Both the position numbers and the translations under genes were made by a program. A stretch of 64,000 bases of DNA from Pseudomonas iridis. Lineage in GTDB: Bacteria; Pseudomonadota; Gammaproteobacteria; Pseudomonadales; Pseudomonadaceae. Of the stretch, positions 1 to 64,000 are shown one piece after another. Each line of letters begins with the position of its first letter. Position 1 is the stretch's first letter. Location of the stretch: NCBI RefSeq assembly GCF_017980685.1, contig NZ_JACXXO010000001.1:310001-374000 (forward strand). Direction: 5' to 3'. The notes under the pieces were generated by a model. It was not told the DNA's origin. It saw only the letters and a program-made list of their open reading frames with translations, and searched no databases.

Positions 1-61
1 CCTGCGCTGCAGTAATCGCGAGCGCGGCCAGGGCAATGACCGTTAGAATGGTGCGCTTCAT
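1..61 (-). CDS. Partial exported protein (N-terminus only)
   Basis: The reverse strand shows an ATG at 61 preceded by a GGAG ribosome binding site, and reads MKRTILTVIALAALAITAAQ before leaving the window. The Lys-Arg start, hydrophobic stretch and Ala-rich end are a typical Sec signal peptide, so the product is probably periplasmic or outer membrane. The mature part lies outside the window and no function can be given. Confidence 0.6.
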   Translation of the reverse strand, partial: MKRTILTVIALAALAITAAQ

Positions 62-140
62 CAAGGGCTCCGTTTGGCCTTAGTCTGCGCTCAGGCTACT
101 CCCAACGGGCCTGCTTGCCTTCCCCCTTGTAGAGATTTCC

Positions 141-827
141 ATGAAACGTTTTGTTCTGCTCGACACCACCCCGATCCCTGAAAGCGGCGGTGCCCTGTGC
201 CTGTTCGAGTATGGCGAGGATTTCGTCATCAAGATCCAGGGTGGCGACGGCGGGCAGTTGATGAACACGCGCATGCACGGCTCTGAAGATGCCTTGGCCG
301 AGATCCCTTGCCGCAAGGTCGCCGGGCGTCCGGATTCGCGGGTGCTGATCGGTGGCCTGGGCATGGGTTTCACGCTCGCCTCTGCGCTCAAGCATCTGGG
401 CAAAACCGCCGAAGTCGTGGTCGCTGAACTGGTCCCGGGCGTGGTCGAGTGGAACCGTGGTCCGCTTGGCGAAAAGTCCGGCCGCCCGCTGCTCGACCCG
501 CGCACGGTGATCCGTCAGGAAGACGTTGCCAATGTGCTGCAGAGCGAGCCGAACGGTTTCGATGCGATCATGCTCGACGTCGACAACGGCCCTGAAGGCC
601 TGACCCAGAAGGCCAATAGCTGGTTGTACTCCGCCGCCGGGCTGAACGCCTGCGCCAAGGCCTTGCGCCCCAAAGGCGTACTCGCCGTATGGTCGGCCAG
701 CGCCGATCGGCAGTTTTCCGACAAATTGAAGAAGGCCGGTTTCAAGGCCGAAGAAGTGCAAGTCTTCGCCCACGGCAACAAAGGCACGCGCCACACAATC
801 TGGATTGCCGAGAAGCTCAAGGGCTGA
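141..827 (+). CDS. Spermidine synthase-like Rossmann methyltransferase-fold protein
   Basis: A 228-residue cytoplasmic protein. The glycine-rich loop GGLGMGF near residue 71, the acidic strand VVVAELVPGVVEWNR and the later IMLDVDNGPEGL match the spermine/spermidine synthase family fold. The protein is shorter than true SpeE (about 280 residues) because the N-terminal beta domain is reduced, so polyamine synthesis is not assured; many such short proteins are uncharacterised. Start ATG at 141 follows GAGATTTCC. The next gene (yajD) begins 48 bases downstream on the same strand and may be co-transcribed. Confidence 0.75.
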   Translation: MKRFVLLDTTPIPESGGALCLFEYGEDFVIKIQGGDGGQLMNTRMHGSEDALAEIPCRKVAGRPDSRVLIGGLGMGFTLASALKHLGKTAEVVVAELVPGVVEWNRGPLGEKSGRPLLDPRTVIRQEDVANVLQSEPNGFDAIMLDVDNGPEGLTQKANSWLYSAAGLNACAKALRPKGVLAVWSASADRQFSDKLKKAGFKAEEVQVFAHGNKGTRHTIWIAEKLKG

Positions 828-875
828 GCTAAACTGCGAACATAACCGTCTTTAGTCTTCTGCAAAGGTGAACCC

Positions 876-1247
876 ATGAGTTCGTCCACCCCCACCAACA
901 CGTCGAAGCTCGATCGCATCCTCGCCGACAACCAGCGCGACAAGGAAATGGGCTACCGCGACAAGGCCCTGAAGATGTACCCGCACGTGTGTGGCCGCTG
1001 CACCCGTGAGTTTTCCGGCAAGCGCCTGAGCGAACTGACCGTGCACCACCGTGACCACAACCACGACAACAATCCGCAGGACGGCTCGAACTGGGAGTTG
1101 TTGTGCCTGTACTGCCATGACAACGAGCACTCGCGTTATACCGACCAGCAATACTTCAGCGAAGGCTCGCTGAGCACGCCGAAGATTGCCAAGGCGACGC
1201 ACAATCCATTTGCTGCATTGGCCGGGCTGATGAAGAAAGAAGACTGA
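876..1247 (+). CDS. yajD: YajD-family HNH nuclease
   Basis: A 123-residue protein of the YajD type. It carries CGRC near residue 39, the HNH core VHHRDHNHDN near residue 56 and CLYCHDNEH near residue 76, giving the two Cys pairs and His/Asn residues of a zinc-supported beta-beta-alpha metal nuclease. The C-terminal NPFAALAGLMKK is characteristic of the family. Its biological substrate is unknown. The start is supported by AAAGG eight bases upstream. It follows the spermidine-synthase-like gene and is followed by a REP pair rather than a clear intrinsic terminator. Confidence 0.85.
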   Translation: MSSSTPTNTSKLDRILADNQRDKEMGYRDKALKMYPHVCGRCTREFSGKRLSELTVHHRDHNHDNNPQDGSNWELLCLYCHDNEHSRYTDQQYFSEGSLSTPKIAKATHNPFAALAGLMKKED

Positions 1248-1264
1248 TCTTCATGCCCACACTG

Positions 1265-1365
1265 GCCTCATCGCTGGCAAGCCAGCTCCCACAGTGATTT
1301 GGGTCGATCACAATTTTGTGTACCCCCGAAATACCTGTGGGAGCTGGCTTGCCAGCGATAAGGCC
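1265..1365. repeat. REP inverted pair, GCTGGCAAGCCAGC family
   Basis: Two inverted copies of a palindromic element (core TCGCTGGCAAGCCAGCTCCC at 1271-1290 and its complement near 1336-1357) are separated by about 45 bases. The same family recurs at 2407, 35709 and 53212. It sits between convergently spaced gene ends, as expected of Pseudomonas BIMEs. Confidence 0.85.
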
Positions 1366-1450
1366 GGATCAGACACGGCAGATATCGAAGCTGCCCGCCC
1401 TCCCCCAATCCCCGTATAATCGCGCTCTTTTTCCCGAAGGCTCCCCGCTC

Positions 1451-1921
1451 GTGGCAGACAAACGTTACAGCTGCATTGGTTTGTACAACCCAAAATCACC
1501 GGAGAACGTCGGTTCGGTGATGCGCGCCGCAGGCTGTTACGGCGTGGCGTCGGTGTTCTATACCGGCAAACGTTATGAACGCGCCGCCGATTTCGTCACC
1601 GACACCAAGCGCGTGCATTACGACATTCCGCTGATCGGTATCGATGATCTGAAAAAGATTCTCCCGCTCAACTGCGTGCCAGTCGCTGTGGAACTCGTGG
1701 AAGGCGCCCGCCCGCTGCCGGAATACACCCACCCGGACCGCGCGCTGTACATCTTCGGCCCGGAAGACGGCTCGCTTGATAAAGAGATCCGCGACTGGTG
1801 CGAAGACGTCGTGTACATCCCGACCACCGGTTGCATGAACCTCGCCGCGACGGTCAACGTTGTGCTCTACGACCGCATGGCCAAGGGCCTGAATACCCGC
1901 TCCGGGCCAAAATTCCGCTGA
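1451..1921 (+). CDS. TrmH/SpoU-family RNA methyltransferase
   Basis: Read from a GTG at 1451 the protein has 156 residues: GLYNPKSPENVGSVMRAAG near the N-terminus is SPOUT motif 1, IFGPEDGSL near residue 103 is motif 2 and IPTTGCMNLAATVNVVLYD is motif 3, which forms the trefoil-knot S-adenosylmethionine site. It is expected to 2'-O-methylate tRNA or rRNA; the exact nucleotide cannot be told from sequence. An upstream ATG at 1316 lies inside the REP and is not used. GAAGG at 1435-1439 is the likely ribosome binding site. Length matches the minimal TrmL-like group. Confidence 0.82.
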   Translation: MADKRYSCIGLYNPKSPENVGSVMRAAGCYGVASVFYTGKRYERAADFVTDTKRVHYDIPLIGIDDLKKILPLNCVPVAVELVEGARPLPEYTHPDRALYIFGPEDGSLDKEIRDWCEDVVYIPTTGCMNLAATVNVVLYDRMAKGLNTRSGPKFR

Positions 1922-2002
1922 AGCGTCGCACATCCGATGGAACAAGCTGACCGCTCTGGCAGTCAGCTTGTTTATCCATTATTCATTGCCTGGAGAAAGA
2001 TC

Positions 2003-2380
2003 ATGACCGAGCTCAAACGCGTCGAGCGTATCGAATCCACCCCGTTTCAGTCCCAATCCGACCAGAATGTTCAGGGCTGGGAGCGCATTGGCTCACTGGC
2101 CGGCGGCGTAGTGATGGTCGGCAAGGGCCTGCGCCGTGGCGGTGTGTTCGGGTTGATTCAGGTGGCGATTGGCGGTGTGGCCATGGCCCGCGGCATTACC
2201 GGGCACAGTTCGGTGAAAAGCCTGTTCGAGAGAAGCCGTCAGGACATGAACAACGTGCGGGCCAAGATTGAGCGCGCCGGTGAAGAACTGAGCAAGCTGA
2301 AGGCCAACGCCGAGGCCGCGACCAGCACCGCAACCGTTACTGGCAATGATTCGGTGAAATCGCCGAAAGCCGGGGTTTGA
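2003..2380 (+). CDS. DUF2892-like small protein
   Basis: A 125-residue protein starting at an ATG preceded by TGGAGAAAGATC. The centre (GSLAGGVVMVGKGLRRGGVFGLIQVAIGGVAMARG, given here in shorthand for residues 30-64) is a glycine-rich weakly hydrophobic hairpin like DUF2892/YgaP membrane pieces, followed by a charged helical tail (SRQDMNNVRAKIERAGEEL) that may form a coiled coil. Function is unknown. A longer reading from 1937 lacks a ribosome binding site and is not preferred. Confidence 0.65.
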   Translation: MTELKRVERIESTPFQSQSDQNVQGWERIGSLAGGVVMVGKGLRRGGVFGLIQVAIGGVAMARGITGHSSVKSLFERSRQDMNNVRAKIERAGEELSKLKANAEAATSTATVTGNDSVKSPKAGV

Positions 2381-2406
2381 TTCTGAGTTGGCGATGAGGC
2401 TCCCGG

Positions 2407-2505
2407 CCTCATCGCTGGCAAATCAGCTCCCGCAGGGTTTTGGAGTGTTCACGGAATCTGTGCCATTCAGATAAACCTGTGGGAGCTGGCAAGCCAGCGA
2501 TGGCG
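2407..2505. repeat. REP inverted pair, GCTGGCAAGCCAGC family
   Basis: Imperfect copy TCGCTGGCAAATCAGCTCCC at 2412-2431 faces CTGTGGGAGCTGGCAAGCCAGC at about 2477-2498. The first arm has a mismatch in the palindrome. It lies between the convergent DUF2892-like gene and ycgN. Confidence 0.8.
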
Positions 2506-2543
2506 GTATTAATAAACAACACATTATCCAGGACGTTTGTTCG

Positions 2544-2993
2544 TTAACCCGCGCGGAAAATCAGATGATCTTCCCAGTCATCCTCTGCCACGCTGCCTTC
2601 GGCGAGCATGCGCCCGGACTGGGAAATCCTTTCGTGGTGCACCGCATCTCGGTCGCCGCACACCAGGTGATGCCACAACGGCAGATCCTTGCCTTCGCTC
2701 ACTAGTCGATAACCACAAGTCGGTGGCAGCCATTTGAACTCTTCAGCCTGGCCGGGAGTGAGCTGGATGCAGTCCGGGACAAACTTGATGCGGTTCGGGT
2801 AGTCGCTGCACTGGCAGGTTTTCAGGTCCAGCAGTTTGCAGGCGATGCGCGTGTAGTAGACGCTGTTGTCTTGCTCATCCTCGAGTTTTTGCAGGCAGCA
2901 CAGGCCACAGCCGTCGCACAGCGATTCCCATTCCTCAAGATCCAGTTGATCGAGGGTTTTGCGTATCCAGAACGGTTCGACTTTGGCGGCCAT
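2544..2993 (-). CDS. ycgN: YcgN/UPF0260 cysteine-cluster protein
   Basis: A 149-residue protein whose [11 protein letters not shown] near residue 27 plus Cys residues in [20 protein letters not shown] and VPDCIQLTP form the Fe-S/zinc cluster pattern of the YkgJ/UPF0260 family. Role unknown; likely cytoplasmic metal-binding. The start [17 protein letters not shown] matches the usual family N-terminus. Full length, no damage seen. Confidence 0.85.
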
Positions 2994-3111
2994 GGCTCAA
3001 GCATCAACATCAGGTGGTGAAAAGGCCGCCAGTCTAGTGCCGAAGGCCCTGCGGGCCAAGCGCTGGCGACTGCCGGTTGCCCCGCACTTGTCAGTTTCTG
3101 TGGCGACGCGA

Positions 3112-4044
3112 TCAATAACCGCGATTGAAATCCACTTCCCCGCGCAATGCTTCACCCGCCTGATACGCCTTCAAGTTGTCGACAAACAACTGCACCATCA
3201 ACGCCGGAGAAGTCGGTGCCGAGCTGTGGCCGGTGAGCAGCAAGCCCCACGCCGTCCAGAATGGGTGACGTTGCGGCAGTGGCTCCTGACGGCAGACGTC
3301 GATCACTGCGCCCGCCAGATGACCTTCCTTGAGGGCCTCCACCAGATCCGCATCGACTACTGCTACGCCGCGCCCGACGTTCATGAACAACCCGGTCGGC
3401 TTGAATTGCTTGAACAGCGCCGCGTCGTAGATATCGTGGGTGTGTTCGGTATTGGGCAGCAGGTTGACCACGTAATCCACTTCGCCCACCAGCCGCGGCA
3501 GATCCGCCATTGAGCCGACCTCGACAAACGGCGCCTGCTCGCGGGCACTGCTGGCGATGCCGTACAACTCAACGCCGAACGGCAGCAGAAACTGCGCCAC
3601 GCTCTGGCCGATGTCGCCGGTGCCGACGATCAGCACCTTGCGCCCGACCAGACTCTGGCCGGTGCGGTTGTCCCATTTACGCTCGACCTGGCTGACCAGC
3701 CGTGCCAGCACTTCGCGTTCGTGGCCGAGCATATAGGTCAGCACGTATTCAGCCATCACCTGGCCAAAAATCCCCACCGCGCGGGTCAAGCGATAATCCC
3801 GGCAGAGGCCGTCGGCGAGCAGCGGTGTGATGCCGGCCCAGGTCGATTGCAGCCATTGCGGTTGATGCCCTTGGCGCAACAAGGTCGCGAGCAGATCCGG
3901 CTGTCCCAGCCACACCGGGCAGTCGGCAGCCAGTTGAGCCAGTTCAGCCGAGTCGCCGCTGGTCAGCACTTCGAGCTCCGGCGCCGCCTGTTGCAGCAGC
4001 CGGGCGTATATCGCGTGGTCGTGTTCAGCAATCAGAACGCGCAT
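3112..4044 (-). CDS. D-2-hydroxyacid dehydrogenase (NAD(P)H, GhrA-like)
   Basis: A 310-residue dehydrogenase starting at ATG 4044, with GAAAGG about eight bases upstream; a longer reading from 4083 has no ribosome binding site. It shows the nucleotide loop VGTGDIGQ, the strand VNLLPNTEHT, catalytic Arg in MNVGRG, Glu in DVCRQEPLP and His in TGHSSAP, the triad of the family. Substrates are probably glyoxylate, hydroxypyruvate or related 2-keto acids. It stands alone, between ycgN and ycgL on the same strand. Confidence 0.85.
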   Translation of the reverse strand: MRVLIAEHDHAIYARLLQQAAPELEVLTSGDSAELAQLAADCPVWLGQPDLLATLLRQGHQPQWLQSTWAGITPLLADGLCRDYRLTRAVGIFGQVMAEYVLTYMLGHEREVLARLVSQVERKWDNRTGQSLVGRKVLIVGTGDIGQSVAQFLLPFGVELYGIASSAREQAPFVEVGSMADLPRLVGEVDYVVNLLPNTEHTHDIYDAALFKQFKPTGLFMNVGRGVAVVDADLVEALKEGHLAGAVIDVCRQEPLPQRHPFWTAWGLLLTGHSSAPTSPALMVQLFVDNLKAYQAGEALRGEVDFNRGY

Positions 4045-4148
4045 CTTCAAACCTTTCGCAAATCGTGCAGATGGCCGCAACATTCATCGCGGCCATCGCG
4101 TTAAAAACAGTTCCAGGGTTAACGAGGCCCAGAACAGGGCCTCGCCGG

Positions 4149-4442
4149 TCACATTGGGTCGTTGCGGCGCAACAACTCTTCGGGCAAGTGCTCGATGTAC
4201 TCGTCCTCGGCCGGTGGCATTTGCAGGTGATAGCCCTGCTTTTCGAGGTTTTCCAGCACCACGACGATATCTTCGCTGGCCAGTTTGCGCTCCGGCGACA
4301 GCACCAGATTGAACGAGTGTTTCGGCTTGCCGAACGCCAGCATCAGGGCTTCCGGAACACGCTCAAGCTCATCGCTCTTGAGCACATAGAGGTACATGCC
4401 GCTGCGTTTCGAGCTTTGGTAAATGGAGCAAATACGTTTCAA
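4149..4442 (-). CDS. ycgL: YcgL domain protein
   Basis: A 97-residue protein with the conserved [12 protein letters not shown] start, [10 protein letters not shown] centre and [12 protein letters not shown]-like end of the YcgL (UPF0745) family; function unknown. The start is a TTG whose last two bases are shared with the rnd stop (TTGA), so translation is probably coupled to rnd. There is no nearer ATG that keeps the conserved first residues. Confidence 0.85.
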
Positions 4443-5572
4443 GGCTGTTCTCCGGCGGTGGCCAGGCTGTCGAGCAGCTTCTGGCCCATGAGTTCGCGGC
4501 GCCAGCCACGCAGCGACTCAGGCAATTGGTAAGGACCCCCGGGGTAGCCGCTTTTGACCAGGGCTTCGAGGGTTTTCTTGCGCAGCATCAGTTCCGGGGC
4601 GATGTCCAGACGCTCGGCCTCGGCTTGCCCCAGAGCGCGCAGTTGCTTGATCAGCGCGGCCGCTTCGATCGGCAATGGCTCCGGCACAGCGGGCGGCCAT
4701 TGATCAGGGCCCACACTGCCAGAGCGCTTGATCAGATCAAGCAGAAATTCGCCGTCCTGACGCACGGTACGCGGGTGCATGTCTTCGATCTTGCCCAACG
4801 CACTGAGCGAGTCCGGTTGCGTGCGGGCCAGCGGCCACAGCGAATGCTCGCGCACGATACGGTTGCGCGGCAGGTCGCGGGCGCGGGCCTCGCGTTCGCG
4901 CCAGGCGCACAGTTCGCGCAGCACGGCCAACTGCGCACGGGACAGTTTCCACGCCAGTTTGGCGTCGCGATAAACCTCGTACGGATCGGTTTCGCGACGC
5001 AGGTTGGCGACCAGTTCAGCGCCATCCTCCAGTACCCAGGCGAACTTGTCGTCAGACAGTTTCGGGCGCAACTGTACGAAAACCTCCGCCAGATGCACGG
5101 CATCTTCGGCGGCGTAGCTGATTTGCGTGTCGGACAACGGACGCTGCAACCAGTCGGAGCGGGTTTCGCCCTTCGGCAGTTCGATGCCGAGCACTGATTG
5201 CACCAGCCGCGAATAACCCATCGAGAACCCGAGGTTCAGATAAGCGGCGGCCAATTGCGTGTCGAACATTGGCGCTGGCAGGCTGCCTGTCAGGCGCAAC
5301 AGGACTTCGAGGTCTTCACTGCAGGCGTGCAGGACTTTAAGCACCGCCGGGTTTTCCAGCAGTGCGGCCAGTGGTTGCCAGGCATTGATGCTCAGCGGGT
5401 CAATCAGGTAGGCGCGTTTGCCGTCGCCAACCTGTAACAGGCCGGCAATCGGGTAGAAGGTGTCGACCCGCATGAATTCGGTGTCGATGGCCACGAAAGG
5501 CAGCTGCTGCCACTCGGCGCAAAATTGCGCGAGGCTTTCGTTGTCGCGAATCCAGTGAATATCGATGGCCAC
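4439..5572 (-). CDS. rnd: Ribonuclease D
   Basis: Read from GTG 5572 (GGGAG seven bases upstream) the protein has 377 residues. It carries a DEDDy exonuclease domain: Asp30 and Glu32 in AIDTEF, Asp87 in [11 protein letters not shown], Tyr153 and Asp157 in YAAEDAVHL, followed by an HRDC helicase-and-RNaseD C-terminal domain around residues 205-290. It trims tRNA precursors and other RNAs from the 3' end. The ATG reading at 5614 adds an unconserved tail. The stop overlaps the ycgL start, making a two-gene operon. Confidence 0.93.
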
Positions 5573-5701
5573 ACGGCTCTCCCTTGAAGAATGGCGCGCA
5601 GTATATATCGCCACTGGCGGTTTCCGCGCCTCAACTGGACAAGAGCTTGATGAAATCTCCCGCCTGAAGGAAGAATAGTCTTACAAGGTGAGTCTGCTGG
5701 C

Positions 5702-7351
5702 TCACTCTTTGGCCAACACCCCGTCGATCACCGCGCCACGGCAGCCCGCGAACATATCCAGATCCTGCTGGTAGACCGAGCTGTGCACTTCCAGCAGGCC
5801 CAGCATCGAATGAAACAGGTTGTCCTGGCTCAACGGCTTGTCGCGACTCATTTGCAGGCAATGCGTGTCGACCGAGTAGGACTTCTGATAGCTGTCGGAG
5901 AACCACGCCAGCATGGCGACATGTTTCTGCTGCTCCGGCGCCAGCATGTAAGGCGTGCCGTGAAGGAACAGGTTGTACTCGCCCAGCGACTCCCCGTGAT
6001 CAGACAGATACAGCATGGCGGTATCGACCTTGTCCTGATTGCTACGCAACACATCAATCAGACTCGACAGCACATGGTCGGTGTACACCAGCGTGTTGTC
6101 GTAACCGTTAACGATACTTTCGCGGCTGCAGTTGTTCAGTGCATTACTTTCACAGACCGGGGTGAAGTGCTCGTACTCCTTCGGATAACGCTTGAAGTAC
6201 TCCGGGCCGTGACTGCCCATCTGGTGCAATACCAGCACGGTGTCCTTGTCCAGATGATCGATAAAACCCTGCAGGCCTTGCAGGAGAATTTCGTCGCGAC
6301 ATTCGCTGTTGGCGCACAACGTCGGGTCTTTCAAGTTGCTGACGTCTTGCACAGTGACGCGATTACAGGTGTCTTTGCAGCCGGACTGGTTATCGCGCCA
6401 AATCACGTCAATCCCCGCGCGCTTGAGCACATCCAGCAAACCCTCTTCATTCTTCGCCTTACTGGCGTCGTAGTTCTTGCGGCCCATGTTGGAGAACATG
6501 CACGGCACTGAGACCGCCGTTTCCGTGCCGCAGGAATGTACATCGGTAAACGCAATCAACCCTGCTTCCTTGTCGAGTGTTGGCGTGGTGTCGCGGTCAT
6601 ACCCGAGAATGCCAAAGTTCTCCGCCCGCGCACTTTCACCCACCACCAGTACGGTCAAGGATTTGCGCGGATGATTCTGCAAGGCAACATCGCGCTGAGC
6701 ATCTTCGCCGATCTTGACGAATGGCTGCTGCGCAGAAGCGACTTGTTCACGCAAATAGCCGGCCGATGCGCCGATGTAGTTGCTCGGCACCAGCATCAGG
6801 CGCAATTCGTGGTGATTGCGAAACAAGGATGACAAACCCTGGTAGTTGGCCAGCGCCACCCCACCGATGACCGCCACTGAGGCAAAGCTCACAATAACCT
6901 TGCTGAACAACTCGCGGTGCCAACGGCGGTAGTTGACTGGAACTTTCCACAGTAACCAGGACGGCACCACACCTAAAAAGACTATATAAGCGAGCAACTT
7001 CAGAGAAAGCAGATCACGAACTTCGGTGACATTGGTTTCAGCGAAGTTACGCAACATTCCCGCATCGATCAACACACCATACTGGCTCATGAAATAAGCC
7101 ACACCGGCGCTGATCAGGAACAGCAACATCAGTACCGGTTTCAATACTCGGCGAAACGCCAGGAAGGTCAGCACAATGTTGAAGGCCGCGAAGATCATAA
7201 CCCCGAAAGCGACACGCATGGCTATGCCCTTGGCATCCGCCGAGGTAATCGCGAACAGGTGCTGCCAAAGCACAAAGTTGAATCCAGCTAAAAAAAACGC
7301 ACTGGCACACAACGTCACCCATTCCGGGCGCACGGCTTTTAACTTCAACAT
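5702..7351 (-). CDS. eptA: Phosphoethanolamine transferase (EptA/CptA-like)
   Basis: A 549-residue inner-membrane enzyme with about five transmembrane helices in the first 170 residues, then a periplasmic sulfatase-fold domain. Glu239 in VVGESARAENF, the nucleophile Thr278 in CGTETAVSVPCMF, DHGESLGE and the HGTPY region supply the zinc and catalytic residues. Multiple Cys in the catalytic domain fit the family's disulfides. It transfers phosphoethanolamine from phosphatidylethanolamine to lipid A, a modification known to lower polymyxin susceptibility. No two-component genes are adjacent, so regulation must come from elsewhere. Confidence 0.88.
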   Translation of the reverse strand: MLKLKAVRPEWVTLCASAFFLAGFNFVLWQHLFAITSADAKGIAMRVAFGVMIFAAFNIVLTFLAFRRVLKPVLMLLFLISAGVAYFMSQYGVLIDAGMLRNFAETNVTEVRDLLSLKLLAYIVFLGVVPSWLLWKVPVNYRRWHRELFSKVIVSFASVAVIGGVALANYQGLSSLFRNHHELRLMLVPSNYIGASAGYLREQVASAQQPFVKIGEDAQRDVALQNHPRKSLTVLVVGESARAENFGILGYDRDTTPTLDKEAGLIAFTDVHSCGTETAVSVPCMFSNMGRKNYDASKAKNEEGLLDVLKRAGIDVIWRDNQSGCKDTCNRVTVQDVSNLKDPTLCANSECRDEILLQGLQGFIDHLDKDTVLVLHQMGSHGPEYFKRYPKEYEHFTPVCESNALNNCSRESIVNGYDNTLVYTDHVLSSLIDVLRSNQDKVDTAMLYLSDHGESLGEYNLFLHGTPYMLAPEQQKHVAMLAWFSDSYQKSYSVDTHCLQMSRDKPLSQDNLFHSMLGLLEVHSSVYQQDLDMFAGCRGAVIDGVLAKE

Positions 7352-7663
7352 GATTAAGGATATTCCTGAAGAGAAGTGCCATCGCCAACTGTGAAAAGTT
7401 CATTGACTCGGACAGCACAAACTTTAAGCAGGAAACCATCAATTTTTTGTGAAAAAGAAGATAACGATTAGTTGGTTGATGGCTAAAAGCCAAAACTTGC
7501 GAAGTATTTGGGAATGATTCAGGTCTGGTTCAGCGAATCGCAGGATCCTCCTGCAGGGGGTCGCGAGGTTATTTGATTTTTAGGTGGGGTCGTGGATTTT
7601 CTGGTTTGCCCCAGTCAGGTGAGTACGCGCCTAATCGTCAGCCTTCGGTTTTAAGGTCTGAAC
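7352..7663. other. Divergent intergenic region, eptA / MFS
   Basis: About 310 bases between two divergent genes. I see an AT-rich patch (around 7385-7460) on the eptA side and an AAGG ribosome binding site just before the MFS start. I find no ORF, repeat or convincing paired PmrA-type box. Confidence 0.5.
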
Positions 7664-8848
7664 ATGGAAAACGTCCGCATCACCGCCCGCCCCGCAACCT
7701 GGCTCATGCTCGGCATCGTCTTGGTCGGCCTTAACCTGCGCCCATCGATGGCGGCAGTTGGTCCGCTGTTATCGGCGATACGTGGCGATATTGCGTTGAG
7801 TTTCAGCGTCGCCTCGTTGCTGACGATGCTCCCTGTCATGGCGATGGGATTGGCAATGTTTTTCGCAATGGGCATCAGCCAGCGCCTCGGTGAGCAACGC
7901 ACGGTACTGATGTCGCTGGCCATCATTGGCCTGGCGACCGTGGCACGCCTGTTTGTTGATTCGGCCGCCGAGCTGATTGTCAGTGCCGTGCTCGCCGGGT
8001 TCGGGATCGCCCTGATTCAGGCCTTGATGCCAGCGTTCATCAAGTCGCGTTTTCCCGACAACGTGGCGCTGTGCATGGGCCTGTATGTGACCTCGATCAT
8101 GGGCGGCGCGGCCATCGCCGCCTCGTTTGCACCACTGGTCATGTCACGCACTGGCAGTTGGCGCGTCGGTCTGGCGATATGGGCAGGGCTGGCGCTGCTG
8201 GCATTGTTGTTCTGGTGGGCACAGCGGGCGAATACGCCTCGGGACTCGGCGCCAGCTGTAAGAAAACAATCCTTCTTCACACATTCCCGCGCTTGGTTAC
8301 TCGCAATCTTCTTCGGCCTGGGGACAGCGTCCTACACGTGCGTGCTCGCCTGGCTCGCGCCGTACTACGTTGAAAAAGGCTGGAGCGAACAAAACGCCGG
8401 GCTGTTGTTAGGTTTTCTGACCGCCATGGAGGTGATTTCCGGCCTGGTAGTGCCCGCCATCGCCAATCGCAGCCGTGATCGTCGTGTGGTGCTGATGGCG
8501 CTTCTCGGGCTGATCATTGGCGGTTTCTGTGGACTGATCCTCAGCCCGCAATCCCTCAGCCTGTTGTGGCCGTGCCTGCTGGGTCTGGGGATTGGCGGCT
8601 TGTTTCCGATGAGCCTGATCGTCTCGCTCGACCACCTCGACAACCCGCAGCGCGCCGGAGGGCTGACCGCCTTCGTACAGGGAATCGGCTATCTGATTGC
8701 CGGGCTCTCGCCACTGATGGCGGGGATGATCCGCGATCAGCTGGGCAGCTTCGAATGGGCGTGGTGGTCACTGACCGCAGTGATGGTGGTCATGCTTCAC
8801 ATGGTGTGGCGTTTCGATCCCCGGCATTACGCACGCCAGTTCCAATGA
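7664..8848 (+). CDS. CynX/NimT-family MFS transporter
   Basis: A 394-residue inner-membrane carrier with about 12 hydrophobic segments and a central cytoplasmic loop near residue 190. The LNLRPSMAAVGPLL segment at residues 23-36 is typical of the CynX/NimT (cyanate/2-nitroimidazole) branch of the major facilitator superfamily. The substrate cannot be assigned; no cyanase gene is near. AAGG lies eight bases before the ATG. The LysR gene 185 bases downstream could be its regulator but is not divergent, so the link is weak. Confidence 0.8.
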   Translation: MENVRITARPATWLMLGIVLVGLNLRPSMAAVGPLLSAIRGDIALSFSVASLLTMLPVMAMGLAMFFAMGISQRLGEQRTVLMSLAIIGLATVARLFVDSAAELIVSAVLAGFGIALIQALMPAFIKSRFPDNVALCMGLYVTSIMGGAAIAASFAPLVMSRTGSWRVGLAIWAGLALLALLFWWAQRANTPRDSAPAVRKQSFFTHSRAWLLAIFFGLGTASYTCVLAWLAPYYVEKGWSEQNAGLLLGFLTAMEVISGLVVPAIANRSRDRRVVLMALLGLIIGGFCGLILSPQSLSLLWPCLLGLGIGGLFPMSLIVSLDHLDNPQRAGGLTAFVQGIGYLIAGLSPLMAGMIRDQLGSFEWAWWSLTAVMVVMLHMVWRFDPRHYARQFQ

Positions 8849-9033
8849 TCGGGCTAGAGGCCTCTGGCCATGTTTCAGCGGTTTGATTGATGAAGTCGTC
8901 TTACTAAAACTTTCTGTCCCACAACTGTCCGTGAAATGTCCTACAAGGCTTTGTCCTGGAACCATCGTTCCGTTAGGATCGTTCGCACACGTTTGCGCGT
9001 ATTCAGCGCAAGGAGCACAGCGAGACAGTACGG

Positions 9034-9969
9034 ATGCTGAACAGTAACTTGCTTCGAAAACTCGACATGCAGGATCTCATGGTGTTTGTCGCCGTGTATG
9101 AGCAGAGCAGCGTCACCGATGTTTCGGAAACGCTGTTTGTCAGTCAGTCCACCGTCAGTTATTGCCTGAAAAAACTGCGAACCAGTTTCGAAGACGAGCT
9201 ATTCATCAACACTCGCACCGGCATGCGCCCCACCTACAAGGCCTGCAGCATGTACGGCCATGTGCAGAAGATTCTTGAAAGTATCAACCTGTGCCACGCC
9301 GGCGCCCCGGTGTTCAACCCGACCCAGCAAGCGGTCACGTTCAACATCTGCGCTCCGGAATATTTCGAGCAACTGATTCTGCCGCGCCTGTTGAAACGTT
9401 TCGACTTCGATGACTTGCCGGTGATGGTCAACGTGCACAAGTTCGAAACTGACGTCCCGGCCGACGAATTGCGCGACGGCAGCCTTGATCTGGTGATCAG
9501 TTTCGGCCCCAATTTTCACCGCCACCACACTGACCTGAAATCGCGAATGTTGCTGGAGGATGACCTGGTCTGCGTCTTCGACAAACGCGCCACGCCACTG
9601 GAGCCGCGCCTGAGCCTGCAAGCGTTCACCGAGCGGCGGCATGTGTTCCCGACACCCTGGACGTCCACCACCAATATGGTCGACGGTTGGCTGGCACGGC
9701 AGGCACAGAAACGCCAGATCGTCGCGCGCTCGAACAGTTACAGCGCCGCACTGAAGATGATCACCGGCACCGATTTCATCCTCACCCTGCCCCGGCGCAT
9801 CCAGCGTTTACTCACCAACGACGCGGTGTTTAATCACTGTGAGGCGCCCAATGGCCTGCCGGGATTCACCCTCGATATGCAATGGAGCCAGAACGCCGAT
9901 CAGGACAGCGCCAACGTGTGGCTGCGCGAGCAAGTGATCAAGGTGTGCAGCGAGCTGGAAGCAGGCTAA
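9034..9969 (+). CDS. LysR-family transcriptional regulator
   Basis: A 311-residue regulator. An N-terminal winged helix-turn-helix (residues about 12-70, LMVFVAVYEQSSVTDVSETL followed by SQSTVSYCLKKLR) precedes a substrate-binding-like effector domain. The recognition helix SQSTVSYCLKKL is slightly unlike the usual SQPAVS form. Target genes are unknown. The last four bases overlap the 3' end of the opposing isomerase gene, so the two are convergent. Confidence 0.85.
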   Translation: MLNSNLLRKLDMQDLMVFVAVYEQSSVTDVSETLFVSQSTVSYCLKKLRTSFEDELFINTRTGMRPTYKACSMYGHVQKILESINLCHAGAPVFNPTQQAVTFNICAPEYFEQLILPRLLKRFDFDDLPVMVNVHKFETDVPADELRDGSLDLVISFGPNFHRHHTDLKSRMLLEDDLVCVFDKRATPLEPRLSLQAFTERRHVFPTPWTSTTNMVDGWLARQAQKRQIVARSNSYSAALKMITGTDFILTLPRRIQRLLTNDAVFNHCEAPNGLPGFTLDMQWSQNADQDSANVWLREQVIKVCSELEAG

Positions 9970-10325
9970 ATGGCGGCTTTACTGTAGGACTCGCGGTCGA
10001 TATCCAACAGTTCCACACACAACTGCACCTCGACGCCGGCCGGCCATTCGCAAAGCTCCTGCAACACCGCCAGCAGACTTTGCGACAGCTGCTTCTTGGT
10101 CTCCGCCGAACGACCGCTGAGCAGTGCCAGCTTCACATGCACAAACGCCCGCTCGCCCATGGCCGTGCCGACCTTGAAGGTTTCAACCTTTACCGCACGG
10201 CTCTTGATATCGAACTCGGCGGCGAACTGACCGGAACCCACCAAAGTGTTGTTTAGCCGGATCAACGCGAGGTCGGCGTTCAACTGCGGCAGGTTGGCGG
10301 TGTATTCCATGTGCAGGTGTGGCAT
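9966..10325 (-). CDS. 5-carboxymethyl-2-hydroxymuconate delta-isomerase-like protein
   Basis: A 119-residue protein of the CHMI (HpaF-like) branch of the tautomerase superfamily. The start at 10325 places Pro directly after Met (MPHLHMEYTANLP), the catalytic N-terminal proline of the family; GGAG precedes it. The homoprotocatechuate meta-cleavage enzymes are not next to it, so the physiological substrate is uncertain. Its stop overlaps the LysR stop by four bases, tail to tail. Confidence 0.8.
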   Translation of the reverse strand: MPHLHMEYTANLPQLNADLALIRLNNTLVGSGQFAAEFDIKSRAVKVETFKVGTAMGERAFVHVKLALLSGRSAETKKQLSQSLLAVLQELCEWPAGVEVQLCVELLDIDRESYSKAAI

Positions 10326-10395
10326 GGGGATGCTCCAGTCAGCGGGTTGGGGGGGCATACATATAACACAGCAAATCGCAGCGCCCTTGTTGGGG

Positions 10396-11316
10396 TCACG
10401 CCGGGATCAGAGGTCTTTCGCTCATGAACGCTTCAAGCCGCGAGCGCAACCAGCGCTCGGCCGGGTCGCTGTCGACGTGGCTGAGCCAGACCATCGACAG
10501 GTCCAGCGTCGGCGTCTTGAACGGGAACGGTTCTTTGAACAGCAGTCCGGAAGTGGCCATGGCTGCGGCGGTGTAGTCCGGCAGGCTGGCGATCAGGTCG
10601 GTGCCGGCCAACAGCGCCGGCAACGCGCTGTATTGCGGCACCGACAGTACCACCTGACGGGTACGACCGAGTTCCGCCAGCCACTCGTCGGCGAAGCCGC
10701 TGACGTTGGCCGTGTGGGACACCAGCACGTGCGGACGCGCGCAGTATTCATCGAGGGTCAGCGGTGTATCGGAGGCGTCGGCACGCAGGATGCTCGGCTG
10801 AATGTGCCGCAGCAATTTGCGTTTGGCATTGGCCGGCAGGCCACGGGTCTGGCTGATGCCGACGGTGATGTCGCCGGCGGCCAGCAAGTCGGGAATCCGC
10901 CAGTAATCGACGTGTTGCACAACGAACACGACGCTCGGTGCTTCCTGACGCAGCGCGCGCAACAGCGGCGGCAGCAGGCCAAACTCGACGTCATCGGACA
11001 GGCCGATGCGGAAGGTCATGGTGCTCACCGCCGGATCGAAATCGCGGGTCAGGCTCAGCGCCACCGACAGCGAATCCAGCGCAGGCTTGAGGTGGCGAAA
11101 GATATCTTCGGCGCGGGCCGTCGGCTCCATACGGTGGCCGACGCGAATAAACAACGGATCGTTGAGCATCGTGCGCAATCGGTTGAGCGCCGAGCTGATG
11201 GTCGGCTGGCCGAGAAACAGCTTTTCCGCCGCGCGGGTGACGTTGCGTTCGAGCATCAAGGTCTCGAACACCACCATCAGGTTGATGTCAGCCTTGCGAA
11301 GTTCATTGCGGTTCAT
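10396..11316 (-). CDS. LysR-family transcriptional regulator
   Basis: A 306-residue LysR protein with helix-turn-helix VTRAAEKLFLGQPTISSALN at residues 26-45 and the usual FRIGLSDDVEFGLLPPLL effector-domain entry near residue 103. It lies 70 bases upstream of the isomerase gene on the same strand and could be co-transcribed with it. Regulon unknown. Confidence 0.85.
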   Translation of the reverse strand: MNRNELRKADINLMVVFETLMLERNVTRAAEKLFLGQPTISSALNRLRTMLNDPLFIRVGHRMEPTARAEDIFRHLKPALDSLSVALSLTRDFDPAVSTMTFRIGLSDDVEFGLLPPLLRALRQEAPSVVFVVQHVDYWRIPDLLAAGDITVGISQTRGLPANAKRKLLRHIQPSILRADASDTPLTLDEYCARPHVLVSHTANVSGFADEWLAELGRTRQVVLSVPQYSALPALLAGTDLIASLPDYTAAAMATSGLLFKEPFPFKTPTLDLSMVWLSHVDSDPAERWLRSRLEAFMSERPLIPA

Positions 11317-11666
11317 CCATAGCCCCCTGCTCCCCGGAATGCGGGCAGTGTAGAAAGGCCTGGGGGGCGGCGTCCATCGTCATGATGCGTCGGTCCACCG
11401 GCAAGCGATTCAAACCCGTCCAACTGACCAACTCAAGATCGAGCAACTGACGAAAAAACCTCATGGGAGCGCGGGAAAAGTCTGTCGAGAAAGAACGCCA
11501 TACAGCCAATCAACCGGACACACCAGACGCTCTGGCTCAAGCCCTTCAGAAACATCCTCCAACGATTGGAAACAAATGTCCGATGGCCAAAAAAACCGCC
11601 TGCGCTAGGCTTGCGTCGATGCGCCACACAGGCTGTCGCACGTATTAATCGCATGGAGCGAACTGA
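11317..11666. other. Intergenic region with no clear gene
   Basis: About 350 bases between the LysR start and the DUF1508 gene. Short reading frames here have no ribosome binding site and no recognisable product. The last 20 bases hold GGAG for the next gene. Nothing else is supported. Confidence 0.5.
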
Positions 11667-11858
11667 ATGTATTTCGAGATTTACAGGCAATCCAGAGGCA
11701 CCCCCACTACAGGCAAAGGCCAATGGCGTTGGAGACTGCGCGCGGGCAATCACGAGACCATCGCCAGTGGCGAGTCGTATGTGAACAAGGCGGATTGTTT
11801 ACACGTGATCGAGTTGATCAAGGGTGCGCAGGGGGATACACCGGTTAAGGAAATTTAA
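11667..11858 (+). CDS. DUF1508 (YegP-like) single-repeat protein
   Basis: A 63-residue protein with one DUF1508 unit: YFEIYRQ, then GQWRWRLRAGNHETIASGES and NKADCLHVIELIKG. The family usually has one or two such units and is small and cytoplasmic with unknown role, sometimes stress-linked. GGAG at 11653-11656 fits the ATG. A two-unit relative is encoded at 52789-53133 in this window. Confidence 0.8.
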   Translation: MYFEIYRQSRGTPTTGKGQWRWRLRAGNHETIASGESYVNKADCLHVIELIKGAQGDTPVKEI

Positions 11859-12009
11859 CCGCGAGAGTCACTGCGCGACACCGTCCTCCAGCCTTTTCCT
11901 TTTTTTCTTTAACGACTAGCGGGCCTCCTTTCCTCTCCTACGCTCTGCGGCGCATGGGGTCATCCGGCCCGGTTTCACCCAATCATTGAACTCAAAAGGA
12001 GCCGCAGAA

Positions 12010-12051
12010 ATGGCTAGAGATAAAGCGAAAGACGACAAGCATTTCAACTGA
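12010..12051 (+). CDS. Candidate 13-residue peptide gene
   Basis: An ATG at 12010 is preceded by AAAAGGAG ending at 12001 and reads MARDKAKDDKHFN, followed by TGA and, within five bases, by an intrinsic terminator (12056-12086). The peptide is very hydrophilic and charged. Strong ribosome binding site plus immediate terminator make a small independent transcript plausible. I do not recognise the product; it could also be a leader peptide or chance. Confidence 0.45.
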   Translation: MARDKAKDDKHFN

Positions 12052-12055
12052 TGCA

Positions 12056-12086
12056 AAGCCCCACAGGTTCGTCCTGGGGGCTTTTT
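12056..12086 (+). terminator. Intrinsic terminator after the 13-residue ORF
   Basis: AAAGCCCCACAGG, loop TTCG, TCCTGGGGGCTTTTT: a GC-rich stem with a stable tetraloop followed by five T. Confidence 0.8.
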
Positions 12087-12149
12087 CTGTGTTTGATAAG
12101 AGGTGTCGGCAGACGCAGAACCAGAGCTTGAGAGCCTAAACCAGAAACG

Positions 12150-12185
12150 AAAAAGCCCCGTAGATTTTCATCTACGGGGCTTTTT
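12150..12185. terminator. Bidirectional intrinsic terminator
   Basis: AAAAAGCCCCGTAGA, loop, TCTACGGGGCTTTTT is nearly a perfect inverted repeat with A and T tracts on both sides. On the minus strand it lies directly after the tRNA-Ser, ending the dapA-to-tRNA unit. Confidence 0.88.
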
Positions 12186-12192
12186 CTATGTA

Positions 12193-12282
12193 TGGCGGAG
12201 AGATAGGGATTCGAACCCTAGGTACCGGTGAAGGTACAACGGATTTCGAATCCGTCCCATTCGGCCACTCTGGCATCTCTCC
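12193..12282 (-). tRNA. tRNA-Ser (CGA)
   Basis: Ninety bases on the minus strand. The acceptor stem GGAGAGA pairs with TCTCTCC, followed by G and encoded CCA. The anticodon loop TTCGAAA gives anticodon CGA (reads UCG). A long variable arm (TTGTACCTTCACCGGTACCT region) and T-loop GGTTCGAATCC confirm a class II serine tRNA. It lies downstream of purC on the same strand. Confidence 0.95.
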
Positions 12283-12365
12283 AACGGCGCGCATCATAAC
12301 AACACTTTTACCGAAAGCAAACCCTCTTTCGAAAAAATCTGCGTGCTATCAGATGCTTGCGTCGA

Positions 12366-13079
12366 TTAAAGCGGTACGCCCAGACGATTGGCGACTTCTT
12401 CGTAGGCTTCGATAACGTCACCGAGGCCCTGACGGAAGCGGTCCTTGTCCATCTTCTTCTTGGTGTCCTTGTCCCACAGACGGCAGCCGTCCGGGCTGAA
12501 CTCGTCGCCCAGGACGATGGAGCCGTCGCTGAATACGCCGAATTCAAGCTTGAAGTCGACCAGCAGCAGGCCGGCGTCGTCGAACAGTTTGCTCAGGACT
12601 TCGTTGACCTTGAGCGACAGTTCTTTCATGCGGACCAGTTGCTCGGCGGTGCCCCAGCCGAATGCCACAACGTGGGATTCGTTGATGAACGGGTCGCCCT
12701 TGGCGTCGTCCTTCAGGAACAGTTCGAAGGTGTACGGATTGAGCTTGATGCCCTCTTCCACACCCAAGCGCTTGACCAGGCTGCCCGCGGCGTAGTTACG
12801 CACGACGCACTCGACCGGGATCATGTCCAGCTTCTTCACCAGGCACTCGTTGTCGCCCAGCAGTTTGTCGAATTGGGTCGGAATACCGGCCGCTTCGAGC
12901 TTCTGCATGATGAAGGCGTTGAACTTGTTGTTCACCATGCCTTTGCGGTCGAGCTGTTCGATGCGCTTGCCGTCGAACGCCGAAGTGTCGTTGCGAAACA
13001 GCAGGATCAAGCGGTCAGCGTCGTCGGTCTTGTAAACCGATTTGGCTTTGCCGCGGTAGAGTTCTTCACGTTTTTCCAT
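12366..13079 (-). CDS. purC: SAICAR synthetase (phosphoribosylaminoimidazole-succinocarboxamide synthase)
   Basis: A 237-residue enzyme of de novo purine synthesis that joins CAIR and aspartate using ATP. It starts with [17 protein letters not shown], has [10 protein letters not shown] near residue 29, [13 protein letters not shown] near residue 92 and VDFKLEFG with [11 protein letters not shown], all standard for the PurC family. Length is normal. It follows the MBL gene by 28 bases and GGAG precedes the start. It is the last protein gene before tRNA-Ser in this cluster. Confidence 0.96.
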
Positions 13080-13107
13080 GATGGGCTCCGCTTGCTAAGT
13101 AGGTGGG

Positions 13108-13869
13108 CTAGGCGATGTGGCGCCAGTCGAGCCCTGAATCTTGATCGGCCAGTTGCAGCCAGTCCGGGTCGCACCCAAGGGTGTCGACAAAACATTGTCG
13201 GGCCAGCTGCGGCAAGTTGTTCTTGCTGCTCAGATGAGCCAGGACCAGATGTTGCAGCCCCTGCCAGCCCAGCTCGGACACCAGGAATGCCGCCTGATGG
13301 TTGTTCAAATGTCCCAGCTCGCCGCCCACCCGCTGCTTGAGAAAGTACGGGTAATGACCACGGGCCAGCATGTCACGGCAATGGTTGGATTCGATCATCA
13401 ACGCATCGAGATCCCGATAACCGTCCAGCACCCGCTCGCAGTAGGAACCCAGGTCGGTCAGCAGGCCGAAGCGCCGCTGCTCGATGTCACTGAATACATA
13501 CTGGGTCGGTTCCTGCGCATCGTGGGCCACGGCAATGACCCCGATATTCAGTGCACCGATCTGCAGTTGCTCGCCGCCGGCCAGAAAGCCTGCGGGCTCA
13601 ATCGGTTTGCGCATCCCGCGCAGTGTGCCGCGACTGAGGTAGACCGGCAGATTGTAGCGCCGAGACAGCAAACCCACGCCATGCACGTGGTCGGCATGTT
13701 CGTGGGTTACGAGTATCGCGCTCAGTTGCGCCGGGTTTACACCCAGGCGCAACAGGCGTTTTTCGGTTTCCCGCAGGGAAAAACCACAATCCACCAGCAC
13801 ATACGTATCAGCACTGGCGATCAGCGTGCCGTTCCCTTGGCTACCGCTGCCGAGAACGGCAAAACGCAT
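13108..13869 (-). CDS. MBL-fold metallo-hydrolase (YycJ-like)
   Basis: A 253-residue metallo-beta-lactamase-fold enzyme. MRFAVLGSGSQGNGTLI at the start, the metal motif VTHEHADHVHG near residue 54, AHDA near residue 114 and IESNHC near residue 159 give the dinuclear metal site. The small size without the RNA-cleaving extension fits the YycJ/Exo-like group; the real substrate is unknown. It lies four bases after bamC, so it belongs to the dapA-bamC-purC operon. Confidence 0.85.
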   Translation of the reverse strand: MRFAVLGSGSQGNGTLIASADTYVLVDCGFSLRETEKRLLRLGVNPAQLSAILVTHEHADHVHGVGLLSRRYNLPVYLSRGTLRGMRKPIEPAGFLAGGEQLQIGALNIGVIAVAHDAQEPTQYVFSDIEQRRFGLLTDLGSYCERVLDGYRDLDALMIESNHCRDMLARGHYPYFLKQRVGGELGHLNNHQAAFLVSELGWQGLQHLVLAHLSSKNNLPQLARQCFVDTLGCDPDWLQLADQDSGLDWRHIA

Positions 13870-13873
13870 GTGA

Positions 13874-14989
13874 TCAGCCCAGGTTGTCCTGAATTACGCT
13901 CAACACTTTGCGCGCCACGTCAGCCGGCGCAACGGTGTTGATGTTTTTCTCGACGGTCACCTGAATGTTCTCGCCAACCTTGCTCAGGCGAACCTGATAA
14001 CGCTCGGCACGGGCTTCAACTTCTTCCTTGCTCGGCGCGCTGCCGAACAGGCCGCTGAAGAAACCAGGCTTGTCGTCTTTGTTCTCGGCTTTTTCGGCCA
14101 GGTTGATGTAGTACAGGCCCAGGCTGCGGTTGATGTCTTCAACACGCCATTCACCTTGTTCCAGTGCACGGCCAACGCTCGACCAGGCACGGTCAAGGTC
14201 GGTACCGACGTTCAACACCGGGTTACCGCTGCCGTCTTCGTTGAGACTGACGCGGCTCGGGGTATCGAAATCACGGGACGCCAGCATCGACACCGAACCG
14301 CCCTTCTCGGAGATACGGCTCATGCTCGCGAGCATGTCGTCGACCAGAGCGGCGTCCAGACCCGTGTTGACCGACCGGTTGGTGAAGGCCACATCGGCGC
14401 TGCTGCCGGCAGGACGCTCGGCGCTGACCACGTAGATTTCACTGGTGTTGCGCTGCACGCCTGGCTCGATCCGCACACGAACGCGGGTTTCGCTGTCGGT
14501 GCTGACGCCGGCTGCGCTCAGACGCTTGGCCATTGCTGCCGACAGCTCGTCGGAGTGCTGCCAGGTGGTGGTGAATTCGCCGGTTTGCGGACGCTGTTCA
14601 TCCAGACGGAAACCGTTGTCCTGGAAGAACTGCACAGCCACTGGCCAGACTTCGGCCGGTGGATGCTGGGCCACGACCCAACGGGTATCGCCACTCTTCT
14701 GCAGCGAGTAGTCGCTGGCATCGGCAACGGCCGACAACGGCTGAGGACGTGGAACCACGTACTCGCCCTTGGCGGTGTCGTCAGCGACGTTGCGCGGGAT
14801 CGGCAGCAGCGGATCCAGACGCTTGGAAGTGCTGACGTCCGCTGGCAGTTGCATCGGTGCAGTCTGTTGCGCTTGCAGGTAATCGCTACCACGGTCGCGG
14901 AAATAACCTTCCGGCCCCCAGACCCATCCGCAGCCGCTGGTGCTGGAGATAATCAAGGCAAGTGCGGAAAGTCCGGCCATTCGCTTCAT
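13874..14989 (-). CDS. bamC: Outer membrane assembly lipoprotein BamC
   Basis: Read from ATG 14989 (GGAAG upstream) it has 371 residues. A lipoprotein signal ends in SSTSGC, then a proline-rich unstructured stretch (residues about 40-90, PLLPIPRN and VVPRPQPLS) and two helix-grip domains (HPPAEVWPVAVQFFQ and TDLDRAWSSVGRALEQ). This is the BamC layout; it is an accessory part of the BAM complex that inserts beta-barrels. The longer reading from 15025 overlaps dapA and is rejected. dapA stops 17 bases upstream, as in many gammaproteobacteria. Confidence 0.93.
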   Translation of the reverse strand: MKRMAGLSALALIISSTSGCGWVWGPEGYFRDRGSDYLQAQQTAPMQLPADVSTSKRLDPLLPIPRNVADDTAKGEYVVPRPQPLSAVADASDYSLQKSGDTRWVVAQHPPAEVWPVAVQFFQDNGFRLDEQRPQTGEFTTTWQHSDELSAAMAKRLSAAGVSTDSETRVRVRIEPGVQRNTSEIYVVSAERPAGSSADVAFTNRSVNTGLDAALVDDMLASMSRISEKGGSVSMLASRDFDTPSRVSLNEDGSGNPVLNVGTDLDRAWSSVGRALEQGEWRVEDINRSLGLYYINLAEKAENKDDKPGFFSGLFGSAPSKEEVEARAERYQVRLSKVGENIQVTVEKNINTVAPADVARKVLSVIQDNLG

Positions 14990-15006
14990 GCGTTGTACTT
15001 CCTCAA

Positions 15007-15885
15007 TTAAACCAGGACGCTGCACTGGCGCAGGGCCGAGCGAAGCGTTTCATGACAAGGAGTGCTCAGCCAGGTGAGTGGCAGGCGGATGCCTTCGTGC
15101 ATCAGGCCCATTTCAACCAAAGCCCACTTCACCGGAATCGGGTTGGCTTCGATGAACAGGTCTTTGTGCAGCGGCATCAGTTTTTCGTTGATGGCCCGTG
15201 CGGTCTCGGCGTCGCCCTTGAGCGCGGCCTCGCACAGATCAGCCATTTCGCGCGGAGCGACGTTGGCAGTAACAGAGATATTGCCCTTGCCGCCCAGCAG
15301 GATCAGTTCGACGGCGGTTGGATCATCGCCGGACAGCACGATGAAGTCCTTGCTCACGCCATCGATGATCGCTTTGGCACGGACCAGATCGCCGGTGGCT
15401 TCCTTGATGCCGATGATGTTCGGCACGGTGGACAGGCGAATCACGGTCTCGGCCTGCATGTCGCAAGACGTGCGGCCAGGAACGTTGTAGAGAATCTGTG
15501 GGATGTCGACCGATTCAGCGATGTGTTTGAAATGCTGATACAAGCCTTCCTGAGTCGGCTTGTTGTAGTACGGAACGACCAGCAGGCAGGCATCGGCGCC
15601 GGCTTCCTTGGCGTTGCGGGTCAGCTCGACGGCTTCGCGAGTCGAGTTGGCGCCGGTGCCGGCGATCACCGGAATGCGGCCTGCAACCTGTTTGACCACG
15701 GCTTTGATGACGGCGATGTGTTCTTCTACATCAAGGGTTGCCGACTCGCCGGTAGTACCGACCGCGACAATGGCATGGGTGCCGTTCTTGAGGTGGAAGT
15801 CCACGAGTTTGCTGAGGCTGTCCCAGTCAAGACGCCCTTGTGCATCCATGGGAGTGACCAGTGCCACCATACTGCCCGCAATCAT
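15007..15885 (-). CDS. dapA: 4-hydroxy-tetrahydrodipicolinate synthase
   Basis: From ATG 15885 the enzyme has 292 residues. Schiff-base Lys161 is in [11 protein letters not shown], Tyr133 and Arg138 in YNVPGRTSC, and the pyruvate-binding VGTTGES near residue 42. It condenses pyruvate with aspartate semialdehyde in lysine and diaminopimelate synthesis. Upstream codons back to 15969 lack a ribosome binding site. It is the first gene of the dapA-bamC-MBL-purC cluster. Confidence 0.96.
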
Positions 15886-16222
15886 GAAACCGCTCCTGCC
15901 GGAAAAAGAGAGCGGTAATGGTACTGGCGCCAAGATGCTTGCACAAGCAAAGTACTGCGCTGCCGCCATTCCCCTTGGCGTCGCTTTTCGCTACCCTTCA
16001 GACTTTGATCGGTACTGATCAGCTTGTACGCCGGGTTTCAGCCTCCCTTTTCGGCCTCCCAGGCCCCGTTCCAGCGTCGCATCGACGCGCTCCCGTTGAG
16101 TGGAGCGAGCCGCGAGCGCTTGCCGGGGCTTTCTGAACGGACAGCCTTAATGGGCACACGGGCACTCTGCGGCGATCAACGCCCGTAAACCTACCGACCG
16201 CTCATCGCTTTAGGAATGCTGC
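15886..16222. other. Divergent promoter region dapA / gcvR
   Basis: About 337 bases without a credible gene. A stretch near 16068-16120 can fold on GCGCTCCCGTTGAGTGGAGCG. AGGA before the gcvR ATG is the only site I can place confidently. Confidence 0.45.
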
Positions 16223-16783
16223 ATGTCCACCCCCACAGTTCGCGAACAATTCCTTGTCATCAGTGCCCTCGGCGCCAACCCCATGGAGCTGACTAACGTC
16301 CTGTGCCGCGCCAGCCATGAAAATCGCTGCGCCGTGGTTACATCCCGCCTGACCCGCCATGGCGAGTGCAGCGCGCTGATTCTCGAAATCTCTGGCAGCT
16401 GGGACGCCCTCGCACGCCTGGAAGGCAGCCTGTCAGGTCTCGCCAAGAAGCACGCGTTCACCGTCAACGTGGTGCGCAGCGCACCATTGGAGAACCGTCC
16501 GCAGGCGCTGCCATACGTGGCTTACGTCAGCTCGGCGTATCGTCCGGACATCATCAATGAGCTGTGCCAGTTCTTCATGGATCACAATGTCGAACTGGAA
16601 AACCTGACGTGCGACACGTATCAGGCACCGCAGACCGGTGGCACCATGCTCAACGCCACGTTCACCGTGACCCTGCCGGCCGGCACCCAGATCAGTTGGC
16701 TGCGTGATCAGTTCCTGGATTTCTCAGACGCCATGAACCTCGATGCCCTGATCGAACCCTGGCGCCCACAAAACCCAATGTAA
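16223..16783 (+). CDS. gcvR: Glycine cleavage system transcriptional repressor (GcvR-like, double ACT)
   Basis: A 186-residue protein made of two ACT domains: FLVISALGANPMELTNVLCR at the start and AYVSSAYRPDIINELCQFF near residue 98. This is the GcvR pattern; in E. coli GcvR binds glycine and holds the activator GcvA in check. No gcv genes are near. It precedes bcp by 10 bases, an arrangement common in Proteobacteria, so the two are likely co-transcribed. Confidence 0.88.
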   Translation: MSTPTVREQFLVISALGANPMELTNVLCRASHENRCAVVTSRLTRHGECSALILEISGSWDALARLEGSLSGLAKKHAFTVNVVRSAPLENRPQALPYVAYVSSAYRPDIINELCQFFMDHNVELENLTCDTYQAPQTGGTMLNATFTVTLPAGTQISWLRDQFLDFSDAMNLDALIEPWRPQNPM

Positions 16784-16793
16784 GGAAGCTTTC

Positions 16794-17267
16794 ATGGCCG
16801 TTGTCATCGACCAACCGGTTGCGGATTTCGAAGCACCTGCCACCAGCGGGCAAACCGTCAGCCTGTCTGCCCTGAAGGGCAAGCAAGTGGTGATCTACTT
16901 CTATCCGAAGGACAGCACCCCGGGCTGCACCACCGAGGGTCAGGGCTTTCGTGATCAGTACGCGGCGTTCAGGGCCGCCAATACGGAAATCTTCGGCATC
17001 TCCCGCGACAGCCTGAAGTCTCACGAGAACTTCAAGGGCAAGCAGGAGTTTCCGTTCGAGCTGATCAGCGACAAGGACGAGGCTGTCTGCCAGTTGTTCG
17101 ACGTGATCAAGCTCAAGAAGCTTTACGGCAAGGAATACCTGGGTGTTGATCGCAGCACGTTCCTGATTGATAAGGACGGCGTGCTGCGTCAGGAATGGCG
17201 TGGCGTGAAGGTGCCGGGGCATGTCGATGCGGTCCTGGCTGCCGCTCAAGCGCTGAATAAAGCCTGA
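16794..17267 (+). CDS. bcp: Thioredoxin-dependent thiol peroxidase (Bcp/PrxQ)
   Basis: A 157-residue peroxiredoxin. The peroxidatic Cys45 lies in KDSTPGCTTEG; the Cys five residues later found in E. coli Bcp is replaced (Gln50), but Cys99 in DEAVCQLF remains. It reduces hydrogen peroxide and organic peroxides with thioredoxin. AAGGAAG precedes the ATG. Second gene of the gcvR-bcp pair. Confidence 0.93.
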   Translation: MAVVIDQPVADFEAPATSGQTVSLSALKGKQVVIYFYPKDSTPGCTTEGQGFRDQYAAFRAANTEIFGISRDSLKSHENFKGKQEFPFELISDKDEAVCQLFDVIKLKKLYGKEYLGVDRSTFLIDKDGVLRQEWRGVKVPGHVDAVLAAAQALNKA

Positions 17268-17270
17268 GGA

Positions 17271-17376
17271 TCAAAAAGATCGCAGCCTGCGGCAACTCCT
17301 GCATGTTCGATGTCCGATCGCATATTGTGCGGTGACACCGAAAACTGCAGGAGCTACCGCAGGCTGCGATCTTTTG
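17271..17376. repeat. REP inverted pair, GATCGCAGCCTGCGGC family
   Basis: AGATCGCAGCCTGCGGCAAC near 17278-17297 faces GCTACCGCAGGCTGCGATCTTTT near 17352-17376 across a spacer of about 55 bases. The same family occurs at 45686 and 62484. It lies between convergent bcp and the permease gene and may also help end transcription. Confidence 0.85.
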
Positions 17377-17378
17377 TT

Positions 17379-18449
17379 TTAAAGCAGCGGCGCCACCACG
17401 GGTTCCTTACGCGGCCAGGCATCGAGCACTGCCTTGAACAGCGTCGCCAGAGGAATCGCAAAGAACACACCCCAAAAACCCCACAACCCGCCGAACAGCA
17501 GCACCGCGCAGATAATTGCCACCGGGTGCAGGTTGACCGCCTCGGAAAACAGCAACGGCACCAGCACGTTGCCATCCAGTGTCTGGATGATTCCGTAGAC
17601 CGCCATCAGATAAATGAATTGATCGCTCCAGCCCCACTGGAACAACGCAATCAGCAGCACTGGCACGGTCACCACTACCGCGCCGACATACGGCACCACC
17701 ACCGACAAACCGACCAGCAACGCCAGCAGCGCGGCATAGTTGAGCCCGAGTGCGACGAAAGCGATGTAAGTCACACCGCCGCAAATCACGATCTCGATGC
17801 CTTTGCCGCGAATGTAATTGGCGATCTGCCGGTTCATTTCCTGCGCCACTCGCGTGATCAGCGCCCGCTCACGTGGTAGGTAGCCGCGCACCCACTCGCC
17901 GATCATTGCCCGATCCTTGAGGAAAAAGAACACCAGGATCGGTACGAGCACCAGATAGATCATGATGTTCACCAGCAGCGGCAGACTCGACAGCGAAAAC
18001 GTCAACGCCCACTGGCCGAACTTGCCGATCTCGCCGCGCGCGGCCTCGATCGCCTGCAACACTTGCTCATCGGAGACCAGATGCGGATAGCGCTCCGGCA
18101 GCAGCAGCAGCAAAGATTGCCACTTGGCGAGCATGCCCGGCAGCTCATTGAACAGCGTAATCAACTGGTGCCAGAGCAGCGGCAACACCACGACAATGAA
18201 CAGCATCAGCGCGCCCATGAACAGCGCAAACACCAATCCCACCGCAACAGCGCCTGGTACGCGCAGACGCTCCAGCGTCACCACCAGGCCCTGCATCAGG
18301 TATGCCAGCACCATCCCGGCCAGTACCGGCGCGAGCATGCCGCCGAGGGTGAGCACCGCGGTAAACGCCAGCACCAGCAGCACGGCAAGCACCACGGCTT
18401 CCTCATCGGAGAAGTAGCGCTGAATCCAGTCGCGTAACACTTTGAACAT
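17379..18449 (-). CDS. AI-2E family (PerM-like) membrane protein
   Basis: A 356-residue inner-membrane protein with about eight hydrophobic segments and a large soluble loop around residues 95-150. The segments PILVFFFLKDR, VPYVGAVVVTVPVLLIAL and a DGNVLVPLLFSEAVNLHP region are conserved signatures of the AI-2E transporter (UPF0118/PerM) family. The transported substrate is unknown; exporter and ion-antiporter roles have been proposed for relatives. ATG 18449 with AAGGA upstream is preferred to the TTG one codon earlier. TusA lies 31 bases upstream on the same strand. Confidence 0.85.
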   Translation of the reverse strand: MFKVLRDWIQRYFSDEEAVVLAVLLVLAFTAVLTLGGMLAPVLAGMVLAYLMQGLVVTLERLRVPGAVAVGLVFALFMGALMLFIVVVLPLLWHQLITLFNELPGMLAKWQSLLLLLPERYPHLVSDEQVLQAIEAARGEIGKFGQWALTFSLSSLPLLVNIMIYLVLVPILVFFFLKDRAMIGEWVRGYLPRERALITRVAQEMNRQIANYIRGKGIEIVICGGVTYIAFVALGLNYAALLALLVGLSVVVPYVGAVVVTVPVLLIALFQWGWSDQFIYLMAVYGIIQTLDGNVLVPLLFSEAVNLHPVAIICAVLLFGGLWGFWGVFFAIPLATLFKAVLDAWPRKEPVVAPLL

Positions 18450-18480
18450 CAATAATCCTTAGGTTTTGGCGATGTCGGTT

Positions 18481-18720
18481 TCAGGCTTTTTTCAACCAGT
18501 AACGGTAGACGCCCGCTTCGTCTTCTTCGCGCAGCAGCGTATGACCGGCCAACTTGGCAAAGGTGCGAAAGTCGCGCTGGGAGCCCGCATCGGTGGCGAT
18601 CACCTTGAGCACCGCGCCGCTTGCAAGCTTGTTGAGTTCCATTTTTGCCTTGAGCAACGGTAACGGACAATTCAGGCCGCTGGCGTCCAGCTCTGCGTCA
18701 TGGGCTAAAGCGTCAGTCAT
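18481..18720 (-). CDS. TusA/YedF-family sulfurtransferase
   Basis: A 79-residue protein with the CPxP motif in LDASGLNCPLPLLKAKMEL at residues 9-27; the Cys is the persulfide-carrying residue of the SirA/TusA/YedF family. It may relay sulfur for tRNA thiolation or other cofactors. Start ATG 18720 has GGAG at a good distance. Together with the permease gene downstream it forms a likely two-gene unit, an association also seen elsewhere in Pseudomonas. Confidence 0.85.
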   Translation of the reverse strand: MTDALAHDAELDASGLNCPLPLLKAKMELNKLASGAVLKVIATDAGSQRDFRTFAKLAGHTLLREEDEAGVYRYWLKKA

Positions 18721-18819
18721 TGCGTCACTCCGTATCAGGTCAGTCGAGCAGCCTAGAATATCTGGTCGCAAGCCCGGTGTCCGGCTACAGTAAGGTCTTT
18801 GTCTTCTAAGGCTTTGTGC

Positions 18820-20253
18820 ATGACTTTTCTGCGCCCTACCCTGCTGACGCTCGCTTGCCTGCTCGCCTCACCAGGCTTTGCCGACGATCTGCCGTCACTC
18901 GGCGACGCCAGTTCTGCCATCGTCTCGCCGCAACAGGAATACCAGCTCGGTCGCGCCTGGCTGGCCATGTTGCGCAGCCAGGTTTCACAGCTAAATGATC
19001 CGCAACTCAAAGACTATGTCGAATCCAGCGTTTACAAGCTGGTGGAGACCAGCCAGGTCAGCGACCGACGCCTGGAGTTCATCCTGATCAACAGCCCTCA
19101 GCTCAACGCCTTCGCGGCGCCGGGCGGCGTGGTCGGGGTCAACGGCGGTTTGTTCCTCAACGCACAGACCGAGGGCGAATACGCTTCGGTGCTGGCTCAC
19201 GAATTGGCTCACCTGTCGCAGCGCCACTTTGCGCGCGGCGTCGAAGCTTCGCAACGCATGCAAGTGCCGATGATGGCGGCGCTGCTGGCCGGCATCGTGA
19301 TTGCAGCGGCCGGCGGCGGTGACGCCGGGATCGCGACCATTGCCGGTACTCAGGCAGCGGCGCTTCAGGAGCAGCGGCGTTTCTCCCGCCAGAACGAGCA
19401 GGAGGCCGACCGTATCGGCATCCTCAATCTGGAAAAGGCTGGATACGACCCACGCTCGATGCCAACCATGTTCGAGCGCTTGATGCGTCAATACCGCTTC
19501 GACGCCAAACCACCGGAATTCCTGCTGACTCACCCGGTGACCGAATCACGGATCGCCGACACCCGCAACCGCGCCGAACAGGCCAGGCCCGGAGGCATCG
19601 AAGATACCAAGCGTTATCAGCTGATTCGCGCCCGCGTGCAGTTGATCTACGAAGAGACACCAGGACTGGGCGCCAAGCGTTTCCGTGCGCAACTGGACGA
19701 GAACCCTCAAAACGACGTGGCCCGCTATGGTCTGGCCATCGCGCAGATCAAGGGCGGTCAGTTGAACGAGGCGCGGGAGAACCTCAAACAGTTACTGGCC
19801 AAAGCTCCGAACGAGATCATCTACAACCTCACTCAGATCGATCTGGACATCACCAACAATCGCCTGCCCGATGCCCAGTCGCGGGTTGAGCGAATGCTCA
19901 CGCAATACCCCGGCAACTATCCACTGAATCAGGTTCGAGTCGATCTTCTGCTCAAGCAGAACCGCGCGGCGGATGCCGAAAAAGCGCTGGAAGGATTGCT
20001 CAAGACTCGCCCGGATGATCCGGATGTCTGGTATCAGGTTGCCGAAACCCGTGGCTTGTCTGGCAACATCATTGGCCTGCACCAGGCGCGTGCCGAATAC
20101 TTTGCCTTGGTCGGCGATTACCGTCAGGCGATCCAGCAACTGGATTTCGCCAAGCGCAAGGCTGGCAGCAACTTCCCGCTGTCCTCGCGGATCGATGCCC
20201 GCCAGCGCGAGCTGATGGAGCAGGAACGCATGGTCAAGGACATGATGGGCTGA
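18820..20253 (+). CDS. bepA: M48 metalloprotease with TPR domain (BepA-like)
   Basis: From ATG 18820 the protein has 477 residues: a signal peptide ending near GFADD, an M48 zinc protease domain with HELAH at 127-131 and the third ligand in EQEADRIGI, and a C-terminal TPR region (about residues 270-470). This is the BepA/YfgC layout of periplasmic proteases and chaperones that mature or degrade LptD and BAM substrates. An upstream in-frame start at 18799 would spoil the signal peptide. A terminator follows. Confidence 0.9.
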   Translation: MTFLRPTLLTLACLLASPGFADDLPSLGDASSAIVSPQQEYQLGRAWLAMLRSQVSQLNDPQLKDYVESSVYKLVETSQVSDRRLEFILINSPQLNAFAAPGGVVGVNGGLFLNAQTEGEYASVLAHELAHLSQRHFARGVEASQRMQVPMMAALLAGIVIAAAGGGDAGIATIAGTQAAALQEQRRFSRQNEQEADRIGILNLEKAGYDPRSMPTMFERLMRQYRFDAKPPEFLLTHPVTESRIADTRNRAEQARPGGIEDTKRYQLIRARVQLIYEETPGLGAKRFRAQLDENPQNDVARYGLAIAQIKGGQLNEARENLKQLLAKAPNEIIYNLTQIDLDITNNRLPDAQSRVERMLTQYPGNYPLNQVRVDLLLKQNRAADAEKALEGLLKTRPDDPDVWYQVAETRGLSGNIIGLHQARAEYFALVGDYRQAIQQLDFAKRKAGSNFPLSSRIDARQRELMEQERMVKDMMG

Positions 20254-20284
20254 CGCTTCTTCGCGATTGAAATGCTTCAGGCAT

Positions 20285-20315
20285 AAAAAAACCGCCTCTT
20301 TCGAGGCGGTTTTTA
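20285..20315. terminator. Bidirectional intrinsic terminator (bepA / mucD)
   Basis: AAAAAACCGCCTC, loop TTTC, GAGGCGGTTTTTA between the convergent genes; A and T tracts on both sides serve both strands. Confidence 0.88.
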
Positions 20316-20333
20316 TTTACCGCTCAATCCGGA

Positions 20334-21764
20334 TTATTCAGCCAGCTTGAAGGTGATGAAGCTCGCACGGCCTTGACGCAGAACGCGCATCGACACCGAA
20401 CGGTTCTTCGGCAGCGCCTTGGCGATCTCGGCGAACTCCTTGCTGGAGCCGATGGCCTGGTTGTTCAGGTGAGTGATGACATCACCCGGTTGCAGACCGA
20501 TCAGGGCAGCAGGACCGTCCTGCACTTCCTTGATCACCACACCACCTTTGAGGTCGTAGGTTTTCTTCTGTTCAGCCGTCAGCTCGGCCACGGCAACGCC
20601 GAGGCGGTTGCTGCTGGTTTCAGCGCCAGACTTCGGCAGCGCATCCAGCTCTTTTTCTTCATCCGGGATAGCGCCAACCGTCAGCTCGACGTTTTTGCGC
20701 TTACCATCACGGATCACTTCCAGATTGGCTTTCGCGCCAGACTTCAGTGCGCCAACCAGATGCGGCAAATCGGCAGACATGACGATCGGTTGACCGTTCA
20801 TGCTCAGGATCACGTCGCCCACTTGCAGACCGCCCTTGGCAGCCGGACCGTCATCCTGAATCTGTGCAACCAGCGCACCGGCCGGTTTATCAAGCCCGAA
20901 CGATTCGGCCAGATCCTTGTTAACTTCCTGGATGACTACGCCCAGCCAGCCGCGGCTGACCTTGCCACCGCTCTTCAATTGATTGGAAACGTCCATCGCC
21001 ACATCGATAGGGATCGCGAACGAAACGCCCATGAAGCCGCCGGAACGGGTGTAGATCTGCGAGTTGATCCCGACCACTTCACCGTTCAGGTTGAACAGCG
21101 GGCCGCCGGAGTTGCCCGGGTTGATCGGCACGTCGGTCTGGATGAACGGCACGTAGTTTTCGTTCGGCAGGCTGCGGCCAACGGCGCTGACGATGCCTTG
21201 GGTAACGGTGTGGTCAAAGCCGAATGGCGAACCGATTGCCACTACCCACTGACCAGCTTTCAAATCCTGGGATTTGCCGAGTTTGAGTACCGGCAGATCC
21301 TTCCCTTCGATTTTCAGCAGGGCCACGTCGGAACGCGGATCGGTGCCGACCAGTTTGGCTTTCATTTCGCTGCGATCAGCCAGACGGACGAGAATCTCGT
21401 CTGCATCGGCAATCACATGGTTATTCGTCAGGATGTAGCCATCCGGGGAAATGATAAAACCCGAACCCAACGACTGCGCTTCACGCTGACGATCGCCACG
21501 CGGCGAACGCTGCTGAGGTGGCATGCCGCGTTCGAAGAACTCGCGCAGCATTGGCGGCAAGCCTTCAAGGTCAGGCATCTGCTGGTTGACTTTGCGATCC
21601 GGCAGTTTCTGCGTGGTACTGATGTTCACCACCGCCGGCGAAGCCTGTTCGACCAGTTGGGTGAAATCAGGCAGATCGGCCGCTTGCGCAGCAGGGATCG
21701 CCTGACCGAGCAACAGCACGGTGGCGAAAATGGAGAGATAAGACTTCAAGCTAGGTATCGACAT
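20334..21764 (-). CDS. mucD: Periplasmic serine protease MucD (DegP/HtrA family)
   Basis: From ATG 21764 (GGGAG upstream) it has 476 residues: signal peptide ending AAQAAD, trypsin-like domain with catalytic His in TNNHVIADADE, Asp in DPRSDVALLKI and Ser in INPGNSGGPLF, then two PDZ domains (GWLGVVIQEV near residue 268 and NRLGVAVAEL near residue 382). In Pseudomonas MucD clears misfolded periplasmic proteins and restrains AlgU activity. It lies 207 bases beyond mucB with a hairpin between, so it may have its own promoter. Confidence 0.95.
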   Translation of the reverse strand: MSIPSLKSYLSIFATVLLLGQAIPAAQAADLPDFTQLVEQASPAVVNISTTQKLPDRKVNQQMPDLEGLPPMLREFFERGMPPQQRSPRGDRQREAQSLGSGFIISPDGYILTNNHVIADADEILVRLADRSEMKAKLVGTDPRSDVALLKIEGKDLPVLKLGKSQDLKAGQWVVAIGSPFGFDHTVTQGIVSAVGRSLPNENYVPFIQTDVPINPGNSGGPLFNLNGEVVGINSQIYTRSGGFMGVSFAIPIDVAMDVSNQLKSGGKVSRGWLGVVIQEVNKDLAESFGLDKPAGALVAQIQDDGPAAKGGLQVGDVILSMNGQPIVMSADLPHLVGALKSGAKANLEVIRDGKRKNVELTVGAIPDEEKELDALPKSGAETSSNRLGVAVAELTAEQKKTYDLKGGVVIKEVQDGPAALIGLQPGDVITHLNNQAIGSSKEFAEIAKALPKNRSVSMRVLRQGRASFITFKLAE

Positions 21765-21860
21765 ACAGCTCCCGTTACGACGAGCAGGGTTAAGCGATAT
21801 GGAGCAAGGAACACCGGAAACCACCGTCCGGCATTTTTGTTCCGGGAACAACAAACAAGG

Positions 21861-21881
21861 CCAGAGCCGTGAGGCTCTGAC
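21861..21881 (-). terminator. Hairpin between mucB and mucD
   Basis: TCAGAGCCTCACGGCTCTGG on the minus strand forms a seven-pair stem with a four-base loop, followed by a T-containing but imperfect tail (CCTTGTTTGTTG). It could be a weak terminator or processing site between mucB and mucD. Confidence 0.45.
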
Positions 21882-21971
21882 CTATAAAAAACTTTTGGAG
21901 TATTTGCAAATGAAAATGCTCAGCAAACATTTCCAGCTCTCGACGACGAAGTGGAAATGAATGTAATCAGC

Positions 21972-22937
21972 TCACTGCTTGCTGGTTGCAGAGACATCTT
22001 GATTACGCATCGACAGCGCGATTCGTTCGGCGGTGCCAATCGGAATCTCGCCGACAACCGTCACCATTATTTCGCCCTCAGGTGTCGTCAGGCGTCGGGA
22101 TACCGCGACAGTAGGGCCTAACTGCGTCCGGGTGTCGGTAACGGTAGCGCCGTTCAAAGGCTCAAGGAAAACCGAAAAGCGCGCCAGACCATCGTCGTAC
22201 ATCAGACTAGTAACCTGAACCTTGGTTTTTGGGTCTTTGTGCGACGTGCTGCTGGTCAGCTCAAAACCCGGCGGTAGCCAGTCCGAATGCCACATCTGAG
22301 CGGTCTTGACGGCAGAAGCCTTGTCACTGTCGAGGCTAATAACCTTGCAGTCGGCATCTGCCAGCAAGTCTTTATCCGTCGGGACATTGTCAGTATCGAG
22401 GCTGGTGAACTGGAAACGTTCGAGCAATTGCCCCTTGTCGTTCAACAGCAACGACTTCAGCGGCAAACCGGTTTGCTTGTCCAGGTGCAACTCAAAACCG
22501 TAACGGTGCTGGTCACGAGGCGTCAGCGATACGATCACTGCGTCTCGACCAGCCACGCGCGACTTGCCAACGACGGCAAGTTCATACCAGTTTTTCAGCT
22601 TTTTGGGATCGAGAGGACGGGCGGCAGCGTTCGGAGAATCTCCCAGTCCTGCAATCAGGGTGCCGCTCACGCATTGAGTATGTCCATCAATGCGCACGAC
22701 TTCCTGTGCCGAACCGTCGAGCTGAAGCAAACGCTCGCGGACCTGACCATTCTGGACACGATGCCAGATGTTATGGGTAGAAAAACTACCGTTACGCTCG
22801 TAAACGAAAGTACCGTGAAAGCTTTGCTGCTGCTCGGCCTGGCCCAGACGGATCAACCAGTCCTGGGCCTCATCAGCGTGGGCTGGAACAACGAACCAGC
22901 CACTGAGCAGAAGCGAAAGTAGAGGTATGGCGCGCAT
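21972..22937 (-). CDS. mucB: Periplasmic sigma-factor regulator MucB (RseB family)
   Basis: A 321-residue periplasmic protein: signal peptide ending near PAHADEAQ, then the large RseB N-domain (SFHGTFVYERNGS near residue 40) and C-domain (WLPPGFELTSS near residue 217). It binds the periplasmic part of MucA and protects it from AlgW cleavage, and is thought to sense mislocalised lipopolysaccharide. It follows mucA by eight bases. Confidence 0.94.
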   Translation of the reverse strand: MRAIPLLSLLLSGWFVVPAHADEAQDWLIRLGQAEQQQSFHGTFVYERNGSFSTHNIWHRVQNGQVRERLLQLDGSAQEVVRIDGHTQCVSGTLIAGLGDSPNAAARPLDPKKLKNWYELAVVGKSRVAGRDAVIVSLTPRDQHRYGFELHLDKQTGLPLKSLLLNDKGQLLERFQFTSLDTDNVPTDKDLLADADCKVISLDSDKASAVKTAQMWHSDWLPPGFELTSSTSHKDPKTKVQVTSLMYDDGLARFSVFLEPLNGATVTDTRTQLGPTVAVSRRLTTPEGEIMVTVVGEIPIGTAERIALSMRNQDVSATSKQ

Positions 22938-22945
22938 GATCCTCC

Positions 22946-23533
22946 TTATTGGTTTTCCAGGCTTGCGGCACGTGCATAAGGCAACGCGCTTTCAGTACCT
23001 TCGAGCGCAGCTTGCTGAGCATGCTGGCGCAGGTAGCTTGGCAGACGCTGATCATGCCAACCCGGTTGACCTTGCAATACACCGTTGGCCATTGGGCCTG
23101 TGGCTTCGGAGCTCTCGCTGTAGCCTGCCAGAACAGCCGGGCCTTTGACCTGCGGAGTGGCCAGGGTTGGCTGGTTGGACTGCTGGGCCAGTTCAACACC
23201 GGCAATTTCGTCCTGGTTGTACAGGCGAACACCAGCCAGAACGGCAACAGTTACCGAGGCTGCAACAGCCAGACGGCCGAGGTTGCGCCATGGGCTGCGA
23301 GATACTTTGGCCGGGGCCGTTTCGTCTTCCAGCGCAGCAGACACTGCCGCAGCGATATCCAGACGTGGCAGCAGCAGATCCTTGTGCATGGCTGCCCGAG
23401 CGATCTGGTAACGAGCCCAGGTTTCACGGGTTTCAACGTCGTCCAGCGCATTGATCACTCGACGCAATTCCAGTTCGTCCGCTTCGTTATCCATCACTGC
23501 GGACAGCGATTCCTGCAGGGCTTCACGACTCAT
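22946..23533 (-). CDS. mucA: Anti-sigma factor MucA
   Basis: A 195-residue inner-membrane protein: an N-terminal RseA-like sigma-binding domain (MSREALQESLSAVMDNEADE and WARYQIARAAM), one transmembrane helix near residues 86-105 (LAVAASVTVAVLAGVRLY) and a periplasmic C-domain ending AASLENQ. It holds AlgU inactive until regulated proteolysis. It is full length, with no mucoid-type truncation. It follows algU by 30 bases. Confidence 0.95.
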   Translation of the reverse strand: MSREALQESLSAVMDNEADELELRRVINALDDVETRETWARYQIARAAMHKDLLLPRLDIAAAVSAALEDETAPAKVSRSPWRNLGRLAVAASVTVAVLAGVRLYNQDEIAGVELAQQSNQPTLATPQVKGPAVLAGYSESSEATGPMANGVLQGQPGWHDQRLPSYLRQHAQQAALEGTESALPYARAASLENQ

Positions 23534-23563
23534 GGCGTTCCTCTCTTGGCTGTCGCCGCTGTC

Positions 23564-24145
23564 TCAGTTTTCCTGCAACAACGGCTGCAGGGCTTTATCG
23601 ATGGCTTCCCGAGCGCGGAAAATCCGGGAGCGCACGGTACCCACCGGACACTGCATGACGCTCGCAATGTCCTCGTAACTCAGACCATCGAATTCACGTA
23701 AAGTTAAAGCCGTACGCAAATCCTCTGGTAGTTGCTGAATGGTTCGATGGACGGTGCCTTCGATCTCATCCCGCAACAGTGCTCGTTCTGGTGATTCGAG
23801 ATCCTTGAGGCCATGATCGCCGTCGTAGAACTCTGCATCCTCAGAGCTTACATCGCTATCCGGCGGCCGACGGCCGCGTGAAACGAGGTAATTCTTTGCC
23901 GTGTTGATGGCAATACGATACAGCCACGTATAAAACGCACTGTCACCGCGAAAGTTTCCAAGTGCTCGATACGCCTTGATAAAGGCTTCCTGAGCTACGT
24001 CCTGGGCTTCATGGGTGTCGTGCACAAAACGCACGATCAACCCGAGAATTTTGTGCTGATATTTCAGCACCAGCAGATCGAAAGCTCGCTTGTCGCCACG
24101 TTGAACGCGCTCGACCAGCTGCTGATCCTCTTCCTGGGTTAGCAT
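23564..24145 (-). CDS. algU: ECF sigma factor AlgU (RpoE-type, sigma-22)
   Basis: From ATG 24145 (GAGGAG upstream) it has 193 residues, the canonical length. Region 2 (AFDLLVLKYQHKILGLIVRF and DVAQEAFIKAYRAL) and region 4 (LTLREFDGLSYEDIASVMQC then VGTVRSRIFRAREAID) are intact. AlgU directs envelope stress and alginate genes. It heads algU-mucA-mucB-mucD and is divergent from nadB. Two GAACTT-type boxes upstream suggest autoregulation. Confidence 0.96.
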   Translation of the reverse strand: MLTQEEDQQLVERVQRGDKRAFDLLVLKYQHKILGLIVRFVHDTHEAQDVAQEAFIKAYRALGNFRGDSAFYTWLYRIAINTAKNYLVSRGRRPPDSDVSSEDAEFYDGDHGLKDLESPERALLRDEIEGTVHRTIQQLPEDLRTALTLREFDGLSYEDIASVMQCPVGTVRSRIFRAREAIDKALQPLLQEN

Positions 24146-24204
24146 GAACACTCCTCGATAGGCCCGGAGGAGACTTGCATAACTAAACGACCAGACTTGC
24201 AAAC

Positions 24205-24231
24205 ATAGACTCGGGCTTTTCGCAAAAGTTC
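24205..24231 (-). promoter_or_regulatory. Candidate proximal AlgU-dependent promoter of algU
   Basis: On the minus strand GAACTT (24231-24226), a 16-base spacer and TCTAT (24209-24205) match the sigma-22 pattern GAACTT-N16/17-TCtga. It lies 60 bases before the algU start. Autoregulated promoters of this kind are known for algU of P. aeruginosa; activity here is inferred. Confidence 0.7.
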
Positions 24232-24397
24232 TCCCCCTCCAAGCAAGTTTCCTGCGGGCTCTGATTTGGCACGCACGAAAAACGCAGCGCGGGATAAACC
24301 GGCTGCGCGAATAATCTTGTCATCGGTTTCGCCGGTAGGAACCCAGATCGCAGATTCCTCACTGAAACCGACACTGTCCCTTTTTCTGGCACGGTCT

Positions 24398-24425
24398 ATT
24401 GATCTTGGGCCTTTGGCAAAAGTTC
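24398..24425 (-). promoter_or_regulatory. Candidate distal AlgU-dependent promoter of algU
   Basis: On the minus strand GAACTT (24425-24420), a 17-base spacer and TCAAT (24402-24398) give a second, weaker sigma-22-like pair about 250 bases before algU. The 558-base algU-nadB gap holds these two elements and no gene that I can support. Confidence 0.5.
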
Positions 24426-24703
24426 CAATTATTTATAGCCGCACCTGCCCGACATTGAGCAACACTGAACGGAAAAAGGCTGTTTCAGCGCCGATACAGT
24501 CGCCTTCCCCCGAAACCGAGGAAAAATTCTTCCGACGAAGTACCCGGCTTTTTCCGTCACAGTAGTTTCACAATGCCATCTGGGCACGGCTATTGTGCCG
24601 ACCTGCCCCTCTATATACTAGTGGGCTGTGTGGCTGTCTTGACTCGCCGATTCAGGTGTCATGCGCCAACCCCGACCCGGGTCGCTTTGAGCGGAATGCT
24701 GAA

Positions 24704-26320
24704 ATGAGCCAACAGTTCCAACACGATGTTCTGGTCATTGGCAGCGGTGCTGCCGGTTTGAGTCTTGCGCTGACCCTGCCAGGTCATCTGCGCATTGCCG
24801 TATTGAGCAAGGGCGATCTCGCCAACGGCTCGACGTTCTGGGCCCAGGGCGGAGTCGCTGCCGTGCTGGACGACACCGATACTGTCGAATCCCACGTCGA
24901 TGACACCCTGAATGCGGGCGGCGGCCTGTGCCATGAGGACGCCGTACGCTTCACAGTCGAACACAGCCGCGAAGCCATCCAGTGGCTGATCGACCAAGGC
25001 GTGCCGTTCACTCGCGACGAACAGTCCGGCACTGAAGACGGCGGTTTCGAATTCCATCTGACCCGCGAGGGCGGCCACAGTCACCGGCGCATCATCCATG
25101 CAGCCGATGCTACGGGCGCTGCGATCTTCAAAACATTGCTGACCCAGGCCAAAGAGCGCTCGAACATCGAACTGCTGGAACAGCGGGTGGCAGTCGATCT
25201 GATTACCGAACGACGTTTGGGCATGGACGGCGATCGCTGCCTCGGTGCCTATGTGCTCAACCGCGCGACCGGCGAAGTCGACACCTACGGCTCGCGCTTC
25301 GTGATTCTGGCCTCTGGTGGCGCGGCCAAGGTTTACCTCTATACCAGCAATCCCGACGGCGCCTGCGGTGATGGCATCGCCATGGCCTGGCGCTCGGGCT
25401 GCCGGGTGGCGAACCTGGAATTCAACCAGTTTCACCCCACCTGTCTGTACCACCCACAGGCCAAGAGTTTCCTGATCACTGAAGCCCTGCGTGGTGAAGG
25501 CGCGCATTTGAAGCTGCCGAACGGCGAACGCTTCATGTATCGCTTCGACAAGCGCGCCGAACTGGCGCCGCGCGACATCGTCGCCCGGGCCATCGACCAT
25601 GAAATGAAGCGTCTGGGCGTCGACTGCGTCTATCTCGACATCAGCCACAAACCCGAAGCGTTCATCAAGACGCACTTCCCGACTGTTTATGAGCGCTGCC
25701 TGGGCTTTGGCATCGACATCACCAAACAACCGATTCCGGTCGTTCCCGCCGCGCACTACACCTGCGGCGGCGTAATGGTCGATCAGCATGGTCGCACCGA
25801 TGTGCCGGGCTTGTACGCCATCGGCGAAACCAGCTTCACCGGCCTGCACGGTGCCAACCGCATGGCCAGCAACTCGTTGCTGGAGTGTTTCGTCTACGCC
25901 CGGTCGGCGGCGGCAGATATTCTGGCGCAACTGGATGACGTCACAGCGCCAAGCACCCTACCCGTCTGGGACGCCAGCCAGGTGACCGACTCTGATGAAG
26001 ACGTAATCATCGCGCACAACTGGGATGAACTGCGGCGATTCATGTGGGACTACGTTGGCATCGTGCGGACCAACAAGCGCTTGCAACGGGCTCAACATCG
26101 CGTGCGTCTGCTCCTGGACGAGATCGACGAGTTTTACAGCAACTATAAAGTCAGTCGCGATTTGATCGAGCTGCGCAATCTCGCGCAAGTGGCGGAGCTG
26201 ATGATCAGCTCGGCCATGGAACGCAAGGAAAGTCGCGGCCTGCATTACACCCTCGACTACCCTGGCCTGCTGCCCGAAGCGCTCGACACTATTCTGGTGC
26301 CGCCCACCTACGTCGGCTGA
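24704..26320 (+). CDS. nadB: L-aspartate oxidase
   Basis: From ATG 24704 the flavoenzyme has 538 residues. FAD loop [15 protein letters not shown] at the N-terminus, [14 protein letters not shown]-like substrate region [13 protein letters not shown] near residue 124, and [16 protein letters not shown] near residue 381 are diagnostic. It makes iminoaspartate for NAD synthesis. Gene order algU/nadB divergent is classical for Pseudomonas. Its last 32 bases overlap the 3' end of ygfX on the other strand. Confidence 0.96.
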
Positions 26321-26741
26321 ACTTGAGCCGCACTCGCAGGCGTCGATGCAAATCCGTCGCCTGCGAGTCCCGTGGTACGCAGATCGATCTGACGCGCCAC
26401 TCACCGCGCAAACGAAAACGCAGCACCACGATCAGCGGCAGTGCAAGGCTGTCCGGTCGCAACTGCACCGCTTGCCAGCCATCCGCCTGATTCCACAATT
26501 GCCAGCCGTCGCCGTCTCGACGCAAACCGCGCATTGCCTTGGGATGACTGAGCAGAATCTGCCGCGGCAACACCCAAAACCCGTGAAGCAGGCAAACGAA
26601 AGCCCCGAGCAAGCTCGCCCATAAGGGAATGGAAAGCACAAACAAGGCACCCAGAGCGAATGCCTGGGCCAACAGATACGCCGCCAGCAACTGCCGTGAG
26701 GCATGCCAGCGGCATTCGGACGTATTACTTGGGCTGAACAC
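26289..26741 (-). CDS. ygfX: YgfX-type small membrane protein
   Basis: A 150-residue protein with two adjacent hydrophobic segments (residues about 18-60) and a basic C-terminal domain, preceded by the conserved [15 protein letters not shown]. This is the YgfX (CptA-like) family encoded beside sdhE. In E. coli it has been described as a toxin acting on cell-shape proteins, but other work disputes this. The start is GTG 26741, which overlaps sdhE by 17 bases. Translation is probably coupled to sdhE. Confidence 0.8.
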
Positions 26742-26979
26742 GATCCAGGATCATGCGAACCATGCGTTGCAGCTCCGGATCTTCGGACTCGTTGCGCTCC
26801 ATGAACCAGCCGAACATGTCCTGATCCTCGCAAGTCAGCAGACGGACATACAGATCGCGATCGACTTGGTTCAGGTTTGCGTAAACCTCCTGCACAAATG
26901 GCACCAGCAACACGTCAAGCTCAAGCATGCCGCGACGGCTGTGCCAAAAGAGGCGATTCAGTTCAACTTGTTCGACCAT
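26725..26979 (-). CDS. sdhE: FAD assembly factor SdhE
   Basis: From ATG 26979 (GAGGAGG upstream) an 84-residue protein with the RGxxE motif in [11 protein letters not shown] and the [16 protein letters not shown] segment of the SdhE/YgfY family. It helps attach FAD to succinate dehydrogenase. The longer reading from 27084 runs into the ygfZ promoter and is rejected. First gene of the sdhE-ygfX pair, divergent from ygfZ. Confidence 0.93.
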
Positions 26980-27129
26980 GGGGCCCTCCTCAAATTTGGC
27001 GGCAAGTATACAGCCCATATGCCGCTCGCACAGTCGGCTTTGGTCGGGCACCACCGATCCTTTATCAACTACCCATTTCAACAACGCGCCCTTATGATGT
27101 GCCCCAGTCTATTTACCCTGCGAAGACCC

Positions 27130-28071
27130 ATGGCCGATTCTGCTTTTTTCTGCACCCTGTCTCATGAAGGCGTTCTCGCGGTCCGCGGCGCGGATGCCGG
27201 AAAATTCCTGCAAGGCCAGTTGACCTGCAATATCAATTACCTGAGCGAAACAGCATCCAGCCTGGGCGCTCGCTGCACGCAAAAAGGCCGGATGCAATCG
27301 AGTTTCCGCATTCTGCTCGAAGGCGACGGTGTGCTGCTGGCGATGGCCAGCGAATTGCTCGAGCCGCAACTGGCGGACCTGAAGAAGTACGCGGTGTTCT
27401 CCAAGTCGAAACTGACCGACGAAAGCGCCGCCTGGGTGCGTTTCGGGCTGAGGTCGGGCGATGCAGCGCTGAGCAGTCTCGGCCTGGATCTGCCCATTGA
27501 GACCGACAGCGTGGTACGCAACGACGGCCTGATTGCAATTCGCGTCTCGCCGGATCGTGCCGAACTGTGGGTACCCGCCGATCAGGCGCAAACCATCAAA
27601 CACACGTTGTCGATAACCCTGCCTGAAGGTGAACTGAACCAGTGGCTGCTCGGCCAGATCCGCGCCGGTATCGGTCAGGTCATGCCCACCACCCGCGAGC
27701 TGTTCATCCCGCAGATGCTCAACCTGCAGGCCGTCGGCGGCGTGAGTTTCAAGAAGGGTTGTTACACCGGTCAGGAAATCGTCGCGCGCATGCAGTACCT
27801 GGGCAAACTCAAGCGCCGTCTGTATCGCTTGAGCCTCGACGCCACACAATTGCCGGAACCCGGCACGCCATTGTTCGCGCCGAGCCACAACAGTTCGATC
27901 GGCGAAGTCGTACTGGCTGCTGGCGCCGGGCAAAACATTGAACTCCTGGCAGTGTTGCAGGCCGAAGCTGCAGAAGCGGGTGATCTGCATTTGGGCACCC
28001 TTGAAGGGCCTGCGCTGCATCTGCTCGATTTGCCCTACGAACTGGATCGCGACCGCGAAATCCAGCGCTGA
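27130..28071 (+). CDS. ygfZ: Folate-binding Fe-S repair protein YgfZ
   Basis: A 313-residue tetrahydrofolate-binding protein of the GcvT-like fold. The signature KGCYTGQEIVARMQYLGK at residues 211-228 contains the essential Cys of YgfZ proteins; the start GADAGKFLQGQLTCNI is also conserved. It supports the upkeep of Fe-S enzymes such as MiaB. It is divergent from sdhE across 150 bases and followed by an HDOD gene 35 bases on. Confidence 0.92.
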   Translation: MADSAFFCTLSHEGVLAVRGADAGKFLQGQLTCNINYLSETASSLGARCTQKGRMQSSFRILLEGDGVLLAMASELLEPQLADLKKYAVFSKSKLTDESAAWVRFGLRSGDAALSSLGLDLPIETDSVVRNDGLIAIRVSPDRAELWVPADQAQTIKHTLSITLPEGELNQWLLGQIRAGIGQVMPTTRELFIPQMLNLQAVGGVSFKKGCYTGQEIVARMQYLGKLKRRLYRLSLDATQLPEPGTPLFAPSHNSSIGEVVLAAGAGQNIELLAVLQAEAAEAGDLHLGTLEGPALHLLDLPYELDRDREIQR

Positions 28072-28106
28072 TCGCAGCATTTGTTGCAACACCCTAGAGA
28101 GCCTAA

Positions 28107-28928
28107 ATGAACGAACTGGCGGATAAGATCCAACAGGATTTGGTTGAGGCCATCGATAAAGATGAGCTGGTTCTGCCAACATTGCCGGAAGTAGCCTTGC
28201 AAATTCGCAAGGCTGCTGAAGATCCGGAAATCAGCGTCAGCGAGCTGAGCAAAGTCATCGGCCGTGACACGGCGCTGTCGGCGCGCCTGATCAAAGTGGT
28301 CAACAGCCCGCTGCTGCGCGCGGCGCAGGAAGTCACCGACCTGCATACCGCCATCACCCGCCTGGGCATCAACTACAGCAGTAACCTGGCGATCGGCCTG
28401 GTGATGGAGCAGATTTTCCACGCCAGTTCCGAAGTGGTGGAACAGAAAATGCGCGAAGTCTGGCGCAAGAGCCTGGAAATCGCCGGGGTCAGTTATGCGT
28501 TGTGTCGTCGTTATACCCAACTCAAGCCGGATCAGGCGGCGCTGGGTGGACTGGTGCATCAGATCGGCGTGCTGCCGATTTTGACCTACGCCGAAGACCA
28601 CTATGAACTGCTCTCGGATTCGGTCAGCCTCAACCATGTAATCGACCACCTTCATCCGTTGCTCGGCGACAAGCTCTTGCGCGTCTGGGATTTTCCGGAA
28701 CGACTGGTGGAGCTGCCGGGGCTGTATCAGGATCTCAAACGCGACTCGGTACAGATCGATTACGTCGATCTGGTGCAGGTGGCGAGCCTCTATTGCCACA
28801 AGGGCACTGACCATCCGTTTGCGCGGATTGATCCGCTGAGTGTTCCGGCGTTCAGGAAGCTTGGGATTGATCCGGAGAACAAAGCGCTGTGCGCGGATCT
28901 GGAAGAATCGCGCTCGATGTTTTACTGA
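28107..28928 (+). CDS. HDOD domain protein
   Basis: A 273-residue protein, nearly all one HDOD domain: LPTLPEVALQIRKAAEDPEI at residues 23-42, LSKVIGRDTALSARLIKVVN, and GGLVHQIGVLPIL near residue 147. HDOD proteins are HD-fold relatives without phosphohydrolase activity and often serve in c-di-GMP or stress signalling. No partner domain is attached. It likely shares a transcript with ygfZ. Confidence 0.88.
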   Translation: MNELADKIQQDLVEAIDKDELVLPTLPEVALQIRKAAEDPEISVSELSKVIGRDTALSARLIKVVNSPLLRAAQEVTDLHTAITRLGINYSSNLAIGLVMEQIFHASSEVVEQKMREVWRKSLEIAGVSYALCRRYTQLKPDQAALGGLVHQIGVLPILTYAEDHYELLSDSVSLNHVIDHLHPLLGDKLLRVWDFPERLVELPGLYQDLKRDSVQIDYVDLVQVASLYCHKGTDHPFARIDPLSVPAFRKLGIDPENKALCADLEESRSMFY

Positions 28929-28945
28929 TCGAGAACCGCGACGCG

Positions 28946-29018
28946 CCCTTCGCGAGCACCTCGCTCCCACATTGGAATGCATTCCCCCTGTGGGAGCGAG
29001 CCTGCTCGCGAAGAGGCC
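28946..29018. repeat. REP inverted pair, GCGAGCAGGCTCGC family
   Basis: TTCGCGAGCACCTCGCTCCC near 28949-28968 faces TGTGGGAGCGAGCCTGCTCGCGAA near 28989-29012. It lies between the convergent HDOD and tctE genes. Confidence 0.85.
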
Positions 29019-29036
29019 GGCAAGAACCCCGCAGAA

Positions 29037-30422
29037 TCACCCCGCAATAAAACTCACCCGTACCTTCAGCCCTGCCTGTTCACCATCATGCAGCGTGATC
29101 TGAGCCAGATGTGCCCGGCAGATCTCGCCGACAATCGCCAGCCCCAACCCCGACCCCGCCACCTGCTGATTACGCCGATAGAAGCGCTCGAACACTCGAT
29201 CGCGCTCTTGCAGCGGAATCCCCGGCCCGTCGTCTTCAACCTCAAGCACTGCCGGGGTCAGCACGCGCAAGATCACGTTGCCGCCCGGCGGCGTATGCGC
29301 CAAGGCGTTATCCACCAGATTGCTCAACAACTCATTCAGCAGCGTCGGCTCGCCACGCAGCCACACCGGTTCATCGGCCTCCAGCGCCAGCGCCACCCCG
29401 CGCTTGTGCGCCAGTGGCGCCATGGCCATGCCCAACTCGCGGGCCAACTGGCTCAGATCGAGCAACTGCGCACCGCCCTCGGCAATCGCTCGGGCGCCAT
29501 TTTCGACGCGCGCCAGCGACAGCAATTGATTGGCCAGATGAGTCAGACGATCGGTGCCTTGGGCCGAAGATTCCAGCGTCGTCCGCCAGACCTGCGGGTC
29601 ATTTGAACGCAGCCCCAATTCCAGCCGCGCCTTCAACGCCGCCAGTGGTGTGCGCAACTCATGCGCCGCATCGGCGATGAACTGCGCCTGGCGCTCGAAC
29701 TGACCCCGCAGGCGCTCGGTGAAATGGTTGAGCCCGCGCACCAGCGGCCAGAGTTCGTGTTGCACTTCCACCAGTGGCAATGGCCGCAAGTCATCGGGTT
29801 GGCGCTCTTCGACTGCCGTGCGCAAACGCTCCAGCGGACGCAGTGCGGCGCTGACGGCAAACCAGACCAACAGCAAGGCACCGATCGCCAACATACCCAA
29901 ACGCAACAGCGTATCGGCCGCCAGACTGCGCGCCATGCTGACGCGGGCTTCGTCGGTTTCGGCCACGCGGATTTCCGCCATGCCATTCATGTTCGGCTCG
30001 CTCACCGCTTTGAGCAAGCTGACCACGCGCACGTTCTGTCCTTTGTAAGTGGCATTGTAGAAACGCGCCAGCGCCGGATAGCTGTCAGTTCTTGGTGTAC
30101 CGGGAGGTGGCCCGGGGAGGTTTTCGTAGCCGGAAATCAGCTTTTGATGAATGTCGTTGACCTGGTAGTAAATCCGTCCGGCGCTGTCGTAAGCGAAGGT
30201 ATCGAGGGCCACATAAGGCACGTCGGCACTGAGGCTGCCATCACGTTGCGACAGGCCAGCGGCGATGGTTCGCGCCGACGCCAGCAACGTGCGGTCGTAC
30301 GCCGTGTCGGCCGCCTCGCGTCCATTCCAGTAAGCACTCAAGCCGCTGGCGAGCATCAACACCACCAGCAACGACGCCAGGTTCCACAGCAACCGCCAAC
30401 GCAGGCTGCTGGGCTTATGCAT
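29037..30422 (-). CDS. tctE: Sensor histidine kinase TctE
   Basis: A 461-residue inner-membrane kinase. Two transmembrane segments (about residues 12-32 and 173-195) enclose a periplasmic sensor of about 140 residues; then HAMP-like linker, H-box ADAAHELRTPLAALKARLE near residue 251, N-box NELLSNLVDNALAHTPPGG, and G-boxes VEDDGPGIP and GSGLGLAIVGEI. It overlaps tctD by eight bases and is divergent from a tctCBA uptake operon, so it most likely senses citrate or a related tricarboxylate. Confidence 0.9.
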   Translation of the reverse strand: MHKPSSLRWRLLWNLASLLVVLMLASGLSAYWNGREAADTAYDRTLLASARTIAAGLSQRDGSLSADVPYVALDTFAYDSAGRIYYQVNDIHQKLISGYENLPGPPPGTPRTDSYPALARFYNATYKGQNVRVVSLLKAVSEPNMNGMAEIRVAETDEARVSMARSLAADTLLRLGMLAIGALLLVWFAVSAALRPLERLRTAVEERQPDDLRPLPLVEVQHELWPLVRGLNHFTERLRGQFERQAQFIADAAHELRTPLAALKARLELGLRSNDPQVWRTTLESSAQGTDRLTHLANQLLSLARVENGARAIAEGGAQLLDLSQLARELGMAMAPLAHKRGVALALEADEPVWLRGEPTLLNELLSNLVDNALAHTPPGGNVILRVLTPAVLEVEDDGPGIPLQERDRVFERFYRRNQQVAGSGLGLAIVGEICRAHLAQITLHDGEQAGLKVRVSFIAG

Positions 30423-31086
30423 CGCGGCTTTCCAGCAGATAGCCGAGGCCGCGGAAGGTCACGATCGCGACCGGTTGACCGTCGAGTTTCTTGCGCAAGC
30501 GGTGCACGTAGATTTCGATGGCATCGGGGCTGGCCTCTTCATCAAGACCAAACACCTGCGCGGCCAGTTGCTCTTTGCTCATGACTCGCCCCGGCCGGGC
30601 GATCAGCGCTTCGAGCACGGCTTGCTCGCGGGACGTCAGCGTGAGCAGTTCCTCACCGAGTGAGAAGCGTCGGGTGTCGAGATCATAGGCCAGCACCCCG
30701 CAGCGCTGCTGGCGTTCACCGCCCAACACACTGCGTCGCAACAGCGCTTTGACCCGGGCTTCCAGTTCGGTCAGTTCGAACGGCTTGGCGAGGTAGTCGT
30801 CGGCGCCAAGATTGAGGCCGTGCACCCGATCTTTCACATCGCTGCGCGCCGTCAGCATCAGCACCGGCAGATTTTTCCCGCGAGCCCGCAGCCGCGCCAA
30901 CACCTCAAATCCGCCCATGCGCGGCAGGCCGACATCGAGGATCGCCACGGCGTATTCCTCACTGCCCAGTGCCAGATCGGCAGCCACGCCATCGTGCAAC
31001 ACATCCACGGTCAGACCGGTGCTCTTGAGCGCCTGGGCGACGCTTTCGGCCAGTTGCAGATGGTCTTCGACGAGCAGAACACGCAT
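30415..31086 (-). CDS. tctD: OmpR-family response regulator TctD
   Basis: A 223-residue regulator with receiver domain (phosphoacceptor Asp in VAILDVGLPRMGG near residue 51, Lys in DDYLAKPFELTEL near residue 101) and winged-helix DNA-binding domain (SREQAVLEALIARPGRVMSK). GAGGT precedes the start. It is co-transcribed with tctE and is expected to control the divergent porin-tctCBA operon, probably through the phased repeats at 31175-31207. Confidence 0.92.
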   Translation of the reverse strand: MRVLLVEDHLQLAESVAQALKSTGLTVDVLHDGVAADLALGSEEYAVAILDVGLPRMGGFEVLARLRARGKNLPVLMLTARSDVKDRVHGLNLGADDYLAKPFELTELEARVKALLRRSVLGGERQQRCGVLAYDLDTRRFSLGEELLTLTSREQAVLEALIARPGRVMSKEQLAAQVFGLDEEASPDAIEIYVHRLRKKLDGQPVAIVTFRGLGYLLESRDA

Positions 31087-31174
31087 GGATTTTTACCTCG
31101 TTCAGGGATGGCCGACGCCACTCTTTGCCGCGGAGTTTACAGCCGCAACCGCCACTGTGAAGCCCGAAAACATT

Positions 31175-31207
31175 GAAAGCCAACTGAAAGGTTAGCGAAA
31201 GGTTAGG
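31175..31207. promoter_or_regulatory. Candidate TctD operator: three phased 11-bp repeats
   Basis: Three consecutive 11-base units begin with GAAAG: GAAAGCCAACT (31175), GAAAGGTTAGC (31186) and GAAAGGTTAGG (31197). Units on one DNA face, one helical turn apart, are how OmpR-type regulators bind. The block lies in the 236-base region between tctD and the porin remnant. Binding is inferred. Confidence 0.6.
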
Positions 31208-31322
31208 CCGTTACAGTCGATTTACGGAGAGTTTCGACTGCCGTCGCTGCTGCCACACAGCGCTACGAAAAACGCCACGAAGCGTTTTCGACCAATAAGA
31301 ACAATAATCGGAGTACGCCCGC

Positions 31323-31608
31323 ATGCCGTCCATGCAGCCCCAGGTCCTTGTGCCTGTTCGCCCTTCCCGTATCAGCCACACCGCCCTCGCCAGTGCAGCC
31401 GCCCTCGCGGGTTTTTCGCCGTTGAGTTTTGCCGACTTCATTGAAGACAGCAGCGCCAGCCGAACCCCAGATCAACCATGTAGTACAAAGCGGCCCTTTG
31501 AAGGAGGTCGCCGTGCGTCTACGCAATGCCATTGACCGATCCCGCGACTCCGCTCGCCATGCAGACGAAGTGCGTTTGCTGATGAGCAATAACATTGGTC
31601 TTTGGTAA
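31323..31608 (+). pseudogene. OprD-family porin remnant with internal deletion (opdH-like)
   Basis: CGGAG and ATG 31323 open a leader-like N-terminus that reaches ADFIEDSSAS, the conserved start of mature OprD-type porins. From 31462 the next frame reads EPQINHVVQSGPLKEVAVRL, then RNAIDRSRDSARHADEVRLL and ends NIGLW with TAA 31606-31608; this is the last strand region of the same porin family, ending in an aromatic residue as outer-membrane barrels do. About 1.2 kb of a normal porin (some 400 residues) is missing and the two ends are out of frame. Position upstream of tctCBA points to the tricarboxylate porin OpdH. Confidence 0.8.
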
Positions 31609-31661
31609 ATGCCTGTCAGTGAAAAACACGTCAAACAACAACAATGCCCGTGGAGAATCGA

Positions 31662-32639
31662 ATGAACCTGTCACTGCGTAAAGTTGCACTCGCCGCCAGT
31701 TGCGTGCTGTTCGCTGGCCAACTCATGGCCGAACCGAAGCGCCCGGAATGTATCGCTCCGGCGTCGCCCGGCGGTGGTTTCGACCTGACCTGCAAACTGG
31801 TGCAGAGCGCGCTGGTCAACGAAAAACTGCTGTCCAAACCGATGCGCGTGACCTACATGCCCGGCGGTGTTGGCGCGGTGGCTTACAACGCAGTGGTTGC
31901 GCAGCGGCCAGCCGATGCCGGCACGCTGGTGGCGTGGTCGAGCGGTTCGCTGCTGAACCTGGCGCAAGGCAAGTTCGGACGCTTCGATGAGAGCAACGTG
32001 CGCTGGCTCGCGGCAGTCGGCACCAGCTACGGTGCCATCGCGGTGAAAAGCGATTCGCCCTACAAGACCCTCGACGATCTCGTTCAGGCATTGAAGAAAG
32101 ATCCCGGCTCCGTGGTCATCGGTTCCGGCGGCACCGTCGGCAGCCAGGACTGGATGCAAACCGCACTGATCGCCAAGGCTGCCGGGATCAACCCGCGCGA
32201 ACTGCGTTACGTCGCCCTCGAAGGTGGCGGCGAGATCGCCACCGCCCTGCTCGGCGGCCACATTCAGGTTGGCAGCACCGACATCTCCGACTCCATGCCG
32301 CACATCCAGAGCGGTGACATGCGCCTGCTCGCGGTATTCGCTGACAAGCGTCTCGACGAACCGGAAATGAAAGAAATCCCGACCGCTCGCGAGCAAGGCT
32401 ACGACATCGTCTGGCCAGTGGTTCGCGGTTTCTACCTGGGGCCAAAAGTCAGCGATGAAGACTACGCCTGGTGGAAAGATTCGTTCGACAAACTGCTGGC
32501 CTCCGACGAGTTCGCCAAGCTGCGCGATCAGCGTGAACTGTTCCCGTTCGCCATGACCGGCCCGGAACTGGACACCTACGTGAAGAAGCAGGTTGCGGAC
32601 TACAAAGTGCTGGCCAAAGAGTTCGGCCTGATTCAGTGA
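31662..32639 (+). CDS. tctC: Tripartite tricarboxylate transporter substrate-binding protein
   Basis: From ATG 31662 (GGAGA upstream) a 325-residue periplasmic protein with signal peptide ending LMAEPKRPEC, then CIAPASPGGGFDLTCKLV with the ligand loop PGGGFD, and a second lobe with GSGGTVGSQDW. This is the TctC/Bug family fold. It captures citrate or related tricarboxylates for TctAB. It follows the broken porin by 54 bases. Confidence 0.92.
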   Translation: MNLSLRKVALAASCVLFAGQLMAEPKRPECIAPASPGGGFDLTCKLVQSALVNEKLLSKPMRVTYMPGGVGAVAYNAVVAQRPADAGTLVAWSSGSLLNLAQGKFGRFDESNVRWLAAVGTSYGAIAVKSDSPYKTLDDLVQALKKDPGSVVIGSGGTVGSQDWMQTALIAKAAGINPRELRYVALEGGGEIATALLGGHIQVGSTDISDSMPHIQSGDMRLLAVFADKRLDEPEMKEIPTAREQGYDIVWPVVRGFYLGPKVSDEDYAWWKDSFDKLLASDEFAKLRDQRELFPFAMTGPELDTYVKKQVADYKVLAKEFGLIQ

Positions 32640-32697
32640 TCGCCTCTGTCTAGCGGCCGCAGCCCCCGTTCGCGGGGCCGCGGCACAGGAGTTTCCC

Positions 32698-33156
32698 ATG
32701 CTCTTACAACGCATTTTCGCTTCGGTGCTATTGCTGGCCTGTGTCGGCCTGGCACTGATGGCGTGGCCGTACCAAGCGGCTTTTTCCTACGAACCGGTGG
32801 GCCCGCGCGCCTTCCCTCTGCTGATGCTCGGCCTGATGGGCGCAGCGCTGCTGTACATGGTGTTCCGCCCGACGCCGATCGAACACACTGAAGACGAGCC
32901 GCCACTGGATCGCCAGACCCTGACCAAGATCAGCATCTGCGTCGTGCTGTTGCTGGTGTTCGCCGGCCTCTTCGAACCCTTGGGCTTCATTCTCAGCAGC
33001 ATGCTGATCGGCATTCCGATGGCGCGTCTGTATGGCGGTCGCTGGATGCCGAGCGTCGTGGTGACCACCCTGATGGCCATCGGTCTTTACCTGCTGTTCG
33101 ACCGTGTGATGGACGTTCCGCTGCCCCTCGGCCTGCTCGACGTTCTGGAGAACTGA
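32698..33156 (+). CDS. tctB: Tripartite tricarboxylate transporter small membrane subunit
   Basis: A 152-residue protein with four hydrophobic segments (residues about 5-27, 40-57, 80-100 and 115-140), the TctB layout. The sequence GPRAFPLLMLGLMGAALL is typical. It works with TctA as the membrane permease. It lies between tctC and tctA, one base before tctA. Confidence 0.9.
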   Translation: MLLQRIFASVLLLACVGLALMAWPYQAAFSYEPVGPRAFPLLMLGLMGAALLYMVFRPTPIEHTEDEPPLDRQTLTKISICVVLLLVFAGLFEPLGFILSSMLIGIPMARLYGGRWMPSVVVTTLMAIGLYLLFDRVMDVPLPLGLLDVLEN

Positions 33157-33157
33157 T

Positions 33158-34672
33158 ATGGATACTCTTGGCTATTTGGGTCAGGGCTTCGGCGTCGCGC
33201 TGAGCCCCTACAACCTGGTGACCGCGCTGTGCGGCACGCTGATCGGCACCGTTGTCGGCCTGTTGCCGGGGCTGGGCCCGATCAACGGCGTGGCGCTGCT
33301 GATCCCGATCGCATTCGCCCTCGGCCTGCCACCGGAGTCGGCACTGATTCTGCTGGCGGCGGTGTATCTGGGCTGCGAATACGGTGGCCGGATCAGCTCG
33401 ATCCTGCTGAACATTCCGGGCGAAGCTTCCACCGTGATGACCACCCTCGACGGCTACCCGATGGCCCGCAAAGGCATGGCCGGTGTGGCGCTGTCGTTGT
33501 CGGCGTGGAGTTCGTTCATCGGCGCCTTCATCGCCACGTGCGGCATGGTGATGTTCGCCCCGCTGCTGGCGAAATGGGCGATTGCCTTTGGCCCGGCGGA
33601 ATACTTCGTGCTGATGGTGTTTGCGATTGTCTGCCTGGGCGGCATGGCTGGTGATCGACCACTGAAGACATTTATTGCGGCGTTGATCGGTTTGTTCCTG
33701 TCGACGGTCGGCATCGACGCCAACAGCGGCGTGTACCGTTTCACCGGCGATAACATTCACCTGACCGACGGCATTCAATTCGTCGTGCTGGTGCTGGGCC
33801 TGTTCTCGATCAGCGAAATTCTGTTGCTGCTGGAGAAAACCCATCGCGGCCAGGAAGCGGTGAAAGCCACCGGTCGAATGATGTTCAACTTCAAGGAAGC
33901 GGCGTCGGTGTTCACCGTGAACATCCGTTGCGGCCTGCTCGGGTTCATCATGGGCGTGTTGCCGGGTGCCGGTGCGACGCTGGCCAGTGCCGTGGCCTAC
34001 ATGACCGAAAAACGCATCGCCGGGACCAGCGGCAAGTTCGGTGAAGGCGATGCCCGTGGCCTGGCCGCCCCGGAAACCGCCATTGGTGCATCGGCTTGCG
34101 GCGCCCTGGTGCCGATGCTGACGCTCGGCGTTCCGGGTTCGGGTACCACGGCGGTGATGATCGGCGCGCTGTCGCTGTACAACATCACTCCGGGGCCGCT
34201 GTTGTTCCAGCAACAACCGGACATCGTCTGGGGCCTGATCGCGTCGTTGTTTGTCGCCAACATCATGCTGGTGATCCTCAACATTCCGATGATCCGCATC
34301 TTCACCCGCATCCTCGCCGTGCCGAACTGGGCACTGGTGCCAGTCATCGCGATCATCACCGGCATCGGCGTCTATGCAGTACACGCGACCACCTTCGATC
34401 TGTTCCTGATGGTCGGCATCGGCATCTTCGGTTACATCCTGCGCAAGCTCGACTTCCCGTTGTCGCCGGTTCTGCTGGGTTTCATCCTCGGTGGTCTGAT
34501 GGAGCAGAACCTGCGTCGCGCGCTGTCGATCTCCAACGGCGCACTGGAAATCCTCTGGTCGAGCCCGATCACCTTCGGGGTCTGGGTACTGACCGCGATC
34601 ATGTTGCTCGTGCCGCTGCTGCGCATCTGGCGCAAACGTTCGGTCGCTCGGCGCGCTATCGCCGATGTTTGA
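33158..34672 (+). CDS. tctA: Tripartite tricarboxylate transporter large membrane subunit
   Basis: A 504-residue permease with about 11-12 membrane segments. The family motif GLLPGLGPINGVALLIP at residues 32-48 and its inverted copy GVLPGAGATLASAVAYMTEK near residue 267 are both present, together with LGVPGSGTTAVMIGAL. Complete, no lesion seen. It overlaps the next gene by eight bases. Confidence 0.94.
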   Translation: MDTLGYLGQGFGVALSPYNLVTALCGTLIGTVVGLLPGLGPINGVALLIPIAFALGLPPESALILLAAVYLGCEYGGRISSILLNIPGEASTVMTTLDGYPMARKGMAGVALSLSAWSSFIGAFIATCGMVMFAPLLAKWAIAFGPAEYFVLMVFAIVCLGGMAGDRPLKTFIAALIGLFLSTVGIDANSGVYRFTGDNIHLTDGIQFVVLVLGLFSISEILLLLEKTHRGQEAVKATGRMMFNFKEAASVFTVNIRCGLLGFIMGVLPGAGATLASAVAYMTEKRIAGTSGKFGEGDARGLAAPETAIGASACGALVPMLTLGVPGSGTTAVMIGALSLYNITPGPLLFQQQPDIVWGLIASLFVANIMLVILNIPMIRIFTRILAVPNWALVPVIAIITGIGVYAVHATTFDLFLMVGIGIFGYILRKLDFPLSPVLLGFILGGLMEQNLRRALSISNGALEILWSSPITFGVWVLTAIMLLVPLLRIWRKRSVARRAIADV

Positions 34673-35699
34673 TCGGCTGTCGCTAAAGTCCTGGTGGGGA
34701 ACCCCGCTGGTCGGTCTGCTTGGCGGTTACCTCGCCAGCCAGATCGGCTGGCCGTTGCCGTGGATGGTCGGCTCGTTGCTGGCGATCATCCTCGTGCGCT
34801 GCCTGACCCCGTGGCAACTGACGGAAATCCCTGGCGGGCGCAAATGCGGCCAGTGGATCGTCGGGATCGGCATTGGCCTGCACTTCACCCCGGTGGTGAT
34901 GGAGCAGGTGCTGAGTCATTTCGGTTTGATCTTCTTCGGTGCGCTGGTCACCAGTTTGTCGGCGGTGGTTGGCGTGTGGTTGATGCGCCGCACCGGTGAG
35001 GACCGCGCCACGGCGTTTTTCTCCAGCATGCCCGGTGGCTCCGGGGAGATGGTCAACCTCGGCGCACGCAACGGCGCAATGCTCAGCCATGTCGCGGCGG
35101 GGCAAAGCCTGCGGGTATTGGTGGTGGTGCTGTGTGTGCCGGCGGCGTTCAAGTATTTGCTTGGCGACGGCACGCCAATTTCTCATGCCGGCAGCGTCGA
35201 TTGGCGCTGGCTGGCCATCCTGTTTCCGGCGGGCGCCCTGCTCGCCTGGATCTGGCAGCGCCTGCGCCAACCCAATCCATGGCTGTTCGGGCCGTTGCTG
35301 GTGAGTGCGGCGGTGAGCATCGGCTGGGATCTGCACATCGGCTTGCCCGATGGCGGCAGCCAGATTGGCCAATGGTTGATCGGCAGCGGATTGGGTTGTC
35401 ACTTCAACCGGCAGTTTTTCAGGCGTGCGCCGTCATTCATGGGCCGCACGTTGATCGGTACGGCACTGACCATGTTGATCGCAACCTTGGCGGCGCTGGG
35501 ACTGAGCGCTTTAACGCATCTGGATCTGCGTTCGCTGACGCTGGGCATGATGCCCGGTGGTATCGCCGAGATGAGCCTGACGGCGGAAACCCTGCAACTG
35601 TCGGTGCCGCTGGTGACGGCGATGCAGGTGATGCGGCTGTTGTTTGTGCTGTTTCTGGCCGAGCCGTTGTTCAAGTACTGGAATCGTAATCCCGAGTAA
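34665..35699 (+). CDS. AbrB-family membrane protein
   Basis: A 344-residue protein with about ten membrane segments in two similar halves; SSMPGGSGEMVNLGARNGA near residue 121 and the matching LGMMPGGIAEMSLTAETLQL near residue 297 are the AbrB (putative ammonia monooxygenase/transport) repeats. Not related to the DNA-binding AbrB. Role unknown; the eight-base overlap with tctA suggests a function connected with tricarboxylate uptake. Confidence 0.85.
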   Translation: MFDRLSLKSWWGTPLVGLLGGYLASQIGWPLPWMVGSLLAIILVRCLTPWQLTEIPGGRKCGQWIVGIGIGLHFTPVVMEQVLSHFGLIFFGALVTSLSAVVGVWLMRRTGEDRATAFFSSMPGGSGEMVNLGARNGAMLSHVAAGQSLRVLVVVLCVPAAFKYLLGDGTPISHAGSVDWRWLAILFPAGALLAWIWQRLRQPNPWLFGPLLVSAAVSIGWDLHIGLPDGGSQIGQWLIGSGLGCHFNRQFFRRAPSFMGRTLIGTALTMLIATLAALGLSALTHLDLRSLTLGMMPGGIAEMSLTAETLQLSVPLVTAMQVMRLLFVLFLAEPLFKYWNRNPE

Positions 35700-35708
35700 G
35701 ACCGAGTT

Positions 35709-35812
35709 GGCTTCATCGCTGGCAAGCCAGCTCCCACAGTGTTCCGGGGTGTGCACATAATTTGTGGTACGCACTGAAACCTGTGGGAGCTGGCTTGCCA
35801 GCGAAGGGGCCC
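35709..35812. repeat. REP inverted pair, GCTGGCAAGCCAGC family
   Basis: ATCGCTGGCAAGCCAGCTCC near 35715-35734 faces CTGTGGGAGCTGGCTTGCCA near 35781-35800. It separates the convergent tct operon and ung. Confidence 0.85.
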
Positions 35813-35823
35813 TTCGGCAAACA

Positions 35824-36516
35824 TCAAACGGGCGGCAACCGCCACTCAATCGGCGTCTCGCCATTCTGCTCAAGAAACTTGTTGGTCCGGCCGAAGTGCC
35901 CGCATCCCAGAAAGCCACGATAAGCCGACAGCGGCGACGGATGCACCGAGGTCAGCACCAGGTGCTTGGTCGCATCGATCAGCTTCTGCTTGCTCTGCGC
36001 ATGAGCGCCCCACAGCATGAACACCAGATGCGGTTGCCGCTCGCTGACCAGTTCAATGATCCGGTCAGTGAAAAACTGCCAGCCCTTGTCCTTGTGCGCA
36101 TTGGCGTTGGCGCGCTCGACGGTCATGGTGGTGTTGAGCATCAACACGCCTTGATCCGCCCAGCTCTGCAAGTAACCGTGGCTGGGGATGTCGATGTTCA
36201 GGTCGCGCTTCAACTCTTTATAGATGTTGACCAGCGACGGCGGCGCTGGCACGCCCGGTTGCACCGAGAAACACAAGCCGTGGGCCTGGCCCGGGCCGTG
36301 GTAGGGGTCCTGGCCGAGGATCACCACCTTCACTTTATCCAGCGGCGTGGAGTTCAGCGCATTGAAAATCAGCGGCCGTGGCGGATAGATTTCCTTGCCG
36401 GCCGCCTGCTCCTGCTGCAGAAAGTTGCGCAACTCTGCCATGTAAGGCTGGTCGAATTCAGCACGCAGTGCCTCCTTCCAGCTCGGTTCGAGTTTGATAC
36501 GGTCGTCAGCAGTCAT
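35824..36516 (-). CDS. ung: Uracil-DNA glycosylase
   Basis: A 230-residue repair enzyme removing uracil from DNA. The catalytic water-activating motif [27 protein letters not shown] and the DNA-intercalation loop [11 protein letters not shown] are all present. I prefer ATG 36516 ([13 protein letters not shown]) because it fits the usual N-terminus; ATG 36522 two codons earlier is also possible. Confidence 0.95.
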
Positions 36517-36648
36517 GGTCATACCCGGCAAAAACAATGGGGCGAACCCTAGGAAAGCCGGCCACGCTTGTCAATTGATCTGACGCAGATCCGGCACTTT
36601 CCCACGCAGCGATCATACTGATCGTTCAAATTTCCGATCGAGGTCACG

Positions 36649-37761
36649 ATGAATCTGCACTTCGAAGAACTCTGCGGCACCGCCGGCGCCCGCATCGGTA
36701 TCGCCAGCCTGGATGCTGAAAAATCGCTCAACGCGCTGTCGCTGCCGATGATCAACGCCCTTAGCGACAAGCTGGACGCCTGGGCCAAAGACCCGCAAAT
36801 CGTCTGCGTGCTGTTGCGCGGCAACGGCGCCAAAGCCTTCTGCGCTGGCGGTGAAGTGCGCAGCCTGGTGGAAGCCTGTCGCGCGCATCCCGGCGAAGTC
36901 CCACCGCTGGCAGCACAGTTTTTTGCGGCCGAATACCGATTGGATTACAGCCTGCACACCTATCCGAAACCACTGATCTGCTGGGGCCACGGTTATGTGC
37001 TGGGCGGCGGTATGGGTCTGTTGCAAGGCGCCAGTACGCGGATCGTCACGCCGAGCAGCCGTCTGGCGATGCCGGAAATCAGCATCGGGCTGTATCCGGA
37101 TGTCGGCGCCAGTTGGTTCCTGGCACGGTTGCCGGGCAAGCTCGGTCTGTTCCTCGGATTGACCGGCGCGCACATGAACGGCCGTGACGCGATCGATCTC
37201 GATCTAGCCGACCGCTTTCTGCTCGACGAGCAACAACCGGAGCTGATTGAAGGCCTGCTGCAACTCAACTGGCAGGAACAGACCGCCATGCAGCTCAACA
37301 GCCTGCTCAAGGCCTTGCAGCAGGAAGCTGCGGCGCAAATGCCCGAGGCGCAGTGGCTGCCGCGTCGTCAGCAAATCGACGAACTGCTCGACGTCAGCGA
37401 CGTGACCTGCGCCTGGAAAGCCATCAGTCTGCAGCGCGACAGCAGCGATCCGCTCATCGCCCGGGCAGCAAAAACGCTTAGCGAAGGCTCGCCGCTGACC
37501 GCCCATCTGGTCTGGGAACAGGTTATCCGCGCACGGCACATGTCGCTGGCTGAAGTCTTTCAGATGGAATACACCCTGAGCCTCAATTGCTGCCGTCATC
37601 CTGAGTTCAGCGAAGGAGTTCGGGCACGGTTGATCGATAAGGATCAGAAACCGCACTGGCATTGGCCGGACATCAGCAGCGTGCCGGATGCGGTGGTTGA
37701 GGCGCACTTTCACAAGGTGTGGGAGGGTCGGCATCCGTTGGCGGATTTGACGGCTTACTGA
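36649..37761 (+). CDS. Enoyl-CoA hydratase/isomerase family protein (3-hydroxyisobutyryl-CoA hydrolase-like)
   Basis: A 370-residue crotonase-fold protein. Oxyanion hole loops KAFCAGGEVRSL near residue 63 and GHGYVLGGGMGLL near residue 108, plus MPEISIGLYPDVGASWFLAR, and a long C-terminal half (about residues 215-370) fit the HIBCH-like group that hydrolyses 3-hydroxyisobutyryl-CoA in valine breakdown. It has no catabolic neighbours, so the substrate is inferred. GAGGT precedes the ATG; a terminator follows. Confidence 0.82.
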   Translation: MNLHFEELCGTAGARIGIASLDAEKSLNALSLPMINALSDKLDAWAKDPQIVCVLLRGNGAKAFCAGGEVRSLVEACRAHPGEVPPLAAQFFAAEYRLDYSLHTYPKPLICWGHGYVLGGGMGLLQGASTRIVTPSSRLAMPEISIGLYPDVGASWFLARLPGKLGLFLGLTGAHMNGRDAIDLDLADRFLLDEQQPELIEGLLQLNWQEQTAMQLNSLLKALQQEAAAQMPEAQWLPRRQQIDELLDVSDVTCAWKAISLQRDSSDPLIARAAKTLSEGSPLTAHLVWEQVIRARHMSLAEVFQMEYTLSLNCCRHPEFSEGVRARLIDKDQKPHWHWPDISSVPDAVVEAHFHKVWEGRHPLADLTAY

Positions 37762-37776
37762 CTAAATCGCAGACAC

Positions 37777-37808
37777 AAAAAAGCGGCGCATCATGCGCCG
37801 CTTTTTTT
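37777..37808. terminator. Bidirectional intrinsic terminator
   Basis: AAAAAAGCGGCGCA, loop TCA, TGCGCCGCTTTTTTT between convergent genes. Confidence 0.9.
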
Positions 37809-37818
37809 GGCGGGTCAG

Positions 37819-38205
37819 TTACCAGCGATTGCCACGTCCATTGTGGTCGCGCCGACCGCTGTGGCGGTCGTAATTGCCGCGACCGCGGCGGTCGTTGTCC
37901 CAACCGCCGCGACGGTGGCCGTCCCAGCGACCCCGATCATTACCGTGCCAGCGACGGCTCTCGTAGTACCGCGGGGCCGGTTGATAATAGCGCGGGGCCG
38001 ACTGGTAATAACGCGGTTGCTGATAGTAACGCGGCGCTGGCTGGTAGTAGCGCGGGGCCGAGTAATACGTGCCGCCAGTGTTGTAGTACGCCGGTGCGGG
38101 TGATGTGTAGACCTCAGACCTGTAATAAGTGTCCGCGTACGAATACGGGGCACAACCGGTGACGGAAAACATCAACGCAGCAAGCAGAAGAATTCGTCGA
38201 TACAT
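37819..38205 (-). CDS. Tyr-rich repetitive lipoprotein
   Basis: From ATG 38205 (GGAGG upstream) a 128-residue protein. The first 18 residues are a signal sequence ending in the lipobox SVTGC. The mature part has several imperfect repeats around PRYYQ and PAPRYYQ (residues about 48-80), then an Arg/Gly/Asp/Asn-rich tail (RGRWDGHRRGGWDNDRRGRG). The low-complexity, basic tail suggests binding to a charged polymer or a surface; function is unknown. The reading from 38235 is not preferred. Confidence 0.75.
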   Translation of the reverse strand: MYRRILLLAALMFSVTGCAPYSYADTYYRSEVYTSPAPAYYNTGGTYYSAPRYYQPAPRYYQQPRYYQSAPRYYQPAPRYYESRRWHGNDRGRWDGHRRGGWDNDRRGRGNYDRHSGRRDHNGRGNRW

Positions 38206-38563
38206 GGCGGCCTCCTGGACCGCGGGTAGCCACACCAGCGACGCTGGCAGGCGTCAGTCTTTTATTCGGTGACTGACGAAAGATCAGACATCGATTTCCG
38301 AATCTGGTGCGATTCCGCAACAAGTTGAAACAAGTGATTATTAAACGCCACTATCCCCTTCAGGAGTGAATTTCCTCGCGATAGCGATTCACCGGCCAAA
38401 TCGACATTGACTGACCTGCTGCATTCGCGAGTAAGCTCGCTCCCACAAGGCCCTGCGCAATTTGCACGACTACAGGAACGAACATTCGCGCCGCCCATGG
38501 AGCAGTTATTTCCGCACAGTGCCTTTAGAATGCTGCCATCGGGCCATTATCAACGGAACTGCC
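38206..38563. other. Intergenic region with a single REP unit
   Basis: About 358 bases between the divergent lipoprotein and cyclase genes. It holds a lone REP-like unit (TTCGCGAGTAAGCTCGCTCCC at about 38424-38444) and a hairpin near 38232-38258. No gene is supported; the region probably carries the two promoters. Confidence 0.5.
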
Positions 38564-40050
38564 ATGCCGCTTCGTTCTCCGCTGTACTCCCAACGTTCGT
38601 TGGTACTGACGCTGATCGCCCTGCTCGGCGCTGGCTTCCTCGCCACCTCGCTGCTGAGCTACTACGCCTCGCGCGCCTCGATCCGCGACAACATCGTCAA
38701 CACCGAATTGCCGCTGACTTCCGATACCGTCTATTCGGAAATCCAGAAAGACCTTGTCAGACCTATCCTGATTTCCTCGATGATGTCCCGCGACACATTC
38801 ATGCGCGATTGGGTGGTGAACGGTGAGCAGAATCCCGAGCAGATGACCCGTTATCTCAATGAGGTCATGACCCACTACGGCGCCTACACCGCGTTTTTCG
38901 TCTCCAATACCACCCTCACTTACTACCACGCCAAAGGTGTACTCAAGCAGGTCAGCGTCGATGAGCCGCGCGACGCTGGTACTTTCGCGTTAGGGACATG
39001 GAAGATCCGTACGAGATCAATGTCGACCCGGATCTGGCCAACAAGGACAACCTGACGTTCTTCATCAATTACAAGGTCTACGACTACCACAACCGCTTCA
39101 TTGGCGCGGCCGGCGTCGGTCTGACCGTGGACGCGGTGATCAAACTGATCGACAAGTATCAACAACGCTATCAACGCAGCGTTTACTTCGTCGACACCTT
39201 CGGCCGACTGGTACTGACCGGTGCCGAAGGCGGGCCTGAAGGCGCGCATATCGGGCAAAGCCTCGCTGAAGTCGACAGCATGAAAAGCCTGGTCAGCCTG
39301 TTACCCAAACCCCACAGCGGCAGCTACGAGTATTCGACCCATGGCCAGGGGCACTTCCTCAACGTGCGGTTTATTCCGGAACTCAACTGGTACCTGTTTG
39401 TTGGTAAACGCGAGGATGGCGCGCTGATTGAAATCCGCCAGTCGCTCTATCTCAATCTGCTGATCTGTCTGCTGGTAACGTTGATCGTGTTGGCGCTGCT
39501 CAATCGCGTGATCAAACGGTTTCAATCGAAGATCCAGGCCCAAGCCACCCTTGACAGCCTTACCGAACTGACGAACCGCCGCGGTTTCGACCTGCTTGCC
39601 GCTCAGGCTCTGCACGAAGCGCAGCGTGAAACCAGACCGCTGACGGCGCTGCTACTGGATCTCGATCACTTCAAGGTGTTGAACGACACTTATGGTCACA
39701 TGGCCGGCGATCAGGTGTTGATCGGGTTTGCGCGGGATCTGCAAAGTTGCCTGCGCCATGCCGATATCGTTTGCCGCTGGGGCGGCGAGGAATTCATCGT
39801 ATTGCTCAAGGACACCGACGGCGACACCGGCCAGAAAATTGCCGAGAAGATTCGCCAGCACATCGAACAACAGGAATATGCCTACAACGGCCACACCCTG
39901 AATCTGACCGTGAGCATCGGCGCAACCACCCTGCAGCGCGATGACACCTTGCACAGTCTGCTGTCGCGGGCCGATCATGCGATGTACCGGGCCAAACAAA
40001 CCGGCCGCAATCGCACCTGCGTGGAAATGCCTCACTCGACCTATGCCTGA
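38564..40050 (+). pseudogene. dCache-GGDEF diguanylate cyclase, frameshifted
   Basis: From ATG 38564 the frame reads a membrane helix (LVLTLIALLGAGFLATSLL) and the first part of a periplasmic dCache sensor up to DEPRDA at 38976. The sequence then continues in the next frame with WYFRVRDMEDPYEINVDPDL from 38977, through a second helix (LLICLLVTLIVLALL) to a GGDEF domain with GGEEF at 39781-39795 and an RxxD inhibitory site (RHAD) five residues before it, stop 40048-40050. One missing base at GC|TGG explains the break. Without it the protein would have about 495 residues. It could be a true mutation or a sequencing error. Confidence 0.82.
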
Positions 40051-40273
40051 ATCTGACGTTAAACCCGACCTCTGCCCGGCCTGCGGCGCCCGCAACGATT
40101 GCAGCCTGGCTGACCCGCGCACCGCCGACCGCGCCTGCTGGTGCTACGGCGTGAGCATTGATCCGGCGGTGCTCCAAGCCTTGCCGCCAGCACTGCGCGA
40201 CAAGTCCTGCCTGTGCCCGCGATGCGCGCAGGTCGAGGCGCAACTGCAAGCGGCCGGTCAGCCGATCCCGTAA
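40043..40273 (+). CDS. Cysteine-rich CWC family protein
   Basis: A 76-residue protein beginning MPESDVKPDLCPACGARNDC and containing ACWCYG and CLCPRC, the Cys pairs of the cysteine-rich CWC family, likely a zinc site. Function unknown. It overlaps the cyclase stop by eight bases and is followed 33 bases later by rsuA. Confidence 0.8.
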   Translation: MPESDVKPDLCPACGARNDCSLADPRTADRACWCYGVSIDPAVLQALPPALRDKSCLCPRCAQVEAQLQAAGQPIP

Positions 40274-40306
40274 GATGCGTGCCCCTTGATCCGTTGAAAC
40301 CTGAAC

Positions 40307-40999
40307 ATGCGCGTCGACCGCTTCCTCAGCAATCTGCCCCGCTACAACCGTCAGCAGGTTCGCCTGTTGCTGGTGGAAAAGCGCGTGCGCGTTGACGGAA
40401 AAGTCGTCAGTGACCCGCACAGTGAAGTTCTTGAATTCAGCCGTGTCGAAGTCGATGACGAAGTGTTGCAACTCGGCAAACCGGCGCGCTACTTCATGCT
40501 GCACAAGCCACCGGGCTGCGTCAGTGCCACTCGCGATCCGCAACATCCGACCGTGCTCGACTTGATCAATGAACCGGACAAGGACGAACTGCACATCGCC
40601 GGGCGCCTGGACTTCAACACCACCGGGCTGATGCTGATCACCAACGACGGCGCCTGGTCGCGGCGCCTGACCCAGCCGCAAACCAAATTGCCAAAGGTCT
40701 ATTACGTCGAGACCGAGCAGGAAATCGGCGCGCAATATGCGAGCACGTTTGCCGAAGGCATCTACTTCGCCTTCGAAGACCTGACCACGCAACCTGCGCA
40801 GCTGGAGCTACTCGGATCACGCTCGGCACGCCTGAGCATCGTCGAGGGCCGCTACCATCAGGTGAAGCGCATGTTTGGCTTTTTCAACAACAAAGTGCTG
40901 CGTCTGCACCGCGAATCCATGGGCCCGCTGCGGCTCGATGACGCGCTAAAACCGGGCGAGTATCGCGCTTTGCGCACCGAAGAGATTCATTTGTTCTAA
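40307..40999 (+). CDS. rsuA: 16S rRNA pseudouridine synthase (RsuA family)
   Basis: A 230-residue enzyme. N-terminal S4-type RNA-binding region (MRVDRFLSNLPRYNRQQVRL), catalytic Asp in GRLDFNTTGLMLITNDG near residue 98, and YHQVKRMFGFFNNKVLRLHR near residue 184 match RsuA/RluE family proteins; the small size and leading S4 domain favour RsuA, which modifies U516 of 16S rRNA. Confidence 0.88.
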   Translation: MRVDRFLSNLPRYNRQQVRLLLVEKRVRVDGKVVSDPHSEVLEFSRVEVDDEVLQLGKPARYFMLHKPPGCVSATRDPQHPTVLDLINEPDKDELHIAGRLDFNTTGLMLITNDGAWSRRLTQPQTKLPKVYYVETEQEIGAQYASTFAEGIYFAFEDLTTQPAQLELLGSRSARLSIVEGRYHQVKRMFGFFNNKVLRLHRESMGPLRLDDALKPGEYRALRTEEIHLF

Positions 41000-41316
41000 G
41001 CAGCCGACCGCTCAGCAGAAGTTGTCGAACAATTTACCTGCGGCACTTGCGCGATCCTGCTCCCCCTGCTTGAATCAGGACGTCGGCCGAAATGTGACCG
41101 ATGAGTCACACCATACCTCTAAGAAACTTTTTGCCGGTCGTCGGCCCTCAAGGGCTGCGCCTCAGCCGGCAGACTGCCCGCCAATAACAATACCCGTCGA
41201 CCGTAGTCATGGATCGACATGGGCCAAGCAAATTCCAGGCGTATGCCTACCTGTCACAAAGCTCGTGCAATGTCTATTTGCGCGCATACCCGCTTGCTTG
41301 CCAGGAGTCTTATGAC
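41000..41316. other. phaG upstream region
   Basis: About 317 bases with no credible gene. It is the probable promoter and leader of phaG; the CCAGGAGTC ribosome binding site at 41301-41309 is the only confident site. Confidence 0.45.
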
Positions 41317-42201
41317 ATGAGGCCAGAAATCGCTGTGCTGGATATACAGGGTCAGTATCGGGTTTACACGGAGTTCTATCGCGCAGACGCCGCAGAAAAA
41401 ACCATCATTCTGGTCAACGGCTCGATGGCCACGACTGCGTCGTTTGCACAAACCGTGAAAAATCTGCACCCGCAATTCAACGTGGTCTGCTACGACCAGC
41501 CCTACGCGGGCCGGTCAAAAGCCCACAACCGTCACGAGAAACATCTGACGAAGGACGTTGAAGGGCAAATTCTGCTGGAATTGATTGACCACTTCGCCGC
41601 CGAACACGTGCTGTCGTTCTCCTGGGGCGGCGCCGCGACACTGGTTGCCCTTGCTAACCAGCCACGGCGCATCGAAAAAGCGGTGATCAGCTCGTTCTCG
41701 CCGGTGATCAACGCGCACATGCTTGATTACCTGGAGCGCGGCGTCGATTACCTCGGCCAGCGTGACGGTGATCGGGTCGGGCATCTGGTCAACAGCACTA
41801 TCGGCAAACACCTGCCGTCATTGTTCAAACGCTTCAACTATCGCCACGTCAGCAGCCTGGCCGAGCACGAATACGGGCAGATGCACTTTCACATCAGCGA
41901 CGTGCTGCACAGCGATCGTCAGTGCTATTTAAACGCGGCGAAGAAGATCAACGTGCCGGTACTGTTTCTCAACGGTGAATGGGACGAATACACCGCCGCC
42001 GAAGATGCGCGTCTGTTCGGCAACCACGTGGCACAGAGCACCTTCACCACCGTGCAAGCCACCGGGCATTTTCTCGACATGGAGCACAAAGCTGCGTGCC
42101 GGGACAGCCAGAACGCCTTGCTGGGCTTTTTGAAACCGGCACCGCAGGCGAGCCGAACGCGGTACTCGTTTGTTCAGGATCAACATGCACTGGCCATTTG
42201 A
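41317..42201 (+). CDS. phaG: (R)-3-hydroxydecanoyl-ACP acyltransferase/thioesterase PhaG
   Basis: From ATG 41317 (GGAG upstream) a 294-residue alpha/beta hydrolase. The N-terminus MRPEIAVLDIQGQYRVYTEF, the nucleophile elbow SFSWGGAATL, Asp in NGEWDEYTAAEDAR and His in TGHFLDMEHK match PhaG of P. putida closely; RhlA is the nearest relative. It links fatty acid synthesis to medium-chain polyhydroxyalkanoate formation from sugars. As usual for phaG it stands apart from the pha cluster. Confidence 0.9.
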   Translation: MRPEIAVLDIQGQYRVYTEFYRADAAEKTIILVNGSMATTASFAQTVKNLHPQFNVVCYDQPYAGRSKAHNRHEKHLTKDVEGQILLELIDHFAAEHVLSFSWGGAATLVALANQPRRIEKAVISSFSPVINAHMLDYLERGVDYLGQRDGDRVGHLVNSTIGKHLPSLFKRFNYRHVSSLAEHEYGQMHFHISDVLHSDRQCYLNAAKKINVPVLFLNGEWDEYTAAEDARLFGNHVAQSTFTTVQATGHFLDMEHKAACRDSQNALLGFLKPAPQASRTRYSFVQDQHALAI

Positions 42202-42360
42202 AAGAGCGTCATCGCGAGCGAGCCTGCCGGGCTAACCGTTTTGTTTACGCCCCCCGCAGTGCTCGCTTGCGATCGACCGATTCAGCGCTGTAATGCCTTG
42301 CGCAAAAAAAGAAAAACTTCAAATTCCCCGCCGAGTCTGGTACAAAGTCAGCCGCTCTGA

Positions 42361-42434
42361 GCGGGTATAGTTTAATGGTAGAACAGTAGCTTCCCAAGCT
42401 TCCGACGAGGGTTCGATTCCCTCTACCCGCTCCA
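42361..42434 (+). tRNA. tRNA-Gly (CCC)
   Basis: Seventy-four bases with acceptor GCGGGTA pairing TACCCGC, D-arm AGTTTAATGGTAGAAC, anticodon loop TTCCCAA (anticodon CCC, reads GGG), T-loop GGTTCGATTCC and encoded CCA. Confidence 0.95.
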
Positions 42435-42480
42435 CTAAAATTTTGTCTCACGTTGTTTTTTTACGGGAGATGCAGAACAG

Positions 42481-42510
42481 AAAAAACCGGCCTTGATGGC
42501 CGGTTTTTTT
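42481..42510 (+). terminator. Intrinsic terminator after tRNA-Gly
   Basis: AAAAAACCGGCC, loop TTGAT, GGCCGGTTTTTTT; also functional on the other strand. Confidence 0.88.
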
Positions 42511-42710
42511 GTGCCCGAAAAAGGGTTACATCTGACATTTGAAACAACGCAAAAGCCTGCAACACACTCTCAATGCCTTCTTCGCCTCCCTCTCTAGACT
42601 GCTTCCAACCACTGAGCGGATTAGCAACGGATGACCGCTCGGTGATGACATTGTTGCCCCCAGATCATCGGTAGGTATAGCACCCACCAAGCACACCACA
42701 AGGAGGTGTT

Positions 42711-42887
42711 GTGGATAGCCGTTTTAATCGGTCAGCTCGTCGCAGACGGTTGGTATTTAGTGAGGATCAGAGGCAGTCACCACCACTTCAAGCATCCGAC
42801 AAGCCTGGACTGGTCACAGTGCCACATCCGACGAAGGATCTGCTGAAGAGAACGGCCATCAGTATTTTGAAGCAGGCGCTGCTTTGA
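42711..42887 (+). pseudogene. HicA toxin, frameshifted twice
   Basis: AAGGAGG is followed by GTG 42711. Only when frames are joined does a HicA mRNA interferase appear: VDSR, then (next frame) LIGQLVADGWYLVRIRGSHH and HFKHPT, then (first frame again) KPGLVTVPHPTKDLLKRT and ISILKQALL, TGA 42885-42887. The active-site region GSHHHFKHP and the C-terminal SILKQA are standard HicA. The first break lies in the T run at 42722-42725 (two bases short), the second in ACAAG near 42799-42803 (one A short). As read, no working toxin is made. hicB follows 34 bases later. Confidence 0.75.
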
Positions 42888-42921
42888 CTGGCTCAGTCAG
42901 CAACCATGGAGATCAACGAAT

Positions 42922-43329
42922 ATGCTCTATCCGATTGCGATTTCAATAGGTGATGAAGAACACGCCTGGGGCGTAGATGTGCCGGATATTCCCGGCTGTT
43001 TTTCGGCTGGCGACGATCTGGATGATGCCGTCGCCATGGCTCGCGAAGCCATCGAGGGGCATTTCGAGATTCTGGCCGAGGACGGCGCGCCGATTCCGGC
43101 TGCCAGTAAACTGGGGCTGCATGTGGCCAATCCGAAATACGCCGGATGTGCGTGGGCAGTGGTGGATATTGATGTCGTGAAGTATTTGGGAAAAGCCCAG
43201 AAACTCAACATCACGCTGCCTGGGCATTTGCTCAACCGCATTGATGAATATGTCCTGCATCACCCGGAGGAGAAGAGTCGTTCAGGGTTTCTGGCTTCGG
43301 CTGCCTTGAAGGTGTTGCAGCAGGGTTGA
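42922..43329 (+). CDS. hicB: HicB-family antitoxin
   Basis: A 135-residue protein. The N-terminal partial RNase H-like domain shows the HicB pattern VDVPDIPGCFSAGDDLDDAV at residues 19-38, and the C-terminus (KLNITLPGHLLNRIDEY then SRSGFLASAALKVL) is a ribbon-helix-helix DNA-binding domain. HicB neutralises HicA and represses the operon. It is intact although its toxin partner is broken. It lies downstream of tRNA-Gly, a common place for acquired genes. Confidence 0.88.
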   Translation: MLYPIAISIGDEEHAWGVDVPDIPGCFSAGDDLDDAVAMAREAIEGHFEILAEDGAPIPAASKLGLHVANPKYAGCAWAVVDIDVVKYLGKAQKLNITLPGHLLNRIDEYVLHHPEEKSRSGFLASAALKVLQQG

Positions 43330-43563
43330 GACGGTGATCGAGGCCGCCACCGGCGGCGTCGTGAATTTACAATGAAATCGTGCGCCAACATTACAGTTCT
43401 CCAACACTCAATCGGTTCTCACCTTGCGCCTGCGCCGCTAGCATTTACCCATCGACCACCACCCTCCCCCTGCGCGGCCATCGACGAATACGCGTCATCA
43501 CTTTCGAGGGAACCCAATGCGGCCACTTTGCCGCTGACGACCGAACTCAAAAGAGCACTCCCC

Positions 43564-44292
43564 ATGACTCAAAACATCTACGACGATCCCGAATTCTTCC
43601 AGGGCTACAGCCAGATGAACCGCTCCATCGGCGGCCTCGATGCCGCGCCGGAATGGCCTGCGCTCAAGGCATTGCTGCCCTCCATGCATGGTTTGCACGT
43701 GGTGGATCTGGGTTGCGGCTATGGCTGGTTCAGCCGCTGGGCCAGCGAGCACGGTGCGGCCAATGTGCTGGGGCTGGACGTCTCGGAGAAAATGCTGCAG
43801 CGAGCACGCGACACCACTTCGGTGGCGAACATCCGCTACGAACGCGCCGACCTGGAACAACTCGACTTGCCCGCGTGCAGTTTCGACCTGGCCTACAGCT
43901 CGCTGGCCTTGCATTACATCAAGGATCTGCCAGGACTGTTTGCCCACCTCTACGCAGCGCTGAAACCGGGTTCACATTTTGTGTTTTCCATCGAACACCC
44001 GATCTTCATGGCGCCACGCAATCCCGGTTGGCTGATCGACAGCGAAGGTCGTAAGCGCTGGCCGCTGGACAGTTATCAGCTGGAAGGCGAACGGATGACG
44101 AATTGGCTGGCCGACGGGGTGATCAAGCAGCACCGTACTGTCGGAACTTTGCTCAATTCACTGATTGGCGCTGGATTTACTATTCGCCATGTCAACGAGT
44201 GGGGGCCAAGCGATGCGGAAGTGGCAGCGCAACCGGCGCTGGCTGAAGAGCGTGAGCGGCCGATGATGATGTTGGTGGCGGTGCAAAGATAA
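43564..44292 (+). CDS. Class I SAM-dependent methyltransferase
   Basis: From ATG 43564 a 242-residue Methyltransf_11-type protein with VVDLGCGYGWFSRW near residue 46, the acidic strand LGLDVSEKML and FDLAYSSLALHYI near residue 106. Substrate unknown; the ubiE/BioC-like core does not decide. Upstream in-frame codons back to 43372 lack conservation. A terminator lies just after the stop, so it is probably a single-gene unit. Confidence 0.82.
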   Translation: MTQNIYDDPEFFQGYSQMNRSIGGLDAAPEWPALKALLPSMHGLHVVDLGCGYGWFSRWASEHGAANVLGLDVSEKMLQRARDTTSVANIRYERADLEQLDLPACSFDLAYSSLALHYIKDLPGLFAHLYAALKPGSHFVFSIEHPIFMAPRNPGWLIDSEGRKRWPLDSYQLEGERMTNWLADGVIKQHRTVGTLLNSLIGAGFTIRHVNEWGPSDAEVAAQPALAEERERPMMMLVAVQR

Positions 44293-44297
44293 ATCGC

Positions 44298-44327
44298 AAA
44301 AAGGGCCGATCACATCGGCCCTTTTTT
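44298..44327. terminator. Bidirectional intrinsic terminator
   Basis: AAAAAGGGCCGAT, loop CAC, ATCGGCCCTTTTTT between convergent methyltransferase genes. Confidence 0.9.
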
Positions 44328-44331
44328 CATT

Positions 44332-45102
44332 TCAGCGCGTCGCCACAATAAACAACCGCGGAAACGGCAACAGCACCGAGCCATCCGCCAACGCCGGATA
44401 AGCCTTCTCAACCTCAGCCAGATACCGCTCCAGATACTGTGCCCGCTCGCTTTCAGTCAACGGACTCAGAAACGGAATCAGCCCACTGCCCTTGAACCAC
44501 TCGACCACTCCGCCAGCGCCATCCGACAGCTGATGGTGATACGTGGTGCGCCACACATCGACCCGCGCGCAATGCGGTCGCAGCATCGAGAAATACTCGC
44601 TGGCGCTCGCCATGTCCGTACGCTGCCCGGCAGCGTCAGCGAGTTTGCTTGCCCACGGGCCATTCGCCGCGACTTCACGCATCAAGCGGTGGGAGGCCTC
44701 ATTGAGATTATCCGGCATCTGAATTGCCAGACTGCCGCCCTCCGCGAGCTTGCCCGCCAGCGCCGGCAGCAACGCCGCGTGATCGGATACCCATTGCAAT
44801 ACCGCATTGGCAAAGATCACATCGAAAGGGCCTTCATCGGCCCATCGATCAATCTCGGCGACATCGAACTGCAACTGCGGCAAGCGCTTGCGTGCGGCCG
44901 CGATCATGTCTGCCGAGCTGTCCAGCCCACTGACTGTCGCCCCAGGAAAACGCTGCACCAGCAACTCCGTCGAGTTACCCGGGCCGCAACCGATATCGAC
45001 CACCGATCGCGCTTCAGCCGTGGGAATCGCCGCCAGCAAATCACGGGCCGGGCGGGTGCGTTCATCTTCGAAAGCGACGTACTGTTTGGCGGACCAACTC
45101 AT
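44332..45102 (-). CDS. tam: Trans-aconitate 2-methyltransferase
   Basis: A 256-residue methyltransferase. The start SAKQYVAFEDERTRPARDLL, motif I VVDIGCGPGNSTELL and FDVIFANAVLQWVSDH are characteristic of Tam, which methylates trans-aconitate, an inhibitor of the citric acid cycle, on a carboxyl group. AGGAG precedes the ATG. Confidence 0.9.
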   Translation of the reverse strand: MSWSAKQYVAFEDERTRPARDLLAAIPTAEARSVVDIGCGPGNSTELLVQRFPGATVSGLDSSADMIAAARKRLPQLQFDVAEIDRWADEGPFDVIFANAVLQWVSDHAALLPALAGKLAEGGSLAIQMPDNLNEASHRLMREVAANGPWASKLADAAGQRTDMASASEYFSMLRPHCARVDVWRTTYHHQLSDGAGGVVEWFKGSGLIPFLSPLTESERAQYLERYLAEVEKAYPALADGSVLLPFPRLFIVATR

Positions 45103-45266
45103 TGCGTTCTCCTGTCATGGCGAAAAGCGAGTGCTGCAACGATACCGTTACCAACGAAAACTGGCTCCCCTACCAACGTCGCGCAGGTTTCCTGGATTTG
45201 TAAGTAGAATTTTCATCAAGCCGTCAGTGTCTGAATTTCAGGCACCCAACAACAAGGAACACGGCT

Positions 45267-45677
45267 ATGAAATTCGCGAAGATTTCCCAGAAGCTTGCCC
45301 TGTGGGCCGGCAGTCCCAAGACGTTTATGGGTGCGTTGATCCTGATTGGGCTGTGGGGAATGAGTGGGCCCATTTTTGGTTACAACGATACGTGGCAGCT
45401 GATCATCAATACCTCGACGACGATCATCACGTTCCTGATGGTGTTCCTGATCCAGAATACGCAGAACCGCGACACCGACATCCTGCATTTGAAACTTGAT
45501 GAATTGCTGCGGGTAAACAAGGAAGCACAAAACGCGATGCTGGGGCTGGAGGCGCTGGACTTGAAGCAGCTGGAAGCGCTGCGCAAGCACTACCGCAGCT
45601 TGGGCGAGGGCGAGGTTTTCGATCTTGAGGGGTTAGGCGACAAGGGTAAGGCGAAGCAGGATTTGAATGAGTGCTGA
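45267..45677 (+). CDS. Low-affinity iron permease family protein
   Basis: A 136-residue protein with two membrane helices (about residues 20-38 and 47-66) followed by a helical cytoplasmic tail. The segment WQLIINTSTTIITFLMVFLI and QNTQNRDTDILHLKLDELL is the bacterial DUF/low-affinity iron permease signature. Iron transport is inferred only from fungal Fet4 naming. AAGGA precedes the ATG. Confidence 0.85.
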   Translation: MKFAKISQKLALWAGSPKTFMGALILIGLWGMSGPIFGYNDTWQLIINTSTTIITFLMVFLIQNTQNRDTDILHLKLDELLRVNKEAQNAMLGLEALDLKQLEALRKHYRSLGEGEVFDLEGLGDKGKAKQDLNEC

Positions 45678-45685
45678 TGCAAAAA

Positions 45686-45776
45686 TCTAAAGATCGTCCG
45701 ATCGCGGCCCGAGCCTGCGGCAGCTCCTACAGAGGATTTGTGTAGGAGCTGCCGCAGGCTGCGATCTTTTGATCTT
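45686..45776. repeat. REP inverted pair, GATCGCAGCCTGCGGC family
   Basis: AGATCGTCCGATCGCGGCCCGAGCCTGCGGCAGCTCC (degenerate arm, 45691-45727) faces GGAGCTGCCGCAGGCTGCGATCTTTT (45745-45770). The first arm carries an apparent insertion relative to the second. Confidence 0.75.
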
Positions 45777-45785
45777 TTGTCCAGG

Positions 45786-46289
45786 TCAGCGGCTAGCTTG
45801 AAGCGACCGAGCCATCTGCAGATGATTCTGCAACTTAGGCAAGGTCTCATCGGCGAAAGCCTTGATCTCAGGCACGGTGGTGGTTTGCGCCTCCTGCTGA
45901 ATCTGCTGGATCGCCTCTTCAGTGGCTTTGACCTGACTGGCGGCGTACGCCTGATCAAAGGTTGCGCCGTCTTTCACTTCAGGAATCAGTTCCTTGGCCT
46001 TGTCGGCCATTTCTTCACGCGGCGCGACGGGCAGGTCGAGCTTTTTCGCAATCTTCGCCAAATGCTGATTGGCCGTGGTGCGGTCGTTGATGACGACGAT
46101 GGTGAAATCCTTGACCTCTTTGGATTCGGTCTTCTGATGCGCCAAACGGCTGGCTTCGATGTCGGCCATGCCTTTGGCCGAAGCATCGTTGATGAATTCG
46201 GCAGGCGACTGGGCAAAAGCACTGCTGGCGAACAATCCCAACAGCGTGACAAAACTTATACGACGTACCTGGGTGGCCATCCGGCTCAT
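45786..46289 (-). CDS. DUF4142 exported protein
   Basis: From ATG 46289 (AAGGAGG upstream) a 167-residue protein with a signal peptide ending SSAFAQSPAEF, then an all-helical DUF4142 domain with SRLAHQKTESKEVKDFTIVV and NDRTTANQHL. The family is related to ferritin-like helical bundles; role unknown, often stress-induced. It is followed upstream by a small KGG gene on the same strand, so they may respond together. Confidence 0.85.
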   Translation of the reverse strand: MSRMATQVRRISFVTLLGLFASSAFAQSPAEFINDASAKGMADIEASRLAHQKTESKEVKDFTIVVINDRTTANQHLAKIAKKLDLPVAPREEMADKAKELIPEVKDGATFDQAYAASQVKATEEAIQQIQQEAQTTTVPEIKAFADETLPKLQNHLQMARSLQASR

Positions 46290-46364
46290 GGTCGCGCCCT
46301 CCTTCTTGCTGAATTCAAGCGGGAGCTTGCGCCCCCGCCTCTCAATCAAAACTACCTTCACCGA

Positions 46365-46523
46365 CTACTTCGATTTCTGAGCAGGCTTGCGGCCCGTTTC
46401 TGTTTTCGCAGGCTCTTTATCGACCGTCGTTGTGGTGGTTTTCCCACCTTTGCGACCAGCTTCAGAAGCCTTCGTTCGATCGTTGGCGAAGTTTCCCGAG
46501 TTCGAGTTTCTTGAATTAGGCAT
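46365..46523 (-). CDS. KGG-motif stress protein
   Basis: A 52-residue protein, too short for most ORF cut-offs, starting at ATG 46523 with GAGGT upstream. NSGNFANDRTKASEAGRKGG contains the KGG (con-10/GsiB-like) repeat, a hydrophilic disordered motif of stress proteins. The tail is Thr/Lys-rich. It precedes the DUF4142 gene by 75 bases on the same strand. Confidence 0.75.
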   Translation of the reverse strand: MPNSRNSNSGNFANDRTKASEAGRKGGKTTTTTVDKEPAKTETGRKPAQKSK

Positions 46524-46648
46524 GATTCTCTACCTCTTGGTATTGATCGTGGCGAGCAGGTGCCCGCCTAGATTGAGAATTTTCTCACCGGCAAAGGTTT
46601 AGAAAAATTGCCATCGCTGCGACGAACGGCGAACCCGCGGTGCGTAGA

Positions 46649-47287
46649 TCAAGCCTTGTTCGGCATCAATCCCGGCAACGCATGCAGTAGCGCATTGATG
46701 GCGAAACCGATGAACATCACGCCGCACAACCGAGTGATCAGCAGTTCGTGACGCTGGTACACCGTGCGCACTCGCTGCGCGCCCACAACACCAATCAGAA
46801 TCGCGTAGGCGAGCAGTCCACCAAGGAAACTCAAGGCGATCAGCGCTGGCAACATCGACCAGTTGAGCAGCTCGGCGCGGCTCGACAGCAGCGCGGTAAA
46901 CGTCGCCACCGCCACCGGATAGGCTTTGGGATTGGTCAGGCCGAACAAAATGCCGTGCCAGAAGGGATTGCGCGCCGCGCCCTGCGGTTGATCGTCACTG
47001 CGCCGTTGCGCACGCACTGCACGCCAACCGAGCCAGAACAGGTACAAGCCACTCAGTACGCCAAGCACATCAAACGCGGTGCTGCCGATTTCCCGTGCAC
47101 CGACAATCGCGATCAGTGCGGTGCTGCACCACACCACATCGCCCAGCAAATGCCCGCAGAGAAACCCCGCGCCAGCACGCCGCCCATGCGCCGCGCCGAT
47201 GCCGAACACCGCCAGTACGCCCGGCCCGGGCGTGATGCCGTAAATGAAACCCGAGGCCAGCACGGCCATTAGCAACGATGGAGTCAT
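46649..47287 (-). CDS. LysE-family exporter
   Basis: A 212-residue membrane protein with about six helices. The N-terminal SGFIYGITPGPGVLAVFGIG and the middle FGLTNPKAYPVAVATFTALL hold the GPG and NPK motifs of the LysE/RhtB amino-acid exporter family. Substrate unknown. AGGT precedes the ATG. Confidence 0.85.
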   Translation of the reverse strand: MTPSLLMAVLASGFIYGITPGPGVLAVFGIGAAHGRRAGAGFLCGHLLGDVVWCSTALIAIVGAREIGSTAFDVLGVLSGLYLFWLGWRAVRAQRRSDDQPQGAARNPFWHGILFGLTNPKAYPVAVATFTALLSSRAELLNWSMLPALIALSFLGGLLAYAILIGVVGAQRVRTVYQRHELLITRLCGVMFIGFAINALLHALPGLMPNKA

Positions 47288-47347
47288 GGGTTACCTGCAA
47301 ACGCGAGAATACGAGGCGGCCAGTCTATATCAGCGAAAACGGTCTGT

Positions 47348-47764
47348 TCACGGGGCGTCGTAAAAACGCATGCCGGCATACGGTTTTTGCCGACACGCCG
47401 CCAGCCGCGAAGCGAGATCGCCGACGTGAACTTCGAGCTGATGGCCGTCAGGATCGAGAAAGTAGAAAGAAGCACCTTCACTGCGGTTATCCCGCCATTG
47501 CTGAACGTCTGCCGCTTTTAGTCTCTGTACCAAAACCGGGAAATCCGCCGCGCTGAGGCTGAAGGCGTAGTGGGTGTAATCGCCGTACGCCTGGGCACTG
47601 CGTCTCGAATCAAGCGAAAGGCACAACCACAGCCCCGGCAGCGACAGATAGGCGCCGGTGTCCCACGTCGCTTCGACGCGCAACTGCAGCACATCGCGGT
47701 AAAACGCCAGGCTGCGATTCAGGTCGCTGACGGCAAGGGTCAGGTGGTTGAGGCCGGTGAGCAT
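47348..47764 (-). CDS. fosA: Fosfomycin thiol transferase FosA
   Basis: A 138-residue glyoxalase-fold protein. Metal ligands His7 (GLNHLTLAV), His65 (DYTHYAFS) and Glu111 ([12 protein letters not shown]) are all present, with [14 protein letters not shown] and the C-terminal [11 protein letters not shown] typical of FosA. The enzyme opens fosfomycin with glutathione. The Lys at position 90 of P. aeruginosa FosA is not conserved here (Trp-Arg). It lies four bases after a secreted unknown and is probably co-transcribed with it. Confidence 0.9.
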
Positions 47765-47768
47765 CGGT

Positions 47769-48485
47769 TCAGTAACCTCTGAGATCTTCAGGGACGCCGT
47801 ATTGCTGGCCGTCGTAGGTCAACGTGATTCGGGTTTTCTTCAGGTGAGTGGTTTTGGAAACACACTCGTTGCCCGACTTGGAGTCGTTCATTTTGCTGGC
47901 GCTGGTGGTGATGATCAAATCGGCGAAACCATGGTGACTCGATGGACCTATCTCGACACTCCTGCGGACCTGATTGGTATAGCCCTCGCAATCGCTCATG
48001 AATTCACCATTGTTTTTGTAGACCACCAAGCCTTCCAGAACCGGGCGCAGGTTGTTGCCTTCGCGGACGTACAACGCCAGATCGGTTTTTTCGTAGGGAA
48101 TGGCATGGGAGCTGTGCACGAACTTCGAGCGCAGACCAAACGCGCGAACATTCGGCGCCAGTCGGTAGCGACCGGTGTCAATGCGCAGGTCATCGAAGCG
48201 CACGGCATCGGAGTTGTAAGCGCCGGGTTTGCGGTAAGTGGCGATGGGATTTGCATTGCTGGCGTTGACGATCGACAGGTCCAGATCGAACACCCCGGCA
48301 TCGTCGTCGCCGGGGTCGGCCAGGTACGTGGATTTGACCGCGATCGCCTGAGTCGGGAAGGCCGGCCAGACGATGCAGCGTGACAAGGATTGGCCGTCGA
48401 AGGCCTTGGTGGTGCAGGCGGCCTGGGCATGGGCGGTGATGGCCAGAATACCGAGGGCGATAAGGAGTCTGGTAGGGGTGAGCAT
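47769..48485 (-). CDS. Secreted protein of unknown function
   Basis: A 238-residue protein with signal peptide ending AHAQAACTT and a beta-rich mature part with four Cys (CTTKAF, RCIVW, DCEGY, NECVS) that could form two disulfides. I do not recognise a family. AAGGA precedes the start. A fragment of a paralogue lies just upstream (48523-48687), so the locus once held two copies. fosA follows four bases later. Confidence 0.75.
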
Positions 48486-48522
48486 GGTTCTTCCTTGATA
48501 AGAGTGTGTGTCCGCAGGTGAA

Positions 48523-48687
48523 TCAGAGCCCCTTGAGACCTGGTGGCAGGACGTAATTCTTTCCGTCGTAATGCAATGTTGTCAAAACCGGTTGGCGTAC
48601 AGTCGTCTTGTCTTCACAAGCGTCGCCTTCAACCTCAACACCGCACACCCGATCAATCCAGACTTCACTGTCACTTCCCGCTCCTTG
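48523..48687 (-). pseudogene. C-terminal fragment of a paralogue of the secreted unknown
   Basis: On the minus strand, after an in-frame TAG at 48690-48688, 54 codons are open to TGA 48525-48523. The end ACEDKTTVRQPVLTTLHYDG then KNYVLPPGLKGL aligns with [20 protein letters not shown] then [13 protein letters not shown] of the neighbouring gene. There is no start or signal peptide, so it is a remnant lying between the LysR gene and the intact copy. Confidence 0.6.
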
Positions 48688-48695
48688 CTAACGTT

Positions 48696-49607
48696 TCAGC
48701 CGCGCACTATCCCCTGCTCAATCCTGCGATTCAACCAATTCAACGCCTGATCCCCGCCCCGGCGCTTATGCCACGCCAGCACAAACGTGAACGGCGGAAT
48801 CTCGAACGGTGGCGGCACGACGACAAGTTCGCGCGGGTCGATGTCCCGCAAGCCCCGTGACGACACCGTAAGAATCAGATCCGTACCGCTGATGAACTGT
48901 GGCGCGACGTTCCAGTGCGGCAGGCTGATGGCGACGCGGCGGCGCTCACGCAGTGACGTTAACGCGCGTTCGATTTCCGGCGTGCCGCTGCCCCGCATTT
49001 CCAGCAACACGTGCGGGCGGGACAGGTAGGTCGGCAGATCCAGAACGCCGTCGGCAGGCAAACTGGCGCGATCCAGCAGGCACACGTAGCGCTCTTCAAA
49101 CAGCAGCGTGCTGCGCAATTCGTTGGGCATTTCCGGGAACACGCCGGCGGCCACGTCGATATCGCCGTTGAGCACCCCTTCCAGCATGCCTTCGCGACTG
49201 GCGTGGCTGATTTGCAAGTCGATGCCTGGCGCTTCGCGGCGCAAGGTACGGATCAGCGTGGGCAGGATGATCGCCGCGCCGTAGTCGGACATCGCCACGC
49301 GAAAGGTGCGGCGCGCACTCGCCGGATCGAAGGTGTTGGGGGCCAGCAGCGACTGCACCTGGGCCAGCGCTTCGGCCAATGGCGCGACCAGCTCGAGCGC
49401 CCGCGCGGTAGGAACAAGGCCAGAGCCTGCGCGCACCAGCAATGGGTCACCAAGCAAGTCACGCAATCGCGCCAGCGCATGGCTGACCGCCGGTTGGCTG
49501 AGGTGCAGGCGCTCGGCGGCACGGGTGACGTGTTGCTCGCTGAGCAAGGCGTCGAGGATCACCAGCAGATTGAGGTCGATACGGCGCAGATCATTCATCT
49601 GGTGCAT
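48696..49607 (-). CDS. LysR-family transcriptional regulator
   Basis: A 303-residue regulator with helix-turn-helix QHVTRAAERLHLSQPAVSHA at residues 25-44 and effector domain from FRVAMSDYGAAIILPTLI. It is divergent from the DMT gene across about 77 bases and probably controls it. The start may be Met4 (49598) instead. Confidence 0.87.
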   Translation of the reverse strand: MHQMNDLRRIDLNLLVILDALLSEQHVTRAAERLHLSQPAVSHALARLRDLLGDPLLVRAGSGLVPTARALELVAPLAEALAQVQSLLAPNTFDPASARRTFRVAMSDYGAAIILPTLIRTLRREAPGIDLQISHASREGMLEGVLNGDIDVAAGVFPEMPNELRSTLLFEERYVCLLDRASLPADGVLDLPTYLSRPHVLLEMRGSGTPEIERALTSLRERRRVAISLPHWNVAPQFISGTDLILTVSSRGLRDIDPRELVVVPPPFEIPPFTFVLAWHKRRGGDQALNWLNRRIEQGIVRG

Positions 49608-49684
49608 GTAATTGATGACAAAACGGAATTTAAATCTGCGCGACGAATAGCCTAGAGTCCAGCAAAACCTGTTGGAGGATGATC

Positions 49685-50173
49685 ATGAGTACGTTGCAGT
49701 GGGCCGGTCTGCTCGCCTTGGCCGCTTTCGCCGGCGCCGTGGTGCCGTTTCAAAGTGCGATCAACAGCAATCTGGCGCGAGGGCTGGGGCATCCGTTGTG
49801 GGCGACATTGGCGTCACTGCTGGTGAGTGTGCTGGTGTTGTTGCCGGTGATTCTGGCGTTGCGCTTGCCGTTGCCGTCAGTGGCGTTCATCAGCAAGGCG
49901 CCGTTGTGGATATGGGCCGGTGGCGCGTTCGGCGTGTGCTTTGTGGCGCTGGCGGTGATGCTTTTGCCCAAACTCGGCGCGTCGGGATTTGTCGCGCTGG
50001 CGTTGGCCGGACAGGTCATTGCCTCGATGGTGCTGGATCACTTCGGGCTGTTTGGCTTGATGGAAAAGCAGCTGACATTGCCGCGAGTATCTGGCGCGGT
50101 GTTGCTGATTGCGGGGGTGGTGTTGATTCAGTTTGGTGGGGTTTTCGAGAGGAATGTGGCGGTTGTTGGGTAA
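49685..50173 (+). CDS. DMT-family (YdcZ/DUF606) membrane protein
   Basis: A 162-residue protein with five hydrophobic segments, GAVVPFQSAINSNLARGLGH near residue 18 and the paired GVCFVALAVMLLPKLGASGF near residue 80, matching the DUF606 branch of drug/metabolite transporters. GGAGG at 49674-49678 fits ATG 49685; the ATG at 49679 is too close. Substrate unknown. Confidence 0.85.
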   Translation: MSTLQWAGLLALAAFAGAVVPFQSAINSNLARGLGHPLWATLASLLVSVLVLLPVILALRLPLPSVAFISKAPLWIWAGGAFGVCFVALAVMLLPKLGASGFVALALAGQVIASMVLDHFGLFGLMEKQLTLPRVSGAVLLIAGVVLIQFGGVFERNVAVVG

Positions 50174-50212
50174 CCTGAGAACTCAATAGATTTGCAGTGC
50201 CTGCAAATCAGT

Positions 50213-50285
50213 CTTCGCGAGCAGGCTCGCTCCCACAATTGAAATGCGATTCACTGTGGGAGCGAGCCTGCTCGCGAAGGGGCCG
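50213..50285. repeat. REP inverted pair, GCGAGCAGGCTCGC family
   Basis: CTTCGCGAGCAGGCTCGCTC near 50213-50232 faces GTGGGAGCGAGCCTGCTCGC near 50256-50275. Both arms are near-perfect. Confidence 0.88.
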
Positions 50286-50322
50286 GTTTGACTGGGTCGA
50301 AATTATCAGGAAAGCACTGACC

Positions 50323-51471
50323 TCAAAACGCGTTGCGGAAAATCTCCTCGATCTGTCGCTGATCCGCCGCGCGTGGATTGGTCAGCCCGCAAGCGTCTTT
50401 CAGGGCGTTGGTGGCGAGTATCGGAATGTCCGAGAGTTTCGCGCCCAGGTCCCGCAAGCCGCCCGGAATTTCCACGTCTCTGGCCAGGCAACGGATCGCC
50501 GCGATCGCCGCCTGAGCACCCTCTTCCGGGCTCAAACCATGCACATCGGCACCCATGGCGTGGGCGACATCGGTGAGCCGCTCGGCACACACCAGCGCAT
50601 TGAACGTCTGCACATGCGGCAGCAGCACAGCGTTGCAGACACCATGAGGCAAGTCGTAGTAACCGCCCAACTGGTGCGCCATCGCGTGCACGTAGCCCAG
50701 CGACGCATTGTTGAACGCCATGCCGGCGAGAAACTGCGCGTAGGCCATGTTCTCCCGTGCGGCAAGGTCGCTACCGTCACGCACGGCCAGACGCAGGTTG
50801 TTGCTGATCAGCGCCATGGCCTTCAGGGCGCAGGTGTCAGTGATCGGGTTGGCGGCGGTCGAGACGTAGGCTTCGATCGCGTGAGTCAGCGCGTCCATGC
50901 CAGTGGCAGCGGTCAGGCTTTTCGGCATCGCAACCATCAGCGCCGGGTCGTTGACCGACAGCAGCGGCGTGACGTTACGGTCGACGATGGCCATTTTCAC
51001 GTGACGCGACTCGTCGGTGATGATGCAGAACCGGGTCATCTCGCTGGCGGTGCCGGCGGTGGTGTTGATCGCGATCAGCGGCAGTTGCGGCTTGCTCGAT
51101 TGATCAACGCCTTCGTAATCGCGAATCTGCCCGCCATTGGTCGCACACAGCGCGATGCCCTTGGCGCAGTCGTGAGGCGACCCACCGCCCAGCGACACCA
51201 CGAAATCACAACGACTTTCCTTGAGCAGGCCCAAACCGCACTCGACATTGGCGATGCTCGGGTTCGGTTTGGCGCCGTCGAAAATCACTGAATCGATGTC
51301 CTGCATCGCCAGTTTCTCCGCCACCATGGCCGCCACGCCAGCCTTGGCCAGCCCCACGTCGGTGACGATCAGCGCCTTGCGAAAACCGTAGTTGCGGATC
51401 GCGACCATGGCTTCGTCGAGGCATCCATTGCCCATGATGTTGACCGCCGGAATGAAAAAGGTGCTGCTCAT
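50323..51471 (-). CDS. Iron-containing alcohol dehydrogenase
   Basis: From ATG 51471 (GGAG upstream) a 382-residue group III alcohol dehydrogenase. The NAD(P) loop [32 protein letters not shown] and the iron ligands in [14 protein letters not shown] and [16 protein letters not shown] are present. Members of this group oxidise or reduce short alcohols or aldehydes; the natural substrate is unknown. It is divergent from the DUF4917 gene. Confidence 0.9.
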
Positions 51472-51626
51472 CGTGTGACTCCTGACTGGGGCCGAATCGA
51501 CAGCTGCGATCCGACGGGTAAGCACAGGATCGACCGATCGGTCACGGCGTATGTTGATCTGGCTCAATGTCCGCTCGTGATAAAGTCACCGCCCATCAGC
51601 CCCTTTGTTTTGAGATGTGCCAAGTA

Positions 51627-52646
51627 ATGAGCGATTTTCTGGATGTCGACGCCACCCTCGAAGACTGGAATACCCTGCGCGCCGCAACCGGCTTCAACGG
51701 TTTGCTGGTGGGCAACGGCGCCAGCCGGGCCGTTTGGGATGACTTCGGCTACGACTCGCTGTTCGAAAACGCCCGTACCGTGGAAGAAAAACCCCTGAGC
51801 GCGTCGGAGTTGGCGGTGTTCGACGCGATGCAGACGCACAGCTTCGAGCAGGTCCTCAGCGCCCTCAAAACCACCAGCCGGGTGAACAAGGCGCTGGCCG
51901 TCAGCTCGGCCGCACCGCGCAACCGCTACTACGCGATCAAGGAAGCGTTGATCAACACCGTGCACGCCATTCACATTCCGTGGCGGCTGGTTCAGACCTC
52001 AACGCTCACCACGCTGAATGAAGAACTGGCGCGCTATCGCACGGTGTTCACCACCAATTACGATTTGCTCAACTACTGGGCGATCCAGCATCGCAGCGAG
52101 GCCATCGACGACCTGTTCAAGGGTGCCAACGCCAGTTTCGATATCAGCGAAACCGCTACGTCCAAACCGCGTTTGCTGTACCTGCACGGCGGTCTGCACC
52201 TGGTACGCAATCAGGATGGCACCGCGCGCAAACTGACCTCGACCGAGGGCACGCTGCTCGGCAGTTTTGCGATCAACAACACGATCAAGACGCTGGATGA
52301 CGTACCGCTGTTCGTCACCGAAGGACCGAGCGCCGACAAGCTCAAGACCATTCGCAGCTCGGATTACCTGTCGTTCTGTTACGAGCAGTTATTGGGCCAC
52401 AGCGACAGCCTGTGCATCTTCGGCCATGCCTTGGGCGAGCAGGACAACCACATCGTCCGGGCCCTGCGTCTGGCAAAACCGAAGGTTGTGGCGATCTCCA
52501 TTTATCCGCGCAGCGCGGCGTTCGTTCAGCATCAGAAGCGCCATTACGCGAAGGTGTTCGAGGGGACGGGGGCGCAGTTGCGCTTTTTTGATGCGAAGAC
52601 CCATGCATTGGGCAGTCCGAAGCTGTCGGTGCCCGTCGAGGTTTGA
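51627..52646 (+). CDS. DUF4917 protein with SIR2-like motifs
   Basis: From ATG 51627 a 339-residue cytoplasmic protein. Motifs in order: LVGNGASRAV (residues 28-37), VFTTNYDLLNYW (140-151), LLYLHGGLHLV (183-193) and CIFGHALGEQDNHIV (263-277). The order GNG-x-S, TTNYD, LHG, GHxLGxxD resembles SIR2-like and AbiH-type NAD-binding proteins, several of which act in phage defence, but I infer this from motifs only. The ATG at 51615 is an alternative start. It appears to stand alone. Confidence 0.75.
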   Translation: MSDFLDVDATLEDWNTLRAATGFNGLLVGNGASRAVWDDFGYDSLFENARTVEEKPLSASELAVFDAMQTHSFEQVLSALKTTSRVNKALAVSSAAPRNRYYAIKEALINTVHAIHIPWRLVQTSTLTTLNEELARYRTVFTTNYDLLNYWAIQHRSEAIDDLFKGANASFDISETATSKPRLLYLHGGLHLVRNQDGTARKLTSTEGTLLGSFAINNTIKTLDDVPLFVTEGPSADKLKTIRSSDYLSFCYEQLLGHSDSLCIFGHALGEQDNHIVRALRLAKPKVVAISIYPRSAAFVQHQKRHYAKVFEGTGAQLRFFDAKTHALGSPKLSVPVEV

Positions 52647-52663
52647 TGTCGCCAGGACCGACG

Positions 52664-52760
52664 CCTTCGCGAGCAGGCTCGCTCCCACAGGGATTATGGT
52701 TGGATCGGATCGTGTGGTTTGACCCATGACACTGTGGGAGCTGGCTTGCCAGCTCCCACA
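52664..52760. repeat. Mixed REP pair (two families)
   Basis: The left unit (CTTCGCGAGCAGGCTCGCTCCC, about 52665-52686) belongs to the GCGAGCAGGCTCGC family, whereas the right (GTGGGAGCTGGCTTGCCAGCTCCCAC, about 52734-52759) is of the GCTGGCAAGCCAGC type and is itself a full palindrome. Such a chimeric pair is unusual in the window. Confidence 0.75.
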
Positions 52761-52788
52761 GGGATTTGTATTGGGTTGGAAAGTGGAA

Positions 52789-53133
52789 TCAGAGGACCGG
52801 CAGGGTCTTGTCCTTGATGGTCTTCGTCGGGCCATTGGCCTTGACGCTGGCGATGCCCTTGTCACACGCCGCATCCGAGGAGTAGGCCTCGCTGCTGCCG
52901 ATGACCTGATGATTGGCCGCTTTTAGATTGAAATACGGATGACCATCCTTGGTGGACTTTTTCTCATAGCGCTCATCCAGCGGACTGTTGGTCTGCACCG
53001 ACGCAATGCCGCCGTCGGCTGCTGCGCGGGTGGTGTAGAGCTCGCTGGTGAGAATAGTTTCGGCGTTGGCAGCCTTGAGTACAAACCTGAACTGGCCGTT
53101 GCTGCTTTTACTCACTTCGTACCATCCGGACAT
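52789..53133 (-). CDS. YegP-family protein (two DUF1508 repeats)
   Basis: A 114-residue protein made of two similar units: SGWYEVSKSSNGQFRFVLKA with ADGGIASVQTNS, and KDGHPYFNLKAANHQVIGSS with CDKGIASVKANG. AGGAG precedes the ATG. It is a distant relative of the single-unit protein at 11667-11858. Role unknown; probably cytoplasmic and stress-related. Confidence 0.85.
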   Translation of the reverse strand: MSGWYEVSKSSNGQFRFVLKAANAETILTSELYTTRAAADGGIASVQTNSPLDERYEKKSTKDGHPYFNLKAANHQVIGSSEAYSSDAACDKGIASVKANGPTKTIKDKTLPVL

Positions 53134-53211
53134 GCTCGTTTCTCCTTGGCGGTTGAGAGGTTTCGCGCTTCAGAGTAAAGACCAACCTCAAGCTTCTGTC
53201 GCCTGTACTGA

Positions 53212-53309
53212 CGCCATCGCTGGCAAGCCAGCTCCCACAGAGTCCGGGTCGTTCACAAAATCCTTGTACCGCACACAGAACCTGTGGGAGCTGGCCTGCC
53301 AGCGCTGGC
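53212..53309. repeat. REP inverted pair, GCTGGCAAGCCAGC family
   Basis: CATCGCTGGCAAGCCAGCTC at 53215-53234 faces TGTGGGAGCTGGCCTGCCAG at 53283-53302. Confidence 0.85.
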
Positions 53310-53325
53310 GGCGACTCGGTATGGG

Positions 53326-53631
53326 TTATTTCGCCACCGCCCGCACCACCGACAATGGCGGCGAATCCACCCGCCGCTGACTCAGATACCGCGTGCAACT
53401 CACCCGCAAGAACGAAGCAAAATTGACCACCTCACCGCGGTAATCCATCACCTCTTCATACAGCTTAGCGATCAGTTGATTGGTGGTCATGCCGTCGATC
53501 TCGGCGATTTCGCCGAGGATGTCCCAGAACTGATTCTCCAGGCGCAACGTCGTCACCACCCCGCAGATACGCAGCGAGCGAGAGCGCGATTCATAGAGGA
53601 TCGGGTCGGCCTTGACGTAGAGCTCGCACAT
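53326..53631 (-). CDS. Ribbon-helix-helix domain protein
   Basis: A 101-residue protein with a short RHH unit: VVTTLRLENQFWDILGEIAE at residues 25-44 followed by DGMTTNQLIAKLYEEVMDYR and NFASFLRVSCTRYL, the RHH_4 pattern seen in small Proteobacterial proteins. DNA binding is plausible. It lies 13 bases after the PfpI gene on the same strand; GAGG precedes the ATG. Confidence 0.8.
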   Translation of the reverse strand: MCELYVKADPILYESRSRSLRICGVVTTLRLENQFWDILGEIAEIDGMTTNQLIAKLYEEVMDYRGEVVNFASFLRVSCTRYLSQRRVDSPPLSVVRAVAK

Positions 53632-53644
53632 GGACGAAACCTCG

Positions 53645-54226
53645 TTACAGGGTGATTTGGGTGCCCAGCAAACCGAGGAAACCGGCCAGCCAGTTCGGAT
53701 GCGCCGGCCAGGCTGGAGCAGTCGCCAGATTGCCTTGAACGTGGCCGTCCGTCACCGGAATGTCGATGTACGTGCCGCCCGCCAGTCGCACTTCAGGCGC
53801 GCAGGCCGGATAGGCGCTGCACTCGCGACCTTCAAGAATGCCCGCCGCTGCCAGCAGCTGCGCGCCGTGGCACACCGCTGCAATCGGTTTGCCGGACTTG
53901 TCGAAGGCACGCACCAGATCCAGGACTTTTTCGTTCAGACGCAGGTATTCCGGAGCCCGACCGCCAGGGATCACCAGCGCGTCGTAATCGGCCTCACTGG
54001 CACTGGCGAAATCGAAATTCAGCGCGAACAGGTGACCGGGTTTTTCGCTGTAGGTCTGGTCACCTTCGAAGTCATGGATCGCGGTGCGCACGGTCTGGCC
54101 TGCGGCTTTGTCCGGGCAGACCGCATGGACGGTGTGCCCGACCATTTGCAGGGCCTGGAATGGCACCATCACTTCGTAGTCTTCGACGTAATCGCCGACC
54201 AGCATCAGGATTTTTTTCGCGGCCAT
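53645..54226 (-). CDS. DJ-1/PfpI-family protein
   Basis: From ATG 54226 a 193-residue protein. The nucleophile elbow [14 protein letters not shown] near residue 114, the early Glu in [20 protein letters not shown] and [12 protein letters not shown] are those of the class I amidotransferase-like DJ-1/PfpI group (protease, deglycase or chaperone-like). The exact activity is not decidable. It is followed closely by the RHH gene, which could be part of the same unit. Confidence 0.85.
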
Positions 54227-54327
54227 GGTGAGGACTCCTCTGGGAAATGCTTGGGAGTATTCAGGGTAGACCTTATCCGAAGGCTGAGGTAACAACCGGC
54301 TACTACCTGCAAGACCGCGTAATCGTT

Positions 54328-54353
54328 CTTCGCGAGCAGGCTCGCTCCCACAG
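54328..54353. repeat. Single REP unit, GCGAGCAGGCTCGC family
   Basis: CTTCGCGAGCAGGCTCGCTC followed by CCACAG, with no inverted partner nearby. Confidence 0.75.
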
Positions 54354-54355
54354 AA

Positions 54356-55579
54356 TCAGAGAAAGCCGTCAGCCTTCAGGAGCGTTTCCAGGCAGTGCTC
54401 GCTGATGTGGTAGAACGCCTTCAACTCCTGGATTTTCACCAGCATCTGAGCCGGATCCACCGGCTCTGCGCGTTTCACAGCCAGAATCATCTTGTTCTTG
54501 TTGGTGTGATCCAGCGAGATGAACTCGAACACTTTGGTCTCGTAACCACAGGCTTCCAGGAACAGCGCGCGCAGGCTGTCAGTGACCATTTCCGCCTGCT
54601 GACCGAGGTGCAAACCGTATTGCAGCATCGGCTTGAGCAGCGCCGGGCTCTGGATCTGCAGGCGGATCTGTTTGTGGCAGCACGGCGAGCACATGATGAT
54701 CGACGCGCCCGAACGGATGCCGGTGTGGATCGCGTAGTCAGTGGCAATATCGCAGGCATGCAGGGCGATCATCACGTCCAGTTCGCTCGGCGCCACGCTG
54801 CGCACGTCACCGCATTTGAACACCAGCCCCGGATGATCCAGTTTGGCCGCCGCGGCGTTGCACAGGCTGACCATTTCTTCACGCAACTCGACGCCCGTGA
54901 CTTCGCCCTCGGCTTTCAAGGTATTGCGCAGGTAGTCGTGGATGGCGAACGTCAGGTAGCCCTTGCCCGAACCGAAATCCGCGACCCGCACCGGTTTGTC
55001 CAGCGCCAGCGGTGACGATGTCAGGGCATGGCTGAAGACTTCGATGAACTTGTTGATCTGCTTCCACTTGCGCGACATCGCCGGGATCAGCTCGTGCTGG
55101 GCGTTGGTCACGCCCAGGTCCCTGAGAAACGGCCGGTTCAGGTCCAGAAAACGGTTTTTCTCGCGGTTGTGCTCGGCCGACGGTGCCTCACGCAATTGCT
55201 GGGGTTGGCTCTTGAACAGCGAACTCTTGCCCTTTTTGCTGTATTCGAGCTGAGCTTCGTCAGTCAGCGTCAGCAAGTGCGCATTTTTGAACGAGGCTGG
55301 CAGCAGGGCGGCAATGCTCGCAACGCCTTCGCTCAATGGCAGGTTCTTGGTGATGTCGCGGGTTTTGTAGCGATACACGAACGACAGGCAGGGCTGAGCC
55401 TTGACGGTCACCGGTTTGATGATGACGCGCTGCAAGTCCGCTTCTTCACCGACGTATTTGGCCAGCACCAGTTTGATGAAACCGTTCTGCTCGAGGCTGG
55501 TTTGCAGCAACTCGATGAACTGGGCGTGGTGGTCCGGCGCGGGTTTGGCTGATGGCGCGGAGGGGGCGGTAACGGACAT
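54356..55579 (-). CDS. Class I SAM-dependent methyltransferase (large)
   Basis: From ATG 55579 a 407-residue protein. An N-terminal region without known motif (about residues 1-160) precedes a methyltransferase core with VADFGSGKGYLTFAIHDYL near residue 195, GVELREEMVSLCNAAA and DVMIALHACDIATDYAI; CSPCCHKQIR follows. The GSGKGYLTFA form and CCHKQ segment are shared with eukaryotic GSTCD-like and RNA/protein methyltransferase relatives. Substrate unknown. Confidence 0.82.
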   Translation of the reverse strand: MSVTAPSAPSAKPAPDHHAQFIELLQTSLEQNGFIKLVLAKYVGEEADLQRVIIKPVTVKAQPCLSFVYRYKTRDITKNLPLSEGVASIAALLPASFKNAHLLTLTDEAQLEYSKKGKSSLFKSQPQQLREAPSAEHNREKNRFLDLNRPFLRDLGVTNAQHELIPAMSRKWKQINKFIEVFSHALTSSPLALDKPVRVADFGSGKGYLTFAIHDYLRNTLKAEGEVTGVELREEMVSLCNAAAAKLDHPGLVFKCGDVRSVAPSELDVMIALHACDIATDYAIHTGIRSGASIIMCSPCCHKQIRLQIQSPALLKPMLQYGLHLGQQAEMVTDSLRALFLEACGYETKVFEFISLDHTNKNKMILAVKRAEPVDPAQMLVKIQELKAFYHISEHCLETLLKADGFL

Positions 55580-55676
55580 GAACAAGCGGCCTCGGGCGGG
55601 GCGAATCGGGAATGGCGGGTATTTTAGGGGGGATGGGGGTCGGGGACACGCTCTTATTTACCGAACGGTTTTAAAT

Positions 55677-55926
55677 GAGGCCCTCACCCTGGCCCTCTCC
55701 CAGAGGTAGAGGGGACCGATTGGGGGATATTTGAGGAACTCACCGACTTGAAAGACTGGCGCTGAATCCATGATCGACCCGATTCTTGCTTGGCAGTGAA
55801 TCCACAATCGACGGGGTTTTTCCTCGATTCTGAATCCATAATCGACGCGATCTTTCAGGTCGATGGACAGCGGCAGACACCTCGGTCGGCCCCCTCTCCC
55901 TCCGGGAGAGGGCTGGGGTGAGGGTC
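55677..55926. mobile_element. MITE-like element with inverted ends and three 34-bp repeats
   Basis: Outer inverted repeats (CCCTCACCCTGGCCCTCTCC at 55681-55700 and GGGAGAGGGCTGGGGTGAGG near 55904-55923) frame about 250 bases without a gene. Inside, three units start with GAATCCANNATCGAC at 55764, 55798 and 55832, spaced exactly 34 bases. It sits between a methyltransferase and a TPM gene. No transposase is inside or near. Confidence 0.65.
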
Positions 55927-55949
55927 TGGATCTCAAGTCATCAAACTTG

Positions 55950-56567
55950 TCAGGCCAACACCACCAACCGGTTCGGCAACTCATTGCGCACCTGCGTCAC
56001 CGGCACATGCACCTTGAGCAATTCCCCACACGCCTCGATGCAGGTCACAAACCCCTCAAGCGTGCGCCCCTGCCGTACCTGCTCGGTAAACGCGGCGACA
56101 ATCACATCCCAGCTGTCATTGCCCAACCGCTTCGAGATCCCCTCATCCACCAGAATCTCCACATAGCGCTCGGCCTCACAGACGAAAATCAGCACGCCGG
56201 TGCTGCCCACGGTGTGATGCAGGTTCTGTTCGAGAAACTGTCGCCGCGCCAGGTTCGATGCGCGCCAGTGGCGTACACGGCGTGGCACCAGATGTGTGGT
56301 GATCTTCGGCAGGCGAAACAGCAGGCACAGCACAATGAACAGGCCCCACTGCACCAGCAACAGGCTGCGCAGGGTCAGCCAGCCGGTCAGATAATGCACG
56401 ACGCCCGGCACCACCAGCGCCAGCAGGCTGGCCCACAGCAGCGGGATGTATGCGTAGTCATCGGCGCGAGCCGCCAGCACTGTCACCAGTTCGGCATCGG
56501 TGTCGCGCTCGACCCGTGCGATCGCCTCGGCGACTTTGCGTTGTTCGTGTTCAGTCAGTAATGCCAT
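55950..56567 (-). CDS. TPM-domain membrane protein
   Basis: A 205-residue protein. An N-terminal helix with EHEQRKVAEAIARVERDTDA, two membrane segments (about residues 42-62 and 68-90), then a TPM-type domain with GVLIFVCEAERYVEILVDEG near residue 121. It is the third gene of the lemA-ygcG-TPM unit, 33 bases after the second. Function unknown. Confidence 0.85.
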   Translation of the reverse strand: MALLTEHEQRKVAEAIARVERDTDAELVTVLAARADDYAYIPLLWASLLALVVPGVVHYLTGWLTLRSLLLVQWGLFIVLCLLFRLPKITTHLVPRRVRHWRASNLARRQFLEQNLHHTVGSTGVLIFVCEAERYVEILVDEGISKRLGNDSWDVIVAAFTEQVRQGRTLEGFVTCIEACGELLKVHVPVTQVRNELPNRLVVLA

Positions 56568-56600
56568 GTCAAAAAGTGCCTGCTCATTATTCTTTTAATG

Positions 56601-57356
56601 TCACCAGCCGCCGGACGAACCACCGCCGCCGAAACTGCCCCCGCCGCCGCTGAAGCCCCCACCGCCACCGCCGCCACCAAATCCGCCGCCACCGCCAAAA
56701 CCTCCGCCGCCACCGGAGCCGCCACGGCCGGTCGGCAGGATACCGAGCATCTGGCAGACAAACACCGTCAGGATGAACAACATCACCAGAAAAACGAACA
56801 ACGTCGGATGGCGCGAGATGAAATCGCTCTGCGGGTCCCCGCTGGACTCATACACCGTCGACGGCTCGTCCAGCGGATTGCCGCCCAGCACAACCAGCAT
56901 CGCCGCCACGCCGTCGCTGATGCCTTTGCTGAAATTGCCGGCCTTGAACGCGGGCGTGATGACTTGATGGATGATCACCGAGGTTTGCGCATCGGTCAGC
57001 CGGTCTTCCAGGCCATAACCGACTTCGATACGCAACTTGCGCTCGTCACGGGCAACGATCAGCAGCGCGCCGTTGTTTTTGTCCTTTTGCCCAATGGCCC
57101 AATGACGACCAAGCTGGACGCCATAATCCTCGATGGTGGTGCCTTGCAGATCGGGCAGCGTGACCACGACCAATTGCTCTCCGCTGGCCTGTTCGTGGGC
57201 CTGCAACTGTTGGCTCAATTGCGCGCGCATCGATGGCTCGATCATCTGCGCCTCGTCCACCACGCGCCCGCTCAGCGCCGGGAACGTCAACTCGGCCCGG
57301 GCGCTGACGGCGAACATCCACAACATCAGCACCAGACCTATTTTCAACACACGCAT
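56601..57356 (-). CDS. TPM-domain protein with Gly-rich tail (YgcG-like)
   Basis: From ATG 57356 (GAGGT upstream) a 251-residue protein: signal peptide ending VSARAELTF, TPM domain with GRVVDEAQMI, EHQASGEQLVVVTLP-like segment and VEVGYGLEDRLTDAQ, a transmembrane helix near residues 185-205, and a C-terminal tail of Gly with some Phe and Ser. This is the YgcG layout seen beside LemA in many bacteria. The tail is likely cytoplasmic and disordered. Confidence 0.88.
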   Translation of the reverse strand: MRVLKIGLVLMLWMFAVSARAELTFPALSGRVVDEAQMIEPSMRAQLSQQLQAHEQASGEQLVVVTLPDLQGTTIEDYGVQLGRHWAIGQKDKNNGALLIVARDERKLRIEVGYGLEDRLTDAQTSVIIHQVITPAFKAGNFSKGISDGVAAMLVVLGGNPLDEPSTVYESSGDPQSDFISRHPTLFVFLVMLFILTVFVCQMLGILPTGRGGSGGGGGFGGGGGFGGGGGGGGFSGGGGSFGGGGSSGGW

Positions 57357-57369
57357 GGGCAACCTCGAA

Positions 57370-57978
57370 TCAGAACTTCACTTCCGGGGCCTTTTCCGCA
57401 CCGGGCGTGGTGGCTTCGAAGGTTTCACGCATCGGCAGGTCGCTGTACATCACGCTGTGCCAGAGCCGACCGGGAAAAGTGCGGATCTCGGTGTTGTACT
57501 TCTGCACCGCCAGAATGAAATCGCGTCGCGCCACGGCGATGCGGTTTTCGGTGCCTTCGAGCTGCGATTGCAGGGCGAGAAAGTTCTGATTGGCCTTCAG
57601 ATCCGGATAACGCTCGGACACCACCATCAAACGGCTCAATGCGCCGCTCAACTGATCCTGCGCCTGCTGGTACTGCTTGAGCTTCTCGGGATTGTCGAGG
57701 GTACTGGCATCAACCTGAATCGACGTGGCTTTCGCACGGGCTTCGATCACTGCGGTCAGGGTTTCCTTTTCGTGGGCGGCGTAGCCCTTCACCGTTTCCA
57801 CCAGATTGGGAATCAGGTCGGCGCGGCGCTGGTACTGGTTCTGCACCTGCCCCCACGCGGCCTTGGCCTGTTCGTCGAGGGTCGGGATGTTGTTGATGCC
57901 GCACGCGGTCAGCAACGTCGCCAGCATCAACAACGTGGCGACCTGCAAACGCGAGCGATAGGTTGGACTTACATTCAT
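57370..57978 (-). CDS. lemA: LemA-family lipoprotein
   Basis: From ATG 57978 a 202-residue protein. The lipobox ATLLTAC and the signature QNQYQRRADLIPNLVETVKG near residue 46, then RYPDLKANQNFLALQSQLEG and ENRIAVARRDFI, identify LemA. Role unknown. GGGAG precedes the start. First gene of the lemA-ygcG-TPM operon; spacers of 13 and 33 bases. Confidence 0.9.
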   Translation of the reverse strand: MNVSPTYRSRLQVATLLMLATLLTACGINNIPTLDEQAKAAWGQVQNQYQRRADLIPNLVETVKGYAAHEKETLTAVIEARAKATSIQVDASTLDNPEKLKQYQQAQDQLSGALSRLMVVSERYPDLKANQNFLALQSQLEGTENRIAVARRDFILAVQKYNTEIRTFPGRLWHSVMYSDLPMRETFEATTPGAEKAPEVKF

Positions 57979-58238
57979 TGCAGTGATGCTCCCTGACACA
58001 TTTCATTAAAAAGCCGAGCGCGAAACCTTCTCAGCCGGTGGTTGGGGCATAATCGGCCGCGCCACTGGATTGCGACCGGTCAATGGGCTAAAAAGTGCCT
58101 GCGCGGTCGAGCTGCCTGCGGTCAACGGTGTTTTTTTGGCTTGGCGTTTTTGCGCCCGCACCCGAACAACAATAGTCGCTCCCTAAATTTTGGCTGGCCG
58201 GCATTGCATTGCCGTTTTTGCCCTTGAGAAAAATATTC

Positions 58239-60530
58239 ATGAAGAAGCTGTGTTTGCTGGGCCTGTTCATCAGTCTGGCCAGTCATCAAGTATTGGCCGC
58301 TGAGACCTCGGTTCCTCTGGAAAACAAGGACGCCTTCATCAGCAACCTGATGAAGCAAATGACCCTCGACGAAAAGATCGGCCAGTTGCGCCTGATCAGC
58401 ATCGGCCCGGAAATGCCCCGCGAGCTGATCCGCAAGGAGATCGCCACCGGCAACATCGGCGGCACGTTCAACTCGATCACCCGCGCGGAAAACCGTCCGA
58501 TGCAGGACGCTGCCATGCGCAGTCGCCTGAAGATTCCGATGTTTTTCGCGTACGACGTGATCCACGGCCACCGTACGATTTTCCCGATTCCGCTGGCCCT
58601 CGCCTCGAGCTGGGACATGGACGCCATCGGTCGCTCCGGGCGTGTTGCCGCCAAAGAGGCCGCTGCCGACAGCCTCGACATTACCTTCGCGCCGATGGTC
58701 GACATCTCCCGCGACCCGCGCTGGGGCCGTAGTTCCGAAGGTTTCGGTGAAGACACCTACCTCACTTCGCGCATTGCCCGAGTCATGGTCAAGGCCTATC
58801 AGGGCGATGCCCCGAACACGGCCGACAGCATCATGGCCAGCGTCAAGCACTTTGCCTTGTACGGCGCGGTCGAGGGCGGTCGCGACTACAACACCGTCGA
58901 CATGAGCCCGGTGAAGATGTACCAGGATTATCTGCCGCCGTACCGCGCCGCGATCGATGCCGGCGCCGGTGGCGTGATGGTGGCGCTGAACTCGATCAAC
59001 GGCATTCCGGCCACCGCTGACACGTGGCTGATGAACGATCTGTTGCGCAGGGATTGGGGCTTCAAGGGCCTGGCGGTCAGTGACCATGGCGCGATCTTTG
59101 AACTGATCAAGCACGGTGTGGCGCGCGACGGTCGTGAAGCGGCGAAACTGGCGATCAAGGCCGGCATCGACATGAGCATGAACGACACCCTGTACGGCAA
59201 GGAGCTGCCAGGGCTGCTCAAATCCGGCGAGATCGAACAGAAACACATCGACAACGCTGTGCGTGAAGTCCTTGCGGCCAAGTACGACATGGGCCTGTTC
59301 AAGGACCCGTACCTGCGCATCGGCAAGGCTGAAGATGATCCGGCCGACACCTACGCCGAAAGCCGCCTGCATCGCGCCGAGGCCCGTGACGTCGCGCGTC
59401 GCAGCCTGGTGCTGCTGAAGAACCAGAACGAAACCCTGCCACTGAAGAAGACTGCAAAAATCGCGCTGGTCGGCCCGCTGGCCAAGGCGCCGATCGACAT
59501 GATGGGCAGTTGGGCTGCCGCCGGTCGTCCGGCGCAATCGGTGACCCTGTTCGACGGAATGAACGCACTTATCGGCGACAAATCGAACCTGATTTACGCC
59601 CGTGGCGCGAACATCACCAGCGACAAGAAGGTGCTCGATTACCTGAACTTCCTCAACTTCGATGCGCCGGAAGTGGTTGATGATCCGCGCCCGGCCAACG
59701 TGCTGATCGATGAAGCGGTAAAAGCCGCCAAGGATGCCGACGTGATCGTCGCAGCCGTAGGCGAGTCCCGTGGCATGTCCCACGAGTCTTCCAGCCGCAC
59801 CGACCTGAACATCCCGCAAACACAGCGCGAGCTGATCCGCGCGCTGAAAGCCACCGGCAAGCCGTTGGTGCTGGTCTTGATGAACGGCCGCCCACTGACC
59901 ATTCTCGAAGAGAACCAGTCGGCCGATGCGATTCTGGAAACCTGGTTCAGCGGCACCGAGGGCGGCAACGCCATCGCTGACGTGCTGTTCGGCGACTACA
60001 ACCCGTCGGGCAAACTGCCGGTGACCTTCCCTCGCTCCGTTGGGCAGATTCCGACCTACTACAACCATCTGAGCATTGGCCGGCCGTTCACACCGGGCAA
60101 ACCGGGCAACTACACCTCGCAGTATTTCGATGACACGACGGGCCCGCTGTTCCCGTTCGGTTACGGTTTGAGCTACACCGATTTCAGCCTGAGCGACATG
60201 GCGCTGTCCTCGACCACCCTGAACGCCAGCGGCAAGCTCGACGCCAGTGTGATGGTGAAGAACACCGGCAAGCGTGACGGCGAAACCGTGGTGCAGCTGT
60301 ACATTCAGGACGTCACCGGTTCGATGATTCGCCCGGTGAAAGAACTGAAGAACTTCCAGAAAATCATGCTCAAGGCCGGCGAACAGAAAGTCGTGCACTT
60401 CACCATCACCGAGGAGGAGCTGAAGTTCTACAACGCCCAACTCAAGTACGCGGCCGAGCCCGGCAAGTTCAACGTGCAGATCGGTCTGGATTCGCAGGAT
60501 GTGACGCAGCAGAGCTTTGAGTTGCTGTAA
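58239..60530 (+). CDS. bglX: Periplasmic beta-glucosidase (GH3)
   Basis: From ATG 58239 a 763-residue glycoside hydrolase family 3 enzyme. Signal peptide ending VLAAET, N-terminal catalytic barrel with nucleophile Asp in KGLAVSDHGAIFEL near residue 285, FAPMVDISRDPRWGRSSEGF, C-terminal domains with FPRSVGQIPTYYNH and a fibronectin-like end (NTGKRDGETVVQLYI). It cleaves beta-glucosides in the periplasm. Length is that of E. coli BglX. Confidence 0.94.
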   Translation: MKKLCLLGLFISLASHQVLAAETSVPLENKDAFISNLMKQMTLDEKIGQLRLISIGPEMPRELIRKEIATGNIGGTFNSITRAENRPMQDAAMRSRLKIPMFFAYDVIHGHRTIFPIPLALASSWDMDAIGRSGRVAAKEAAADSLDITFAPMVDISRDPRWGRSSEGFGEDTYLTSRIARVMVKAYQGDAPNTADSIMASVKHFALYGAVEGGRDYNTVDMSPVKMYQDYLPPYRAAIDAGAGGVMVALNSINGIPATADTWLMNDLLRRDWGFKGLAVSDHGAIFELIKHGVARDGREAAKLAIKAGIDMSMNDTLYGKELPGLLKSGEIEQKHIDNAVREVLAAKYDMGLFKDPYLRIGKAEDDPADTYAESRLHRAEARDVARRSLVLLKNQNETLPLKKTAKIALVGPLAKAPIDMMGSWAAAGRPAQSVTLFDGMNALIGDKSNLIYARGANITSDKKVLDYLNFLNFDAPEVVDDPRPANVLIDEAVKAAKDADVIVAAVGESRGMSHESSSRTDLNIPQTQRELIRALKATGKPLVLVLMNGRPLTILEENQSADAILETWFSGTEGGNAIADVLFGDYNPSGKLPVTFPRSVGQIPTYYNHLSIGRPFTPGKPGNYTSQYFDDTTGPLFPFGYGLSYTDFSLSDMALSSTTLNASGKLDASVMVKNTGKRDGETVVQLYIQDVTGSMIRPVKELKNFQKIMLKAGEQKVVHFTITEEELKFYNAQLKYAAEPGKFNVQIGLDSQDVTQQSFELL

Positions 60531-60550
60531 CTGCAAGCACACCGCAAACC

Positions 60551-60640
60551 CTGTGGGAGCGAGCCTGCTCGCGAAAGCGGTCATTCAGATAAACAATTGC
60601 TGACTGACACACCGCCTTCGCGAGCAGGCTCGCTCCCATA
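60551..60640. repeat. REP inverted pair, GCGAGCAGGCTCGC family
   Basis: TGTGGGAGCGAGCCTGCTCG at 60552-60571 faces CTTCGCGAGCAGGCTCGCTC near 60616-60635, between convergent bglX and clsB. Confidence 0.87.
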
Positions 60641-60668
60641 TTGGATTTAGGGTGTATTCAAAATCGGT

Positions 60669-61826
60669 TTACCCGCGACGGTCGAGGATGTTAACCACCA
60701 CTCGATCCACCCAGCCCCAAACCCTCTGTTTCACCCGCCGCCACAACGGCCGCCTCTGCCACTCCTCCAGACTCACCCGCTGACTCAAGCCGAAATCCTT
60801 GTCGAAACTCGCCACCACCGCTGCCGTCAACGACGGATCGAGCGCCTCAAGATTCGCCTCCAGATTGAAGCGCAAATTCCAGTGATCGAAGTTGCACGAA
60901 CCGATGCTCACCCAATCGTCCACCAGCACCATTTTCAGGTGCAGGAAGCACGGCTGGTATTCGTAGATCTGCACGCCGGCCTTGAGCAGTCGCGGGTAGT
61001 AGCGATGCCCGGCGTAGCGCACGGACGGGTGATCGGTGCGCGGCCCGGTCAACAGCAGGCGCACGTCGACACCTCGGTCGGCGGCCTTGCGCAGCGAGCG
61101 GCGGATTTTCCAGGTCGGCAGGAAGTACGGCGTGGCCATCCAGATACGTTTTTGCCCGCTGTTCAGCGCCCGAAACAGTGATTGCAGAATGTCGCGGTGC
61201 TGGCGGGCGTCGGCGTAAGCCACGCGGCCCATGCCCTCGCCCATGTCCGGCACCTTGGGCAGACGCGGCAAGCCGACACGCGCGGATGGCTTCCAGGCAC
61301 GGCGATGGCGGTTGGCGATCCACTGGCGGTCGAACAATAGCTGCCAGTCGAGCACCAGCGGGCCGCTGATTTCCACCATCACTTCGTGCCACTCGCTGGT
61401 GTCGTGCCCCGGGGTCCAGAACTCATCGGTGACGCCCGTGCCGCCGACCACCGCCAGCCGCTGATCAACCAGCAGCAGTTTGCGGTGGTCACGATAGAAA
61501 TTGCCGACCCAGCGCCGCCAGTGCAGGCGATTGTAGAAGCGCAGCTCAACCCCCGCGTCGGTCAAGCGTTTACGCAGGCTCAGGGTAAACGCGAGGCTGC
61601 CGTAGTCGTCGAACAGGCAGCGCACGTGCACACCCCGTTCGGCGGCCAGCACCAGCGCTTGGACGATGGTTTCGGCACAGGCGCCAGCCTCGACGAGGTA
61701 CAGCTCAAGTTCGATCTGCTCCTGGGCGCCGGCAATCTGCTCAAGCATGCGCGGGAAGAATTGCGGGCCGTCGATCAACAGCTCGAAACGGTTGCCGTCA
61801 CGCCAAGGGAAGATCGCACCGCGCAT
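60669..61826 (-). CDS. clsB: Cardiolipin synthase ClsB
   Basis: A 385-residue phospholipase D-family enzyme. Two HxK motifs: RDHRKLLLVDQRLAVVGG near residue 113 and CFLHLKMVLVDDWVSIGSCN near residue 296. It joins phosphatidylglycerol units to cardiolipin without the N-terminal membrane helices of ClsA. It starts one base after the yceI stop and is likely translated from a shared transcript. Confidence 0.9.
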   Translation of the reverse strand: MRGAIFPWRDGNRFELLIDGPQFFPRMLEQIAGAQEQIELELYLVEAGACAETIVQALVLAAERGVHVRCLFDDYGSLAFTLSLRKRLTDAGVELRFYNRLHWRRWVGNFYRDHRKLLLVDQRLAVVGGTGVTDEFWTPGHDTSEWHEVMVEISGPLVLDWQLLFDRQWIANRHRRAWKPSARVGLPRLPKVPDMGEGMGRVAYADARQHRDILQSLFRALNSGQKRIWMATPYFLPTWKIRRSLRKAADRGVDVRLLLTGPRTDHPSVRYAGHRYYPRLLKAGVQIYEYQPCFLHLKMVLVDDWVSIGSCNFDHWNLRFNLEANLEALDPSLTAAVVASFDKDFGLSQRVSLEEWQRRPLWRRVKQRVWGWVDRVVVNILDRRG

Positions 61827-61827
61827 G

Positions 61828-62418
61828 TCAGCGCGCCGTAAAAATCAATACCGCACCCACCGGCACCGACAGACTGATGGCCGACAAATCGGCCAATTTA
61901 CGCAGGCTTTCCAGCCCTGGGGCAAGATCGAAATCCTCGGCGTTGATCACCACTGGCTCCAGTGTAACCACCTGGAAGCGTCGATCATCAAGACGCGTTG
62001 CCAGCAGCTCGGCCGGGTACTCGTGTTGCTTGCCATGCAGAGTGACGGTCAGCGGCAGACGCAACTCCAGTTGCGCACCGGGGGCCAGATCGTTGATCGG
62101 GCGCAGGTCGATCTGGGTGGTGATGGTCGCGTCGGGGAATTGCTCGATCTGGAACAGCTCCTTGCGCATGCGCTCGTCACGCAGCGGGATGCCGCTGTTG
62201 ATCGAATCCATCTCGACCTCGACCTCGGCGCGACCGTTCGGATCGACCTTGCCATGCAGCACCAGAAAGCGCTGCACTTCGGAGATGTGGGCGTTTTTCG
62301 TGCTGACAAACGACAGCCGTGACGACTCGCCGTCCAGGTACCAATTGGCCTGCGCCGGCAACGCAGCGGCAGCCAGCAGCAGGCAGGACAGGGTTTTGTA
62401 GAGGGAGCGGTTGAACAT
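61828..62418 (-). CDS. YceI-family periplasmic protein
   Basis: A 196-residue protein with signal peptide ending LPAQANWYLD, then the lipocalin-like YceI barrel: SRLSFVSTKNAHISEVQRF, NSGIPLRDERMRKELFQIEQ and VTLHGKQHEYPAEL. YceI proteins bind isoprenoid lipids in their cavity; the ligand here is unknown. It precedes clsB by one base. Confidence 0.9.
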   Translation of the reverse strand: MFNRSLYKTLSCLLLAAAALPAQANWYLDGESSRLSFVSTKNAHISEVQRFLVLHGKVDPNGRAEVEVEMDSINSGIPLRDERMRKELFQIEQFPDATITTQIDLRPINDLAPGAQLELRLPLTVTLHGKQHEYPAELLATRLDDRRFQVVTLEPVVINAEDFDLAPGLESLRKLADLSAISLSVPVGAVLIFTAR

Positions 62419-62483
62419 TGCGGACTCGTGGGGGCGATAAACCTGAGCCGAACATTAACTGGCTGGGGCGTTATTGCAAATCG

Positions 62484-62516
62484 AAGATCAAAAGATCGCA
62501 GCCTGCGGCAGCTCCA
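62484..62516. repeat. Single REP unit, GATCGCAGCCTGCGGC family
   Basis: AAGATCAAAAGATCGCAGCC then TGCGGCAGCTCC, with no inverted partner nearby, between yceI and the small exported protein gene. Confidence 0.75.
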
Positions 62517-62546
62517 GGGTTTTCCGTTTGCAGGGCAATTGTGTGT

Positions 62547-62843
62547 TCAGGGGTTGAGGCGGCAGCCCTGGCGCTCACTCAACCATTGCGCGCTGTTGCT
62601 GCGGCCCATGCCGCTGACGCTGATGGTTTTGCTATCGACGTCATCGCTGAAGCCGCTGGTTGGCAGCCACTGCTTCACATAGCCGCGGCAATATTCGGCG
62701 TCGTTGTTCATGACGTAGCGGCACGAACAATATTCCTTCGCTGTGTAGGCGCTGATGATGTCCGGGAAGGCCCAGAGGTTCTCGCGCTCATAGGCGATCC
62801 AGCCGAGCAGCACGACAAGCAACACCAGCAAGAACCGCTTCAT
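62547..62843 (-). CDS. Small exported/membrane protein, Cys-containing
   Basis: A 98-residue protein with an N-terminal hydrophobic segment (residues about 4-16, signal anchor or signal peptide) and a mature part with FPDIISAYTAKEYCSCRYVM and four Cys (CSC, YCRGY, GCRLNP). I do not recognise the family. The start overlaps the serine hydrolase stop by four bases (ATGA type), so the two are translationally coupled and may act together. Confidence 0.72.
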   Translation of the reverse strand: MKRFLLVLLVVLLGWIAYERENLWAFPDIISAYTAKEYCSCRYVMNNDAEYCRGYVKQWLPTSGFSDDVDSKTISVSGMGRSNSAQWLSERQGCRLNP

Positions 62844-63913
62844 GGCCGCACCGCCGCAAGCACACGCTTGAGCAGTTCGTTGTGGCGGTAGCTGCCGTCG
62901 CGATCATCGGCGTAGCGCACGATCACCAGTTTTTCGCTGGGGATGACGTACAGCGCCTGGCCCCAATGACCCAGCGCGGCGAAGGTATCGGGCGGTGCAT
63001 CGGCCCACGGTGACGATGCGCCTTGCGCCGGGCGATTAAGCCACCAGTGGCCGCCGGGCACGGCTTCATCCTGATGGGCCTCGTAACCGGCGAAAGGTTG
63101 CAGGTTGAAGGTGAGCCATTCCTTGGGCAGCAATTGCCGATCATTCCAGCGTCCGTCGCGGGCCATCAACACACCGACACGCGCCAGATCCCGCGCGGTC
63201 AGGTAGGCATAGGACGATGCGACGAACGTACCGTTGGCATCGGTTTCCCACACGGCATGACGGATGCCCAACGGTTCGAACAGTGCTGTCCACGGATAGT
63301 CTGGATATCGCTTTGGGCCGACGATGGATTTCAAAGCTGCCGCCAGCAGATTGCTGTCACCGCTGGAGTAACGGAATGCCTGCCCCGGTACGGCGTAGCT
63401 GTGGTGATCGGCGGTGAATCGCGCCATGTCCTGGTGACCACGGGTGTAGAGCATCGCCACCACCGAGGATTTCAGCGGGGCGTATTCATAGTCTTCCTGC
63501 CAGTCGATGCCCGAGGCCCAATGCAGCAGATCGGCAATAGTGATCGCCGGGTGTTTCTCCAGCGCCGGGTAGAACTTCACGGCTGGATCATCGAGCTTGA
63601 ACAGGCCTTCACCGTAGGCAATGCCGAGTACGGTGGCCATCAGACTTTTGCTGATGGACCAGGTCAGGTGTGGGGTTTGTGCGTTAGTCGGGCCGGCGTA
63701 GCGCTCGTAGATGATCTGGCCATCGCGAATGATCAACAGGGCATCGGTGCGAATGCCCTGGCGAGTGGCATCGTCGCGGGGTGGGAAGGCGTAGGCCTGA
63801 AGATCCTCAACCGCTGTGATCTGCTGACCAACCGGCCACTGTTCGCCGGGCCATGATTCGGCCTGAACGGTGAAGCTGATCAGCAGCAGAAACAGCGACA
63901 GGCCTTTGAACAT
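62840..63913 (-). CDS. Beta-lactamase-fold serine hydrolase
   Basis: A 357-residue exported protein: signal peptide ending FTVQAESWPGEQ, class C beta-lactamase/PBP4-like domain with the SxxK nucleophile in HLTWSISKSLMATVLG near residue 90, YSSGDSNLL near residue 181 as the YxN-type motif and a HWGQALYVIP segment near the C-terminus. It resembles 6-aminohexanoate-dimer hydrolase-like esterases; true beta-lactam hydrolysis is unlikely. It overlaps the downstream small gene by four bases. Confidence 0.87.
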   Translation of the reverse strand: MFKGLSLFLLLISFTVQAESWPGEQWPVGQQITAVEDLQAYAFPPRDDATRQGIRTDALLIIRDGQIIYERYAGPTNAQTPHLTWSISKSLMATVLGIAYGEGLFKLDDPAVKFYPALEKHPAITIADLLHWASGIDWQEDYEYAPLKSSVVAMLYTRGHQDMARFTADHHSYAVPGQAFRYSSGDSNLLAAALKSIVGPKRYPDYPWTALFEPLGIRHAVWETDANGTFVASSYAYLTARDLARVGVLMARDGRWNDRQLLPKEWLTFNLQPFAGYEAHQDEAVPGGHWWLNRPAQGASSPWADAPPDTFAALGHWGQALYVIPSEKLVIVRYADDRDGSYRHNELLKRVLAAVRP

Positions 63914-64000
63914 GGTGAGGGCTCTTGGGGAGAACCTGCTGAGCGTAGTCGGGGCTCATGACAAATTGGCGATCCTGGCTGTTCATAAGGCCGTCATCGC

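Follow-up and report, generated by a model that had tools for sequence, protein, structure and literature searches.

Positions 31323-31608 of the window (the whole stretch of 64,000 nucleotides that was analysed) hold a pseudogene of an OpdH/OccK5-type porin at the head of a tct operon. The genes and features of the locus are the following.

29037-30422, minus strand: tctE, sensor kinase.
30415-31086, minus strand: tctD, response regulator.
31087-31322, plus strand: intergenic leader between tctD and the porin, kept in intact and lost loci.
31186-31204, plus strand: direct repeat GAAAGGTT-N3-GAAAGGTT.
31294-31307, plus strand: A-rich motif AATAAGAACAATAA upstream of the porin start.
31323-31458, plus strand: 5' remnant of the opdH-type porin gene, with start codon and about 46 codons.
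31459-31465, plus strand: deletion junction, 7 nt that belong to neither side with confidence; net 1007 nt missing.
31466-31608, plus strand: 3' remnant of the porin gene in the other frame, with the last strand and the stop codon.
31662-32639, plus strand: tctC, periplasmic binding protein.
32698-33156, plus strand: tctB.
33158-34672, plus strand: tctA.

The relic opens with an ATG at 31323, preceded by a CGGAG ribosome-binding site, and its N-terminal frame reads through ADFIEDSSAS; the shifted frame of this 5' piece continues to a stop at 31535. The C-terminal piece lies in a second frame and runs from EPQINHVVQSGPL to NIGLW, with the stop codon at 31606-31608. The start codon with its ribosome-binding site and the two protein ends in different frames had been pointed out in a sequence-only reading of the same DNA and were read again in the window. 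The OprD/OpdH likeness asserted there was borne out as well, in that the C-terminal ORF passed the Pfam OprD cut-off (31.7 bits against 25) and the full porin of a relative, G019, aligned with the window at both ends, over residues 1-61 (E 3.4e-18) and 384-430 (E 1.9e-10); the N-terminal ORF matched no family in the Pfam search. Alignment with 11 intact relatives placed the start of the C-terminal piece at 31466 in 11 of 11 cases and the end of the N-terminal piece at 31458 or 31468, which agrees with the internal deletion claimed before, as both gene ends are kept and the middle is gone. The site of the junction, earlier put near 31460, was about right and is refined to about 31459-31465, but the 1.2 kb given as missing was a little too high: all 13 close relatives compared have an intact gene of 1293 nt and the relic has 286 nt, a net loss of 1007 nt. 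Of 430 codons about 92 are left, the first 46 or so and the last 46 or so, in two frames. A complete OprD/Occ porin is an 18-strand barrel, and a complete barrel gene in one frame is absent from 31323-31608, so that the locus is a pseudogene with no working OprD/Occ member, and production of a channel from it is impossible. Taken alone, this feature of the window is an ordinary pseudogene.

Closeness to OpdH among the solved porins was judged on the intact G019 porin and not on the relic itself; the top matches were 2y0l (E 4.1e-176) and 3t20 (E 6e-174), both solved structures of OpdH, followed by 4fso (E 5.3e-142). The relic lies between tctD and tctC, as an OpdH-type porin does, and chance is excluded because two pieces of one gene stand there in their proper order. 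A search of genomes for the deletion junction, a comparison that the sequence-only reading had proposed, found the junction sequence (up to 3 mismatches) in 1 of 398 genomes, namely this one. The loci nearest on the tctC+tctD tree, such as G183 and G220, carry intact porins. A repeat-mediated deletion was considered and is at most a possible mechanism: CGCAACA occurs near both break points in aligned relatives but is not kept at the window junction.

The genes on both sides are in order. TctC, TctB, TctA, the response regulator and the sensor kinase are all complete in the window as ORFs, as had been maintained for tctCBA and TctDE, and exceed the Pfam cut-offs (PF03401, PF07331, PF01970, PF00072/PF00486 and PF08521/PF02518); searches with tctC began at codon 4 (31671), and its start at 31662 was taken from the sequence. 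The end of tctA is overlapped by a gene for an AbrB-family membrane protein (34665-35699), a possible further member of the operon. Trees were built from 151 loci, 85 intact and 66 lost; 8 of the lost ones come from genomes with TctC beyond the 150 classified below and were added together with intact loci. Of the 85 intact and 66 lost loci, 83 and 59 have the direct repeat, 81 and 61 a looser form of the A-rich motif, and 68 and 52 an inverted repeat of the leader. The direct repeat could at a guess be a TctD site, and the A-rich motif is taken by us to be a putative Hfq/Crc-like element. A search of 31080-31700 for forward sigma-70-like promoters gave none, Rfam gave no known RNA in 30900-31800, and the stability of the leader hairpin was no better than that of shuffled sequences (z 0.38).

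To see the relic among its relatives, 249 genomes of the genus Pseudomonas were searched, one per species; 243 had a TctC match with an E value of 1e-140 or lower, and the porin state was classified in the best 150 of these. An OpdH-type porin lies 44-195 nt upstream of tctC in 91 genomes and is missing in 59, of which 58 have lost it, with a tctD-tctC spacer of 239-584 nt, and one (G244) is cut by a contig end and was not counted as lost because the C-terminal part of its porin runs into that end. In nine lost genomes the leader directly abuts tctC (spacers 201-253 nt). In an independent set drawn from named organisms, the 80 best of at least 542 loci, 33 were intact and 47 lost. The loss that had been ascribed to this strain is real but is not simply one strain's accident, given 58 losses in 150 genomes and a relic that has long drifted (see below); among related species, loss of this porin has recurred many times. 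Intermediate stages were found as partly eroded relics: porin nucleotides 1-111 and 1128-1293 remain in Pseudomonas sp. N40(2020), 1-113 and 1248-1293 in P. bananamidigenes BW11P2, and 923-1293 in Pseudomonas sp. Irchel s3f7, all with break points other than those of the window, and traces of both porin ends remain in P. tehranensis SWRI196 (loci L210, L247, L275 and L273, respectively). For 39 of the 47 named scars blastn with E values up to 0.01 detected no porin sequence, and the loss is therefore deduced from position, from the shared leader and from trees that place the intact state at their root.

Three further loci of this survey were recorded on the side. In G063 (C19:572104-573324) a match to the OpdH-type porin contains one in-frame TAA, possibly a fresh inactivation. 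In two genomes tctC is in two pieces, either by a real break or by sequencing error: G007 (C1:339458-340427) has an intact porin alongside, and in G034 (C1:2473644-2474608) the porin alongside is lost.

On the tctC+tctD tree of the 151 loci, 20 changes of porin state and 24 all-lost clades were counted, or 19-24 losses after weak nodes were collapsed. The tree of the leader with the first 300 nt of tctC gave 14 changes and 17 all-lost clades for the same loci, and the other trees gave 13 changes (leader alone), 16 (5' part of tctC), 24 (3' part of tctC) and 22 (tctD), as compared with a mean of about 49 after shuffling of the labels. The window genome forms a separate lost clade both on the tctC+tctD tree and on the tree of the leader with the first 300 nt of tctC. 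On this latter tree, that of the block adjoining the porin, 23 lost genomes form one clade though they are scattered on the tctC+tctD tree, and the scar members of this family have a similar scar end and a similar start of tctC.

This conflict was followed in an exchange test of 40 genomes of the fluorescens group (22 lost, 18 intact), in which nadB, about 5-7 kb away, was used for choosing relatives independently of the tct genes. The last part of the leader, the block and the first 160 nt of tctC each required a single state change, against 9 for tctD, 10 for nadB and 6 for tctC beyond 160 nt; shuffled labels gave means of 13.3-13.5 (for nadB, mean 13.4 and minimum 9), and since the 10 changes of nadB lie near the low end of the shuffles, some vertical signal remains. 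One change on the block against 9 on tctD and 10 on nadB suggests that presence or absence of the porin is an allele exchanged between species. For each lost genome, the nearest intact genome by nadB was then compared with lost genomes more distant by nadB. Of 22 cases, the intact neighbour was the closer one in 19 over tctD, in 15 over nt 1-140 of the leader, in none at the leader end and in 1 just upstream of tctC; within tctC it was closer in 0 of 22 over the first 80 nt, in 14 over nt 80-320 and in 17 over nt 320-960. Within each form the diversity of the block about equals that of nadB, and between the forms the identity is 0.804 at the leader end and 0.786 at the tctC start against 0.880 for nadB, all in 39 genomes, as one nadB match that spans 63 residues was kept in the 40-genome test and dropped for the diversity comparison. 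The edge of the block within tctC is blurred on trees, with 3 changes for the whole tctC tree of 64 genomes and the 6 found for the rest of tctC. An aligned version with 13 pairs took the sisters from the tctC+tctD tree, and the comparison with nadB-chosen relatives was relied on instead; ygfZ, tried as a second marker, had matches in 19 of the 40 stretches only and was left unused.

These patterns fit an old two-form locus that would have been exchanged by recombination over a short block within the fluorescens group. A tentative extension, which we put forward as possible and somewhat short of even odds, is that porin and scar are a two-allele system, long kept and exchanged, with a block that takes in the leader end, the porin or scar and the signal-peptide codons of tctC; the channel may help at low citrate and be a liability elsewhere, perhaps as a docking site for phage or bacteriocin. 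In the 23-genome scar family, codons 4-30 of tctC encode a slightly different signal peptide, with SLRRFALAASC where many intact genomes have SLRKVALAA. On plasmid pPL2 of Pseudomonas silesiensis G3 (NZ_CP143489.1; L197, 6001-7616), a complete OpdH-type porin with 92% identity to the G019 one stands behind the tct leader, and of tctC just the last 25 residues follow, a locus that can be seen as the mirror image of the window and as a sign of porin mobility.

Could the porin have been lost many separate times with no exchange at all, so that like scars have parallel origins or the trees are misleading? The 20 changes and 24 all-lost clades of the tctC+tctD tree, which persist as 19-24 losses with weak nodes collapsed, are what such an account would draw on, and it is unlikely all the same: the 23 genomes scattered on that tree are one clade by the block, their scars share similar sequence, the same end of a short ORF and the same tctC start, which makes a parallel origin improbable, and the independent gene nadB also conflicts with the block.

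Somewhat less likely again is that a paralogous porin replaced OpdH and made its gene dispensable. The genome does contain 12 other full OprD-family porins, one of them 59% identical to the lost type, but the best solved match of this nearest paralog is 4fso and not OpdH, and in a tally made by hand, with up to 7 candidates per genome scored, a near paralog was present in 32 of 58 lost and 49 of 91 intact genomes (Fisher p = 1.0); a backup paralog was rejected, as near paralogs show no association with porin loss. The nearest paralog (L135 6051-7466, on contig C21 of the same genome) is a lone porin beside a large ORF, presumably that of a VgrG-like protein.

The scars might instead be working small genes, the short ORF at the porin start giving a conserved or leader peptide. 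One scar family has 23 loci, 12 of which carry a 36-codon ORF that runs from the porin ATG and stops 45-47 nt upstream of the tctC query start, but its dN/dS of 0.76 equals the 0.75 of another reading frame closely, a ratio as low was obtained in 101 of 300 column shuffles, and the ORFs of the window match that family at the porin start only. A functional short peptide was rejected for this absence of coding constraint, and we regard such a gene as very improbable.

The remaining codons of the relic have drifted. Against 13 intact relatives, over 46 + 46 codons, the relic shows pS 0.265, pN 0.117 and a ratio of 0.44, compared with pS 0.229, pN 0.023 and a ratio of 0.10 for the intact porins against one another over the same codons and with pS 0.262, pN 0.016 and a ratio of 0.06 for the tctC of the window against the same 13 relatives. 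By these ratios the relic has evolved without constraint for a good part of the lineage's time. An assembly or sequencing error in a genome that truly carries the whole porin gene is scarcely credible, draft of 46 contigs though it is, because each of 13 comparisons with intact relatives gave 16-17 amino-acid-changing differences over the 46 C-terminal codons, a collapse would not yield such differences in the remaining pieces, and the contig that carries the relic is 1.04 Mb long.

The reading preferred here, with a probability of roughly 0.85, is that 31323-31608 is a porin pseudogene made by internal deletion, one of many losses, and that intact and lost forms appear to have been exchanged in the fluorescens group. 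The deletion removed the barrel and left the TctD-side promoter region and the leader upstream and the ribosome-binding site of tctC downstream, so that tctCBA is probably still expressed. As signals for tctCBA flank the porin on both sides, the deletions that were tolerated would be those confined to the porin, with the middle lost and the ends kept. Species of the fluorescens group appear to swap a short stretch that holds either the intact porin or an older scar, and the loss in the window is a separate event within the intact form. The missing channel may affect uptake at low citrate; the sequence-only reading had suggested weak uptake or use of another porin.

The order of genes, with divergent tctD followed by porin, tctC, tctB and tctA, is that of opdH-tctCBA with tctDE in P. 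aeruginosa, and the porin of an intact relative is closest to the OpdH structures 2y0l and 3t20; in contrast to P. aeruginosa, the porin is destroyed here and two ends remain. In the literature, opdH-tctCBA of P. aeruginosa is described as regulated by TctD (PMC4513871) and as a TctED-induced operon under Crc control (PMC10865840). PMC6403454 states that OpdH is required for tricarboxylate transport, and one paper that it is unnecessary on millimolar citrate. A mild cost of porin loss is thus plausible. No published report of recurrent opdH loss was found in a literature search, which does not prove that there is none. P. aeruginosa loses OprD-family porins under carbapenems, and the present case is alike in that an OprD-family channel is lost by mutation and the cell survives. 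Unlike loss under carbapenems, the loss here is old and fixed in many species, it affects the tct porin only, and one group shows signs that the lost form passes from species to species.

The interest of the locus lies in this wider pattern, in which half of an uptake system has been lost again and again, together with an apparent exchange of its forms between species. Porins are usually taken as fixed parts of their operons, and here the outer-membrane half is gone in 58 of 150 classified genomes; as the inner half and the regulator are kept, the cost and benefit of the porin can be tested in natural pairs of strains. Surface alleles that are switchable across species are usually tied to conflict at the cell surface. 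If the exchange is true, an outer-membrane channel would be a switchable allele common to several species.
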